IMG/VR virus record: IMGVR_UViG_3300037507_002241
Location: 1 to 38,123 of that record
Length of the DNA stretch: 38,123 nt
Source: a virus
Reading direction: 5' to 3' (one strand)
The first letter of the stretch is position 1, and the number at the start of each line of letters is the position of its first letter. Below, piece after piece: positions 1 through 38,123 of the stretch. Both the position numbers and the translations under genes were made by a program. The notes beneath the pieces were generated by a model, which worked only from the letters and a program-made list of their open reading frames with translations, did no database searches and had not been told where the DNA came from.

Positions 1-127
1 GTCGTGTTGAGGTTCAGGTCGAACTGGTAAATCGTGCTTGCCCCGGTGCCGCTCTTGGTAAACGCGCCGTCGTTGGCCAAAAACGCGCCAGCAAAGGTTT
101 TCTTTAGGCCCATTTGCCCGGTGGCCC
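1..127. repeat. Terminal overlap, left copy (circular closure)
   Basis: Bases 1-127 are identical to 37997-38123. An exact 127-bp overlap at the two ends is what a k-mer assembler leaves when it closes a circle, so the molecule is circular or circularly permuted with 37,996 unique bases. A genuine short terminal repeat is less likely, because a reading frame passes through the overlap without interruption. Confidence 0.95.
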
Positions 128-278
128 CCTCGGCCAGCTCGACCACCACGCCGCCGCGCACAAATTGCACCTGCACCGGCACGATGTCGCGCCGGGTGAA
201 GAGCAGCTCCGTCACCCGCTGGGTCAACACGGGCGAGACGACAAAGGCGCGGGAATTAAGGTCGATATAAACACGCAT
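1..278 (-). CDS. N-terminal part of a 175-aa tail/fibre-associated protein (continues at 37747-38123)
   Basis: Read from ATG 278 leftwards, this frame has no stop and runs off position 1. On the circle, position 1 equals 37997 and the frame continues to the stop at 37747, giving 175 aa. The first 55 residues (MRVYIDLNSRAF, then LTQRVTELLFTRRDIVPVQVQF) are lost if only the linear right-hand piece is read. The fold is not recognised. The beta-rich, hydrophobic-polar pattern and the C-terminal VDNDGILT motif, shared with the 61-aa protein at 35304-35489, suggest a small virion protein beside the fibre gene. A TTTGACA heptamer (301-307 on the complement) lies 22 nt before the ATG. Upstream neighbour: the RmlC-like gene, stop at 311. 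Confidence 0.85.
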   Translation of the reverse strand, partial: MRVYIDLNSRAFVVSPVLTQRVTELLFTRRDIVPVQVQFVRGGVVVELAEGATGQMGLKKTFAGAFLANDGAFTKSGTGASTIYQFDLNLNT

Positions 279-310
279 GGCAGCCTGCCCCTCGCCTCTG
301 TGTCAAAGCG

Positions 311-739
311 TTAGCCGCTCTTAACTTCCCAGTGAAACGGGAACCGATACGGCCCGACCCGCTCCTCGTCTGGGTTTGCGGGGTCGTAAGGCCGCGACGG
401 CATATTCAATATCGCCGCCTCGCGATGGCCGTGGCATGGCGTGAATCCGTGGTAAATGCCTGGCGGGATGGTCAGAAGCTGCGGGTGGTCGGCGGCAAGG
501 ATAACCGTCTGCCCCTCGCCCGTGGCTGCGTCGAATAGGCCAACCTTGGCCGCACCGGCTACGCAATACCAGCGGTCCCACTGCTCACGGTGGCGGTGCC
601 ACGCCTTGATGACGCCCGCCGAGGCCGTGGTGATGTAGGCTTGGCCAAAGCCATGCGCGTCATCGGTGGCGCGGTAGATTTCGGTGAGCCTCCCGCGCTC
701 ATCGAGGTGGGCGGTCAGTGGGCGGATCTCGGCTAACAT
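311..739 (-). CDS. RmlC-like cupin, putative nucleotide-sugar 3,5-epimerase
   Basis: About 142 aa with the dTDP-4-dehydrorhamnose 3,5-epimerase pattern. There is a His-rich strand AWHRHREQWDRWYCV, where RmlC carries its catalytic His. This is followed by LTIPPGIYHGF, matching the family's IPEGFAHGF strand, and by a C-terminal PYDPANPDEERVGP resembling the Y-x-P-x-x-E closing motif. RmlC makes dTDP-L-rhamnose precursors; this short version could also be a FdtA/WxcM-type ketoisomerase-like cupin. ATG 739 overlaps the stop of the upstream glycosyltransferase gene (ATGTTAG); a TTG at 748 is a less likely start. The pairing with a glycosyltransferase suggests that the phage tailors a sugar donor for its own use. 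Such genes are cargo, not core tail genes. Confidence 0.8.
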   Translation of the reverse strand: MLAEIRPLTAHLDERGRLTEIYRATDDAHGFGQAYITTASAGVIKAWHRHREQWDRWYCVAGAAKVGLFDAATGEGQTVILAADHPQLLTIPPGIYHGFTPCHGHREAAILNMPSRPYDPANPDEERVGPYRFPFHWEVKSG

Positions 740-1755
740 GGCATCCAAGGCTGTTGCCGCTGGCGAAGGTGGCCGCGATACTCCCCTTCCGTTTCGTGAT
801 AGGCCCGGTGGTGGACGCTCTCGCCCTTGGCGTCACGCTTCACATGATCCGCCGCCGTGTGAGGAATAGCCGCAATCCGTAGGCCGTTCGGGTGCCAGCG
901 GTGCCAGCAGAGGAATAAATCCTGCGTTCCCCTGCCGTCGTAGCCCTCAAAGGTGGCCAGCGCCAAAGCCCGTGCCGACATTAGCGTGCAGCCGAGGCCG
1001 CACCAGTCAGACGGCACGATAGCCCCGCGCCCGATGCCAGGATAAGCGAAGTCCATCCAACCGCGCCTGCGCCAGCCGTGTTTGCCGCTCACCTCAAAGA
1101 CGTTGCCGTCTGGCGGGCATTTCTTCACCCGCTCGGCCAGTCGCCCGAGGCGCTTGCCCTCCTTCTCGCCGATGTCCTTGTCCTTGCAGTCCTTCAGCCG
1201 GGCGCGGCAGGCTTCCAGCGCCCGCACAAGGCGCGGCGGCAGCTTGCGCTCATCTTCAATAAAATCTTCACAAATAGGATTTCTCGGCGTGCCGTTGCCT
1301 CCGAGGAACAGGCCGTTGGGATAGGTGACTGCGGCCACATGGTAAAACGGCGACCCGTCCTCAGTCGGCATGGCCAGCGCCCACTCGGCCACACGCAAAG
1401 CATCCGGCGGCACGAGGTTGTCGGCCTCCACGGACCACAAGGCGCTGGCACGAATCTTGCGCGCTAAGGCAAAGGCCGCGCCCTGCAATGCGGCGATACG
1501 CATTTGCGCGGGTTCTTTGTAATTCTTGCCCTCCACCCCGCCGTCCTCGAGCGGCAGGGTTATGGCTGCGATTTTCCACCCCTCGGGCAATTCGTGCCGG
1601 GCCGCTTCTACGGCCTTCTTGGCATCGTCGGACTCGTCGGTGGCTAGGATGAAATGCGCCTCGGCGTGGTGCCCGGCGGCGGCGGTGACGCGCCTAAGGA
1701 ACTGGGGCCAGCAGTGAAAATAGCTCTTGGTTGCGTATGTTGCGATGGCCAGCAC
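733..1755 (-). CDS. GT-A-type glycosyltransferase
   Basis: 340 aa from GTG 1755. There is an N-terminal Rossmann-like start (LAIATYATKSYFHCWPQFL), then a central WSVEADNLVPPDAL in which E-A-D takes the DxD metal-binding position of GT-A enzymes, and PSDWCGLGCTLMSARAL, a usual acceptor-side loop. A basic insert (KDCKDKDIGEKEGKRLGRLAERVKK) lies around residues 190-220. No membrane segment is present, so it should act in the cytoplasm. It follows the Ser/Thr/Tyr-rich tail protein by 18 bp and is coupled to the RmlC-like gene, so O-glycosylation of that tail protein is an attractive inference. TTTGACA (1772-1778, complement) is 16 nt before the GTG, and its TGA is the stop of the upstream gene. 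Confidence 0.8.
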   Translation of the reverse strand: MLAIATYATKSYFHCWPQFLRRVTAAAGHHAEAHFILATDESDDAKKAVEAARHELPEGWKIAAITLPLEDGGVEGKNYKEPAQMRIAALQGAAFALARKIRASALWSVEADNLVPPDALRVAEWALAMPTEDGSPFYHVAAVTYPNGLFLGGNGTPRNPICEDFIEDERKLPPRLVRALEACRARLKDCKDKDIGEKEGKRLGRLAERVKKCPPDGNVFEVSGKHGWRRRGWMDFAYPGIGRGAIVPSDWCGLGCTLMSARALALATFEGYDGRGTQDLFLCWHRWHPNGLRIAAIPHTAADHVKRDAKGESVHHRAYHETEGEYRGHLRQRQQPWMPC

Positions 1756-1773
1756 TCGGCAGCGCGGCGGGTG

Positions 1774-3867
1774 TCAAACCATAAACTCAGCATCCACCAT
1801 GCGCCCCGTGTCCACCGAAAGGGCTTGAGCGGAGTAAAGGTCGTAATAGCTATTTTTCTTTTCAATCCAATAAATGCCACTTTCTTGATCCATCGGCGAA
1901 GGAGGTATTACCCAAGGCATAAGAGCATAGCGACGAATCGCTGCGCTTTCATTGAAAGTGTAAGCGGTATCCCCCCCCGTAAAGAATGTTGTTTGTCCTT
2001 CAATAAGGTCGTAGTAAGCTCCAACCTCGGCTCCATCTACCACCGTCCATCCATCGGCAAAAGGTCCGCCGCCAAAATGAAGATAAGCGCTGGCCGGTCT
2101 AGATGTGCCGTCCTGTTGCTGAAAAGTGTCGCCTTCCACCCCCACCAAGGCGGTGGTTGTCGTGGTGTCTGTGCCGCTCAATGTTGTGTAGCTTAAGGAA
2201 TCGGAACTTAATGTCCATGTTTCGTTGCTCTTTACGGCCAGTGTTGTGACGCGCCTCCGAGAACCGTCGGCGGCGGTATAAGCAAAGCCCATGGCAAAAG
2301 TTTTGTCTGCGGTAAACCAGCCTCCTGCGCTACTGCCTACGGCCACGCCTGCTGTTCCCCATCGATATTGCTGCGTGGCAGGAAACCCCATGCCAACTAC
2401 GCCAAGTTGCACAGTCGATATTGTGGTGTTTCCACCCGGCAGCGTGGCGTAGCTGTATTCTTGTTCCTCCTCATCCGCGCTTCTGTCCGTAACGTCTGCG
2501 TATCCGACAGAAAATATGTTTTCGTAGCTTGACGAAGACCCTTGGTTGGTGCTGGTCTCGCTGGTCACATATGCGCCCACGGTGTAAGTTTCCAAAGAAC
2601 TGGTGGTTTTTGTTGCAACTACACCATGATGACTAACATTTGCCCACTGTCGAAAAACCGTCTCTGGCAAAAATCCGACATAGGGAACACTAGTGGTCGA
2701 TTTACCAATGCCGTAAGTTCTAAATGTGGTGGAAGTGTAAGAATTAAAGACTTGGTAACTCGTGGATGCTGATTGTGTCGTAAAACGCGTGGATATTTGC
2801 GCCGTAGTGCTTGGCGATATAACTGTGACGTTTGCTGGGCGTTGCAGCGAAAAAGTGCTATTTGAGCGCGCCTTAAATGACAGGCTTGCGGAAAGTCCTG
2901 GCGAAGACCAGCTCGATGTAGTTGTCACGCCAGACGCCGAAGTAATTCCTTCTGTGATGGCTGCGGTCGGATATAGCGTGACGCGAGTCGCTGTCGCCGC
3001 TATTGGCCGCGCTGCGGCATAACCATCCCACCCTGAACCCGGATTTGCAATATGATAAATAATCTCATCTTTCGCCGCCTGAACTACTGTGGCCCACGTT
3101 TGGTAGGTTGTGGTTTCTGAGTTTGTATTGCTGACCGTGGCAGCGTAATTTGCTGCCTCGGTAAACTCGTTGCCCTCATCGTCGTAGTTTACTGCCTCGG
3201 AGGTGCTGGACTGGGTTGTTGTATCAGCCTTTTCAATAGTTGTGTCAGCAGAGGCGCTATACGTGGTAAAAGCAAGATACCAATAAACATCTGATATTCC
3301 GGAACTGGTCTCAATGCCGGTGGTTTGCAAAAAGGAATTTGTGAAAGTAAAAGTTGTGTAAGTCGTGCCAATGCCAATGGCGTAAAATTCAGGAGCAATT
3401 TGTTCTGCGGTGGTTGATAAAATAGAATATGTCTGGTAGCCGACTATTGTCGTTGTCGAGGTTTGCGCGTAAGTCGTGAGCTGATGCGTTGAAGAGAAAG
3501 TTTCGCTGGTGGAATACGAGCTTGACCCACTAGTAGCGCTGGTAAAAGTTTGCGTTTCTGTAACGTCATTACCGCTTTCGTCTTCGGAGATGTTTATTTG
3601 TGTGCTGCTGAATGAATTAGTGTATGTGCTCGAACTAAAATAACTGCTGGAATACTCGGTTGATTGAAACCCATACCCAGAATACTCGTAAGAATAAAAG
3701 GTTGATTCGCTTGATATGCTGCTGGAGGCCTTTTCCGTCAGACCGCTGTAGGTAGGGTTGAATTCAGCATGGCTGCTTGTTGCAGATCTAGTGTATGACT
3801 CCGTGCGTGAAATAAAGCTGGAAGAGCTTAACCCCTCATAAGTCGTTGGTATGTGCCACGAAATCAT
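1774..3867 (-). CDS. Ser/Thr/Tyr-rich tail tip or fibre protein
   Basis: 697 aa from ATG 3867, which overlaps the stop of the upstream gene as ATGA. The N-terminal ~280 residues are extremely rich in Ser, Thr and Tyr (runs such as SSSISSESTFYSYEYSGYGF). The C-terminal ~350 residues look more globular and beta-rich (GFLPETVFRQWANVSHHG, AYLHFGGGPFADGWTVVDG) and end with IYWIEKKNSYYDLYSAQ. No known domain is recognised. It occupies the lambda K/I/J region downstream of the tape measure, so a host-contacting tip or fibre role fits. The DNA is visibly more AT-rich than the flanking tail genes, suggesting exchange. The glycosyltransferase directly downstream makes it the obvious protein substrate candidate. 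Confidence 0.75.
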   Translation of the reverse strand: MISWHIPTTYEGLSSSSFISRTESYTRSATSSHAEFNPTYSGLTEKASSSISSESTFYSYEYSGYGFQSTEYSSSYFSSSTYTNSFSSTQINISEDESGNDVTETQTFTSATSGSSSYSTSETFSSTHQLTTYAQTSTTTIVGYQTYSILSTTAEQIAPEFYAIGIGTTYTTFTFTNSFLQTTGIETSSGISDVYWYLAFTTYSASADTTIEKADTTTQSSTSEAVNYDDEGNEFTEAANYAATVSNTNSETTTYQTWATVVQAAKDEIIYHIANPGSGWDGYAAARPIAATATRVTLYPTAAITEGITSASGVTTTSSWSSPGLSASLSFKARSNSTFSLQRPANVTVISPSTTAQISTRFTTQSASTSYQVFNSYTSTTFRTYGIGKSTTSVPYVGFLPETVFRQWANVSHHGVVATKTTSSLETYTVGAYVTSETSTNQGSSSSYENIFSVGYADVTDRSADEEEQEYSYATLPGGNTTISTVQLGVVGMGFPATQQYRWGTAGVAVGSSAGGWFTADKTFAMGFAYTAADGSRRRVTTLAVKSNETWTLSSDSLSYTTLSGTDTTTTTALVGVEGDTFQQQDGTSRPASAYLHFGGGPFADGWTVVDGAEVGAYYDLIEGQTTFFTGGDTAYTFNESAAIRRYALMPWVIPPSPMDQESGIYWIEKKNSYYDLYSAQALSVDTGRMVDAEFMV

Positions 3868-4493
3868 GCCGGTCCAAGATAATAGTAAATAGTGTAAGGG
3901 CTGACTCCTGGTTCTGGATTTACCGCGTCCCCAACCAACCATGCCCGTGGGCTTAGTTGAATTTGCCCGCTGCCGATAACTCTCCAAGCAGTGCCCTCAG
4001 TAAACAGGCCAAACAAATATTCAATATTTGTTTCGATGCCAAACTGCACCGGCTCTTGAATTGCTGGCGGCGTGTCGTCAATCTCAATCGTCACACCCGT
4101 GACCGCCTCACCGTCCGTAGCAATCACCGCCTTGGCGTAAAACAGCCCCGTCCCAGCTACCTCCTCCTCGATGTCCCAGTTGCTTGGCAGGATGCCGTTA
4201 AGCGTGCCGGGGCGCACACGCAGGATATACGGCGGGTTCTCGTCCTCGGGGTCGGCGTCAGGGTCGGGCGTGGCGATTAAGTCCCAGGGTTGGGGGGTGG
4301 TTGGGGTTGAGGTGCCGCCACTTTGAGGTGCAACCACAATCTCTGTTCCTCCGGGCAGCTTTTTGAACGTGCCGTTGACTACCCGCGTAATCCGCAGGCT
4401 TTCCAGCTCGCGCAGGATGCGATTGAGGGTGTCGGAACTAAGCTGGCGATCCAGCGGCTGCCGAGGGCGAAACTCGCGGATGCCGTGTTGCAT
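3864..4493 (-). CDS. Tail tip-associated protein, unknown
   Basis: 209 aa from ATG 4493 (MQHGIREFRPRQPL); longer upstream starts would run into the preceding gene. The N-terminal ~45 residues are charged and helical. A Pro/Thr/Asp-rich linker follows around residues 60-90 (SGGTSTPTTPQPW, then DPDADPEDENPPY), then a beta-rich domain with VTGVTIEIDDTPPAIQEPVQFG. The ending PYTIYYYLGPA overlaps the next start by ATGA, so it is translationally coupled to the Ser/Thr/Tyr-rich protein. The order tape measure - 229 aa - this - fibre suggests a baseplate or tip component. I recognise no family. Confidence 0.75.
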   Translation of the reverse strand: MQHGIREFRPRQPLDRQLSSDTLNRILRELESLRITRVVNGTFKKLPGGTEIVVAPQSGGTSTPTTPQPWDLIATPDPDADPEDENPPYILRVRPGTLNGILPSNWDIEEEVAGTGLFYAKAVIATDGEAVTGVTIEIDDTPPAIQEPVQFGIETNIEYLFGLFTEGTAWRVIGSGQIQLSPRAWLVGDAVNPEPGVSPYTIYYYLGPA

Positions 4494-4495
4494 GG

Positions 4496-5185
4496 TTATT
4501 CGTAGATGTCGAAGTCTGCGTTCCAGCCTCGCGGGCCACTGGCCAGCCATTCGCGGGTCACGCGCCAGAAGCTGTTGCCGCTGTCGGGTTCATAGACCTT
4601 CTGTGCGCGCAAACCGATTTGCAGCCAGTTGGAGCCTTGGCGCAAGTTAGGTGCGTCGGCGGGCGGGCGATCTACGGAACAAAGTTCGTTGAGATCGGGC
4701 TTTGTGGTTTCGTCAAAGGTTTCTGAGTAAGTGACGCCGCTCGGGGTGTAGTAATGCGTTACTCCTTTGAGCATTAGCTGATAAAGTTCTTGTGCTGCCG
4801 TCAGGGCCGCCCCCGTGCCGGTAAAGCTTGGCGTGCTGCCGCTGCTAAGTGACGAGCGAATCGCGGCAAGGTCGGCGTCGCTGACAGTGCCGCCGCCATC
4901 GCCTCCGTTAAACTTGGGATGCGTCTCGATGGGTTCCTGCGCGGCTTGGCCGTTGATTTGGATTTGCGCGTCACCGGGCGCGCCGCCGCTGGACTCAAAG
5001 GTGTAAACGTAGTCCCGCCCGCCATCTGGGCGGATGGTGTATTCGTTTGAAACCATCCGCATTCCTGACGGCGCGGACGGCGCGGTGGCCTCGCTATCAT
5101 CGGTAACGCTAACAGGGATCTGCACGATCCTGCGTCCGTCAGGCGTGATCGTGCTGCGGTATCCGGCGGTGAGAAAAGAGGCCAT
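4496..5185 (-). CDS. Tail protein downstream of tape measure, unknown
   Basis: 229 aa from ATG 5185, four bases after the tape measure stop. Beta-rich N-terminus (SFLTAGYRSTITPDGRRIVQIPVSV), a Gly/Asp loop (KFNGGDGGGTVSDADL) near residue 95, then a Trp-containing C-terminal domain (RQGSNWLQIGLRAQKVYEP, NSFWRVTREWLASGPRGWNADFD). In siphophages the first gene after the tape measure is usually the distal tail protein or gpM-like tip protein, so that is the positional guess. No motif confirms it. Confidence 0.7.
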   Translation of the reverse strand: MASFLTAGYRSTITPDGRRIVQIPVSVTDDSEATAPSAPSGMRMVSNEYTIRPDGGRDYVYTFESSGGAPGDAQIQINGQAAQEPIETHPKFNGGDGGGTVSDADLAAIRSSLSSGSTPSFTGTGAALTAAQELYQLMLKGVTHYYTPSGVTYSETFDETTKPDLNELCSVDRPPADAPNLRQGSNWLQIGLRAQKVYEPDSGNSFWRVTREWLASGPRGWNADFDIYE

Positions 5186-5189
5186 AATA

Positions 5190-6803
5190 TTAAGCGGGCA
5201 TCAACGTGCCGTTTCCACTGCGGATGTAGTTGATTCCTGCGGCAATGGTTTCAAGGTAGCCATTGGATTTTTTTTGCTCGCGGACGGCTTCAGCGGCAGG
5301 GTTGGCCGCGTCGGAGAAGCGGGCGAAGGCCGCGCCGCCGCCGACCTTCTGCAAGCTCTGAGCGATGATGCCGGTGTTGCTTTTGCCCGCCTGCCCTTCC
5401 ATGTCTTCCATCAGCGGCGTCTGAGTCTTGGTCGCTTCAAAGCGCGAGCGCACCGCTTCGCGGTTGGCTTCCATCTGCGTGGTGATCTCTCCGACAAGGC
5501 CGTCGCGGGCCGCTTGCAATTCGGTGGTGTCGATGGTTTCGCCCGCTTGCCCCATTGCCGCAGCTGCTGCCGTGATCGCATTGTCGAAGCTCTGGGCAAT
5601 GCGCTCGCGCACTTGGGCTAGTGGGCCGCTTAAAGCGTCTGACGCGGCGGCTCCGCGCTCTGCGGCCCCAGCGTCCATTTGTGCCGCGCTTTCGCGGTAT
5701 CCTTCGGCCAGCCCTGCGGCCCCGCCGAATCCTGGCACATTGCTGACGGCATCGAGCAGGGCGGCGGCGGCACGCTGGATGACGGCGGCGAACTTCATGG
5801 CAGCGGCAAGGAGTCCATTGCCTACCCCCGCCCAAAACTCAGCCTTGGTGACAATCCCCAAAAGGGTGACGAACTCGGAGGGTATGTCGATTAGGCGCTG
5901 GGCCAAGAAGGCAACCATGCCAGAAATTCCCTGCACCAACAGATTGATAAACTGCGCTCCCGACAGCTTGAGTTGCGCGGACAAAATGTTCCCAAGGTTG
6001 CCCGAGGTAATCACCGTCAGACCAAAGGCAATCGCATTGCCCAGGTCTTGCCCGAGGCCCGAAAGGTCAATGCCGTCAGCGGCCTCGAGCAGAGGCATGA
6101 GTGCGGGAACCAGCGTGTCGGCCACCCCGACAAAGAATCCCTGCATCTTGGTGGCCACGCTGCCGAGGATGTCGGATGCTTGATCAAAGAGATTGGCGTT
6201 GCGGGTCAGGATGTCGGCCTGATCGCCCACGCTGCGGGCAGCCTCGGCCATTGCTCCCGAGTTTGCAAAGAGGGTAAGCATCTCGCCGCCCGACTTTCCA
6301 AAGATCTGCATGGCAGCGGCAGCCCGGCCCGCTGGATCGGGTATGCTGTTGATGGCCTGCCCGATTGCCGAAAATTGTGATGAGGCATCCATGCCGCGCA
6401 GCCCATCCACTGATATGCCAAGCATCTTGAATGCTTCAGCGGCTGGACCCGTGCCGTCGCCCGCTTCAACCAGGGCGCGCTGCATCTTGTTGATTGATGG
6501 CCCCACCTTCTCGGCGGATAGCCCGTTGCGGGCAAAGGCTTCTTGCAGGATGCGAAGCTGGCCAGCGGCCACGCCTGTCCGCGTAGAGAGGTCTGAGAGA
6601 GCGCCTCCGAGGTCGAGCGCGCCCTTGATGCCCACGGCTAACCCTGCGGCAGCAGCAGCGGCAGCGGCAAAGCCTGCGGCCACCCCGCCCAATACGGCAG
6701 GCCCGGCAGCGGCTTTGAATTTGGCCATCCCGCTTTCGGCGGATTTGATCCCTCGGTTAAATCCCGAGGTGTCCAGAGTTAGCTTGGTTGATACCGTAGC
6801 CAT
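5190..6803 (-). CDS. Tail tape measure protein
   Basis: 537 aa. Starts with MATVSTKLTLDTSGFNRGIKSAESGMAKFK, the usual tape-measure opening in which a TKLTLDTSGF strand precedes a coiled coil. A hydrophobic Ala/Gly segment follows at ~33-60 (PAVLGGVAAGFAAAAAAAAG), then long Ala-rich helices. A second hydrophobic block lies at ~255-330 (ISGMVAFLAQRLIDIPSEFVTLL), with an Ala/Glu-rich coiled-coil tail. The protein sets tail length; at about 1.5 Angstrom per residue it predicts a tail near 80 nm, short for a siphovirus. The sequence signature and its place after the G/GT chaperones support the call. Start ATG 6803 is 1 bp after the preceding stop. Confidence 0.93.
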   Translation of the reverse strand: MATVSTKLTLDTSGFNRGIKSAESGMAKFKAAAGPAVLGGVAAGFAAAAAAAAGLAVGIKGALDLGGALSDLSTRTGVAAGQLRILQEAFARNGLSAEKVGPSINKMQRALVEAGDGTGPAAEAFKMLGISVDGLRGMDASSQFSAIGQAINSIPDPAGRAAAAMQIFGKSGGEMLTLFANSGAMAEAARSVGDQADILTRNANLFDQASDILGSVATKMQGFFVGVADTLVPALMPLLEAADGIDLSGLGQDLGNAIAFGLTVITSGNLGNILSAQLKLSGAQFINLLVQGISGMVAFLAQRLIDIPSEFVTLLGIVTKAEFWAGVGNGLLAAAMKFAAVIQRAAAALLDAVSNVPGFGGAAGLAEGYRESAAQMDAGAAERGAAASDALSGPLAQVRERIAQSFDNAITAAAAAMGQAGETIDTTELQAARDGLVGEITTQMEANREAVRSRFEATKTQTPLMEDMEGQAGKSNTGIIAQSLQKVGGGAAFARFSDAANPAAEAVREQKKSNGYLETIAAGINYIRSGNGTLMPA

Positions 6804-6804
6804 G

Positions 6805-7443
6805 TTATTTTGCCTCCAGCCCCGCCTGCTGCGCGGCTTGTTTTTGCACGAAGTCCACCCGCTTGATCATGGCCCAATACCGTTTCCGCATTGCAGCTTT
6901 GACCCCGCGCTCGACCCAGCCTTTTTGCCCCGAGTAAACCGATTTGTTGGAAAGCTCGACCTCGATGCTGCGCCCTGTGGCCTTGATTTTGCCAAAGCCG
7001 GGACTGCTGTGGCGAGTGATCCAAGTGGGCAGCTTGGCCCCAAGCGTTGATGCTGCGTTCTTCCAGCCAGCGGCCATCTTGCCGACGCGGGCCAGCATGA
7101 GCTTGCGATAGGCTGGCAGTCCAGCGGCTTTGACCTTGGTAACGCCTTTCGGCACGCGGCCTTTGCGGTTGCGCGCCGAGGCGTGAACTCGGGAAAGGTT
7201 GCGCTCGGCATTAGCTGCCTTGGATGACTTGAAGAGCTTGGCCAAGTCATTTTTGACTGTTTGCTCGCCGCCCTTCTTGTTCATCTCAAACTTCTTGTTG
7301 GGTGGCGTTACGCCGACAAGCTCGACAACCAACAGCTTGGCCTGCTGCTTTAGGTTGGCTGTGACACTACGCTTGCTGTTGGCTTGAAACTTACGAAGCG
7401 CGCCCTGAAAGGCTTTATCGTCTACTTCAAAACGGGGCTTCAT
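6805..7443 (-). CDS. Basic tail protein between chaperones and tape measure
   Basis: 212 aa, strongly basic (KPRFEVDDKAFQGALRKFQANSKRS, ASARNRKGRVPKGVTKVKAAG, AMRKRYWAMIKR). The start ATG overlaps the TGA ending the frameshifted chaperone extension (ATGA at 7440-7443). Lambda has no gene here, but many siphophages place a minor tail protein between G/GT and the tape measure. The N-terminus resembles HK97 gp10-type or tail-completion proteins in length and in the KPRFEVDDKAFQGALRK opening; this is a weak similarity. TTTGACA (7461-7467, complement) is 17 nt before the ATG. Confidence 0.75.
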   Translation of the reverse strand: MKPRFEVDDKAFQGALRKFQANSKRSVTANLKQQAKLLVVELVGVTPPNKKFEMNKKGGEQTVKNDLAKLFKSSKAANAERNLSRVHASARNRKGRVPKGVTKVKAAGLPAYRKLMLARVGKMAAGWKNAASTLGAKLPTWITRHSSPGFGKIKATGRSIEVELSNKSVYSGQKGWVERGVKAAMRKRYWAMIKRVDFVQKQAAQQAGLEAK

Positions 7444-7676
7444 TCTGTCTCAAACCGCTCTGTCAAAGCCGCCATGCGCTCAAAGGCATCGTTGGTTTCC
7501 TTGGCCGGTGGCCCGGGCGGCACGGTCCAAACGTCATTGGCTCGCAGAGCGCAGTGCTGGTATTGCAAAAGGCGGGAGAGCGGAAGTTGCCAAAGGATGT
7601 ATTCCTCGCTCCATCCTGTCTCCCGCGCCAGCGTGAAGGCGAAAGTCGCAATCCACGCTGGCTCAATTAGTTTCCC
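7440..7676 (-). CDS. T-like extension of tail assembly chaperone, made by -1 frameshift
   Basis: This frame has no start of its own. After slippage at GGGAAAC (7670-7676) it reads LIEPAWIATFAFTLARETGW and continues for 76 codons to TGA at 7440, giving a 214-aa G-T fusion with the protein from 8083. Content such as WSEEYILWQLPLSRLLQYQH is typical of gpT-type chaperone extensions (residues that contact the tape measure). Lambda gpG/gpGT uses GGGAAAG in the same place and does the same job: coating the tape measure before tube assembly. Confidence 0.88.
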   Translation of the reverse strand, partial: GKLIEPAWIATFAFTLARETGWSEEYILWQLPLSRLLQYQHCALRANDVWTVPPGPPAKETNDAFERMAALTERFETE

Positions 7677-8083
7677 GGCGGCGATTCCTGCCGTTGCCCA
7701 CTGCTGGGCTTTTCGACAATCTCGACTTGGGCCGCTGCGGCCATATCACTGACGCGCTGGATCTCAACCATGACCTCGGGCAAGATGTTGAGAGGGATGG
7801 ATAGCTGGTAGCGAAGAAGCTCGTCCTCGATCTTCTGAGGGTCACGGATGACTTGCAGGATGCGGTCGATGGGTTCGCAGTGCGCCCAGAGGAAGCCCGA
7901 TACCTGGCGCATTTGCTCGATCTGGTCGAGCGGCTGGTCGGGTGCCTCGCCGGTGAATTGGGTCAGGCCGAGCTTCTTGCAAAGCGGCAGGCTGCCCACG
8001 GTGAATGGCCGCAGCTTGAAGTCGCCAATCTCCCGCAGGCGCGGCTCAAGAAAAGCCTCCTCGGTTAAAGCAGTTTTAGCCAT
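7667..8083 (-). CDS. Tail assembly chaperone, G-like
   Basis: 138 aa from ATG 8083. Mid-section RPFTVGSLPLCKKLGLTQFTG and a helical C-terminal half (DQIEQMRQVSGFLWAHCEPID) fit the gpG-type tail chaperones: an N-terminal beta strand segment, then helices. The frame stops at TAA immediately after the slippery heptamer GGGAAAC, so most ribosomes make this short form and a minority make the fusion. The start overlaps the end of the upstream 147-aa gene by 19 bp. Confidence 0.85.
   Translation of the reverse strand: MAKTALTEEAFLEPRLREIGDFKLRPFTVGSLPLCKKLGLTQFTGEAPDQPLDQIEQMRQVSGFLWAHCEPIDRILQVIRDPQKIEDELLRYQLSIPLNILPEVMVEIQRVSDMAAAAQVEIVEKPSSGQRQESPPGN
7670..7676 (-). promoter_or_regulatory. Programmed -1 frameshift slippery site GGGAAAC
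   Basis: In the chaperone frame the codons are G GGA AAC with TAA next. The heptamer fits X XXY YYZ, so both tRNAs can re-pair after a one-base backward slip (GGA to GGG, AAC to AAA). The downstream -1 frame is open exactly until the start codon of the next gene. The placement between tail-tube genes and tape measure is the classic position. Confidence 0.92.
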
Positions 8084-8508
8084 TTTGCTTTCTCCTTGTC
8101 GGTGGCGTCGGGGCGGATCTTGAGAACTCGCTGGCCTTTACGCATTAGGATCATCGGCTTGTTGGCGCGGAAGTGCTCCCGCCACAGGCTGAAGTTTTCG
8201 TGGTAGTGGCGAAGGTTGGCGATGGGTGAATCGGCGTGCGCCTCGCACCACTTCAAGTCCATGAATCGGGCGATGAAGTCTTTAAGGGCCACGTTCTCCC
8301 CGGCAATGTTGGCCGTGCTCAGATCATTGAAAACCCAAAGGGTTTCGCGCTGGGCGCTTTCTTTGGTTTCCTCAACGTAGTCCTCAAAGTTTTTGGCCTC
8401 GCTCTTGTCGATTAGCTGATAGCCGAACGTAAGTGCCGCCACGGAGGAGGCAGTCTCAAGGCTTGTGAGCGGGTTGTCGGCCCGCGATTTCACCACTCTG
8501 ATTTGCAT
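8065..8508 (-). CDS. Conserved tail-region protein, unknown
   Basis: 147 aa, mixed charge, mostly helical (KSEAKNFEDYVEETKESAQRE, LKDFIARFMDLKWCEAHADS), with a basic C-terminus (MRKGQRVLKIRPDATDKEKAKWLKLL). Lies between the tail-tube-like genes and the chaperone, overlapping the latter by 19 bp. No recognised family. A soluble assembly factor is as likely as a virion component. Confidence 0.75.
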   Translation of the reverse strand: MQIRVVKSRADNPLTSLETASSVAALTFGYQLIDKSEAKNFEDYVEETKESAQRETLWVFNDLSTANIAGENVALKDFIARFMDLKWCEAHADSPIANLRHYHENFSLWREHFRANKPMILMRKGQRVLKIRPDATDKEKAKWLKLL

Positions 8509-8514
8509 GAATAC

Positions 8515-8835
8515 TTACGAAGCGCCCGGCCAGTTTCGCATAGTGAAAGACCAGTCAGCGTAGTCCTCGTTGCGTTCGGTTTGGGAAATATTGGTGATGA
8601 TCGACACGCCGCCCGAGACGCCGCTGATGCTGGCCGTGCCACCCAATGTGAGGGCGGGAAGATCGCCGCGACCGGACACCGAAACCTCGAAAGTCGGGTC
8701 GAAGGCTTTGCCCTGCCCGTAGGTGCCATCCTTCTCGGCAATGTGAAGCTCTTCAACGGACTTGGTGATCTCGACGCTCTGCGTGAGGTTGTCCGAATAG
8801 GCGGTGACGCCGATGTCTGCAACGGTGGAGGGCAT
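8515..8835 (-). CDS. Tail-tube-like protein, paralogue 2
   Basis: 106 aa: MPSTVADIGVTAYSDNLTQS, then VEITKSVEELHIAEKDGTYG and FEVSVSGRGDLPALTLG. It is alignable with the preceding gene product (103 aa) across the S-V-E-x-x-x-I-x-D/E-K-x-G core and the later (S/R)GRG turn, so the pair arose by tandem duplication. The position, downstream of the connectors and upstream of the chaperones, is that of the major tail tube protein. The proteins are shorter than most tube proteins (about 150-250 aa). Tail tube is therefore an inference from order and beta-rich content. Confidence 0.7.
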   Translation of the reverse strand: MPSTVADIGVTAYSDNLTQSVEITKSVEELHIAEKDGTYGQGKAFDPTFEVSVSGRGDLPALTLGGTASISGVSGGVSIITNISQTERNEDYADWSFTMRNWPGAS

Positions 8836-8838
8836 GGC

Positions 8839-9150
8839 TTAGATGTCGTCTTTCTGAGTTGAAGTGATTTCGTAGCTCGGGAAATCGTCGGCGGTCTGTG
8901 TGTTGCGGATGGAAATGACCTTGGCCGCGCCCTCCGTAATCGCCCCTGCCGTAACGTCGGCAAGGCTGCCCGCGCCGCGCCCACGGCGCGTGAAAGTGGT
9001 GGTGCTATATCCGAGCTTGGTGGCGTGCTTGGTGACGCCAGTCTTGTCGCGAATCGTGACAGTCTCGACGCTCTGATCCTTGGTGAACTCCTCAGTCGTA
9101 GAGTTGGAGGGCTCGGCAATGTCGGTGAGAGTGATACCGATGGAAGGCAT
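8839..9150 (-). CDS. Tail-tube-like protein, paralogue 1
   Basis: 103 aa from ATG 9150: MPSIGITLTDIAEPSNSTTE, DQSVETVTIRDKTGVTKHAT, then FTRRGRGAGSLADV. Start chosen because TTTGACA (9165-9171, complement) lies 14 nt upstream and because the preceding gene ends at the TGA inside that heptamer. Homologous to the next gene (see paralogue 2). Together they may form the tail tube or a tube/terminator pair. Confidence 0.7.
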   Translation of the reverse strand: MPSIGITLTDIAEPSNSTTEEFTKDQSVETVTIRDKTGVTKHATKLGYSTTTFTRRGRGAGSLADVTAGAITEGAAKVISIRNTQTADDFPSYEITSTQKDDI

Positions 9151-9166
9151 ATGCTTGAAGCAAGTG

Positions 9167-9592
9167 TCAAACCGTGCCGATGCCGACCGCCACCTCGGCG
9201 GCGTTGATCCACGCCCTGTCGCTGGTCGATGTGCTGATTGACCGGACGTAGCGCCCACGGAAAGCAATACCAAGCGCCCCGGTGCTGATCGTGGAGGCAA
9301 ACGAAGTTGCCATGTTGGCCCGGTTCTCCAGCGCCCCGGCAACCAGTGACCAGCGGGCAATATGCTCGGACTGAGTGACCGAGAGGGCCGGGCTGCGTAG
9401 GCTGACGTTGACGGTTGAAAGGTAGAGGTTGCCGCTGGTGTGCTCGGTGGCGTCGGCCTCCACCACGATGGCCGACTTGTTCAAATCCACGTCCTCGGCA
9501 CTGATTGACTCATGCACCGGGATGACGCTGACGATGCCCGTAACGCCCCGCAGATAGGTGGCCATGCACTTCTCGACGTTCAGCGGGTTCAT
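9167..9592 (-). CDS. Putative tail terminator / connector protein
   Basis: 141 aa from ATG 9592, overlapping the upstream stop by ATGA. Alpha/beta content: NVEKCMATYLRGVTGIVSVIPVHE, then VDLNKSAIVVEADATEHTSG, a beta segment LYLSTVNVSLRSPA and a helix TQSEHIARWSLVAGALENRA. This layout (helix, strand, strand, helix) is that of gpU/tail-terminator and neck proteins, and the gene sits where lambda has Z/U. Family assignment is by position and length only. Confidence 0.7.
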   Translation of the reverse strand: MNPLNVEKCMATYLRGVTGIVSVIPVHESISAEDVDLNKSAIVVEADATEHTSGNLYLSTVNVSLRSPALSVTQSEHIARWSLVAGALENRANMATSFASTISTGALGIAFRGRYVRSISTSTSDRAWINAAEVAVGIGTV

Positions 9593-9936
9593 GGCGTGCC
9601 GACCTCCAAGATCCACTCTTGAGCGAGCGGGCTAAAATGCTCCCGCACGGCGAAGATGTAATAGGTTTTGCTGTTGATTGTGATGGCCGACTTGGCCGAG
9701 GGCGGACCCTGGCTCCAAGCGGCAAAGGGGTTGCTTTCGGGCAAATCGCTTTTGCGGAGGCGAACGACAAACTCCACCGGCTTCTGGAACCCGCCCGACT
9801 CAAGGTTTAGCTCGGGTTCCCCTGTTGATACCACGGCTTGATAATCGACGCCTCCATAGGTCACGGTGCTGCCGTAGAGGGCATTGAGTGTGTCGGCCAT
9901 GGCCGTGGCAAAAGCGGTGATGCCAGCGCGAGTCAT
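9589..9936 (-). CDS. Putative head-tail connector / neck protein
   Basis: 115 aa from ATG 9936 (MTRAGITAFATAMADTLNAL), with TTTGACA 14 nt upstream (9951-9957, complement). Beta-rich body with VTYGGVDYQAVVSTGEPE and SAITINSKTYYIFAVREHFSP, typical of FII-type or head-completion proteins. It is coupled to the next gene by ATGA. It lies after the glycosyltransferase that separates it from the major capsid gene. Confidence 0.7.
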   Translation of the reverse strand: MTRAGITAFATAMADTLNALYGSTVTYGGVDYQAVVSTGEPELNLESGGFQKPVEFVVRLRKSDLPESNPFAAWSQGPPSAKSAITINSKTYYIFAVREHFSPLAQEWILEVGTP

Positions 9937-9965
9937 TGCCCTTGTGCCTCTGTCAAAGGTTGTCT

Positions 9966-11672
9966 CTACCACCCAGCGGCCACGGCATCTGGAGCTACCC
10001 GCTCAAAGACTGCCCTGCCCCGGCGCTCGGCCTCGGGATTTTGCTGACGCATATACTCGGCGTCCGACTTGGCCCCAGTGAAAAGCGGATGGTCGTGGTA
10101 GAAATTGATATGCCTGCCGTCCTTAACCACCCCTTCTTTGTAGGCCCGCCAACTCCATTCGGTGTCGCTCCAGTAGCCATCAAACTCAGGGTTGAAAAGC
10201 CATTTGCGGCCCGCCCAATAGGACCAGTTGAAGCAGGGCATGACCATGATCTGATCTTTGCGAAATCCATCAAAGACGTGGAGGACGGTCGCCTTGCCTT
10301 TGTTTGGCTCCATCGCCTGCACGATCTGCTCGTCCCAGCCGTGCGGCGGGTAGCAATCGTCCTGGGCAATCAAGATGATCTTGGCCGACTCGGCTGCGGC
10401 CTTGGCGGCGGCGTTGTAGTTGGCCACGGCGGATGAGTGACCCTCCGGCACGGCGGCACTGACGGCGTGAGGATAGTGCTTGATGCCATCAATCACCGCC
10501 TGATCGGCCTCATTGACTCCAAACCAATACGCGATCAGCTCGGGGCGAGCGGCCCGCTCTAAGTAAAGCTCCCGCATTTTGATAGCCTGCTCGGGGCGGC
10601 ACGTCGGGTGGCCGACTGCAATGCGTGGCCGGTGGCGGCGATGGTATTCCCGGCGGATCTTGTTAGCCTTTTCGGTGCGCCCGGCCTTGGCCAGTGCGGC
10701 ACACTTCAAATCGTGCGCCCGCCATCCGTAGAGGCTGGCATCGTGAATCCATGATGCGTCATCGGGGTCTTCGTGCGCCTCCATGTTGGCACACCACGCC
10801 ACGGCCTTGGACGCATCGCCTCGGGCTAGATGCACCTTGGCCAGTTCGGCATACCCTTCCCTGCGGTGCGGCATTAGGCGGACGGCCTCAAGCAGCGGGC
10901 GCTCGGCCTCCTCGATGTCCTTGAGCCAGCGGCCAATCGACAGATAGGCCAAATACTTTTCCTCCTTGGCCAAATCATCCCGCCCTGTGGCGACCACGGC
11001 GGCGGTCAAGGCCCCGGTGATGTCGCCCTGCATCTCGCACTCGCGGAAAAGAAACCACCACTCGCGTCCCGTGCGCTTGTCCTCGGGGATGGCGGTTAGG
11101 ATGCGCTTGTTGCGCTCTACGCTGCCGCGCTTGTTGACCGCTGGCATATGCACCACTTGAAGCTCTTGGCACCACGCGGCGTGCGTGTCGGGCTTGACCT
11201 CGATGTCTTCGTGGATGCAGTTGATCCATTTGTCGTAGACCTCCCTGTGGACGAGGCGGATGCGGCGGGCATAGCTGCCCTGCATTGATGTGACGTAGGG
11301 CGCGTAGACGGCCTCTTTGGCGTCCATCTTGCCCGCTCGTATCTCGGCCAGAACTTCTGCGCCTGTGGGGGCCAGCAAATCGTCGCAATCGGCCCACATG
11401 AGCCAATCGGCATCGGCGGGGGCAAGGGCAAAGGCTGCGTTGCGGGCGGCGCAAAAAGAATCGACGTGCGGCCAATCGTTGCCGGGGGCGTTAAGATACT
11501 CGCCCGTGATGCACCCGCGCGCCTTGGCGATTTCAAGGGTGGCGTCGGGCGGCTGGTTGCCGATGGCGCGGACTACGCTGATTGAATCAACGTGCGGCTG
11601 GAAGCTATCGAGAAAGCGGGTGATGTAGTCCGCTTCGTTTCCACAAATGATCCCGAGGTGAATTTTCGGCAC
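9966..11672 (-). CDS. Two-domain glycosyltransferase inside the head operon
   Basis: About 568 aa from GTG 11672 (a TTG at 11678 is also possible; no convincing Shine-Dalgarno). N-terminal GT2-type domain: IHLGIICGNEADYITRFLDSF, then ADWLMWADCDDLLAP with a D-x-D/D-D metal motif near residue 95, and VYDKWINCIHEDI. The middle (about 240-350) has TPR-like helical pairs (GYAELAKVHLARGDASKAVAW). The C-terminal ~220 residues form a second GT-A-like domain: RPRIAVGHPTCRPEQAIKMR, AKIILIAQDDCYPPHGWDEQ, and FDGYWSDTEWSWRAYKEG. There is no membrane segment. Lying between major capsid and connector, it is probably expressed late with virion proteins. The likely acceptor is a capsid or tail protein, which is inference. 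Confidence 0.85.
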   Translation of the reverse strand: MPKIHLGIICGNEADYITRFLDSFQPHVDSISVVRAIGNQPPDATLEIAKARGCITGEYLNAPGNDWPHVDSFCAARNAAFALAPADADWLMWADCDDLLAPTGAEVLAEIRAGKMDAKEAVYAPYVTSMQGSYARRIRLVHREVYDKWINCIHEDIEVKPDTHAAWCQELQVVHMPAVNKRGSVERNKRILTAIPEDKRTGREWWFLFRECEMQGDITGALTAAVVATGRDDLAKEEKYLAYLSIGRWLKDIEEAERPLLEAVRLMPHRREGYAELAKVHLARGDASKAVAWCANMEAHEDPDDASWIHDASLYGWRAHDLKCAALAKAGRTEKANKIRREYHRRHRPRIAVGHPTCRPEQAIKMRELYLERAARPELIAYWFGVNEADQAVIDGIKHYPHAVSAAVPEGHSSAVANYNAAAKAAAESAKIILIAQDDCYPPHGWDEQIVQAMEPNKGKATVLHVFDGFRKDQIMVMPCFNWSYWAGRKWLFNPEFDGYWSDTEWSWRAYKEGVVKDGRHINFYHDHPLFTGAKSDAEYMRQQNPEAERRGRAVFERVAPDAVAAGW

Positions 11673-11736
11673 TGACAAAAAGGAAGGGCCACGGCGAGTG
11701 GAACCGTGACCCCTTGGGTCGAAACCCTAAGTGAAA

Positions 11737-11765
11737 CTCCCGGCGGGCCACTCAACCGCCGGGAG
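11737..11765 (-). terminator. Strong hairpin after the major capsid gene
   Basis: CTCCCGGCGG (11737-11746) and CCGCCGGGAG (11756-11765) form a perfect 10-bp stem with a 9-nt loop. On the minus strand it starts 15 nt after the capsid stop and is followed by GTTTCACTT. The short T run makes it a moderate Rho-independent terminator or an attenuator that lowers expression of the downstream glycosyltransferase. A smaller imperfect hairpin follows (about 11687-11713). Confidence 0.65.
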
Positions 11766-11779
11766 ATGAACACACGAAC

Positions 11780-12631
11780 CTAAATGACGAGCGCCATCGT
11801 GTTGCTGGTGAGGCCGGGGGCCGCTCCGAACATCAATTCGATGGAGGCGTTGACTTGGCGATTGTTGGTCGAACCCCACACGTTCCAGTAGACCGAGAGG
11901 CCCAACTGTTCGATGGTGACAACCTGATCGCTGATCTGGAACTGCGAGGAAACTGCAGGGTCGATCATCGGCTTGGCCGAGGCCACGCAAACCGCTTCGC
12001 GCGAGCAGGCAAAGCCGTCGAGGCCGCTGACTGCGCCGCTGAACGAATTGGCGTAGAACACACCTTGGTCGAATCCGTAGGCTCCGTTTTGGAGCGGCAG
12101 GAAGTCGGCGTTGGTGGGGATGAGCGCCGAGTAGATCGCCGGGGTGACAACCAAACCCTTGTTGGTGGACTTGCTGATCGCGCTCCACAGAGAGGCCAGA
12201 TGGCCGCTGCCGGGCGTGATCGTGGTGGTCGTAACCGTGGCCGCGCCAAAGTTCACCGTGGTGATCGGGGTGATCGCCAAGCTCCAGAGCTTGTCGGCCA
12301 GCGCATCCACGTTGATCTTGATGAGATTCTCAAGGCGATGACCGAGGGCGAGATCCGCCTGATCGATGCCGAAGAACTGCACGACGTGGTCGAGCGTGAC
12401 AGTGGCTTTGCCAATGGTCACGGACGAGCCGGGTTCAAAGTTGGTCGGGTTGACGGAAGTCGCGGCGGTAGCCGAGACGATGGGAACCTGAATGGTGTCT
12501 TTAGCTTTCTTGACCTCATTGCTGAAGTCAGATGTGAAAAGGCGCAGGGGCGCGAGGCGGTTAGCCAAGACGGTCTGAACCTGTTGCGAAATGGTGGAGA
12601 CCACCAGTCCGCTGTCGAATACGTTAGCCAT
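11780..12631 (-). CDS. Major capsid protein
   Basis: 283 aa: MANVFDSGLVVSTISQQVQT, LANRLAPLRLFTSDFSNEVK, TIQVPIVSATAATSVNPTNF, then VTLDHVVQFFGIDQADLALG and a beta-rich C-terminus ending GAAPGLTSNTMALVI. The LANRLAPL / F-T-x-D-F-S opening is typical of P22/HK97-fold coat proteins. It directly follows the protease-scaffold gene, as lambda E follows C/Nu3. No small decoration protein gene (lambda D) lies between them. The leader is A/C-rich with no Shine-Dalgarno (AACCAAAAAT before ATG). High expression is expected; a strong hairpin follows the stop. Confidence 0.85.
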   Translation of the reverse strand: MANVFDSGLVVSTISQQVQTVLANRLAPLRLFTSDFSNEVKKAKDTIQVPIVSATAATSVNPTNFEPGSSVTIGKATVTLDHVVQFFGIDQADLALGHRLENLIKINVDALADKLWSLAITPITTVNFGAATVTTTTITPGSGHLASLWSAISKSTNKGLVVTPAIYSALIPTNADFLPLQNGAYGFDQGVFYANSFSGAVSGLDGFACSREAVCVASAKPMIDPAVSSQFQISDQVVTIEQLGLSVYWNVWGSTNNRQVNASIELMFGAAPGLTSNTMALVI

Positions 12632-12672
12632 ATTTTTGGTTTGGGTAGTTGGGTTGTTTGGGTTGGGATTCC

Positions 12673-13164
12673 TTAGCTGGTGGCCTTGGAAAGTTTTTCG
12701 CGGGCGGCCCAGATGGCGCGCTTGTGCTTGGCGTAGAGGTCACCGGCGGCGGCGTAGTCCTTGCGCTCGATGGCGTCCATCCACTGAGCCACGGGATCGG
12801 ACTTGTCTTCGCTGGCGACAGTCGGCACCACAGAGGCGGCGGCTACGCCTGCGCCTTTTTCAAGCGCGGCAAAGGCTTCTTTGACCTTGGAAAGTTCGGC
12901 CTCGGCGGCAGTGGCGCGGGCTTCGACTTGCGACAGCTTGGCTGCCATGTCGGAAATTTTGGCGACGAGAGAGTCGGCGGTGACGGCGGCTTGTGCCTCT
13001 TCGGCAACAGGCGCTTCCTCGACAACGACCACTTCGGCTTCTTCGACCACCGGCGCGTCAGTCACAGACTCGACGACCTCGGCGGCCACGGGGGTTTCCT
13101 CGACCACGGGTTCAGCGGCTGGCGCGGAAACCTCGGCGGCTTCGGAGATAACAGTGTTTTCCAT
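12673..13164 (-). CDS. Nested in-frame scaffold protein (Nu3-like)
   Basis: In-frame internal ATG at 13164 (MENTVISEAAEVSAP) would give 163 aa comprising only the acidic Ala/Glu/Val-rich segment, the coiled coil (~residues 95-120) and the C-terminal helical capsid-binding segment (DPVAQWMDAIERKDYAAAGD). Lambda makes Nu3 the same way from within C. The TTTGACA heptamer that precedes many starts in this genome also occurs here, inside coding sequence (13182-13188, complement), 17 nt before this ATG. This supports real internal initiation. Confidence 0.7.
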   Translation of the reverse strand: MENTVISEAAEVSAPAAEPVVEETPVAAEVVESVTDAPVVEEAEVVVVEEAPVAEEAQAAVTADSLVAKISDMAAKLSQVEARATAAEAELSKVKEAFAALEKGAGVAAASVVPTVASEDKSDPVAQWMDAIERKDYAAAGDLYAKHKRAIWAAREKLSKATS

Positions 13165-13758
13165 CTTGGCCTTGGCGAAAGTGTCAAACCGCGCCCTCAT
13201 TTCCTTGGCGCTGGCGGCGGCGGGAATGCCGTCTTCGATGGCGTCAACAAACCCGAGGGCCACGGCCTCGACCGCATCGAGCCACGTCTCCTCGTCCATC
13301 AGCTTGGCGATGGCCTTCTCCTCCATGCCGCTCTTCTTCTGGTAGGCGCGGACGAGGTTGGACTTCATGGTGTCCAAGAGGTCGGCCTGCTTGCGAAGGT
13401 CTTTGCTCTCGCCTGCCGCCAGAGTCCACGGGTTGTGGATCATCAAAAGGGCGTTGTCGGCCATGTAGACTGGATTGCCCGACATGGCGATGACGCTGGC
13501 CATGCTCGCGGCCAAGGCGTCGATATGAACAGTCAGACCGCCTTCGTGGCGGGTCAGGGCGTTGTAGATCGCGCTGCCTTCGACAATCTCCCCGCCGGGC
13601 GAGTTGATGCGAAGGTGGATGTGTTGGCCTTTGTGCTCTTTAAGTTCGGCAATGAACTGCTTTGCGCCGATGCCGAAAGCACCGATTTCGTCGTAGAGAG
13701 AAAGTTCGACCTCGTCGCTTTGGTCGGAAGATTTAAACGCATACCATTTCTGGGCCAT
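12673..13758 (-). CDS. ClpP-type prohead protease fused to scaffold
   Basis: 361 aa. Residues ~1-190 are a ClpP/S49-like head maturation protease: IHLRINSPGGEIVEGSAIYN (oxyanion strand), then DALAASMASVIAMSGNP with the nucleophile Ser in A-A-S-M-A, then LLMIHNPW with the catalytic His, and DAVEALGF-type C-terminal residues (DAVEAVALGFVDAIEDG). Residues ~200-361 are acidic and Ala/Val/Glu-rich (long EAEVVVVEEAP runs) followed by a coiled coil (ISDMAAKLSQVEARATAAEA): a scaffold. This is the lambda C/Nu3 arrangement, with an internal start at 13164. TTTGACA (13772-13778, complement) is 13 nt before ATG 13758. Confidence 0.92.
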   Translation of the reverse strand: MAQKWYAFKSSDQSDEVELSLYDEIGAFGIGAKQFIAELKEHKGQHIHLRINSPGGEIVEGSAIYNALTRHEGGLTVHIDALAASMASVIAMSGNPVYMADNALLMIHNPWTLAAGESKDLRKQADLLDTMKSNLVRAYQKKSGMEEKAIAKLMDEETWLDAVEAVALGFVDAIEDGIPAAASAKEMRARFDTFAKAKMENTVISEAAEVSAPAAEPVVEETPVAAEVVESVTDAPVVEEAEVVVVEEAPVAEEAQAAVTADSLVAKISDMAAKLSQVEARATAAEAELSKVKEAFAALEKGAGVAAASVVPTVASEDKSDPVAQWMDAIERKDYAAAGDLYAKHKRAIWAAREKLSKATS

Positions 13759-13771
13759 GCTTGGCCCCGAG

Positions 13772-13778
13772 TGTCAAA
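13772..13778 (-). promoter_or_regulatory. TTTGACA start-proximal motif (13 sites genome-wide)
   Basis: Representative of a family. TTTGACA on the minus strand lies at 301-307, 1772-1778, 7461-7467, 9165-9171, 9951-9957, 13182-13188, 13772-13778, 15320-15326, 15637-15643, 34002-34008, 35227-35233 and 37759-37765; on the plus strand at 31820-31826. Distances to the next start codon are 22, 16, 17, 14, 14, 17, 13, 13, 7 or 13, 14, 13, 22 and 14 nt. At the best sites the match extends to TTTGACACT, then AGCATG. It looks like a -35 box, but no -10 box follows at 16-18 nt. Function unknown. Confidence 0.75.
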
Positions 13779-13779
13779 G

Positions 13780-15306
13780 TCAGCGGGCTTCTTCTTCGGG
13801 CGGCGCGACTTCCGTTTCTTCGTATTCCTCGTCGTGCTCTTCGGGTTTGGGCGCGGGCTGCATGGGCGCGGGTGATCCCGGCGCGGGAGGGAAAACATCG
13901 GTGACGGCCAAACCTGCGGCCTCGCATTTGGTTTTGCGGCGGACAGCGGCTGCAATCGCCGCATCTTCCTCGGCCTCTTCGTCCAGCCCGTGCATCTCGG
14001 CAAAACGGCGGGTGGACATTGCGCCCGTGCGGACGATCTCCAAGAGCGCCTTGGTGTCGCGGCCAAAGTCTACCGTGGCGCGGGCGGGCGGGATGAAATC
14101 CACTCTCCACCAATCCTCGCGCAGCGGCAGGCGGCCTGCTTGGATCTCGGACCACACCCAGTATTTCCAGAAGCGGCGGCAGAACTGGTTGATGATCCAA
14201 TCCTGCAACTCGGAGAAAAAGACTTGGGCGTCGGCCAGCACATAGCGAGTATTGGCCCCGCCGATCCCGGCCACGCTCCACAGCATCTCGGGGGAAAGAC
14301 CGATGCCCCACGAAATGTCGCGGGCGAGAAAATCGAGGAAGGCTTGGAAGTTGTTGCCGGGGTGTTCGTTTTTGAACTGCTGCAACTCGGTTCCGGGCGG
14401 GAGTTGCACCACGCCACTGCCGCCGTAGAGCTTGTCGAGGGTCACGCTTCCGGTGGCGGCGTCCTGCTTTTTGAGCGCGGCACCCATGCCGACTTGCATC
14501 GCGTCAGGGCTTTTGATGATAAAGGCGGGCTGCGAGGCTAACTTAAAAGTCTGCTTGGTGAAGGCCACGATGTCGGCCATGTCGTGCAGATGCAGGGCAG
14601 CGCGGGAGAGCCAGGACGGGCTGCGGGTGTAGCCAATGCGCGCCGGGCGGTGAAAATGCAGGATGTCATCGGCGGCAACATCGGTAAAAGTGCTGCGCCC
14701 TTCGTCGGCCAATAGGCGGTATTGCGTCGGCTTGCCCATCGAGTCCACGCGCACGCCATCCTGCCACTCGTCTTGAGCGAGGCCGGTAGTGGCGTTGCCG
14801 ACTGACTCCCCGCCGATAAAGCGCATGAGGGCGCGGCCATCTTTGCTTTTTACAAACTGCCCGAAGAAGTCGCCGTCAATGGCAACGTGTTTGCAGATAA
14901 AATGCTGCGCCTCGTAGAAATTGACCTGACCCGCCGCGTCGAATCCGAAGGCTTCGCGCCCGCAAGTGTCCTCGAACATCTCCTCGGCCTGCCTGTTCCA
15001 TGCCGAGTCAGAGGATCGGGCCGCCGGGATGATGCCCGTTCCGCAAGTGTAGCGCGCCACACCGTCCACGGCGCGAGCGGCGAGGCCGACATTGTTGTAA
15101 AGCCAGCGCGCCTTCCGCATGATGTTGGTGCGCGTGCCGCTCTGGAACTCCTGCCTCGGCTGAACCGTCGGCATATAGATGAGCGTGCGCCCTGGCTGAT
15201 AAAGTTCTGCGGCCTCGTAGGCTGCATTTTTGGCGTCCGCTTTCTTGGGACGCCCCGCTCCCGGGCGATACCCGCCACGTTTTGATTTGCCTTTGATTTC
15301 CGCCAT
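13780..15306 (-). CDS. Portal protein, lambda B family
   Basis: 508 aa from ATG 15306. The N-terminus is basic (KSKRGGYRPGAGRPKKADAK), then MRKARWLYNNVGLAARAVDGVARYTCGTGI, AEEMFEDTCGREAFGFDAAG and CKHVAIDGDFFGQFVKSKDG match the GpB portal clip/wing pattern. DDILHFHRPARIGYTRSPSWL and FLDFLARDISWGIGLSPEML are typical stem/crown segments, with an acidic C-terminal tail (EEHDEEYEETEVAPPEEE). Portal dodecamers form the DNA entry vertex. TTTGACA (15320-15326, complement) is 13 nt before the ATG, and the gene precedes the protease as in lambda. Confidence 0.93.
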   Translation of the reverse strand: MAEIKGKSKRGGYRPGAGRPKKADAKNAAYEAAELYQPGRTLIYMPTVQPRQEFQSGTRTNIMRKARWLYNNVGLAARAVDGVARYTCGTGIIPAARSSDSAWNRQAEEMFEDTCGREAFGFDAAGQVNFYEAQHFICKHVAIDGDFFGQFVKSKDGRALMRFIGGESVGNATTGLAQDEWQDGVRVDSMGKPTQYRLLADEGRSTFTDVAADDILHFHRPARIGYTRSPSWLSRAALHLHDMADIVAFTKQTFKLASQPAFIIKSPDAMQVGMGAALKKQDAATGSVTLDKLYGGSGVVQLPPGTELQQFKNEHPGNNFQAFLDFLARDISWGIGLSPEMLWSVAGIGGANTRYVLADAQVFFSELQDWIINQFCRRFWKYWVWSEIQAGRLPLREDWWRVDFIPPARATVDFGRDTKALLEIVRTGAMSTRRFAEMHGLDEEAEEDAAIAAAVRRKTKCEAAGLAVTDVFPPAPGSPAPMQPAPKPEEHDEEYEETEVAPPEEEAR

Positions 15307-15329
15307 GCTCGGGCGGGAGTGTCAAAGGC

Positions 15330-15629
15330 TTAGAGGCGAATAAGCGCCTCGGAGTAGTCGGCGTAGATCATCCCCGCCCCGCTGGTTTTAACGGGATCGG
15401 TGGGCGGATCGAGTTCGGTAATGAGGTCTTCGACGATGTTGAGAATGTCACCCTTGGAATACTTGCGGGCTTGGCCTGACGAGGTGCCGCCCTCAAACCC
15501 TGCGTTCGTAATAATGACCTCCGAATCAGCGATGGCATACAGACTTGCGGAAAGAGTCTCCAACTGCGCGAGAGTCTTTGTCCTTTTAAGGTGTTTTCTG
15601 ATTCCTGCCAATTCGGAGGTCATGCTCAT
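15330..15629 (-). CDS. gpW-like head-tail joining protein
   Basis: 99 aa from ATG 15629 (97 aa from ATG 15623, which fits the 13-nt TTTGACA spacing better). A helical N-terminus (LAGIRKHLKRTKTLAQLETL) is followed by a beta hairpin SEVIITNAGFEGG and a helix KYSKGDILNIVEDLITELDP, the same helix-hairpin-helix order as lambda gpW. It sits directly upstream of the portal, exactly where W lies. Sequence identity to gpW is low, so the call rests on order, size and secondary structure. Confidence 0.65.
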   Translation of the reverse strand: MSMTSELAGIRKHLKRTKTLAQLETLSASLYAIADSEVIITNAGFEGGTSSGQARKYSKGDILNIVEDLITELDPPTDPVKTSGAGMIYADYSEALIRL

Positions 15630-15638
15630 GCCCTACTG

Positions 15639-15755
15639 TCAAAGGCCAAGCACCCGCAGCATCACGCGCACAAATGCTTCCGCCGACCAGACAAAGCCGA
15701 GGGCAGCAAAGCAAAATATGAACAGCGACATTGCCGTCCCTTCGCGGCCATTCAT
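15639..15755 (-). CDS. 38-aa single-pass membrane peptide
   Basis: ATG 15755 overlaps the stop of the DUF3102-like gene (ATGA). The product MNGREGTAMSLFIFCFAALG continues FVWSAEAFVRVMLRVLGL: one hydrophobic helix of ~20 residues with a basic end. The stop TGA lies inside the TTTGACA heptamer for the next gene. Function unknown. Confidence 0.5.
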   Translation of the reverse strand: MNGREGTAMSLFIFCFAALGFVWSAEAFVRVMLRVLGL

Positions 15756-16300
15756 ATTCCAAACTCCGTTTTTAGTGCGCGGGCCAGTTGGGCCAAGCGG
15801 TCAAACTCGTAGAGGAAATCTTTGGCGGCATCGCGGCTCCATTCGCTCGTTGCCCTCCACTGCGTCTTGAATGTGAGTGTGAAGGGCGGCTTGTCCTTTT
15901 GCTCCGACTCCCCACCCTCTTCGCGCTCGGCCTCCGGGTTGATGCCCGTTAGTTTATAGGCATCATTCAAGCCTTTCGGGTTGCCGCTCAAAAGCGTCAC
16001 CAGTGACGTTTTTGCCAACTTCATCCACCTCTGCAATGTGCGAATTCCGCGCTCCCCAGCATTAGTTTCAAGCCAGTCTTGAAATGTTCCATGGGGAACA
16101 ATTTCCTTGGCGTGATTACATATCGCGCCCGCGTTCCAAGCGTGACGAATGGCAAGCTCGGCCCCGGCGTGCGTTAGGGCCACGCAACGGTCGGCTTCGT
16201 CGGCGCAGCGTTTTAGCTCGCTGGCGCAAGTGTCTGCATCAATGCAGATCGCAAGGTCGAGAGACGGTTGTGTGAGTTGGAGTTGGTTTGTTGGTTCCAT
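15752..16300 (-). CDS. DUF3102-like protein
   Basis: 182 aa from ATG 16300. Core AIRHAWNAGAICNHAKEIVP, then HGTFQDWLETNAGERGIRTL and QRWMKLAKTSLVTLL, matches the DUF3102-type pattern (helix, K-x-x-V-x-H-G-x-F-x-x-W, then an HTH-like 'R-T-x-Q-R-x-M' helix) found in phage and plasmid proteins that may bind DNA. The C-terminus is charged and then hydrophobic-helical (DFLYEFDRLAQLARALKTEF). The A/C-rich leader (AAGAAAACCA before ATG) has no Shine-Dalgarno. It overlaps the upstream gene by 88 bp, an unusually long overlap. Confidence 0.7.
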   Translation of the reverse strand: MEPTNQLQLTQPSLDLAICIDADTCASELKRCADEADRCVALTHAGAELAIRHAWNAGAICNHAKEIVPHGTFQDWLETNAGERGIRTLQRWMKLAKTSLVTLLSGNPKGLNDAYKLTGINPEAEREEGGESEQKDKPPFTLTFKTQWRATSEWSRDAAKDFLYEFDRLAQLARALKTEFGI

Positions 16301-16929
16301 TGGTTTTCTTGGTTTTTCTTTTTGGCGTGAACACGTTTTGCGCGCTCCCGGTAAACTTCTACAGCGTCCTCGCTTTTCATTCCGCGAGACTTGCACAAGC
16401 TCAACTTGCGTTGGTATTGCTTCACGACTGCCGAGACGTTGGCTCGCGTGTAGCCGAATTCCTCCGCGATTTGCGTCTCTGTCTTGTGCGTCCTGCCGAT
16501 GGCAAAAAGGATTGCTTGCGCCCGCATGGCCTGCTGGCGTCCCGTCATTACCTTGTGCGACTCCCCGTCCCCGCGCATAAGCTGCGTGACGAGTTGCAGG
16601 GCCAGCACGATAGCGTCCTCGCCTCGCGCGATGCTTCCTTGATCGTTCTCCTGCTTCATCCACTCGGCCATGCCGACCTCGGTGCAGCGACGAAGCACCC
16701 ATTGCAGATAGGCAAAGATCGCCTGCGGCCCCGCCGCCGTGGAAAGCATCACGCCCAGCTTGGCGAGAATATCGACACGCATCTGCGCCAACTCATCCAG
16801 ACAATAGTCGGCGGGTGAATCCTGCACGGTAGCAGGCCCGACCTGCATATTGTCGAGCGCGCTTGCGTGGTGATGTAGTCTGTAGTCGAGGCTTTCAGCC
16901 TCGGAAAGTTTGTGGCCCATTACGGCCAC
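16213..16929 (-). CDS. Helix-turn-helix protein between terminase and portal
   Basis: 238 aa from GTG 16929 (ATG 16920 gives 235 aa). The C-terminal third carries an HTH: THKTETQIAEEFGYTRANVS, then AVVKQYQRKLSL, similar to sigma-like or Trp/Mar-type recognition units. It is followed by a basic region and an Asn/Gln-rich tail (NQENQWNQQTNSNSHN). The N-terminal half is helical and unrecognised. It could be a late-gene activator or a second packaging factor. A promoter-like TTGACC-16-TAATCT lies just upstream (16960-16987). Confidence 0.65.
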   Translation of the reverse strand: MAVMGHKLSEAESLDYRLHHHASALDNMQVGPATVQDSPADYCLDELAQMRVDILAKLGVMLSTAAGPQAIFAYLQWVLRRCTEVGMAEWMKQENDQGSIARGEDAIVLALQLVTQLMRGDGESHKVMTGRQQAMRAQAILFAIGRTHKTETQIAEEFGYTRANVSAVVKQYQRKLSLCKSRGMKSEDAVEVYRERAKRVHAKKKNQENQWNQQTNSNSHNRLSTLRSALMQTLAPAS

Positions 16930-16959
16930 GCGGGCGAGGTGTGAATCTCATCGGCGCAA

Positions 16960-16987
16960 AGATTAACACAAATGAGAAATCGGTCAA
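16960..16987 (-). promoter_or_regulatory. Possible sigma70 promoter for the HTH gene
   Basis: On the minus strand TTGACC (16987-16982), a 16-nt spacer and TAATCT (16965-16960), about 30 nt before GTG 16929. It overlaps the stop of the 59-aa gene, which is otherwise in the same operon. The -10 box is weak. Confidence 0.3.
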
Positions 16988-17163
16988 ATGGCCCCCTTGC
17001 GCTGAAGCGCTCGGAGGCGGCGAACCTCCCCGGACTTCTTCCCCGCTTCGGAGTAATGCTTTTTGCTGCGGGCCTTGGCCTTGCCTGTGCCTGCCTGCCC
17101 GCCCCTCTTGCCGAGGGCGGCGGCGGCTTTGCTGATGTCGGTGTTGCTCATTTTGTTATTCAT
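16984..17163 (-). CDS. Small basic protein, 59 aa
   Basis: ATG 17163 overlaps the stop of the 83-aa gene (ATGA). Lys/Arg/Gly/Ala-rich: ALGKRGGQAGTGKAKARSKK, HYSEAGKKSGEVRRLRALQR. Likely nucleic-acid binding; no family recognised. Confidence 0.6.
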   Translation of the reverse strand: MNNKMSNTDISKAAAALGKRGGQAGTGKAKARSKKHYSEAGKKSGEVRRLRALQRKGAI

Positions 17164-17411
17164 CCTTCTTTCTCAAAAATCGCAAGCCCGCAGTCGCATC
17201 GAACCCAACGATAACCCTTTTTGAGTAAGTCGCGGGCGGCGGCACTTACCGGATCGTCGGCAACATAGCTATCGGGATCAGTGCAAACCCGAGCAGCTTG
17301 GCAAACTTCCTCTGCGGGAAGGGTAGCATAGTGATACCGCCTGCGGGGATTGATAGACTCAATCGCTTTAGTAAGACGCGCCACGGCGTCCATAATGTCG
17401 TCGTTTTCCAT
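17160..17411 (-). CDS. Hypothetical 83-aa protein
   Basis: MENDDIMDAVARLTKAIESI, then AARDLLKKGYRWVRCDCGLA with a single C-x-C near the C-terminus. It is coupled by ATGA to the small basic protein. The gene follows DUF932 by 48 bp. No function can be assigned. Confidence 0.6.
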   Translation of the reverse strand: MENDDIMDAVARLTKAIESINPRRRYHYATLPAEEVCQAARVCTDPDSYVADDPVSAAARDLLKKGYRWVRCDCGLAIFEKEG

Positions 17412-17459
17412 TTGCTCGATGGCAATGGCGGGGAGGATCGGACTCCCCGCCTGTTGCGA

Positions 17460-18206
17460 TTAGTTGAGGAACCCTGCTGCAAGGTTCCAGAGGTTGCGGT
17501 TGATCTCGACATCCTTGGCCGCGCTGGTGATCCGGCGCACGCGGTAGCCGCCCCGGATGATGTTTTCCTGCACGCGGTTGAAGACTTGCCACAGGTTATT
17601 CGTTCCGTCCTCGTAGCGGCGTTTGCGGCCCAAGGCCCATGTCACTTCGTTAATCTTCCGCTCGTCATCCCAACGCAGCGCGGCAGCATCACGAACAAAC
17701 TTGCCGACTTCTGGCTCGCTCAACGTGCGCTCCTTCATCCCGGCAATGCGGGCCTGCAACTGCGGCACTATCTTGGTGAGTCCGATAGCCGCCTCGTTCA
17801 CGCGATCCGTGGTAATGTCGCGGTGAATGAATCGGGTGCTGAACGCCATTTCGCCGCTGATGATTCCGTTCATGCAAACAAACCGGATGATCCCCAAGGC
17901 CAGCTTGAGACTGCTCCGGGCATCGTGCGAATTGACCAGCACGATTTCCGGCTGATGGTCGTTGCCGATGCTCGGCATGAGGTCTGCGTGTTGCAGGCGG
18001 ATGATGTGCTTCTGGAATCCCTGCCGCTCGGACTTGTTCACGCGGGCGATCTGAATGTCGCGCGGTGTGAATCCTTCGGCTTGGAGGTTATCCAGCAACG
18101 TGCGGGTTGAGACAAACCCGTAGCGGTCGCTGACTGTTGATGCGCCGTGTTCGGCGGTGAGAGGATCGCGGTTAAGCGATCCGGTGGTTTCGAGTGTGCT
18201 GATCAT
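17460..18206 (-). CDS. DUF932-family protein
   Basis: 248 aa from ATG 18206. The hallmark is LVNSHDARSSLKLALGIIRF followed by VCMNGIISG (family: N-S-H-D-x-x-x-A ... R-x-V-C-x-N-G). Then FSTRFIHRDITTDRV and a helical C-terminus with WQVFNRVQENIIRGGY. DUF932 proteins are common on plasmids and phages and lack a settled function; roles in DNA replication or anti-host defence have been suggested. The leader is A-rich and contains GAACACAGAAC immediately before ATG, the same word as before the SSB-like gene. An inserted block (18523-15639) separates terminase from portal. Confidence 0.85.
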   Translation of the reverse strand: MISTLETTGSLNRDPLTAEHGASTVSDRYGFVSTRTLLDNLQAEGFTPRDIQIARVNKSERQGFQKHIIRLQHADLMPSIGNDHQPEIVLVNSHDARSSLKLALGIIRFVCMNGIISGEMAFSTRFIHRDITTDRVNEAAIGLTKIVPQLQARIAGMKERTLSEPEVGKFVRDAAALRWDDERKINEVTWALGRKRRYEDGTNNLWQVFNRVQENIIRGGYRVRRITSAAKDVEINRNLWNLAAGFLN

Positions 18207-18307
18207 GTTCTGTGTTCTTTCTTTTTATTTCAGCGGTTGCCGCCGCTGATCGTGGTTCGCCGTTTGGCGTCCCATGCCGCCCCCGGCGTGCGGGGGCGGG
18301 AGGGAGG
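18207..18307 (-). other. Intercistronic double hairpin before DUF932
   Basis: Two perfect hairpins: CCGCCCCCG (18277-18285) with CGGGGGCGG (18291-18299), 9 bp, 5-nt loop; and CAGCGG (18231-18236) with CCGCTG (18243-18248), 6 bp. An A-rich stretch follows on the minus strand up to the ATG at 18206. They may terminate or attenuate transcription between the 71-aa and DUF932 genes, or act as an RNA switch. Confidence 0.5.
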
Positions 18308-18523
18308 TCATGGAAGCGTTACTGCGGACGCAACGCCAAGCTTTGTGAAATGCTCGATGGCGCGGGTTTTGGCCTCGGCGTAAGTGCCAGAGACAAAGAA
18401 CGAGTGATCGATGTAGTCCGCATCGCGATGCTGGCTCGTCGGGCAAAAAGCCCAGTAGCCGCGACCGCGAGGATACTTTGCGTGACTGTTTAGGTAGGGG
18501 GCGATGTTGATTTCGGTTTTCAT
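18308..18523 (-). CDS. Hypothetical 71-aa protein
   Basis: MKTEINIAPYLNSHAKYPRG, RGYWAFCPTSQHRDADYIDH, then a helix YAEAKTRAIEHFTKLGV. The short aromatic beta hairpin plus helix could be a compact alpha/beta fold. It is the first gene after a promoter-like stretch. The preceding AAGTTGGGGGAGTA-type leader includes GGGGGAG, a plausible ribosome-binding site. Function unknown. Confidence 0.65.
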   Translation of the reverse strand: MKTEINIAPYLNSHAKYPRGRGYWAFCPTSQHRDADYIDHSFFVSGTYAEAKTRAIEHFTKLGVASAVTLP

Positions 18524-18532
18524 TACTCCCCC

Positions 18533-18561
18533 AAGTTAAGACAACCGCTTGCGTTTGTAAA
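18533..18561 (-). promoter_or_regulatory. Possible promoter of the DUF932 block
   Basis: Minus strand TTTACA (18561-18556), 17-nt spacer, TAACTT (18538-18533), then GGGGGAGTA and ATG 18523. Upstream lies an A-tract array (GATGAAAAAA and GGTGAAA words, 18562-18597) resembling an UP element or bent DNA. The segment 18562-18623 between terminase and this site has no gene. Confidence 0.4.
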
Positions 18562-18623
18562 GAAAAAGTTTCACCTTTTTTCATCTTTTTTTTCACCCCC
18601 CTAACCCCTTGAAAACAGAGGGT

Positions 18624-20405
18624 TTACGGGGTCACTTCTTCTGACGGGGCCGCGCCCGCGTCGAAATTCCCCCGGAGAATTTGCCAACTTACCACGGCCA
18701 GCTTGCAGCAATCGCCGTAGTGATCGTTCGGCAATTTCTTCCACGTTTGCAGCGTCCCGCCCGCCGTGCGCTTCGTCATGAGTTGCTGCCCGCTGAGTCC
18801 CGCGATGAGCGAGTCAGGTGCGTCAATCGGCAAACGGAAAAGCGGAACGCGGCGGCGATTGATTCGCCAATCGTAAAACTCCGTTTTGAGCGTTTGGTCG
18901 ATGTAAGTGTAAAGGCCCAATCCTTCGGGTTGTTGCAAGCGCGTGTATCGCACCGGGTCTTTGCCGAAAGCCGCGTCACTTCCTTTGCTCGGCCACAGCA
19001 CCGGGGCCGTGGCGTAGCACACATTGTAAACGCGCTCGGTAAGGTAGCCGCTATCGACAAGTCCGCGCTGAATAAAAACCTCATTGCCCGCCCCGTCGAG
19101 GTAACGAAGTCGAGCCGAGTTATCTTCCTGCACAAAGGCGATAAGGTCTTCGGGCGACAAGACTGTGCCGCAATCAATCGGGGTGATCTCTCCCGTCGTG
19201 CTGATTGCGGAAACAACCCAATGCGTCTGATTTTGTCCGGGGTCAGCACCAAGAAATAAATAAGCCAAGCGATCCCCGGAGCAATGCGGCGGGATCTTTT
19301 GCCACTCGCACGAAACGTCCCGGCATTGTCTCACCTTTTCCTCGCGGACGTTTACGTCAATCGGGGCGTAAGGAATCGCCAGCGTCGAGTTGTTAAAGTC
19401 CTGCAAGTCGGCAGGCGTATCCTTCCCCTGCAAAAACTTTGCTGCCAGCTCACCAAAGCCGCAGGATCGCCATGGCGCATAAAGCGAGTTGAGATGATAG
19501 CTGCGGCGTCCCGCAGATGCGGCGGGATTCGTTGCGCGCCATTCGCCCTCGCGCAGCATCTTGGTTTTGTTGCCGTCTGTGATTTTTCCTTGGCAAGCCG
19601 CGCATTCGTAGTAGGCCGAGGCGCGCACAGCGTCCTCGTTCCACTTGCCGTCAATCTTTGCTTCCTTGTCCCATCGCACTTGCGTGAATTCCAGCCGTTG
19701 CTTGTCGCCGCAATGCGGACACGGAACGTAGTAGTAACGCTGATCGCCCGATTCAAATGCCGTCCAGATTTCGCCGTCCGGGGTGGTCGGCGTGGAAGTC
19801 TTAACGCGCAGCGCGTTGGTGTAGCTCTTGGTGCGATTCTCGGCCAAGGCTACGGCAGAGGATTCCTTTTCCGTGGCCTCGGCAAACTTGTCCGTTTCGT
19901 CCATGACCAACAACCCGGCAGGGCGCGAAGCCAGATTTGAGGGCGAGTTAGACCCGACGAAGGTAAGCGTGGCGTCTTTGAATTGCTGCTCCAGCGTCTT
20001 GTAGCGATGCGTGTTGTGCGGCTTGAGCGCGGCCAAGGGGCGGCAGTCATCGACCATCGGTTGCCAGCGGTTCTCGGAGAATGAGCGCGCCATGCTTTCC
20101 GTGGGCATGACCCAAAGGGTCGGGAAAGGATTGTTGCTCATGCGCCACGCTGTGCCAATCATAACGATGGTTGTTTTGCTGGTCTGCGTTCCAAAGCAAA
20201 GCGCGAGGTCGGTCACTCGCGGATCGCTGAAACATTCCAGCGGTTCACGGACGTAAGGGGTGAGCAGGGTTGAATACGGCCCCGGCGTCTCGGTCTGACG
20301 GCGGGAAAGGACGATCTCGTCCTCTGCCCATTGCCAAACGCTGCGCGTGTCGATAGGTGCGAAGACATCGCGCAGGCTGCGATCAAGTTGTGCGGTGAGC
20401 GTCAT
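18624..20405 (-). CDS. Large terminase subunit, lambda GpA family
   Basis: 593 aa from ATG 20405 (a GTG at 20450 is inside the upstream gene). ATPase: Walker-A-like GTQTSKTT at 72-79 and Walker B LLVMDETD at 165-172. A zinc-ribbon pair lies at 229-232 (CPHC) and 268-271 (CAAC), usual for GpA. The nuclease half has LFLGADPGQNQTHWVV (first metal Asp, ~380), VDSGYLTERVYNVC and a C-terminal DHYGDCCKLAVVSWQIL. It cuts and translocates phage DNA into proheads through the portal. It overlaps the 61-aa coiled-coil gene by 23 bp. Unusually, ParB-like and glycosyltransferase genes separate it from the small subunit. Confidence 0.95.
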   Translation of the reverse strand: MTLTAQLDRSLRDVFAPIDTRSVWQWAEDEIVLSRRQTETPGPYSTLLTPYVREPLECFSDPRVTDLALCFGTQTSKTTIVMIGTAWRMSNNPFPTLWVMPTESMARSFSENRWQPMVDDCRPLAALKPHNTHRYKTLEQQFKDATLTFVGSNSPSNLASRPAGLLVMDETDKFAEATEKESSAVALAENRTKSYTNALRVKTSTPTTPDGEIWTAFESGDQRYYYVPCPHCGDKQRLEFTQVRWDKEAKIDGKWNEDAVRASAYYECAACQGKITDGNKTKMLREGEWRATNPAASAGRRSYHLNSLYAPWRSCGFGELAAKFLQGKDTPADLQDFNNSTLAIPYAPIDVNVREEKVRQCRDVSCEWQKIPPHCSGDRLAYLFLGADPGQNQTHWVVSAISTTGEITPIDCGTVLSPEDLIAFVQEDNSARLRYLDGAGNEVFIQRGLVDSGYLTERVYNVCYATAPVLWPSKGSDAAFGKDPVRYTRLQQPEGLGLYTYIDQTLKTEFYDWRINRRRVPLFRLPIDAPDSLIAGLSGQQLMTKRTAGGTLQTWKKLPNDHYGDCCKLAVVSWQILRGNFDAGAAPSEEVTP

Positions 20406-20568
20406 GTTTTTTCGCGTCGATATTGCGACGAATGAATTGCATTTCCTCACGAAGCAGGCGGCTTTGATGCTCTAACTCGCAAAGCCTTTTGTGCATTGCG
20501 GCGAATGAAGCAATCCACGGCGGAAGCTCTGCAGTGTCTTCTTTATCGCTTATGCTGCCTTGCGCCAT
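20383..20568 (-). CDS. Small coiled-coil protein, 61 aa
   Basis: MAQGSISDKEDTAELPPWIA then SFAAMHKRLCELEHQSRLLR and EEMQFIRRNIDAKKHDAHRT: a single long heptad helix. It overlaps the glycosyltransferase gene by 19 bp and the terminase start by 23 bp. Could be a terminase accessory factor; that is a positional guess. Confidence 0.6.
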   Translation of the reverse strand: MAQGSISDKEDTAELPPWIASFAAMHKRLCELEHQSRLLREEMQFIRRNIDAKKHDAHRTT

Positions 20569-21410
20569 TTCTCGTCTATGATCTTGGGGCAGGCGTTGTT
20601 CCACTTAATGTTGTGATGAATGCGCCTGTGCGTTGACCCAATCTCGGAAATGATTGTGCAAGACGGGGCATAGAGAACTGTATAGAAGCTCTTCACGTAG
20701 GTGCCGCTGCTTAAGTAAAGCTCGGTCATGCCACCTGCTGTCTGCTGTGTCGGCAGTTGTTGAATTGCAAGGTTAGGCACTTGCAAAAACAGGTGACCAC
20801 GTAGCCCCTCGCAAGTGTAGGTGCTAACGTCTTCGTTCATTCGTCCGAAGAATTTGAAGGGACGCTCCGTGCTACAAATCCATGTGTTCATGCACTTGCG
20901 TTTGAGAAAGAACTTTTGCGCTAGGCTCCCGTTTGCGCCACCTATAAAATCCCCTCCTTGCGCAAGAGCGATGCTTGTAGCCGGGGTGCTTTTGTAAAAC
21001 TCTAACAGCGCATCGAAAAGATCATCGAGTCTGCGAATATTTGTTTTATCGACATACTGCAAATGCTCGCCTGCCTTGTAGCGAAAATCTACGTAGTCAT
21101 CGTCTAACTGAATGAAGTATTTGTAGCCGAGTTCTTTGGCTACCTTAAAGCAGGCGTTGCGCGCGTAAACAATCGCCTTGCGATGCGCAAAGTTGTCGCC
21201 TGCGTCTGTTTCTTCGGCCATTGCTTTTTTGTCGAAGACATAGACTTGATCCCCGTAGAGCTTTCGATGCTCTTCGATAGTCTTGTCTTCGTTATCGACG
21301 AGGACGCAGATCGGCCCCGTGTATCCGTGACGCTTGAGCGACTTGTATGTGACAACCTTGTCCGGGCGTCCGTGCGTAAGGATAAACGCGATAAAGTCTT
21401 TATTCTTCAT
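20550..21410 (-). CDS. TET-associated-type glycosyltransferase (TAGT-like)
   Basis: 286 aa from ATG 21410. FILTHGRPDKVVTYKSLKRH, GPICVLVDNEDKTIEEHRKL, then DNFAHRKAIVYARNACFKVA, KELGYKYFIQLDDDYVDFRY: a GT-A fold whose LDDDY supplies the D-x-D metal site (~residue 122). Later SIALAQGGDFIGG and FFGRMNEDVSTYT follow. This is the pattern I recall for TAGT glycosyltransferases, phage enzymes proposed to glycosylate hydroxymethyl-pyrimidines in DNA. No TET/JBP dioxygenase is visible in this genome, so the acceptor is unclear. The gene overlaps ParB by 11 bp and lies inside the terminase cluster; it is visibly more AT-rich. Confidence 0.8.
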   Translation of the reverse strand: MKNKDFIAFILTHGRPDKVVTYKSLKRHGYTGPICVLVDNEDKTIEEHRKLYGDQVYVFDKKAMAEETDAGDNFAHRKAIVYARNACFKVAKELGYKYFIQLDDDYVDFRYKAGEHLQYVDKTNIRRLDDLFDALLEFYKSTPATSIALAQGGDFIGGANGSLAQKFFLKRKCMNTWICSTERPFKFFGRMNEDVSTYTCEGLRGHLFLQVPNLAIQQLPTQQTAGGMTELYLSSGTYVKSFYTVLYAPSCTIISEIGSTHRRIHHNIKWNNACPKIIDEKWRKAA

Positions 21411-22170
21411 CGCTGTTGTCCTGCATGTAGGTTTTGCGAATACTTTCGGACAGGCGCACATAGCCCTGTTCGATAGCCTTGTTAAAGTCGAGAATGACGA
21501 GGGCCGAGTCTTCCATTAGCTTTTGAACCTCCGGTTTTGAGTGCGCGTAGAAGTCGGCAACTTTGCCGAAGTCAAAAACGGTATGACGATGCGCTGCTGC
21601 GATGAGAAATGCTTTCGCGTCTTTCTCGATGTCAGCCTGCTCGATAGCAGCGAGCAGGCGTTCGGTTTTTTCCGAATGAAAAAGCTCGACGACCGCAGGC
21701 TTCGTCGGGCTTGGCTCGTAGGTCGGGGCTTCGATTTTGCGCGTGTAAGCCTCCTCTCCCGGCAGGGTTTCGCCCTCGTCCTGTAGCAGCGAGGCTAAAT
21801 CGTCTTTAGAGAACCCGACATCTTTCAGCCCGATTCCTTCCGCCGCCAATCCCTCAAGCTCCGCGCTCAATAGCTCGGTGTCCCACTCGGCCAGTTCCGC
21901 CATGCGGTTAATGCTGATCCGCAGAGCCTTAATGTCAGCCTCGCTCAAGTCATCACACAGAACGACCGGGACTTCCTTCATGCCGAGATGCTTTGCGGCC
22001 TTAACGCGCAGATGCCCGTCGATCAGTGAGCCGTCAGACTTCGCCAAGACCGGGACGCGAAAGCCGAAGCGTTTGATGGCCGAGGCCACCGTCTCAACGG
22101 CGTGATCGTTCTTTCGCGGGTTGCCCGCGTAGGGAATTAGTTTTTCAACTGATAGGTTTGTTGTTTTCAT
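21400..22170 (-). CDS. ParB/Srx-like nuclease-fold protein
   Basis: 256 aa from ATG 22170, with the Shine-Dalgarno-like AAAGGA 5 nt upstream. N-terminal ParB domain: VEKLIPYAGNPRKNDHAVET, then VPVLAKSDGSLIDGHLRVKA, AKHLGMKEVPVVLCDDLSEA and KALRISINRMAELAEWDTEL. The G-(S)-LIDGH-x-R motif is the ParB signature. The C-terminal ~100 residues are helical (LLAAIEQADIEKDAKAFLIA, VADFYAHSKPEVQKLMEDSA). Stand-alone phage ParB proteins often accompany DNA-modification or packaging genes. Here it overlaps TerS upstream by 26 bp and the glycosyltransferase downstream by 11 bp. Confidence 0.88.
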   Translation of the reverse strand: MKTTNLSVEKLIPYAGNPRKNDHAVETVASAIKRFGFRVPVLAKSDGSLIDGHLRVKAAKHLGMKEVPVVLCDDLSEADIKALRISINRMAELAEWDTELLSAELEGLAAEGIGLKDVGFSKDDLASLLQDEGETLPGEEAYTRKIEAPTYEPSPTKPAVVELFHSEKTERLLAAIEQADIEKDAKAFLIAAAHRHTVFDFGKVADFYAHSKPEVQKLMEDSALVILDFNKAIEQGYVRLSESIRKTYMQDNSDEE

Positions 22171-22786
22171 AGATTCCTTTGAAAAGAAGGCGCACCCAGT
22201 TTTCCATGATGCCCTTCGCATGAATCGGATCGTTCGGGTTAAGTTGCGCGGACAGGGCGGCGGGGGCGGCTACCAGCTTTTGCCGCAGATCGCTAAAGAC
22301 TTGCCGATATGTCCGCTCGGCGTCCTCGACTTGCATCGTCTTACCGTCGCGCTCCATAAGGTCACGAAGCTGCCGCTCATAGGCGACTTGCTTGGCGATG
22401 TATTGCTGATGCGTTTGCGCCCATCGGCGGGAGGCTTCGATGTCGCCGGAGTGGTGCAAGCGGGCGACTTGGGCGGCGGCGTGTTTGCGTAGCTGCCTTT
22501 GCTCGTTCAACGCCTCCCGGCAGTTGTCCGTATCGGTGAAGGTCTTGGCCGGTTCCGCGATGGGTTCGGGTTCGGCGGGTTCCGGTTCGGCTTCGTTCTC
22601 CGTGGAACTTTCTACGGGATTCGGGTTCGGCGCGGGTCGGGGTTGGCTCGATATGCGGCTGCGGCCATTGCGCTGATACCAAGATTGAGCGGCCTCAATG
22701 CTGTCAATGGGCATCCCGCGCTTGATGCACTTATGCGCCCCGGCCCCGGTAATTCCGAGGGCGGCGGCAAGAGCGCGGACAGTCAT
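22145..22786 (-). CDS. Small terminase subunit, Nu1-like
   Basis: 213 aa. The N-terminal HTH (MTVRALAAALGITGAGAHKC, IKRGMPIDSIEAAQSWYQRN) matches the winged-helix packaging-site-binding domain of Nu1/DUF1441-type proteins. A Pro/Glu-rich linker (~50-85) is followed by a helical region with REALNEQRQLRKHAAAQVAR and a C-terminal helix for large-subunit contact. It should bind the packaging site and recruit the large subunit. Four GTYAAC boxes lie immediately upstream (22787-22838), as cosB R-sites lie next to Nu1 in lambda. Confidence 0.82.
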   Translation of the reverse strand: MTVRALAAALGITGAGAHKCIKRGMPIDSIEAAQSWYQRNGRSRISSQPRPAPNPNPVESSTENEAEPEPAEPEPIAEPAKTFTDTDNCREALNEQRQLRKHAAAQVARLHHSGDIEASRRWAQTHQQYIAKQVAYERQLRDLMERDGKTMQVEDAERTYRQVFSDLRQKLVAAPAALSAQLNPNDPIHAKGIMENWVRLLFKGIYENNKPIS

Positions 22787-22838
22787 GTCAACCTCGTCCG
22801 TGTCAACTTCGTGTTAACTTTAGGTGCGGCCAGTTAAC
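22787..22838. promoter_or_regulatory. Four GTYAAC boxes: candidate terminase-binding (cosB/pac) or operator array
   Basis: GTCAAC at 22787-22792 and 22802-22807, then GTTAAC at 22813-22818 and 22833-22838; three of the words sit in a longer TGTCAAC or TGTTAAC context. The array abuts the small terminase start. In lambda-type phages the R-sites bound by the small terminase lie beside its gene. A repressor operator is the alternative. Confidence 0.5.
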
Positions 22839-22969
22839 ACTCAAATAGAGAGGGAATGACGCCTAAACCCCATTGATTCCCCGCCCGTAAAAGATTCCTT
22901 ACCGGGGGGGGGTGGGTAAAAACCCCATTTCCTTGCGCCCCAACGCCCCCACAAACCGCTTTCCCTGCG
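22839..22969. other. Non-coding segment upstream of small terminase, candidate cos region
   Basis: 131 bp without a supportable gene, between the early operon end (22970) and the terminase array. It holds a G9 tract within TTACC-GGGTGGGTAA (~22899-22920), a duplicated AAACCCCATT (22865-22874 and 22920-22929) and GC-rich blocks. A cos site is expected here by analogy with lambda. I cannot point to the nicking position. Confidence 0.35.
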
Positions 22970-23158
22970 TCAGCATGATACCATAGCCTCCCGCTCCTTC
23001 TCGCGCCTCCTGCGGTCATCCTCGCGCATTACTTGGTCAATCAGCCCCAAAGACGCAATGTTCTTCAAGCACTTCAGCACCTTTGACCTCTGCCGACCGC
23101 CTCGGCCCACATTCTTGCCAAGGTATTTATGCCCGCTTTGACGATACGCTTCGTTCAT
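22970..23158 (-). CDS. Small basic protein, 62 aa (last gene of early operon)
   Basis: MNEAYRQSGHKYLGKNVGRG, GRQRSKVLKCLKNIASLGLI, then a charged helix DQVMREDDRRRREKEREAMV. ATG 23158 overlaps the preceding stop (ATGA). Probably nucleic-acid binding; not recognised. Confidence 0.65.
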   Translation of the reverse strand: MNEAYRQSGHKYLGKNVGRGGRQRSKVLKCLKNIASLGLIDQVMREDDRRRREKEREAMVSC

Positions 23159-23343
23159 TGCCCCGCCCTCCTCATCCCGCGCAAGTCCCGCTCATGCAGC
23201 CACACAAGACATTGTCCGCCGTTGCCCACGTCCTCGACCTCCACGCATAGGTCAGAGCAAACCCCGTTGTCTTGGAGCGTGTTCATTACCAGCCTCGCGT
23301 CGAGTCCCTGTGCCTTAATGAAGTCCATAAGCGTCTTGCTCAC
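23155..23343 (-). CDS. Hypothetical 62-aa protein
   Basis: GTG 23343 overlaps the preceding stop as GTGA. MSKTLMDFIKAQGLDARLVM then NTLQDNGVCSDLCVEVEDVG, NGGQCLVWLHERDLRGMRRA. A helix followed by a beta hairpin with paired Cys residues. Conserved-looking, function unknown. Confidence 0.6.
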   Translation of the reverse strand: MSKTLMDFIKAQGLDARLVMNTLQDNGVCSDLCVEVEDVGNGGQCLVWLHERDLRGMRRAGQ

Positions 23344-23849
23344 CACGAATGCTCCGGTTGTGCCTCGGCGGGTCTTGCCAGCGTCAGCGTGTTCCAAGGC
23401 CGTAGCGGCCCCTTGTAACGCCAATGCGGCCTACCCTCGTCAGTCTTCACCCACTCGTCCGTCTTGGCCTCGTAGCCCCACGCCCACCCCTTAACCTCAA
23501 AGCCCTGCATCGGGTCGCAGATGACCAGCACATATCGCCGCGCCGGACCGTCGTTGTCCCGCAGAATCAAGCTGCCGTTAAGGTGCGGTGTTGACCGGAC
23601 TTCGATGTCCTCGCCTACGTCTGCCTGCGCGTGGAACGTATTGATTGCCGGGAGGAAGGTGCGGGAGAACTTCCGCCCGACTACCAACTCGGCAAGGATG
23701 CCGCCAACGTCACGTGACATGACCTCAACGAAATCGCTTTGATAGGTCGTGGCGTTATTCATCCCGCCAACCCGAGCTTCCAGATAGCGAAGCTCGGCAA
23801 CCTTGACGGCCTCCATGATCGTGGCGAGGCGGAAGGGGCGAAGGCTCAT
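23340..23849 (-). CDS. Putative PD-(D/E)xK-like nuclease, conserved phage protein
   Basis: 169 aa from ATG 23849 (ATGA with the upstream stop). The C-terminal half has QADVGEDIEVRSTPHLNGSL, then ILRDNDGPARRYVLVICDPM and FEVKGWAWGYEAK. The order D/E-x-R, a strand, D-N-D, hydrophobic strand and GW-x-x-G resembles restriction-endonuclease-like phage proteins that read similarly (EVR-T-R ... LI-R-x-D-R-D ... FVLV ... GWI-G-x-x-A-K). The catalytic Lys is replaced or shifted (EVRS), so activity is uncertain. N-terminus: helix EAVKVAELRYLEARVGG. Confidence 0.55.
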   Translation of the reverse strand: MSLRPFRLATIMEAVKVAELRYLEARVGGMNNATTYQSDFVEVMSRDVGGILAELVVGRKFSRTFLPAINTFHAQADVGEDIEVRSTPHLNGSLILRDNDGPARRYVLVICDPMQGFEVKGWAWGYEAKTDEWVKTDEGRPHWRYKGPLRPWNTLTLARPAEAQPEHSW

Positions 23850-24088
23850 TTCGCGGCCTCCAGCCAAGGATCGTCAAGGACGGCTTTCTCCAGCCGCGCC
23901 AAGATACCCCGATCAAGACAAACTTGTTTCAGTCGAGTGTAAAACCACCGTGCCAGCTTCCGCGCCTCGTCCCGCTCGTGCTCCAGCTTGCGTGCGAAAA
24001 TCACGCTCACGGTAGGATATATCGCTCCCGCACCAAACTCGACTGACTTTGGTTTCGAATCCGTCTCCGGTGTGGGTCGGCCGCTCAT
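23846..24088 (-). CDS. ERDEAR coiled-coil protein (80 aa)
   Basis: MSGRPTPETDSKPKSVEFGA, then FARKLEHERDEARKLARWFY and a C-terminal DPWLEAAK. Shares PETD, FARKL and ERDEAR with the next gene upstream, so the two are paralogues. Start from the ATGA junction. Small helical proteins of this kind are common in phage early operons; function unknown. Confidence 0.65.
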   Translation of the reverse strand: MSGRPTPETDSKPKSVEFGAGAIYPTVSVIFARKLEHERDEARKLARWFYTRLKQVCLDRGILARLEKAVLDDPWLEAAK

Positions 24089-24456
24089 TTCGCGGCCTCC
24101 AAGGCTTTTTTCGCTGCTTGAACAAATCCATCCCACTTTTCCTTCACTCGCTGGCTGTTTGGGTTCAGAGAGATGAAGGGTGTTAACGCCTCCCGCGCCT
24201 CGTCGCGCTCTTGCTCTAATGAATCGCTTTTTCGGACAAAGTAATCCCTTGATTGAATTAAATTTTCACTCATTTCAATAATCGAATAATTATGAACTCC
24301 ATTTCCGATAGCCTCTCCGCTTTCGGATAGCGTCTTGCGAATGTTATCAAGTTCCTCTCGCGCCTCGTCGCGCTCGCGCTTCAGCTTGCGGGCAAAGTCT
24401 ACGCTAACTCTACCTGTCCCAAACTGGGCTTCGTCGGTTTCTGGTGTGTCGTTCAT
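24085..24456 (-). CDS. ERDEAR coiled-coil protein (123 aa)
   Basis: MNDTPETDEAQFGTGRVSVD, FARKLKRERDEAREELDNIR, and a second copy SLEQERDEAREALTPFISLN. Ends KKALEAAK, like its neighbour's LEAAK. Internal duplication of the ERDEAR heptad unit. ATGA-coupled on both sides. Confidence 0.65.
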   Translation of the reverse strand: MNDTPETDEAQFGTGRVSVDFARKLKRERDEAREELDNIRKTLSESGEAIGNGVHNYSIIEMSENLIQSRDYFVRKSDSLEQERDEAREALTPFISLNPNSQRVKEKWDGFVQAAKKALEAAK

Positions 24457-25280
24457 TTCGCCTCCTCCTTGCCATCGCGCACGGCGGCGAGTCCCGTTCC
24501 CTCACAATGAGGACAATGCGAAGTCGTGGAGCCTGCGTTATCGTTCGGATTAAGGTTTGGGTTGTATGTAATGCTGCCAGAGCCTTCGCAAACCTCGCAT
24601 GGCGCACCGCGCACGGCGGCGAGGGCTTCTTGCAGACTTTCGTTCGCTTCTTCGTGGTGGTAATGGGGCATGTCGCTACGGTGGATGTCCACATATCCAC
24701 CCTCCACGGTATCGTGATGACCTCTGTGGTAGCCTGAGTTGTAAACGTGGACAGATGCCGCCCGCAGCCGCGCAACCTCGGCCTCCAACTGCTCATTCTC
24801 TTTGGTGAGGATGTTGTATTTCTCCCGCTGACGGTCGAGCCACTCATCCTTTGTTTCGTCGTTCGCTCCCCACGGCGTTTCGGCAACCAGCCGCGTCACT
24901 TCGGCCCGCGCCTCGTCGCGCTCTTGAATCAGATCCCGCAACGCCGCAACCCCCTTGGCAAACTGTTCTTCGGATTCGGTGTCACTAACTCCCAGCAACT
25001 CCTCAAGTTCTCGGCGCATTCCCCATTTTTGTTCGGCCTGCATTTTCCAGCGCTCGCGCTCTTGTATGGCTTCGTCGCGCTCGCGTTCGGCTGAAACCCA
25101 ACTGTCAAGTAACTCGCGAATGCGGTCGGGGATGCTCTCGGGGGTATGCGAGGGAATGTGCCCGCACGGCAATATGGACAACGCGGCGGCTATTATTTCC
25201 CGCGCCTCGTCGCGCTCTGCCACGGCTTTCGCAAGAGCGTGGTGCAGTTGCTCGTTTGTAAAGCAATCGGAATAGGTCAT
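24453..25280 (-). CDS. Long coiled-coil protein with zinc-binding C-terminus
   Basis: 275 aa. Repeated heptads with ERDEAR/ERDEAI/ERDEARAE (residues ~20, 65, 120) and a leucine-rich segment ENEQLEAEVARLRAAS. A His-rich patch HRGHHDTVEGGYVDIHRSDM/PHYHHEE precedes a DnaJ-like zinc ribbon: CEVCEGSGSITY and SHCPHCEGTGLA (C-x-x-C-x-G-x-G twice). The last ~45 residues thus look like a single DnaJ cysteine-rich unit. It may be a scaffold for a replication complex. Same paralogue group as the two following genes. Confidence 0.7.
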   Translation of the reverse strand: MTYSDCFTNEQLHHALAKAVAERDEAREIIAAALSILPCGHIPSHTPESIPDRIRELLDSWVSAERERDEAIQERERWKMQAEQKWGMRRELEELLGVSDTESEEQFAKGVAALRDLIQERDEARAEVTRLVAETPWGANDETKDEWLDRQREKYNILTKENEQLEAEVARLRAASVHVYNSGYHRGHHDTVEGGYVDIHRSDMPHYHHEEANESLQEALAAVRGAPCEVCEGSGSITYNPNLNPNDNAGSTTSHCPHCEGTGLAAVRDGKEEAK

Positions 25281-26185
25281 TTCGCGTCCTCCACCCCAGC
25301 CATGCGTTGCCGCATCTCGCTTATGCTCGCCTTCAACGCCTTAACCTTCGCCAGATGCTCCGGTCGGAGGACGCGATCGAAGCTATCATCGACTTGCACC
25401 TTGTTCGAGGGATTGCTTTGAATGCGCTCCACCTCTTTCTGTGCGGCCTCGATTCGTTGCTGCAATGACCAAACCCCCTCGGGCTTGCTGTGACCGTTAA
25501 TCTTCCCCGTGCCGCTGCCCCTGCGGGAACGGATTTGCGAGGCTCGGGCCATCATGTTTGCCTGCCACTTGGCGATCGGGTTGCCCCGGTAGTCCGTCCA
25601 CTGGCCGTAAGGGGTGATCGGGCGGGATTCGTTGTCGTGCCATATCTCCGTCGCGACTTCGGCCTCGACTCCGATCTTTTTTGCTTCCTCAAGAAATTCT
25701 GAAAGGGCGGGGGTCTGTTCGACTTTTTGCATCGTCCCCCCTTCCATTCCTTTCCATTCCTTTCCATTCCCTTCCTTTCCGTTGGGTTCCAGCTTGGGTT
25801 CTGCTTGGGTTGTGCTTGGGTTGTGCTTGGCTCCGTTCTTCCGACTTGCTTGGGTTTTTGCTTCGGTCTTGGCACTTCCCCCTCTTTTGCCAGCCTCCCG
25901 CTTGCCCCGGACTTCGGCCTCCTTGTCGGACGGGTAGAACGTCACGACGAGAGCTTCGCCGTCCCATTTCCACAAGTCGCAGTCCTCGCGGACCTCGGCC
26001 AGCGTTACCCCGGCCGTCTGTTGCCATTGGCGGTCCTTCCACCCCGCGCATCCGTCGATCACGCCCCCGTTCTCCTGCTCGCAGCAATAGCACATGAGGT
26101 TGAGCCACGTGCCGCGCTGCGTTGGTTCGCTGCCGATGTATTCGGGGGCGCGCAGGGTGGAGGTTTTAAGGTTGAGGTAGATCAT
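25277..26185 (-). CDS. Replisome organiser / replication initiation-like protein
   Basis: 302 aa from ATG 26185 (ATGA with the HTH gene). The N-terminal ~115 residues (MIYLNLKTSTLRAPEYIGSE, GTWLNLMCYCCEQENGGVID, W-KDRQWQQTAGVT, LWKWDGEALVVTFYPSDKE) form the winged-helix start typical of phage replisome organisers. A low-complexity linker GKREAGKRGGSAKTEAK to KEGNGKEWKGMEG follows, encoded by a TTCCATTCC-type repeat (~25742-25790). The C-terminal part (EFLEEAKKIGVEAEVATEIW, W-TDYRGNPIAKWQANM) resembles the helicase-loader side. It likely recruits host helicase to the phage origin. Confidence 0.7.
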   Translation of the reverse strand: MIYLNLKTSTLRAPEYIGSEPTQRGTWLNLMCYCCEQENGGVIDGCAGWKDRQWQQTAGVTLAEVREDCDLWKWDGEALVVTFYPSDKEAEVRGKREAGKRGGSAKTEAKTQASRKNGAKHNPSTTQAEPKLEPNGKEGNGKEWKGMEGGTMQKVEQTPALSEFLEEAKKIGVEAEVATEIWHDNESRPITPYGQWTDYRGNPIAKWQANMMARASQIRSRRGSGTGKINGHSKPEGVWSLQQRIEAAQKEVERIQSNPSNKVQVDDSFDRVLRPEHLAKVKALKASISEMRQRMAGVEDAK

Positions 26186-26511
26186 AGCGAATACTCCGCG
26201 ATCCGCTTGCCGCTGGCCGTCTCGACCGTGCGCTCGTTGATCTGCCAGTTGTCCTGCCGCAGTTCGTGGATGCGGGCGGCAAGCCGGAAGCAACCGAATA
26301 GCTCGAGTGCGTCCAATGCCGTGATCTGATGTCCCGCACGTAAATATGCGAGGATGCGACCCGCTTGAGTTGGGCGGTGGTGAGTTTCGGGCTGCGTCTT
26401 GATAAGCGGACTCACGCCATCGTGCTCCACGGTGACGCGGAACTTGGTGCCGTTGGGCGATTTCATCGCGCAGCTTTCGCCGTAGCTCCAGAGTTCGGGC
26501 TGCCAAGTCAT
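26182..26511 (-). CDS. Helix-turn-helix protein (HTH_39 type)
   Basis: 109 aa. The C-terminal half, QAGRILAYLRAGHQITALDA, LELFGCFRLAARIHELRQDN, WQINERTVE-ASGKRIAEYSL, matches the HTH_39 family (winged helix with R-I-L-x-Y-L-x-x-G-x-x-I-T ... AR-I-x-E-L-R). Often precedes replication genes in phages. ATGA-coupled upstream and downstream. Confidence 0.75.
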   Translation of the reverse strand: MTWQPELWSYGESCAMKSPNGTKFRVTVEHDGVSPLIKTQPETHHRPTQAGRILAYLRAGHQITALDALELFGCFRLAARIHELRQDNWQINERTVETASGKRIAEYSL

Positions 26512-26807
26512 TTTGCACCTCCGATCACCGTCTTGTGCAGTTCGTGAAACTCGCGCTCGACCGATTGCCGCATCTTGCGGAGCATAAAGCAGTCCTCGGT
26601 GACCCTTTGCAGGTCTTCTCTTAAGGAGGTGATTGTGCGAAGGTTGTGCGCGTTTTCAGTGCGCCAAGACTCCCACATTTCCTTGTAGTTATTGCGCTGC
26701 TGCTCCAGATCCCAAGCAACTTCGATGGGAACCATGTATTCGTAGTTGAAGGCCATGCGGACGGATTGTTCCGTCACGCTGCCCTCCGGGGCATGAAAGC
26801 GGCTCAT
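26508..26807 (-). CDS. Hypothetical coiled-coil protein (99 aa)
   Basis: MSRFHAPEGSVTEQSVRMAF, NYEYMVPIEVAWDLEQQRNN, then a long helix LRTITSLREDLQRVTEDCFM ending EFHELHKTVIGGAK. ATG 26807 chosen for the ATGA overlap with the preceding stop. Unknown function. Confidence 0.6.
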   Translation of the reverse strand: MSRFHAPEGSVTEQSVRMAFNYEYMVPIEVAWDLEQQRNNYKEMWESWRTENAHNLRTITSLREDLQRVTEDCFMLRKMRQSVEREFHELHKTVIGGAK

Positions 26808-26983
26808 TCCGCCCTCCTTTCCCGAAGGTGCAGCTTTGCCGTTGCGTCTTTGAGTTCGCGTCCGGTGGACTCCAACTCCCACGCCAACCGCTCGCAATGT
26901 TCGCGCAGCCATTCCATGCTTTGCATGATGCTCGCGTCATCATCGAGCAGGCCGTCACAAGCGGCTCGTTCGCGGAGGTTCAT
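26804..26983 (-). CDS. Hypothetical helical protein (59 aa)
   Basis: MNLRERAACDGLLDDDASIM, QSMEWLREHCERLAWELEST, GRELKDATAKLHLRERRAE. One amphipathic helix. The ATG is coupled (ATGA) to the zinc-ribbon gene. Unknown. Confidence 0.55.
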   Translation of the reverse strand: MNLRERAACDGLLDDDASIMQSMEWLREHCERLAWELESTGRELKDATAKLHLRERRAE

Positions 26984-27390
26984 TGTGCGACCTCCTGCGG
27001 GGCGTCCGCATCGTTTGGATACTCGCAGACAAAGCCCGCGCGCATTTCCTGCGTCATCGAGGGCAGCCACGCCTCACGCTCCTCGTGCCAGCTTTGAATT
27101 AAGCAAGAGACGTTGCGGTTGGTTATCTGGTCCGCAAAGGACGGCCAGCGGCGGTGATTCCGCCACGGCCTGCGCTGCGGCAACCATGTCCCGCCCTCAC
27201 CGTGGCACTGCTCGCAGAGGTTGGTCGGGCGATAGCCCTGCCAAGCCATAAGCGGCGTGTCGCCGTGAAGGTGCGCGCGGTCGGTCGGTTCGTTGTCCCT
27301 CCCGTTGCCCCCGGCCCCCGCGCAAGAGTCGCACGGGAGCCACGTGTCGCCCGCCTCCGGGCGTCGATCTATGTATTGTATCCAGCCCAT
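26980..27390 (-). CDS. Zinc-ribbon-containing hypothetical protein
   Basis: 136 aa. Two Cys pairs: LPCDSCAGAGGNGRDNEP and NLCEQCHGEGGTWLPQR, each C-x-x-C-x-G-x-G as in DnaJ zinc units. A Trp-rich helical C-terminus follows (LIQSWHEEREAWLPSMTQ). Likely binds zinc; the role is unknown. Starts 4 nt after the SSB-like stop. Confidence 0.6.
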   Translation of the reverse strand: MGWIQYIDRRPEAGDTWLPCDSCAGAGGNGRDNEPTDRAHLHGDTPLMAWQGYRPTNLCEQCHGEGGTWLPQRRPWRNHRRWPSFADQITNRNVSCLIQSWHEEREAWLPSMTQEMRAGFVCEYPNDADAPQEVAQ

Positions 27391-27393
27391 AGG

Positions 27394-27663
27394 TCAGAAC
27401 GGGTCGTTGCCCGAGTCCTCCGGTTGGTTGTTGCGGTTGCTGCCTGCGCTCGCCCCGATATAACGCCAGTTGCCGACGATGGGGCCGCGCACTCCGTTCT
27501 CGCGCGCTTCCTTGCTCACGCTCTGCACGACGAATCCGTCATCGCCGTATTGACCCTTGCCATCCTTGTTTTCAAACAGGACAACGGCAACGATCTTGCC
27601 GTTTTTGCCTGCGATGATGTGTTCCTTCTCCAGTTTTTCAGTTTTGATGCTGAGACTAATCAT
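27394..27663 (-). CDS. SSB-like protein with acidic tail
   Basis: 89 aa from ATG 27663. A short beta-rich body (MISLSIKTEKLEKEHIIAGK, NGKIVAVVLFENKDGKGQYG, FVVQSVSKEARENGV) and a linker ending NQPEDSGNDPF. The C-terminal D-x-D/N-D-P-F tip resembles the SSB tail (DDDIPF) that binds partner proteins. It follows the ERF annealing gene, where phages often place SSB. It is shorter than a typical OB-fold SSB (~110-170 aa), so SSB-like is tentative. The leader CAACCAAAGGAACACAGAAC contains the GAACACAGAAC word. Confidence 0.5.
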   Translation of the reverse strand: MISLSIKTEKLEKEHIIAGKNGKIVAVVLFENKDGKGQYGDDGFVVQSVSKEARENGVRGPIVGNWRYIGASAGSNRNNQPEDSGNDPF

Positions 27664-27692
27664 GGTGTTCTGTGTTCCTTTGGTTGTTGTGG

Positions 27693-28262
27693 TTAATCCC
27701 AAGGAAGGTTCTCTTCCTCGGCTTCTGACCCGACCGCCGCTGCAACCGGAGCCTTGCCGTTGCTCTTAGGTTTGGTGCTGCGGTTGATCGGTTCGGAAAT
27801 CTCATCGGTTAAGCGGGGCGCGGTGCGCGCGGGCGCTTTGTAAGTCGCGGGCTTCGATGCCGCATTGCCGTCATCATCCTCGGGCGCGATGCCGCAGAGG
27901 GTCAGAATGCCGTAGCGCCGCGCGTAGGTAAGCGCCGAGCCGTAGCCTTGCGCGTCCTGCTTGCTGGCCGGAACGTGAAGGATGCCGCCGCTGATCGTTT
28001 CCCCGCTTGCGTGAAGCAGGATTGTTTCAACCGAGACGCCGCTTTCGCACGGCACGTTGCGCTGCATGAGCGCGATGCCGTTGGCGTGGAGCGCGCCCAC
28101 GACCGCCTCAATGCAAGCGTCCAGTCCTGCGTATTTGCTGCGGAAGTGTGGGTTGTCGCTGGTTTTAAGCGCGGGGCCGAAAGCGGCCTGCGCCTTGACA
28201 AATGCCGCCGCAATAGTTTTGCCTATGGGCTGCACTTCGTTGGATGCGTGTTCTGTGTTCAT
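27693..28262 (-). CDS. ERF-family single-strand annealing recombinase
   Basis: 189 aa. AAAFVKAQAAFGPALKTSDN, PHFRSKYAGLDACIEAVVGA and then ASKQDAQGYGSALTYARRYG, ILTLCGIAPEDDDGN: the ERF signature (N-P-x-F-x-S-x-Y-A ... Q-x-x-G-S-x-x-T-Y-x-R-R-Y). Anneals complementary ssDNA in phage recombination and replication. The C-terminal linker ends in EEENLPWD, another acidic tip that could dock on SSB-binding partners. The start codon ATG-AAC-ACA-GAA lies in a repeated ATGAACACAGAA block with 28322-28309 upstream. Confidence 0.9.
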   Translation of the reverse strand: MNTEHASNEVQPIGKTIAAAFVKAQAAFGPALKTSDNPHFRSKYAGLDACIEAVVGALHANGIALMQRNVPCESGVSVETILLHASGETISGGILHVPASKQDAQGYGSALTYARRYGILTLCGIAPEDDDGNAASKPATYKAPARTAPRLTDEISEPINRSTKPKSNGKAPVAAAVGSEAEEENLPWD

Positions 28263-28319
28263 GCGTTTGTGCTAATCGCGCCGGGGGGTTGCCGCCTCCC
28301 GGCGTCTTTGTTTCTGTGT

Positions 28320-28799
28320 TCATGCGGGCGGGCGACCGAGGGTTGTCCGTCCGAAAAGTTGATCGTGCCCATAGACCGCGACCGCCAGAGCGGCCCATGT
28401 GTGCGAACGAATGCCGTAAGTCGGCCCCGGTTGCCGCTTGGTTCCCTGCGGGCCGATGCGGTCGATGAGGGCCACGCGCACGTTGCCGTCCTTGGCGCGC
28501 GGCGAATTGCAAAGGTGCAGCTTTACGTCCCTGCGATAGACGCGATGAAAGAAGGCGTGATCGACTACCCGCTGCCAATACCTCCCGATCCAAATGCAGG
28601 TTCCGAAAACCGATGCCCCGACCGCCATGCCGTAGGAGGCAATGTCCTCGCACCAGATATTTGCCCCGTGTGTTTGAGCTTGCGTGAGAAGGGCGAGCAT
28701 TTCCTCGTTGCCGACAATCCCGCTCAATCCGGGGCGGGTTCCATCGAACCAAACGAATGCCGTTTGCTCGGGGCCGGGATCGATGCCAAGCACGTTCAC
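28320..28799 (-). CDS. RuvC-like Holliday junction resolvase
   Basis: 159 aa from GTG 28799 (GTGA overlap). RNase-H fold: LGIDPGPEQTAFVWFDG (first acidic residue, ~6), NIWCEDIASYGMAVGASV (second, E~52/D~53), then a helical middle and SHTWAALAVAVYGHDQL (C-terminal acidic region). It would cut recombination intermediates formed by the ERF protein, clearing branches before packaging. Operon context next to ERF supports this. Confidence 0.8.
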   Translation of the reverse strand: MNVLGIDPGPEQTAFVWFDGTRPGLSGIVGNEEMLALLTQAQTHGANIWCEDIASYGMAVGASVFGTCIWIGRYWQRVVDHAFFHRVYRRDVKLHLCNSPRAKDGNVRVALIDRIGPQGTKRQPGPTYGIRSHTWAALAVAVYGHDQLFGRTTLGRPPA

Positions 28800-28981
28800 T
28801 GCTTACGTCTCCGTTGTGGCTTTGCCAGTTTGGTTGCCGCCGCTTTGTAAAAATCCCTCTCCGCTTCGACCTCGGCCAAGCGATGCAACAGCATGACAAT
28901 GCTTTCCGCCATGCTGTCCTCGGCGGTAGGGGCGGGGCCAAACGTCACGCTCCCCAAAGCGATATGCTCGGCCCCGCTCAT
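28796..28981 (-). CDS. Hypothetical helical protein (61 aa)
   Basis: MSGAEHIALGSVTFGPAPTA, EDSMAESIVMLLHRLAEVEA, ERDFYKAAATKLAKPQRRRK. ATG 28981 overlaps the preceding stop (ATGA); its stop overlaps the RuvC GTG. An AEVEAERDFYK heptad is reminiscent of the ERDEAR family. Unknown. Confidence 0.55.
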   Translation of the reverse strand: MSGAEHIALGSVTFGPAPTAEDSMAESIVMLLHRLAEVEAERDFYKAAATKLAKPQRRRKQ

Positions 28982-29151
28982 ACTTCGTAGCCCTCGGGGT
29001 TGCGGTATTTGCGCGCGATAGCGAGCGCCTCGTCGAGCGCCAGCGTGAGTCGGCTGTTTTGCTCGCGCAGGGCTTGGTTCTGCTCTTCGACGATGGCAAC
29101 CTTGCGCCGAAGATCGACCATGTAGTCCTCTATTTCCATTTCGTGACTCAC
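28978..29151 (-). CDS. Coiled-coil protein (57 aa)
   Basis: GTG 29151 overlaps the preceding stop as GTGA. MSHEMEIEDYMVDLRRKVAI, VEEQNQALREQNSRLTLALD, EALAIARKYRNPEGYEV. Leucine-zipper-like helix. Unknown function. Confidence 0.55.
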   Translation of the reverse strand: MSHEMEIEDYMVDLRRKVAIVEEQNQALREQNSRLTLALDEALAIARKYRNPEGYEV

Positions 29152-29432
29152 GCGAACCTCCTCGCGTCGAGTTGCCGCGCGCTTGGCAGCATTGCCTCGG
29201 CCCATGCGCGGGCCGACGATCCGAAAACGGCAGCCGCAAGGACAACGCAGTTGGCGTAAAGGTAGCCCCCTTTGCGGCTGCGGGTCGGCGGCGGGACAAA
29301 CTCCATAAGCTCTCGGTCTGCCCGAGTTGCGCGAGAGACGCCGTGCTTGCGTCCCTTGGCGTGATTGTTCTTTGCGTTCTTCCCCCAGCCTTTAGCGCGG
29401 GGTTTGCTGAACATGGAGGAGGGCTTTTTCAT
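29148..29432 (-). CDS. Small basic protein with hydrophobic segment (94 aa)
   Basis: Basic N-terminus MKKPSSMFSKPRAKGWGKNA/KNNHAKGRKHGV, then SRKGGYLYANCVVLAAAVFG and a helical C-terminus. ATGA overlap with the small membrane protein gene. Unknown. Confidence 0.55.
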   Translation of the reverse strand: MKKPSSMFSKPRAKGWGKNAKNNHAKGRKHGVSRATRADRELMEFVPPPTRSRKGGYLYANCVVLAAAVFGSSARAWAEAMLPSARQLDARRFA

Positions 29433-29527
29433 CGTGCGAAAAATTCAACGAGGACAACAATGCCAACTGCGATTGCGGTGAGGACGAGCATTGCGCCGAT
29501 GGCGGTTTCCGGTGGCTCGGGAGTCAT
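29429..29527 (-). CDS. Small membrane protein (32 aa)
   Basis: MTPEPPETAIGAMLVLTAIA continues VGIVVLVEFFAR: one transmembrane helix of ~20 residues. Start and stop are both ATGA-coupled to neighbours, which makes it credible despite its size. Confidence 0.5.
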   Translation of the reverse strand: MTPEPPETAIGAMLVLTAIAVGIVVLVEFFAR

Positions 29528-29688
29528 TGTGAAAGCCTCCTGCGAAGGTTGCCTAAACATTTGACCACCCGCTCGCGCAGCGTTGGCGCGTGGCCTTGTG
29601 CGAGCCGCTCGCAGACGGCAAGCAATGCCCCGGTCGGCAAGCAAGGTTGTTGACCCGTGCGGTCAATGGTTGCAGGGCGGATGCTCAT
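29524..29688 (-). CDS. Hypothetical 54-aa protein
   Basis: ATG 29688, ATGA overlap with the membrane protein upstream. MSIRPATIDRTGQQPCLPTG, ALLAVCERLAQGHAPTLRER, VVKCLGNLRRRLSQ. Basic, helical. Unknown. Confidence 0.5.
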   Translation of the reverse strand: MSIRPATIDRTGQQPCLPTGALLAVCERLAQGHAPTLRERVVKCLGNLRRRLSQ

Positions 29689-29888
29689 TTGCCCGTCCTC
29701 CGGGTGCGGGGCTTGCGCCTGTTTTCGCTTGCCAGCACAGCGTTGACGCGAAGGTTGGCAAGGTTGCGCTCGGCAGTGCGCGCGCAAACGATGCCGTTTT
29801 TTCTGCCGTATTCGTGCCCGGAAAGAAACGCAAGGCCGACGAGCGAGGCGATCAATCCGGTTCCGATGATGACTGATAGTGGGTCCAT
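29685..29888 (-). CDS. Single-pass membrane protein (67 aa)
   Basis: MDPLSVIIGTGLIASLVGLA then FLSGHEYGRKNGIVCARTAE, a positively charged C-terminal tail. One N-terminal transmembrane helix. A/C-rich leader GAACAACCAAAACAAC before ATG. Function unknown; could be a superinfection or host-takeover factor. Confidence 0.55.
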   Translation of the reverse strand: MDPLSVIIGTGLIASLVGLAFLSGHEYGRKNGIVCARTAERNLANLRVNAVLASENRRKPRTRRTGK

Positions 29889-29902
29889 GTTGTTTTGGTT
29901 GT

Positions 29903-30094
29903 TCAGTTCCCTTCGTTGTTTGGGCCGTCGTGCGCGAAGGAATCGCATGACGAAAGTTCCGCTTTGATGATTGCGCGTAGCTCGCCGCTGACGCTGCGAT
30001 TGTTGGCGCGGGCACGTGCGCGCAGTGCCTCAATCGCTTGCTGCGAGAGACCGCTGATGCCCAAAAATGGGCGCTTGTTTTTCGGGTTTGGCAT
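29903..30094 (-). CDS. Ribbon-helix-helix (FitA/Arc-like) regulator, first early gene
   Basis: 63 aa: MPNPKNKRPFLGISGLSQQA, IEALRARARANNRSVSGELR, AIIKAELSSC. The strand-helix-helix pattern (L-x-I-x-G-L ... A-I-E-A-L-R-A-R-A ... S-x-S-x-E-L-R) is that of RHH antitoxin-like repressors. It heads the minus-strand early operon and faces the plus-strand RHH gene, so it probably binds the palindromes between them. Confidence 0.78.
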   Translation of the reverse strand: MPNPKNKRPFLGISGLSQQAIEALRARARANNRSVSGELRAIIKAELSSCDSFAHDGPNNEGN

Positions 30095-30201
30095 GGTGGG
30101 TTGCCTAATGTCTTACTCAAGGTTTAACCCAAGGTATAACCCGCGTAAAGCATTTTTTTCATTTATTTTTACTTTCTTCAAAAATGAGGTTAATTAACCC
30201 C
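30095..30201. promoter_or_regulatory. Divergent control region with GGTT-AACC palindromes
   Basis: Between the two RHH genes. Palindromic boxes: GGTTTAACCC (30121-30130), GGTATAACCC (30133-30142) and the perfect GGTTAATTAACC (30188-30199), the last 2 nt before the plus-strand ATG. Promoter-like words include TTTACG-17-TAAACC on the minus strand. RHH proteins bind such short inverted repeats, so these are the likely operators of an early/integration switch. Confidence 0.6.
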
Positions 30202-30420
30202 ATGAGAACAAAATCAAGTCACCTCGCCTTCCGGGCCACGCCCCAGCTAAAGGCCGATGTTGAAGCGGCGGCGAAGGCGCAGGGATTAAAGGCGGGCGAG
30301 TGGATGCACGCCGTAATCGAAAAGGCCGTCAACGGCGGGGTGCTGGTGCGTCAGCACGTTACCTACGAGGTCATTGAGCCAAAACCCCTGTTGAGGGTGG
30401 CCGAGAAGCGGAAAGCGTAG
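30202..30420 (+). CDS. Ribbon-helix-helix-like protein, plus strand
   Basis: 72 aa from ATG 30202: MRTKSSHLAFRATPQLKADV, EAAAKAQGLKAGEWMHAVIE, KAVNGGVLVRQHVTYEVIEP. A strand (HLAFRAT), then two helices (QLKADVEAAAKAQG, EWMHAVIEKAV): RHH architecture. Located between the operators and the integrase, so it may regulate integrase or act as excision/lysogeny control. Confidence 0.7.
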   Translation: MRTKSSHLAFRATPQLKADVEAAAKAQGLKAGEWMHAVIEKAVNGGVLVRQHVTYEVIEPKPLLRVAEKRKA

Positions 30421-30468
30421 CATGGCAATCAAGACCCACGAACCGCAAGATCATTCCCTTTTTTAGCC

Positions 30469-31530
30469 ATGAAGCATGAGGTTGTCCGAGTCGGCGGGTT
30501 CTCCTGCCGCCTGTGGCAATCCCCCGGCGACGGTCGTTGGCGGTGGCACACCCGAAGGGCGGGCAAGCGGGTCTTGTGCGCTGCCAAGGATCTCGGCAAG
30601 GCCAAGGCAAAGGCCAAGGAACAACTCGCCCTCCTGCGAGACGGACGCTCTGCCCTCCGGGGGCTGGACAATGCCCTCGTCTCCGAGTTCCTTGCGTGGC
30701 GGGGTCAGCGGGCCGCAAGTCCTGCGACCGCCGAGGCCGCACGTAATTACGTGAGTCACCTCACCGAGCGCGGGGTTGAGACGAGGACGGTCGCGGCAGA
30801 CATCAAGCATTTCACCGACAAGCATCCCGGCCCGATTGCCGATGTGTCCACCTCGTCAGTCAAGGCACACCTTGACTCATTAGGGGTCGGGCCAAGGCGG
30901 CACAACAACGTGCGCTCGACGCTCGTCACGTTTTTCGGGTGGTGCCGCAAGCAAGGATTCCTGCCCGATGGCATGACCGCCCCGGAGCGGACGCACGCGC
31001 TCGACGTTGCAAAGAAACGCCCCGCCATTTACACCCCGCCCGAGTTCCGCGCCTTGCTTGCTGCCGTTGCCCCGGAATGGCGTCTCCCGCTGGCGATCTG
31101 CGGTCTGGCGGGCCTACGGACTTGCGAGGCGGAAAAGCTCTTGTGGCGGGAAGTGAAGCTTGGCAAGCGGCTGATCGAAGTCTTGCCCGAGAACGCGAAG
31201 AACACCAACCGCCGCCGCCTCGTCCCGATCCACCCCGCGCTGGCAACGTGGCTCCGCAAAGCGAACTTTGCCCCGGAGGATCATGTCTGCCCGCAAGGGT
31301 TGCGGATCGACAACCTTGCCAAGAGAATCAAGCGCGGCGGGGTCAAATGGGTTAAGAACGGGCTGCGGCATTCCTACGGCTCATACCGCTGCGCGGTCGT
31401 CAAATCCGCCGCACAGGTCGCCTTGGAGATGGGCAACAGCGAGGCAATCGTCCGGTCAAACTACCTTGATTACACCGAGCGGAAGGACGCAACGGCATGG
31501 TTTAAATGTGGTTACTTTCGCGCCCCTTAA
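30469..31530 (+). CDS. int: Tyrosine recombinase / phage integrase
   Basis: 353 aa. N-terminal arm-binding/core-binding part (RWRWHTRRAGKRVLCAAKDL, ASPATAEAARNYVSHLTERG). C-terminal catalytic domain: Arg217 in GLAGLRTCEAEKLLW, basic ENAKNTNRRR (~241-250), Arg300 in NGLRHSYGSY, MGNSEAIVR (N323 where most families have His/Trp), and Tyr332/Tyr335 in VRSNYLDY as the nucleophile. The N-x-L-R and G-N-S variants differ from canonical HxLR/LGH, a style seen in Verrucomicrobia-like integrases (recollection, not tested). It catalyses insertion at the adjacent attP. Confidence 0.93.
   Translation: MKHEVVRVGGFSCRLWQSPGDGRWRWHTRRAGKRVLCAAKDLGKAKAKAKEQLALLRDGRSALRGLDNALVSEFLAWRGQRAASPATAEAARNYVSHLTERGVETRTVAADIKHFTDKHPGPIADVSTSSVKAHLDSLGVGPRRHNNVRSTLVTFFGWCRKQGFLPDGMTAPERTHALDVAKKRPAIYTPPEFRALLAAVAPEWRLPLAICGLAGLRTCEAEKLLWREVKLGKRLIEVLPENAKNTNRRRLVPIHPALATWLRKANFAPEDHVCPQGLRIDNLAKRIKRGGVKWVKNGLRHSYGSYRCAVVKSAAQVALEMGNSEAIVRSNYLDYTERKDATAWFKCGYFRAP
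31509..31516 (+). repeat. TGGTTACT word in integrase 3' end (candidate arm site)
   Basis: Same sequence as the TTGGTTACT words at 31674-31693 and 31787-31795 (inverted). Lies 50 bp before the attP core, inside the integrase end. Confidence 0.4.
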
Positions 31531-31535
31531 AAACT

Positions 31536-31560
31536 TAACCCCCTGATTTACAGGGGGTTA
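31536..31560 (+). terminator. Perfect hairpin after integrase
   Basis: TAACCCCCTG (31536-31545) and CAGGGGGTTA (31551-31560), 10-bp stem, 5-nt loop ATTTA, five bases after the integrase stop. No long T run, so a terminator or an integrase mRNA 3' structure, beside the tRNA-derived core. Confidence 0.7.
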
Positions 31561-31565
31561 GAGTA

Positions 31566-31626
31566 TGCCGGTGGAGGGGATCGAACCCACACTCCCTTGC
31601 GGGAACCAGATTTTGAGTCTGGCGCG
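31566..31626 (-). other. attP core: 3' part of a tRNA-Leu(CAA) gene
   Basis: On the minus strand: CGCGCCAGACTCAAAATCTG, then a long variable arm (TTCCCGCAAGGGAGT), T-arm GTGGGTTCGATCCCCTC and acceptor CACCGGCA. The anticodon loop CTCAAAA gives anticodon CAA (Leu). The 5' half of the tRNA is absent and no CCA is encoded. This is the usual form of a phage attachment core: integration restores the host tRNA with phage-supplied 3' sequence. One T-stem pair (U50-U64) is mismatched. Confidence 0.9.
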
Positions 31627-31673
31627 GACAGTAGAAATCGGGTGTGGCGTTTTCATATTGGTAAAGGTCGGGG

Positions 31674-31693
31674 TTGGTTACACATTGGTTACT
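31674..31693 (+). repeat. Tandem TTGGTTAC words (candidate integrase arm sites)
   Basis: TTGGTTAC at 31674-31681 and TTGGTTACT at 31685-31693, 48 and 59 bp beyond the attP core. A perfect inverted copy AGTAACCAA lies at 31787-31795, and TGGTTACT at 31509-31516 lies on the other side. Placement on both sides of the core fits arm-type sites. Confidence 0.55.
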
Positions 31694-31786
31694 TTTTGAC
31701 CCCCTTGACCTCGCCCACACTCCATGCGCCCTGTGCGTAGGTAAAATGCGGAGTTTGTGCGCGGCGGTGGGGAATCCGTCACAAGC

Positions 31787-31795
31787 AGTAACCAA
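31787..31795 (-). repeat. Inverted TTGGTTACT (candidate arm site)
   Basis: AGTAACCAA on the plus strand, the exact reverse complement of 31685-31693. The 31627-31840 stretch has no supportable gene apart from these sites. Confidence 0.45.
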
Positions 31796-31840
31796 AAGGG
31801 AACCATTTTATTTTGGGGCTTTGACATATCGGCGCGGGTC

Positions 31841-32581
31841 GTGGCGTCACTTACTCGCAAGTGGAAACGGTGGATGGCGGTATCTTGCACGCACGGTCAT
31901 CTTGCCGACCCTCGAGCCACCAAGGCAATGCTGGCTTTCCGCAAGAGCTACGCACCCCAACACGTTCTGCACCTCGGAGACTTCACCGATATGGCCGCGC
32001 TGCGGGCCGGGGCGAGGCGGGATGCGGATGACCCCGACCGCGCGGAGTCGATGGCAGATGATCTGCTCGCTGGCCTTTCCTTCCTGCAAGAGCTTGAGCC
32101 TTCGACGATCCACCTCGGGAATCACGAAGACCGTCTTTGCGGCCTTGCCCATAGCGGCAACGCGGTCGTGAGCTACGCAGCAGGGCAAGTCATCGGCAAG
32201 ATCACGGACGCCGCAAAGAAAATGAAGGCCAAGGTCGTGCCGTATGCGGGCCTGCGCCCGGAGGCCTGCACGCTGCTTGGCGACACATTGTTTTTGCACG
32301 GGGTAATCTTCTCGGTGTCTGCGGCCCGCGACCATGCGGAGACTCTTGGGATGTCGTGCGTGTTCGGGCACACTCATCGAGTCGCGCAGGAACAGGGTCG
32401 CACGCAGCGTCCGGTTGTCGGCTACAACATCGGCTGCGGTCTTGATCTGAATGTCGGGTATGCAAAAACCCGCCGCGCCACGTTGGGATGGTCTCACGGC
32501 TTCGCATATGGCGAATACAACGATCAAGCCTGCACGGTGAATCTCGTCACCCTCTCCCCCCACTACCGCCTGCCGCTATGA
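31841..32581 (+). CDS. Calcineurin-like metallophosphoesterase (cargo)
   Basis: 246 aa from GTG 31841 (TTTGACA at 31820-31826, 14 nt upstream; the next in-frame ATG 31874 gives 235 aa). Motifs in order: SCTHGHLADP (first metal site; the usual Asp-x-His is Cys-x-His here), HVLHLGDFTD (GDxxD), IHLGNHEDRL (GNHE), LFLHGVI (xHG) and FGHTHR. This is the full metallophosphoesterase set. It could act on nucleotides, nucleic acid or phosphoproteins. It is the first gene of a plus-strand cassette beside attP that is likely expressed from the prophage. Confidence 0.88.
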   Translation: MASLTRKWKRWMAVSCTHGHLADPRATKAMLAFRKSYAPQHVLHLGDFTDMAALRAGARRDADDPDRAESMADDLLAGLSFLQELEPSTIHLGNHEDRLCGLAHSGNAVVSYAAGQVIGKITDAAKKMKAKVVPYAGLRPEACTLLGDTLFLHGVIFSVSAARDHAETLGMSCVFGHTHRVAQEQGRTQRPVVGYNIGCGLDLNVGYAKTRRATLGWSHGFAYGEYNDQACTVNLVTLSPHYRLPL

Positions 32582-32919
32582 AGGCGACACTTTCTCGGGA
32601 CGCCTCTCCACGATGCGCACTTTCCGACCCGAAGCGACGGGTATCACGCCTGGGACGCCGGGCGGATCGGGAGCCTTTGCAGCCAGATCCCGATCTCGCC
32701 CAGTGGTGCGCGGCCTTGGCGCAGATCACCACCCCTGTCGATGTCGTTCCTCCCGGTTGGCATTCAGCTAAAGCCATCGCGGATAAATTGAAGCTCCCCA
32801 AGGCCACCCTCAAGCCACGCCTCCGCGCCCTTTTGGACTCGGGCGCGTGCGAGTGCCGAATGTTCCGCGTGCGACTCAAACAGCTAACGCGCCCTGTGCC
32901 GCACTACCGCCTCAAATAA
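32578..32919 (+). CDS. Winged-helix-like DNA-binding protein (113 aa)
   Basis: ATG 32578 overlaps the phosphoesterase stop (ATGA). The N-terminus is basic (DPKRRVSRLGRRADREP). The C-terminal half, WHSAKAIADKLKLPKATLKP, RLRALLDSGACECRMFRVRL, PHYRLK, has the helix-turn-helix-wing order. Likely a regulator of the cassette or of phage genes. Confidence 0.65.
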   Translation: MKATLSRDASPRCALSDPKRRVSRLGRRADREPLQPDPDLAQWCAALAQITTPVDVVPPGWHSAKAIADKLKLPKATLKPRLRALLDSGACECRMFRVRLKQLTRPVPHYRLK

Positions 32920-32920
32920 G

Positions 32921-33265
32921 ATGCCAAAGCCCGCCACAGGCCCGCGTAAGCCTCGCAAACGCCGCCCTACGCTGCGGTTCAAGCTCGATGGCGAATGGTG
33001 GACCGTGAAAGTGCAGCGGCCTCCAGGCAAAGAATTGTGCGAGGGCATGGCCCATTACCGCAAACGCACCGTGTTTCTGCACCCTGCCGCACTTAAGGGC
33101 AACTTGCTTGGTATTGTCGCCCACGAGTTGGCCCACGTCACCATGCCATGCGTGGCCGAGGAAAATGTCCGCGATCACGAGCGGCTTGTGTCTGTCGTGG
33201 TGCGGTGGGCGGCGGGCTTAAACGACGGCAAGGTGACTATCGGCCAGCACCGGGCGGACAAATGA
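32921..33265 (+). CDS. HExxH zinc metallopeptidase-like protein (114 aa)
   Basis: Basic N-terminus PKPATGPRKPRKRRPTLRFK, then AHYRKRTVFLHPAALKGNLL, GIVAHELAHVTMPCVAEENV. HELAH is the zincin motif; the third zinc ligand could be the downstream E or H of VRDHERLV. Short for a secreted protease, similar in size to SprT/ImmA-like domains. Starts 1 nt after the preceding stop. Confidence 0.72.
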   Translation: MPKPATGPRKPRKRRPTLRFKLDGEWWTVKVQRPPGKELCEGMAHYRKRTVFLHPAALKGNLLGIVAHELAHVTMPCVAEENVRDHERLVSVVVRWAAGLNDGKVTIGQHRADK

Positions 33266-33408
33266 CCTTCTGGCCTCTCTTGCTCTGCACGCTGTGCTAC
33301 GCGGCCACCAGCGCAGGCTTTGCCTATGAAAAAAATTGGCCCATGTGTGGCATTTTTGCAGGATATTTTGCAGCCAACTTGGGCTTCCTTTGGCTTGCTT
33401 GGCGCTAA
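33262..33408 (+). CDS. Small membrane protein (48 aa), end of cargo cassette
   Basis: ATG 33262 overlaps the preceding stop (ATGA). MTFWPLLLCTLCYAATSAGF, AYEKNWPMCGIFAGYFAANL, GFLWLAWR: two hydrophobic helices around a KNWPMC turn. Could be a membrane effector for the cassette. Confidence 0.6.
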   Translation: MTFWPLLLCTLCYAATSAGFAYEKNWPMCGIFAGYFAANLGFLWLAWR

Positions 33409-33409
33409 T

Positions 33410-33427
33410 CCCATCACTTTCGATGGG
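33410..33427 (+). terminator. Short hairpin after cargo cassette
   Basis: CCCATC (33410-33415), loop ACTTTC, GATGGG (33422-33427), followed by TTTAAT, two bases after the membrane-protein stop. Probable weak terminator. A second, longer imperfect G/C-rich hairpin (33454-33481, AAGGGAGGGG with CCCCCCCTTT) follows. Confidence 0.5.
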
Positions 33428-33453
33428 TTTAATCCCGTCGATTTCCACGGCAT

Positions 33454-33481
33454 AAGGGAGGGGTCAATTTGCCCCCCCTTT
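33454..33481. terminator. Second GC-rich hairpin, convergent junction
   Basis: AAGGGAGGGG (33454-33463), loop TCAATTTG, CCCCCCCTTT (33472-33481), then TGTT. Imperfect pairing (one or two mismatches or a bulge). Suited to stopping transcription from either side. Confidence 0.4.
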
Positions 33482-33553
33482 GTTAGAAAAAGCGCCCACT
33501 TTTCTGACGAAATCCCCCCCCCGCAAGATCATTTCGTTGATGTCACCGAAATG

Positions 33554-33747
33554 CCCGCTCGGGTATAGCATTTGTCGGCGTTCGCCCGCTAACAGTGTTG
33601 CCGCCGTTTGACCACTTCCCGAGCGGGTATACAAAAGATGTGCTAAACTGTTACAAAATGACAGGTTGTTGCACTCGTTAGGCACTTTGTGTATAGCCGA
33701 GCGAACACAAGGCGCTTTTGTGTAAACTAAAAGGCGGTTCGCTATAC
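33554..33747. repeat. Four TATA-CCG iteron-like elements
   Basis: CCCGCTCGGGTATA (33554-33567), CCCGAGCGGGTATAC (33618-33632), GTATAGCCGAGCG (33691-33703) and CGGTTCGCTATAC (33735-33747). All share a TATA core next to CCG/CGG-rich words, in both orientations, within 194 bp. The third lies inside TTGTGT-12-ACACAA. There is no gene here. Candidate replication origin, regulatory protein array or ncRNA region. A C9 tract is at ~33514-33522. Confidence 0.5.
33669..33697 (+). promoter_or_regulatory. sigma70-like promoter in the convergent region
   Basis: TTGCAC (33669-33674), 17-nt spacer, TATAGC (33692-33697). It overlaps iteron 3. Downstream on this strand is no convincing gene for >500 bp, so a transcript would be non-coding or antisense to the 52-aa and 63-aa genes. 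Confidence 0.4.
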
Positions 33748-33780
33748 ATTAACCACCGCCAAATCTCGCGGCGGGTTGGC

Positions 33781-33827
33781 GTTGGTTAACTATCGTCACT
33801 TTGCGCGGTCAAGTGACGTTGGTTAAT
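33781..33827. repeat. GTTGGTTAA direct repeats flanking an inverted repeat
   Basis: GTTGGTTAAC (33781-33790) and GTTGGTTAAT (33818-33827) flank CGTCACTT (33794-33801) and AAGTGACG (33811-33818), an 8-bp inverted repeat with a 9-nt gap. Directly after the last minus-strand gene (stop 33829). Looks like a protein-binding site or a terminator without a T run. Confidence 0.5.
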
Positions 33828-33828
33828 A

Positions 33829-33987
33829 CTAAGAAAAAGGGGCGGGGTCAGGGCACTTGCCCCACAAAAGAGCTGCACGGTTTATCTCTCCGCCGCTAAA
33901 CCCCCGCCAAAAAAAAGGGGCGAGGTCGGGGTGTTTCCCCACAAACGAGCGGCACGGTTTATCTTTCCGTTGCACGACCCCCGCCAT
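33829..33987 (-). CDS. 52-aa protein encoded by tandem repeat, putative
   Basis: ATG 33987 with TTTGACA 14 nt upstream (34002-34008, complement), as at late genes. MAGVVQRKDKPCRSFVGKHP, DLAPFFWRGFSGGEINRAAL, LWGKCPDPAPFS. The product is an internal duplication: F-V-G-K-H-P-D-L-A-P-F and L-W-G-K-C-P-D-P-A-P-F. No family recognised. Confidence 0.45.
   Translation of the reverse strand: MAGVVQRKDKPCRSFVGKHPDLAPFFWRGFSGGEINRAALLWGKCPDPAPFS
33834..33986. repeat. Tandem ~76-bp imperfect repeat
   Basis: Copies at 33834-33909 and 33912-33986, both running from AAAAAGGGGCG to CCCCCGCCA. They differ at many positions, yet each can form a small hairpin at the same place (GGGCA/TGCCC in one, GGGG/CCCC in the other). 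Read on the minus strand they encode the two halves of the 52-aa product. Confidence 0.65.
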
Positions 33988-34083
33988 TTATTTCGTCTGC
34001 CTGTCAAAAAAGGCGAGCGCGGAAGGATTCGACACCTTCAGCTTCCGGGTTGTGCCCCTCGCGTCTGCTGTTCCGCCACGCGC

Positions 34084-34275
34084 TCATTGGTCAAATTCGT
34101 CTTGCGACCACAGCGGCTCGCCGCGCTCATCGAGGAACGGAAAATGCCGCAACGCGCCATGCGCTCGCTCGCGCAATTCCTTCACGGTCTTCGGGCGGGT
34201 GGAAGGGTGGAGCAAATCGCGCAGAAGCTGGCGGGCCTTTAATAGCGCGCGGCGTTGTTCAAAGCGCAGGGACAT
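34084..34275 (-). CDS. Small protein downstream of endolysin (63 aa)
   Basis: MSLRFEQRRALLKARQLLRD, LLHPSTRPKTVKELRERAHG, ALRHFPFLDERGEPLWSQDE. Helical N-terminus and an acidic C-terminal FPFLDERGEPLWSQDEF. Starts 4 nt after the amidase stop. Unknown. The 34000-34083 stretch between this and the 52-aa gene is non-coding apart from the TTTGACA motif. Confidence 0.65.
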   Translation of the reverse strand: MSLRFEQRRALLKARQLLRDLLHPSTRPKTVKELRERAHGALRHFPFLDERGEPLWSQDEFDQ

Positions 34276-34279
34276 TTCT

Positions 34280-34897
34280 TTAATAGGCGGCCAACATTTT
34301 GCTTAGATAGGCCTTAAAACGCTCCAGTTCTCGCCACGCCAAATCATCCTTGCGCCCCGGTGCAACGGTGCGGTGGTCAGTCACGTCGGCCACGGTGAGC
34401 CGATACTCGCGCATTATCGGCGCAAGATATTCGGCCATGCTCTCCATCGCGGCCAGCGTCAGCGGTTCGGTGTTGGTGTCGCCCGCAAACGAAGCCCCGA
34501 TGCTCCAACTGTTGAGATCCTTGCGCCCCATCCACTCGCTTTTGCCCGCGTGCCAAGTGCGTTGCGTCGGGTTGGCAAACACCGTGCGGCGGCCATCCTC
34601 GGCCACGAGGACATGGTAGCTGACGCGGCTGGCAGGGTTCTTGATCCAGCTTACCCCGCCCGCATAACTGCCGCCCGAATGGTGAAGCACCACGGCCTCG
34701 GGCCGGATCGCCTTGGCCGAGACGTTAGGCGTGCGGACCTTAGTTTCTGGGAAGCTTTTTGCCGCGCTTGGCTTCGGCTTGATGCTCGGCGCGGGCGTCG
34801 AGGATTTCTTTGATGGCGAGGAGGAGTTCGGCGAGGTCGCCGCTGGGCCATTTTGCGAGACCCCGAATAAACGATTTAACCATGAGAAAATCTTCAC
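34280..34897 (-). CDS. N-acetylmuramoyl-L-alanine amidase endolysin
   Basis: 205 aa from GTG 34897. N-terminal MKIFSWLNRLFG and a Ser/Pro/Lys-rich linker (~15-60), then an amidase_2 domain: AVVLHHSGGSYAGGVSWIKN (first zinc His), RVSYHVLVAEDGRRT, RTWHAGKSEWMGRKDLNSWS, and the closing VTDHRTVAPGRKDDLAW (second zinc His and catalytic Lys/Asp region). Cleaves the amide link of peptidoglycan during lysis. It follows the lipoprotein gene. The linker DNA also encodes a second frame (34740-34883). Confidence 0.9.
   Translation of the reverse strand: MKIFSWLNRLFGVSQNGPAATSPNSSSPSKKSSTPAPSIKPKPSAAKSFPETKVRTPNVSAKAIRPEAVVLHHSGGSYAGGVSWIKNPASRVSYHVLVAEDGRRTVFANPTQRTWHAGKSEWMGRKDLNSWSIGASFAGDTNTEPLTLAAMESMAEYLAPIMREYRLTVADVTDHRTVAPGRKDDLAWRELERFKAYLSKMLAAY
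34740..34883 (-). CDS. Overlapping 47-aa frame inside endolysin gene, uncertain
   Basis: ATG 34883, out of frame with the amidase: MVKSFIRGLAKWPSGDLAEL, LLAIKEILDARAEHQAEAKR, GKKLPRN. It reads like a real amphipathic helical protein, whereas the amidase frame in this stretch is a low-complexity linker. Either this is a true overlapping gene or a fortuitous frame. Confidence 0.35.
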   Translation of the reverse strand: MVKSFIRGLAKWPSGDLAELLLAIKEILDARAEHQAEAKRGKKLPRN

Positions 34898-34905
34898 TTA
34901 CATCT

Positions 34906-35046
34906 TCACTTCTTGAAGCCCGTCTCAAGCGGCTTTTCCAACTGCAAAAAGAATTGCTTGGCCTCCATATTGTAGCCCATGCCAATCTTCATCCCCGCGC
35001 AGCCGGTGAGGGCGAGAGCGGCCAGTGCTAAGACAATCGCCCGCAC
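34906..35046 (-). CDS. Lipoprotein, candidate spanin (Rz1-like)
   Basis: 46 aa from GTG 35046, overlapping the preceding stop by one base (TAGTG). MRAIVLALAALALTGCAGMK: a signal peptide with lipobox L-T-G-C, then GMGYNMEAKQFFLQLEKPLE. Would be an outer-membrane-anchored lipoprotein. Position between holin-like and amidase genes suits a lysis spanin; the mature part (~29 aa) is short. Confidence 0.65.
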   Translation of the reverse strand: MRAIVLALAALALTGCAGMKIGMGYNMEAKQFFLQLEKPLETGFKK

Positions 35047-35213
35047 TACTTCTTCTCCCGGCGGAAGACCTCGAAGACGCCGACCAGCGCCATGACGGCG
35101 GCGGCGATGGCGCTGAATTGCTCGGGGTCCACGGCCACGCCAACGGCGGAAAGCAGGGCCAAGATGCCGGAATAAGTGGACTTTTCTTTGAGTCGTGCGA
35201 CGAGGTAGCTCAT
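35046..35213 (-). CDS. Holin-like membrane protein (55 aa)
   Basis: ATG 35213, TTTGACA 13 nt upstream (35227-35233, complement). MSYLVARLKEKSTYSGILAL, LSAVGVAVDPEQFSAIAAAV, MALVGVFEVFRREKK: two hydrophobic helices around VDPEQFS, with a basic C-terminus. Resembles small class II-type holins (KSTYSGIL is a recurring opening). Followed by lipoprotein and endolysin genes. Confidence 0.75.
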   Translation of the reverse strand: MSYLVARLKEKSTYSGILALLSAVGVAVDPEQFSAIAAAVMALVGVFEVFRREKK

Positions 35214-35270
35214 ACCCTCGCCGGGGTGTCAAAGCCCCCACCCGGCGAAATGTCCGGTTAAATGTCCGGG

Positions 35271-35306
35271 TAGCGCGTTCGCTATTCACGAACCGCGAAT
35301 GCGCTA
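35271..35306. other. Long hairpin spanning a stop codon
   Basis: TAGCGC (35271-35276) and GCGCTA (35301-35306) pair, with inner GTTCGC/GCGAA pairing continuing the stem around a 12-nt loop. It covers the stop codon of the 61-aa gene. Two CCGGACATTT words lie just beyond on the minus strand (35243-35270). Likely separates the fibre genes from the lysis cassette. Confidence 0.5.
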
Positions 35307-35489
35307 AAGCCTCGTCGTAGTCAGCACGCCGTCGTCATCCACGCTCAAAGCAAACTCCGCTCCGCTGGCCGTCCGCAGCGTCACGCTGGTCACGCCATCG
35401 GCCAGCACGGCCGACGCGCCTTGCGGGCCGGGTGCGCCGATTTCCAGCACGGCGGTCTGGCTAACTTCAATGACGAGAGAGTCGGCCAT
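35304..35489 (-). CDS. Collagen-like short tail protein (61 aa)
   Basis: MADSLVIEVSQTAVLEIGAP, GPQGASAVLADGVTSVTLRT, ASGAEFALSVDDDGVLTTTR. Contains G-A-P-G-P-Q-G and ends VDDDGVLTTT, paralogous to the VDNDGILTAT end of the 175-aa protein. Probably a fibre-associated trimeric knob. Confidence 0.6.
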   Translation of the reverse strand: MADSLVIEVSQTAVLEIGAPGPQGASAVLADGVTSVTLRTASGAEFALSVDDDGVLTTTRL

Positions 35490-35493
35490 GACT

Positions 35494-35841
35494 TTACCTC
35501 GTCACGTTGCGACTGATGGTGGCCACGCCTTGCAAAAGCCGCGTGACGATGCCCGAGCCGCTCACCAGTTCCAAATCATAGACCGCTCGGCCCGAGGTTA
35601 AGGCTTCGGTGTCTGTGGCCGAAATGCTCAAGGTAATCGTGCCTGCCGCCCCGCCGAGGGCAATGCGGCCATTGGCCGTGGTGAGTTCGATGAGGGCGGT
35701 TGCTGCTTCCAGCGTGGCGCGCACTTGCATCCGGGCCGTGTAGCCTTGCAGGTTTACGGGCGCGCCGTTGTCCTTGTAGGTAATCACCTGCGAGTAGGTC
35801 GCGCCCTGCTCAATCAGCAAATCGTAGGTCGTGGCGGCCAT
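35494..35841 (-). CDS. Baseplate/fibre protein, BppU N-terminal-like
   Basis: 115 aa: MAATTYDLLIEQGATYSQVI, TYKDNGAPVNLQGYTARMQV, RATLEAATALIELTTANGRI. The (Y-D)-L-x-I-x-Q-G-x-T-x-x-x-x-I-T-Y-x-D-x-x-G-x-P-V-x-L-x-G-Y-T-A-x-M-x-V-R pattern is the beta-sandwich found in upper baseplate proteins of siphophages. Starts 2 nt after the TM protein gene. Confidence 0.72.
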   Translation of the reverse strand: MAATTYDLLIEQGATYSQVITYKDNGAPVNLQGYTARMQVRATLEAATALIELTTANGRIALGGAAGTITLSISATDTEALTSGRAVYDLELVSGSGIVTRLLQGVATISRNVTR

Positions 35842-35842
35842 A

Positions 35843-36037
35843 TTATTTCTTCCGGCGCAAATCTTTCACCACAGAAATCAGCGTCACGACACCCACGGCG
35901 AGGCCAACCATCAACCCGGCGACCCGCAGATAGACTTCCAAGTGCGAGACCATAGAAACCGCCGCGCTGCCGAGGCTGGCAAACGTGCCGAGTGCGCCGC
36001 GCTCCACGGTGGTCATGTGCTGCTGCCAGTAGCTCAC
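35843..36037 (-). CDS. Membrane protein (64 aa), second holin candidate
   Basis: GTG 36037 overlaps the preceding stop as GTGA. MSYWQQHMTTVERGALGTFA, then HLEVYLRVAGLMVGLAVGVV, TLISVVKDLRRKK: one clear transmembrane helix with a charged C-terminus. Either an antiholin/holin partner of the 55-aa protein or a membrane tail-associated factor. Confidence 0.6.
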   Translation of the reverse strand: MSYWQQHMTTVERGALGTFASLGSAAVSMVSHLEVYLRVAGLMVGLAVGVVTLISVVKDLRRKK

Positions 36038-36420
36038 GGCATTGCGTCTATTGCTGCCCACGCCGCGAGCAGACCGTCCCGTAATTCGGTGGGCAGGGCT
36101 TCGCTGCTGAAGACTACGCTGCGCGACCCCTGCGGGGCGTGCGCGGAGATGGTGGCGGATAGCTTGGGGCGGGTGCTTGTGGCGACCTGTGACTCGTTGC
36201 CTTCGGCGTCCACGGTTGTTTCATATTCGGAGTGCGTGCCGTCTGGCTCGATGAACACTTGGCCGACTGATTCGCCTTCGACTAGTTGCGCTTGCAGCCA
36301 TGCGAGAAGCGTCTGCGCGGTTGTCGCGAGGTCGCCGTCAAGAGGAATGGCGGTGGTGGCGGCGTAGTCGCCGCTTCTTGCGTAGCGGGTTAGGCTATTG
36401 TTGGAGAGGAGGAGTTTCAT
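36034..36420 (-). CDS. Fibre-associated protein (128 aa), unknown
   Basis: ATG 36420 overlaps the fibre stop (ATGA). MKLLLSNNSLTRYARSGDYA, LLAWLQAQLVEGESVGQVFI, ETTVDAEGNESQVATSTRPK, and GSRSVVFSSEALPTELRDGL. Possibly a fibre assembly protein (chaperone), as such genes commonly follow fibre genes. Confidence 0.6.
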   Translation of the reverse strand: MKLLLSNNSLTRYARSGDYAATTAIPLDGDLATTAQTLLAWLQAQLVEGESVGQVFIEPDGTHSEYETTVDAEGNESQVATSTRPKLSATISAHAPQGSRSVVFSSEALPTELRDGLLAAWAAIDAMP

Positions 36421-37736
36421 AATTCCGAGATCAGTTGAAGTGCTTGGATATGAATAAATGTTCCCGCCGCAGGAGTTGGGTTGACTGCCTCGGTTACAAA
36501 TCCGTATGCGGATGATGCGGATAGTCCGCTGGGTCCATTTGTTAGTGCTGTTTGCTCTGCGCCATTAACATACCACTTCACATTGCCCGCCCCGTCGGAT
36601 TCAGAAACTACATTGTAGATGTGTAGGTTTGTTAAGGCGACACCAGATGCCGAGGTCGTCTTGTTTGTGCCGTTATGGCACACCGCAAAAATAGAATTTG
36701 TTACTATTTCAAAACCGATACCCTTTACGGCCAAGTCGCCGCCAGCCCAACTTGACGCTACTGGTCCGTAGTAATAACGAGAAGTCCCATCACTTGAGAT
36801 GTGCATAATCCGAGCACCAAGTGTGGTTTTTTTGCTCCAGTTTTTCTGACTGCGGATGCCCGTGGAAAGTGTGGCGTATGGTCCGAGGAGAGCTTGGTAG
36901 TTGTTTGCCCCGTTATTAGTGCTATTTGGACGATAAGCCCAAGCCGGGGCGTCCACGCCGCCGGTGGTTATGCTTGGCGATGCGCTACCGCCAATTGCCG
37001 TTAGCATATTTGTGGTAAAATTGTAGCTTTCATACACGGCGTATTTGTTGAAGGTTCTTGTGTATGCCGCATCGACCAAATCCCTCGTCATCAAGCTCGC
37101 CCCACTGCTCGCCGCCTGCGAGGGCGCAGTGTTGCCCACGCCGTTCATGGTGACGTTGCCGGTGGCCGTCAGCGTGCCGCTGGTGGTGAGGTTGTTGAAG
37201 GTGACGTTGTTAGTCGCGCCGAGTTCGAGGGCGGTGGCCCCGGATGCGGCGTTGGTGGCCCCCGTGCCGCCATTGGCCACGGCAACCACTCCGGTCACAT
37301 TGCTCGCCGTGCCAGTGGTGTTTTGATTGAGGGTGGGAAAATTGGTCAAGCCCGCCGCGCTGCCGTTGGTCAGCAACACGCTGGCGGGGAAGTTTGTCAG
37401 CCCTGCCGCGCTGCCGTTAGTGCGAAGAAGCAAGGCGGGGAAATTGGTCAAGCTGGCAGCGTCATTTAAGGCAAGATTGGTCAAGTTGGCCGAGGCTGGC
37501 TGGAAGGCCGTGGCAGCCTCCACCGCCGCCGTGCCGAGGCCGAGGTTCGTCCGAGTAGCCGCCCGCGCATTCGTCGCAAATTGAAGCGAGTTCGTGAAAG
37601 TCAGCGCGTTTGTCCCGCCGTAAACGACGAAGCCGTTGGTCGTGTTGTAGCCGAGCGATTTGATTGTCTGCGCGGCGGCGGGTGCGGCGGCTAGGGCGGC
37701 GGCGGCGAGGAGGGTTAGGAGGCGGGCGAGGTGCAT
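36417..37736 (-). CDS. Tail fibre with signal-peptide-like N-terminus
   Basis: 439 aa from ATG 37736. Residues 1-23 (MHLARLLTLLAAAALAAAPA-AAQ) look like a Sec signal peptide with an A-A-A-Q cleavage site. Next come TNLALNDAASLTNFPAL and repeated TNGSAAGLTNFPA units (~85-135), a NGGTGATNAASGATA fibre motif and a collar ATGNVTMNGVG. From residue ~235 the DNA turns AT-rich and the protein becomes a jelly-roll/lectin-like C-terminus (ARIMHISSDGTSRYYYGPVA, VKWYVNGAEQTALTN). Receptor binding is likely. The signal peptide is unexplained for a cytoplasmically assembled fibre. Confidence 0.75.
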   Translation of the reverse strand: MHLARLLTLLAAAALAAAPAAAQTIKSLGYNTTNGFVVYGGTNALTFTNSLQFATNARAATRTNLGLGTAAVEAATAFQPASANLTNLALNDAASLTNFPALLLRTNGSAAGLTNFPASVLLTNGSAAGLTNFPTLNQNTTGTASNVTGVVAVANGGTGATNAASGATALELGATNNVTFNNLTTSGTLTATGNVTMNGVGNTAPSQAASSGASLMTRDLVDAAYTRTFNKYAVYESYNFTTNMLTAIGGSASPSITTGGVDAPAWAYRPNSTNNGANNYQALLGPYATLSTGIRSQKNWSKKTTLGARIMHISSDGTSRYYYGPVASSWAGGDLAVKGIGFEIVTNSIFAVCHNGTNKTTSASGVALTNLHIYNVVSESDGAGNVKWYVNGAEQTALTNGPSGLSASSAYGFVTEAVNPTPAAGTFIHIQALQLISEL

Positions 37737-37746
37737 GGGCTTTTGA

Positions 37747-38123
37747 TTATTTGGTCGCTGTCAAAATTCCGTCGTTGTCCACTGTCACGGTCCACAGGCT
37801 TGAGTCAGGGGCCAGCAGCTTAAAGGACGCGGCGGCGGTTACCGTCGGCACACCCTCGCCTCCTCGGATGACATCGTTAAACACTGTCGCGGAGGTCGGC
37901 AGGGTGCTCGAAGTCGTGCCGCTTTCGGTCCACTCAATTTCGACCTTGGCCGAAATGCTGTCCTCGGTATCAAGCGGGAACTCCGCGTTGAGGTTGGTCG
38001 TGTTGAGGTTCAGGTCGAACTGGTAAATCGTGCTTGCCCCGGTGCCGCTCTTGGTAAACGCGCCGTCGTTGGCCAAAAACGCGCCAGCAAAGGTTTTCTT
38101 TAGGCCCATTTGCCCGGTGGCCC
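37747..38123 (-). CDS. C-terminal part of 175-aa virion protein (starts at 278 across the ends)
   Basis: The same reading frame as 1-278. On this linear piece the only visible ATG is 38109 (GLKKTFAGAFLANDGAF...), but the true start is 165 bp further upstream on the circle. C-terminal half: FDLNLNTTNLNAEFPLDTED, KVEIEWTESGTTSS and the ending SSLWTVTVDNDGILTATK. Beta-rich. TTTGACA (37759-37765, complement) within its end lies 22 nt before the next gene, the fibre. Confidence 0.85.
   Translation of the reverse strand, partial: ATGQMGLKKTFAGAFLANDGAFTKSGTGASTIYQFDLNLNTTNLNAEFPLDTEDSISAKVEIEWTESGTTSSTLPTSATVFNDVIRGGEGVPTVTAAASFKLLAPDSSLWTVTVDNDGILTATK
37997..38123. repeat. Terminal overlap, right copy
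   Basis: Identical to 1-127; see the left copy. Remove one copy to obtain the circular genome. Confidence 0.95.

What the first reader, a model, noticed from the sequence alone, without database searches (positions are those of the whole stretch)
311..3867. Ser/Thr/Tyr-rich tail protein beside a glycosyltransferase and a sugar epimerase
The 697-aa tail protein is extremely rich in hydroxyl residues and is followed immediately by a glycosyltransferase and an RmlC-like epimerase. The set reads like a tail O-glycosylation module that makes its own deoxysugar donor.
Basis: inference. Interest (0 to 1): 0.75.

Follow-up and report, generated by a model that had tools for sequence, protein, structure and literature searches.

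The report
Phage tail-protein sugar-coating gene cassette
A freshwater virus of bacteria carries a very serine/threonine-rich, fast-changing tail protein always paired with the same sugar-attaching enzyme (and often a sugar-reshaping enzyme), which suggests that these viruses decorate their own tails with sugars by an undescribed enzyme family; the sugar itself has not been seen.

Summary
In detail: three adjacent minus-strand genes encode a 697-aa protein with 39% Ser+Thr+Tyr, a 340-aa GT-A glycosyltransferase (GT) and a 142-145-aa RmlC-like cupin. The GT matches no Pfam, PHROG, NCBIfam or PDB sequence, but its predicted fold matches human collagen galactosyltransferase COLGALT1 (Z 19.9) and its DxD-like, G-loop, xED-like and C-His residues are invariant down to 43% identity. 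At least 144 stretches of IMG/VR viral contigs encode the GT. In all 81 examined loci with enough flank, and in four of five more remote ones, a Ser/Thr-rich tail gene adjoins it, although the rich proteins are mostly unrecognisable between phages. A podovirus-like lineage keeps cupin, GT and rich gene in a different layout. Searching from the gene upstream of the rich gene gave the same answer. The cupin is optional (about half); distant relatives occupy the RmlC slot in RmlA/RmlB/RmlD operons of other phages, supporting a 4-keto-deoxysugar role. But this complete genome has no RmlA or RmlB, so it does not make its own donor; it would edit the host's pool. Tail O-glycosylation is the best explanation (about 0.7). 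No glycan has been observed.

The parts
1774..3867 (-). Ser/Thr/Tyr-rich, hypervariable tail protein (697 aa), proposed glycan acceptor; start 'MISW..', C-terminal 'W..(K/R)N' motif shared with relatives
   Evidence: tail assignment by position just after the tape measure gene and its two downstream genes
733..1755 (-). GT-A-fold glycosyltransferase (340 aa, GTG start); ExD at E110/D112, G-loop C252-C256, xED-like Q278-D279, C-His H304
   Evidence: motif names from PMC7185993
311..748 (-). RmlC/Cap5F-like cupin, probable nucleotide-sugar epimerase or isomerase; probable start ATG at 739
3864..4496 (-). N1: conserved gene directly upstream of the rich gene; likely adaptor (inference); also precedes the rich gene in the podovirus-like lineage
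4496..5185 (-). tail-operon protein of unknown function between the tape measure gene and N1
5190..6803 (-). tape measure protein; places the cassette in the tail operon
   Evidence: phrog_8462, 4.6e-20

Best explanation
The rich gene, GT and cupin form a tail O-glycosylation cassette. The GT-A enzyme transfers a sugar from a host-supplied nucleotide sugar to many Ser/Thr (perhaps Tyr) side chains of the neighbouring tail protein, recognising composition or an extended chain rather than a fixed sequence. The cupin, where present, converts a host nucleotide-4-keto-6-deoxysugar into the form transferred, so it changes which sugar is used and is not essential. The rich protein changes fast, presumably because it is the exposed, host- or phage-facing part of the tail; the glycan would shield it or help it bind. 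Shown: gene order, composition, near-obligate pairing, cupin family and operon context of its relatives, lack of RmlA/RmlB; predicted: GT fold and active-site motifs. Inferred: the transfer reaction, the acceptor, the donor sugar and the purpose.
For: Pairing: an S/T-rich ORF adjoins the GT in all 81 loci with flank (S+T 0.21-0.39); in 67 of 74 scored loci it is the most S/T-rich ORF of 200 aa or more. Reverse search from N1: all loci with flank have a rich ORF plus GT. A second layout in L034-L047, with cupin-GT convergent to N1-rich. More divergent GTs (44-48% identical) still follow a rich ORF: L110, L300, L302. The rich protein is the least conserved of the cassette genes (median 10% of residues, found in 6 of 31 loci) while the GT keeps 85%. 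GT fold: COLGALT1 Z 19.9, rmsd 3.1, 237 aa, and LH3, both protein O-glycosyltransferases; catalytic motifs invariant. The GT and cupin have no membrane span by hydropathy. Accessory enzymes vary: DUF3431 gene, sulfotransferase. Cupin relatives lie with RmlA, RmlB and RmlD.
Against: No glycan, activity or virion proteome has been observed. The loci are related phages, many from overlapping freshwater samples, so the counts are not independent. The fold match shows the fold, not the acceptor; Mnn9, hyaluronan synthase and other GTs also score Z 17-18. The Ser/Thr-rich protein could be rich for structural reasons (beta fibre); its model is useless (pLDDT 33). In L303 the adjoining ORF is only moderately rich (0.19). 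One relative has a GT split by a stop (L304/L305).
Confidence: 0.7

Rival explanations
1. The GT modifies the host surface (O-antigen) to block superinfection, and sits beside the tail gene because both belong to a host-recognition island.
For: This is how GTs beside tail fibres were read in pelagimyophages (PMC7029224). The rich gene is hypervariable like a receptor-binding protein.
Against: The GT has no membrane spans. It is bound to one tail gene in two genome layouts. Its best fold neighbours are protein O-GTs.
Confidence: 0.13
2. The GT-fold protein is a dedicated chaperone or assembly factor for the rich protein, with no sugar transfer, like fibre-assembly genes that follow fibre genes.
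For: Immediate downstream position; near-obligate pairing. Catalytically dead GT-A chaperones exist (COSMC, described in PMC7185993).
Against: All four active-site motifs are invariant down to 43% identity, unlike COSMC, which lost its motifs. The cupin and other sugar enzymes accompany it.
Confidence: 0.1
3. The GT glycosylates another virion protein or modified DNA, and the Ser/Thr richness is a structural feature of a beta-rich fibre.
For: S/T-rich beta fibres exist without glycans (general knowledge). Another GT in this genome is of the DNA-modifying TAGT kind.
Against: The genome has separate GTs beside the major capsid gene and for the TAGT role; this GT tracks the rich gene, not those.
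Confidence: 0.07

Closest known systems
Virion glycosylation in mycobacteriophages (Freeman et al. 2023, seen here only as cited in PMC12619734 and PMC10568470)
   Same: Glycans are reported on capsid and tail proteins of phages.
   Different: There the glycans are reported at the C-termini of capsid and tail tube subunits. Here the presumed acceptor is a long, hypervariable Ser/Thr-rich tail protein, and the GT family has no match in any sequenced phage isolate searched.
Serine-rich repeat adhesins and SDR proteins with their own GTs in Gram-positive bacteria (general knowledge; SdgA/SdgB in PMC3794999, title and abstract only)
   Same: Ser-rich surface protein with a dedicated protein O-glycosyltransferase.
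   Different: No simple repeat, no accessory Sec system, presumed tail structural protein of a phage; no sequence relation was tested.
COLGALT1 / LH3 collagen glycosyltransferases
   Same: Best fold match of the GT model; protein O-glycosyltransferases.
   Different: 12-16% identity; no hydroxylysine substrate expected; similarity is of fold only.
dTDP-sugar 3,5-epimerases (RmlC), Cap5F C-terminal cupin, QdtA-type ketoisomerases
   Same: Sequence matches; cupin relatives stand in the RmlC slot of RmlA/B/D operons.
   Different: The window cupin scores below the RmlC family cut-off (25.9 of 27 bits) and its genome lacks RmlA and RmlB.

Membership tests
GT-A fold glycosyltransferase | Rossmann-like GT-A fold | tested here: met
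   AlphaFold2 model pLDDT 81, Z 16-20 to many GT-A enzymes
GT-A fold glycosyltransferase | DxD-like, G-loop, xED-like and C-His positions (PMC7185993) | tested here: met
   E110-x-D112, G253/G255, Q278-D279, H304 invariant in nine sequences down to 43% identity; assignment by sequence position, not by superposition
GT-A fold glycosyltransferase | sugar transfer activity | not testable with these tools
   needs an assay
RmlC (dTDP-4-dehydrorhamnose 3,5-epimerase) | match to PF00908 above its cut-off | tested here: not met
   25.9 bits against 27; distant relatives in L273 and L275 do pass it
RmlC (dTDP-4-dehydrorhamnose 3,5-epimerase) | encoded with RmlA, RmlB, RmlD | tested here: not met
   no PF16363 or PF00483 match in the window genome; met in relatives L274 and L275
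RmlC (dTDP-4-dehydrorhamnose 3,5-epimerase) | His-Asp dyad and Tyr of the active site | not tested
   H48 and H50 are invariant but no structural superposition was made
Polysacc_synt_C cupin (Cap5F C-terminal type) | match to PF14667 above its cut-off | tested here: met
   45.6 bits against 28.7
Virion-glycosylation cassette of a phage | GT gene linked to a structural gene in relatives | tested here: met
   81 of 81 loci with flank, two layouts, reverse search; that the rich gene is structural rests on position
Virion-glycosylation cassette of a phage | glycan on the structural protein that depends on the GT | not testable with these tools
   needs glycoproteomics or co-expression

The most novel reading that the evidence does not exclude
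A widespread, undescribed phage protein-O-glycosyltransferase family, shared by siphovirus-like and podovirus-like freshwater phages, that glycosylates tail proteins chosen by Ser/Thr composition rather than sequence, so that the tail protein can vary almost freely while staying a substrate; exchangeable cupin, second-GT or sulfotransferase genes change the sugar coat.
Probability: 0.5. Interest if true: 0.8.

Novelty: new variant of a known kind. Interest (0 to 1): 0.62.

Why it matters
Phage virion glycosylation is documented for few phages. This cassette, in well over a hundred uncultured viral contigs, pairs a strongly conserved enzyme with an almost freely varying, Ser/Thr-rich putative acceptor. 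If true, it gives a direct test of how a tail protein can diversify yet remain a substrate, and of what a sugar coat on a tail is for (adsorption, protection, competition). It also offers a compact, possibly promiscuous protein O-glycosyltransferase from a bacterial virus.

Tried and rejected
Structure of the rich protein: AlphaFold2 with 12 relatives gave pLDDT 33, unusable. GT against GenBank phages: no match with three different members. Rich protein by sequence in IMG/VR: one near-identical relative only. Own donor synthesis: rejected. Nucleotide bias as cause of the Ser/Thr richness: Ser uses both TCN (61) and AGY (46) codons and all four Thr codons are used, so not a codon artefact. S-T exchanges are enriched among mismatches (0.079 against 0.045 shuffled), but Ser-Thr exchange is common in proteins anyway, so not used as evidence. 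DGR-type diversification: considered, but no search for a reverse transcriptase was made. The Freeman et al. 2023 paper could not be read.

Full report
What is there. The window is an IMG/VR virus record with a 127-nt exact direct repeat at its ends, so it is a complete circularly permuted genome of 37,996 bp. Terminase, portal, major capsid protein (weak match), tape measure, amidase and a weakly matching integrase can be recognised, so it is a tailed phage; the tape measure suggests a siphovirus-like tail. On the minus strand, after the tape measure gene (5190-6803), come a 229-aa gene, N1 (3864-4496), the Ser/Thr/Tyr-rich protein (1774-3867), the GT (733-1755) and the cupin (311-748), followed by a gene that runs across the end of the record.

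The rich protein. 271 of 697 residues are S, T or Y (38.9%), against 15.1% in the other window genes examined. Both Ser codon classes and all Thr codons are used, so it is not a nucleotide artefact. It has no match in Pfam, PHROGs or NCBIfam and one near-identical relative in 2.9 million viral contigs by pattern scan. Aligned with position-equivalent proteins of other phages, it keeps a start 'MISW', a few internal motifs and a C-terminal 'W..RN'. 'Tail protein' rests on position beside N1 and the tape measure, not on homology to a known tail protein.

The GT. No library names it. An alignment of 32 relatives gave an AlphaFold2 model with pLDDT 81. Foldseek and VIA-align place it among GT-A enzymes, first human COLGALT1 (Z 19.9, rmsd 3.1, 237 residues, 14% identity), then Mnn9, LH3 and others at Z 18. 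By position in sequence and predicted structure, E110-x-D112 is the DxD-like motif, C252-C256 the G-loop, Q278-D279 the xED-like motif and H304 the C-His described as the GT-A core in PMC7185993. E110, D112, G253, G255, Q278, D279 and H304 are invariant across nine sequences down to 43% identity. No membrane span is evident. This makes an active sugar-nucleotide-dependent GT likely; it does not name the acceptor.

Do the GT and the rich gene belong together? IMG/VR holds at least 144 stretches that encode the GT; no phage isolate in the GenBank set does. In the window, 80 IMG/VR loci and two metagenome-assembled genomes, every one of the 81 loci with enough flanking DNA has an S/T-rich ORF directly beside the GT; the two without flank are L044 and L073. 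In 67 of 74 loci scored by one gene-calling rule it is the most S/T-rich ORF of 200 aa or more in the locus. These loci are related and partly duplicated, so the counts are not independent trials. Stronger are three contrasts. First, the rich proteins are mostly unrecognisable to each other (199 of 5,256 ordered pairs similar at 1e-5) while their composition and place persist. Within the closest group the GT keeps a median 85% identity, the cupin 77%, N1 53% and the rich protein 10%. Second, in a podovirus-like lineage (L034-L047; the morphotype is an inference from gene content) the cupin and GT lie on one strand and converge on N1 and the rich gene on the other, so the set survived rearrangement. 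Third, searching from N1 instead of the GT gave the same set in every locus with flank. Searching from distant cupins brought in phages (L270-L272, L298) in which a GT about 48% identical (L300, L302) again follows an S/T-rich ORF. An exception in degree is L303, where the neighbour is only 19% S+T.

The cupin. It matches Polysacc_synt_C above its cut-off and RmlC-type dTDP_sugar_isom just below; solved relatives are a dTDP sugar isomerase, QdtA and the Cap5F C-terminal domain. It is present in about half of the GT loci, so it is an accessory. Distant relatives (about 43% identical) in other phages sit between RmlA, RmlD and RmlB genes (L274, L275). In L274 no RmlC of the standard family was found in the 82-kb contig. 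That places this cupin family on 4-keto-6-deoxysugar nucleotides, by context. Whether the window protein is a 3,5-epimerase or a ketoisomerase is open.

Donor. PF16363 and PF00483 searches found no RmlB-type or RmlA-type gene in the window or in twelve relatives, while the control genomes all scored. The phage therefore depends on host nucleotide sugars; the cupin could only edit them.

Other decoration genes vary around the core: a DUF3431 gene between GT and cupin (L006), a sulfotransferase after the GT (L110). In the window a two-domain GT2 enzyme (9966-11678) sits beside the major capsid gene and is kept in relatives. This pattern fits a virion-decoration programme, by inference.

Verdict. 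Tail O-glycosylation by a new GT-A family acting on a hypervariable Ser/Thr-rich tail protein is the best explanation (0.7). Host-surface modification (as proposed for GTs in pelagimyophages, PMC7029224), a dead-enzyme chaperone, and a different target are the rivals. Phage virion glycosylation as such is known (Freeman et al. 2023 as cited in PMC12619734), so this is a new variant of a known kind. No glycan has been seen.

Noticed in passing
9966-11678 (-): Two-domain GT2-type glycosyltransferase (Pfam Glycos_transf_2 2e-6; PHROG glycosyltransferases for both halves) directly beside the major capsid gene 11780-12631; kept at 65-96% identity in seven close relatives, 37% in an eighth and about 30% in L270/L271. 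Possibly capsid glycosylation.
   Followed up: partly
20550-21419 (-): TET-associated glycosyltransferase (TAGT, 3.4e-33), the kind tied to DNA hypermodification, next to a ParB-like gene; absent from 15 related contigs searched.
   Followed up: partly
1-127 and 37997-38123: 127-nt exact terminal direct repeat: assembly of a circular or permuted genome.
   Followed up: yes
L110:9433-10221: Sulfotransferase gene (PF13469) shortly after the GT in a phage-like contig of a Betaproteobacteria MAG.
   Followed up: partly
L006:9008-9709: DUF3431 gene inserted between the GT and the cupin; similar 226-251-aa ORFs at the same place in L007, L010 and L016.
   Followed up: partly
L274:4363-7357 and L275:5153-8235: Other phages carry RmlA, RmlD and RmlB with this cupin in the RmlC position: a viral deoxysugar operon with a non-standard epimerase.
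   Followed up: partly
L304 / L305 (contig of L270): A GT relative whose reading frame is split by a stop after an S/T-rich ORF; sequencing error or loss not distinguished.
   Followed up: no
L280:9744-11764: Cluster of S/T-rich proteins with Ser-Asn/Ser-Gly repeats (up to 40% S+T) in a 65-kb phage that also encodes a distant GT and cupin.
   Followed up: no

What the first reader, a model, noticed from the sequence alone, without database searches (positions are those of the whole stretch)
20550..22786. TAGT-like glycosyltransferase and ParB inside the terminase cluster
Order: small terminase, ParB-like, TAGT-like glycosyltransferase, coiled coil, large terminase, all overlapping. TAGT enzymes are associated with glycosylated bases, but no TET/JBP oxygenase or hydroxymethylase is visible here. 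The donor base could come from elsewhere, or the target may be a protein.
Basis: partly seen in the sequence, partly recalled or inferred. Interest (0 to 1): 0.78.

Follow-up and report, generated by a model that had tools for sequence, protein, structure and literature searches.

The report
ParB-linked phage glycosyltransferase with obligate partner
Many unrelated phages carry, just before their DNA-packaging genes, a two-gene unit made of a sugar-transferring enzyme and a previously unnamed partner domain often fused to a ParB domain; it most likely puts sugars on phage DNA without the oxygenase that such enzymes normally depend on.

Summary
20550-21461(-) is a TAGT (PF20691, E 4e-33) with the DDD and ED motifs intact. 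It overlaps a ParB-like gene and lies upstream of a GpA-type TerL. No TET/JBP, TS-type hydroxymethylase or C5-methyltransferase was found in the window.

The "ParB" gene has two domains: ParB_N and a C-terminal ~115-aa domain, here called TAC, which no Pfam family covers. TAC is the constant part. TAGT searches found TAC directly upstream in 47/47 readable viral loci and 41/42 prophages. A TAC-only search found TAGT downstream in 79/79. TAC diverges in step with TAGT; ParB_N does not, and it is shared with phage DNA-methyltransferases in the same pre-terminase slot.

In TET-type TAGT phages (Acadian, Klevey, Altadena) the order is ParB_N-TET-TAGT, so TAC occupies the place of TET.

Best reading: a TET-less DNA-glycosylating cassette, ParB_N recruiting and TAC being an obligate subunit, acting after replication and before packaging. 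DNA as target is inferred, not shown; the acceptor base is unknown. A protein target remains possible (animal relative GREB1 glycosylates a protein). The unit occurs in phages of bacteria and archaea, and at near-full length in 887 of 5,426 E. coli genomes.

The parts
20550..21410 (-). TAGT (PF20691) glycosyltransferase, GT-A type; conserved start ATG at 21410 (286 aa); the longest ORF starts at 21461
   Evidence: PF20691 E 3.9e-33; D103-D105 and D194 conserved across TAC-type, TET-type and T6 TAGTs; Foldseek of a homologue model to GT-A enzymes
21400..22170 (-). ParB_N-TAC protein (256 aa from ATG 22170; the longest ORF starts at 22221), overlaps TAGT by 11 nt
21802..22170 (-). ParB_N domain (ParB/Srx fold, GHxR motif)
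   Evidence: Foldseek to ParB-CDP structures 6sdk and 7bnk
21406..21762 (-). TAC domain (name given here: TAGT-associated C-terminal domain), all-helical, acidic; invariant P166, Y168, F205, R212, A222, Y225, D245; near-invariant H213, E237
   Evidence: high-confidence helical core
20383..20604 (-). 73-aa ORF with coiled-coil-like sequence between TAGT and TerL; role unknown, conserved only in the closest relatives
18624..20450 (-). terminase large subunit (GpA family)
22145..22786 (-). putative terminase small subunit (weak match)
   Evidence: phrog_57 E 9e-4

Best explanation
The ParB_N-TAC and TAGT genes encode one DNA-modifying complex. TAC is an obligate subunit that binds the TAGT. ParB_N is an exchangeable DNA-engaging module, possibly a CTP-dependent clamp, that brings the complex onto DNA. 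The TAGT transfers a sugar from a host NDP-sugar to phage DNA after replication and before or during packaging, so the virion DNA is masked from nucleases. It differs from the known TET-TAGT route in having no oxidised acceptor base made by a phage enzyme; TAC occupies the place of TET. Shown here: the domains, the obligate TAC-TAGT pairing, the catalytic residues, the pre-terminase location, the ParB_N exchange with DNA methyltransferases, and the absence of TET, TS-type hydroxymethylase and C5-methyltransferase. Inferred: complex formation, DNA as the target, CTP use, timing, the protective role, and the identity of the acceptor.
For: (1) TAGT with intact DDD/ED motifs and GT-A fold. (2) Reciprocal pairing: TAGT search gives TAC upstream in 47/47 readable viral loci and 41/42 prophages; TAC-only search gives TAGT downstream in 79/79. 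(3) Pairwise distances of TAC track those of TAGT (Spearman 0.49) while ParB_N, in the same polypeptide as TAC, does not (0.10), 82 loci; TAC is acidic (median pI 4.7), TAGT basic (8.9). (4) TerL follows within 7 kb in 67/70 ParB_N-TAC loci (median gap 452 nt in the non-redundant set), across several TerL families. (5) ParB_N is shared with DNA methyltransferases in the same pre-TerL slot; the ParB_N tree mixes the two kinds (20 changes, at least 5 forced), and the window's ParB_N lineage (row L002, 91% identical to the window) is closest by identity to a methyltransferase fusion (54%). (6) TET-type TAGT cassettes have the order ParB_N-TET-TAGT(-deacetylase) in mycobacterial and Arthrobacter phages. 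(7) No TET or C5-MTase in 46 records; TS family only in Vibrio pv27 and T6, with positive controls (for TET). Phage c5 (50 annotated ORFs) shows no polymerase or nucleotide-modifying gene, so any modification there would be post-replicative.
Against: No nucleoside data exist. No known TAGT acts on an unoxidised base: T6 TAGT extends a sugar already present, and TET-type TAGTs are predicted to use 5-hydroxymethyl pyrimidines. The animal relative GREB1 O-glycosylates a protein. TAC is acidic, so it is unlikely to bind DNA itself. About a quarter of units lack ParB_N, and only 5 of the 25 such loci with over 3 kb of flank carry a separate ParB_N ORF nearby. The AlphaFold TAC-TAGT model gives no interface score.
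Confidence: 0.55

Rival explanations
1. The TAGT glycosylates a protein (terminase, portal, capsid or a host factor), and ParB_N-TAC is a scaffold that presents this protein.
For: GREB1, an animal TAGT relative, O-GlcNAcylates a protein (cited in PMC12645433; homology to TAGTs stated in PMC4111573). The unit is next to packaging genes, and no acceptor-making enzyme is encoded.
Against: ParB_N is shared with DNA methyltransferases and TET cassettes, which act on DNA. The unit spans many different TerL families, so one common phage protein substrate is unlikely. Arthrobacter ParB-TET-TAGT cassettes show no terminase in the stretches read.
Confidence: 0.2
2. TAC is itself a catalyst that prepares the acceptor on the base, functionally replacing TET, and the TAGT then glycosylates it.
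For: TAC lies where TET lies, between ParB_N and TAGT. It is strictly paired with TAGT and keeps invariant polar residues (Y168, R212, Y225, D245; near-invariant H213, E237).
Against: TAC is ~115 aa, all-helical and acidic, with no recognised metal-binding motif and no resemblance to a 2OG oxygenase fold.
Confidence: 0.08
3. The acceptor base is made by the host or by an unrecognised phage enzyme, and TAC-TAGT glycosylates it conventionally.
For: The early genes of the window and relatives include many unknowns. Vibrio phage pv27 has TAC-TAGT together with a TS-family gene.
Against: The unit occurs across hosts from archaea to Proteobacteria and Firmicutes, with no recurrent third gene noticed; small phages such as c5 show no candidate.
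Confidence: 0.12
4. The target is a small molecule or another nucleic acid (nucleotide second messenger, tRNA), making the unit an anti-defence enzyme rather than a DNA modifier.
For: GT-A enzymes acting on nucleosides exist (Foldseek hit 9jn3). The acceptor is unknown.
Against: ParB_N exchange with DNA methyltransferases and late pre-terminase placement fit DNA better.
Confidence: 0.05

Closest known systems
TET/JBP-associated glycosyltransferase cassette (ParB-TET-TAGT-deacetylase, mycobacteriophage Acadian, Arthrobacter phages Klevey and Altadena)
   Same: TAGT of the same Pfam family with the same DDD/ED motifs; a ParB_N protein encoded upstream; in Acadian also just before the terminase
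   Different: No TET and no deacetylase; TAC domain instead, fused to ParB_N or alone; only ~14-17% TAGT identity; TAC-type TAGTs have their own conserved residues (K172, M174, GTYxKSF, H265-H266) absent from TET-type TAGTs
T6 beta-glucosyl-HMC alpha-glucosyltransferase (ggt, PF20691)
   Same: PF20691 family, same core motifs
   Different: No TAC; sits beside dCMP hydroxymethylase; extends an existing glucosyl-hmC; no significant pairwise BLAST similarity. The GenBank label 'beta-glucosyl-HMC-alpha-glucosyltransferase' on TAC-type TAGTs looks like over-transferred annotation.
Phage ParB_N-DNA methyltransferase fusions upstream of TerL (Javan316, P8625, pOW20-A, WOVitA1)
   Same: Same slot, same ParB_N module (up to 54% identity to the window's lineage)
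   Different: The fused catalytic part is a methyltransferase; no TAC, no TAGT
E. coli Rac-type prophage YnaK and the downstream 'GREB1-related protein'
   Same: Full members of the TAC-TAGT unit, e.g. ATCC 8739
   Different: In K-12 only the first 254 nt of ynaK remain; TAC and TAGT are lost

Membership tests
TAGT (PF20691) | Profile match over the curated cut-off | tested here: met
   115.6 bits against 27.5
TAGT (PF20691) | GT-A catalytic motifs (DxD, ED) | tested here: met
   D103-D105 and D194 invariant across TAC-type, TET-type and T6 TAGTs
TET/JBP-TAGT hypermodification cassette | TET/JBP oxygenase gene in the genome | tested here: not met
   No Tet_JBP match in the window or 45 other records; the same search detects three phage TETs
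TET/JBP-TAGT hypermodification cassette | ParB_N protein encoded upstream of TAGT | tested here: met
   Window; controls
T-even type glucosyl-hmC pathway | dCMP hydroxymethylase (TS family) | tested here: not met
   PF00303 absent from the window; present only in pv27 and T6
5mC-based TET pathway | C5-cytosine methyltransferase | tested here: not met
   PF00145 in 0 of 46 records, control genomes positive
ParB CTPase fold | ParB_N fold and CTP-binding motif | tested here: inconclusive
   Fold matches ParB-CDP structures; GHxR present but the canonical GERR and ENxxR motifs are not
DNA glycosyltransferase | Transfers sugar to DNA | not testable with these tools
   Needs biochemistry or LC-MS

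The most novel reading that the evidence does not exclude
TAC-TAGT is a widespread route to sugar-bearing DNA that needs no hydroxylated or hydroxymethylated base made by a known enzyme: the complex either attaches sugar directly to a canonical base, or TAC itself creates the acceptor.
Probability: 0.33. Interest if true: 0.86.

Novelty: new variant of a known kind. Interest (0 to 1): 0.64.

Why it matters
A 2026 survey (PMC13216743) reports solitary TAGT homologues in 288 of 753 phage genomes as an open question. If, as I expect but did not test against that paper's list, many of those belong here, then many 'solitary' TAGTs are not solitary: they have an obligate partner domain with no Pfam model, usually tied to ParB and placed before the terminase. 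That makes the question testable in a two-gene system, with natural E. coli prophage copies and a K-12 background that lacks them. If DNA is the target, it would be one of the more widespread phage DNA glycosylation systems, with consequences for restriction, CRISPR and DNA-glycosylase defences, and for sequencing of phage DNA.

Tried and rejected
A mixed MSA for a TAC-TAGT complex failed at first because MAFFT put all TAC rows onto TAGT; a smaller set worked apart from ~16 tail residues. The modelled TAC-TAGT chain is a reading of L062 through its TAA stop, used only as a modelling device; it is no evidence of natural read-through. Its pTM is 0.64 and no interface score was given, so no interface is claimed. 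The ParB_N alignment was too variable for a collection scan. TAC has no convincing relative in Pfam or PDB: PF23887 was at best E 0.0018, below cut-off, and PDB hits are unconvincing. That ParB is the essential partner was rejected: about a quarter of non-redundant units lack ParB_N but keep TAC. A recently lost TET was considered and rejected: no TET, C5-MTase or TS gene in any TAC record except the TS-family gene of pv27. The TAGT-defining paper (doi 10.1093/nar/gkt573) and the GREB1 paper (PMC7968844) are not in the library, so whether the ParB-TAGT-terminase link was noted there could not be checked.

Full report
What is there. The window is a 38,123-base virus record, apparently a temperate siphophage: a weak integrase match, Erf, GpA terminase, portal, protease, tape measure. 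The named genes exist at the stated coordinates on the minus strand and overlap. The 303-aa ORF at 20550-21461 is a TAGT by Pfam (E 3.9e-33) and PHROGs. D103-D105 and D194 are invariant across TAC-type, TET-type and T6 TAGTs. A homologue model matches GT-A glycosyltransferases.

The ParB gene is two things. Its N-terminal half is a ParB/Srx domain: weak in Pfam, strong in PHROGs, and matched in fold to ParB-CDP structures. The C-terminal ~115 aa, called TAC here, is an acidic all-helical domain that no Pfam family covers. Sequences outside the window show which part matters. Viral contigs found by TAGT alone carry a TAC homologue directly upstream in all 47 loci where that DNA is held. In many it is a free ~130-aa protein without ParB_N. 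A search with TAC alone returned 79 new loci, all with TAGT downstream, one of them after a 0.9-kb gap. In prophages of many phyla, 41 of 42 TAGTs have TAC. After redundancy removal there are 97 ParB_N-TAC, 33 TAC-only and 2 other forms. TAC diverges together with TAGT (Spearman 0.49) while ParB_N does not (0.10), although ParB_N shares a chain with TAC. On the TAGT tree ParB_N presence changes state 13 times, at least 6 forced by well-supported branches. So TAC is the obligate partner and ParB_N an exchangeable addition.

Where it sits. TerL follows on the same strand within 7 kb in 67 of 70 ParB_N-TAC loci with enough flank and in 25 of 29 TAC-only loci. The median gap is 452 nt for the ParB_N type and about 3.3 kb for the TAC-only type. 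Several TerL families are involved. TerL was found with profiles seeded from some of the same loci, so absence is less certain than presence.

What ParB_N otherwise does. The same ParB_N module is fused to DNA methyltransferases in the same pre-terminase slot. Among 78 such viral loci, TerL was detected downstream in 44. The ParB_N tree mixes methyltransferase-fused and TAC-fused members (20 changes, at least 5 forced; few columns, poorly resolved), and the window's lineage is nearest by identity to a methyltransferase fusion at 54%. The TET-type TAGT cassettes also have ParB_N: Acadian gp1 ParB_N, gp2 TET, gp3 TAGT, gp6 terminase; Klevey and Altadena ParB, TET, TAGT, deacetylase. TAC therefore lies where TET lies.

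What is missing. Of 46 records searched, 45 encode TAC-type units or their close relatives and one is T6. Tet_JBP matches none, whereas the same search detects the TETs of Acadian, Klevey and Altadena. TS-family enzymes occur only in Vibrio pv27 and T6, and C5-methyltransferases in none. Many records are fragments. Complete phage c5 (50 annotated ORFs) shows no nucleotide-modifying or polymerase gene.

Mechanism. The most economical account is a post-replicative DNA-glycosylating complex: TAC binds and licenses the TAGT, ParB_N recruits it to DNA where present, and the product is packaged. The acceptor is unknown. The TAC-type TAGTs keep the donor-side motifs of TET-type enzymes but have their own conserved residues (K172, M174, GTYxKSF, H265-H266), which fits a different acceptor. 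GREB1 shows that the wider family can act on protein, so that rival stays open at about 0.2.

Relation to the literature. TAGTs were defined by linkage to TET/JBP genes in phages (described in PMC4111573). T6 TAGT adds a second glucose to glucosyl-hmC (PMC13390438, PMC13216743). The 2026 survey reports 288 of 753 phage genomes with solitary TAGTs and suggests novel transferases. TAC is not named in any paper I could read. Two key papers were not available, so priority for the ParB-TAGT link cannot be judged.

E. coli. The unit sits in Rac-type prophages: 1,575 of 5,426 complete genomes match some part and 887 cover at least 80%. In ATCC 8739 both ORFs are intact (262 and 310 aa), although the annotation marks ynaK as truncated. 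K-12 keeps only the first 254 nt, which makes it a natural null background.

Noticed in passing
window 9966-11678 (-): A 570-aa protein next to the putative major capsid gene matches phage 'beta-1,4-glycosyltransferase' families over two stretches: a second, unrelated glycosyltransferase that could act on virion protein.
   Followed up: no
L157 7151-8849, L164 641-2331, L166 7156-8837, L181 5866-8855, L036 5053-6702: Units with two or three TAGT genes in tandem, or two TAGTs fused in one ORF, with a single TAC; suggests addition of more than one sugar.
   Followed up: partly
L266 9001-9789 (E. coli ATCC 8739) and L277 5878-6141 (K-12): RefSeq marks ynaK as a truncated pseudogene where the ORF is intact at 262 aa; in K-12 it really is truncated after 254 nt and TAC and TAGT are missing.
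   Followed up: yes
L126 9183-10445 and L028 11391-12098: Further glycosyltransferase genes (GT group 1; weak GT8) between TAGT and the packaging genes in TAC-only phages.
   Followed up: no
L044 12007-12597, L100 13082-13651, L119 10554-11039, L155 196-465: TAC-only units with a separate ParB_N ORF within 8 kb on the same strand, so ParB_N may act in trans.
   Followed up: partly
L264 3474-4688 (phage WOVitA1 of Wolbachia): Putative DNA methylase with a ParB_N domain upstream of a terminase gene, the methyltransferase version of the same slot.
   Followed up: partly
L051 5631-7106 and L266 7406-8863: A TrkG potassium transporter gene lies directly upstream of the ParB_N-TAC gene in Rac-type E. 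coli prophages.
   Followed up: no
L167 4468-5979: The one prophage locus with ParB_N and TAGT but no detectable TAC.
   Followed up: no
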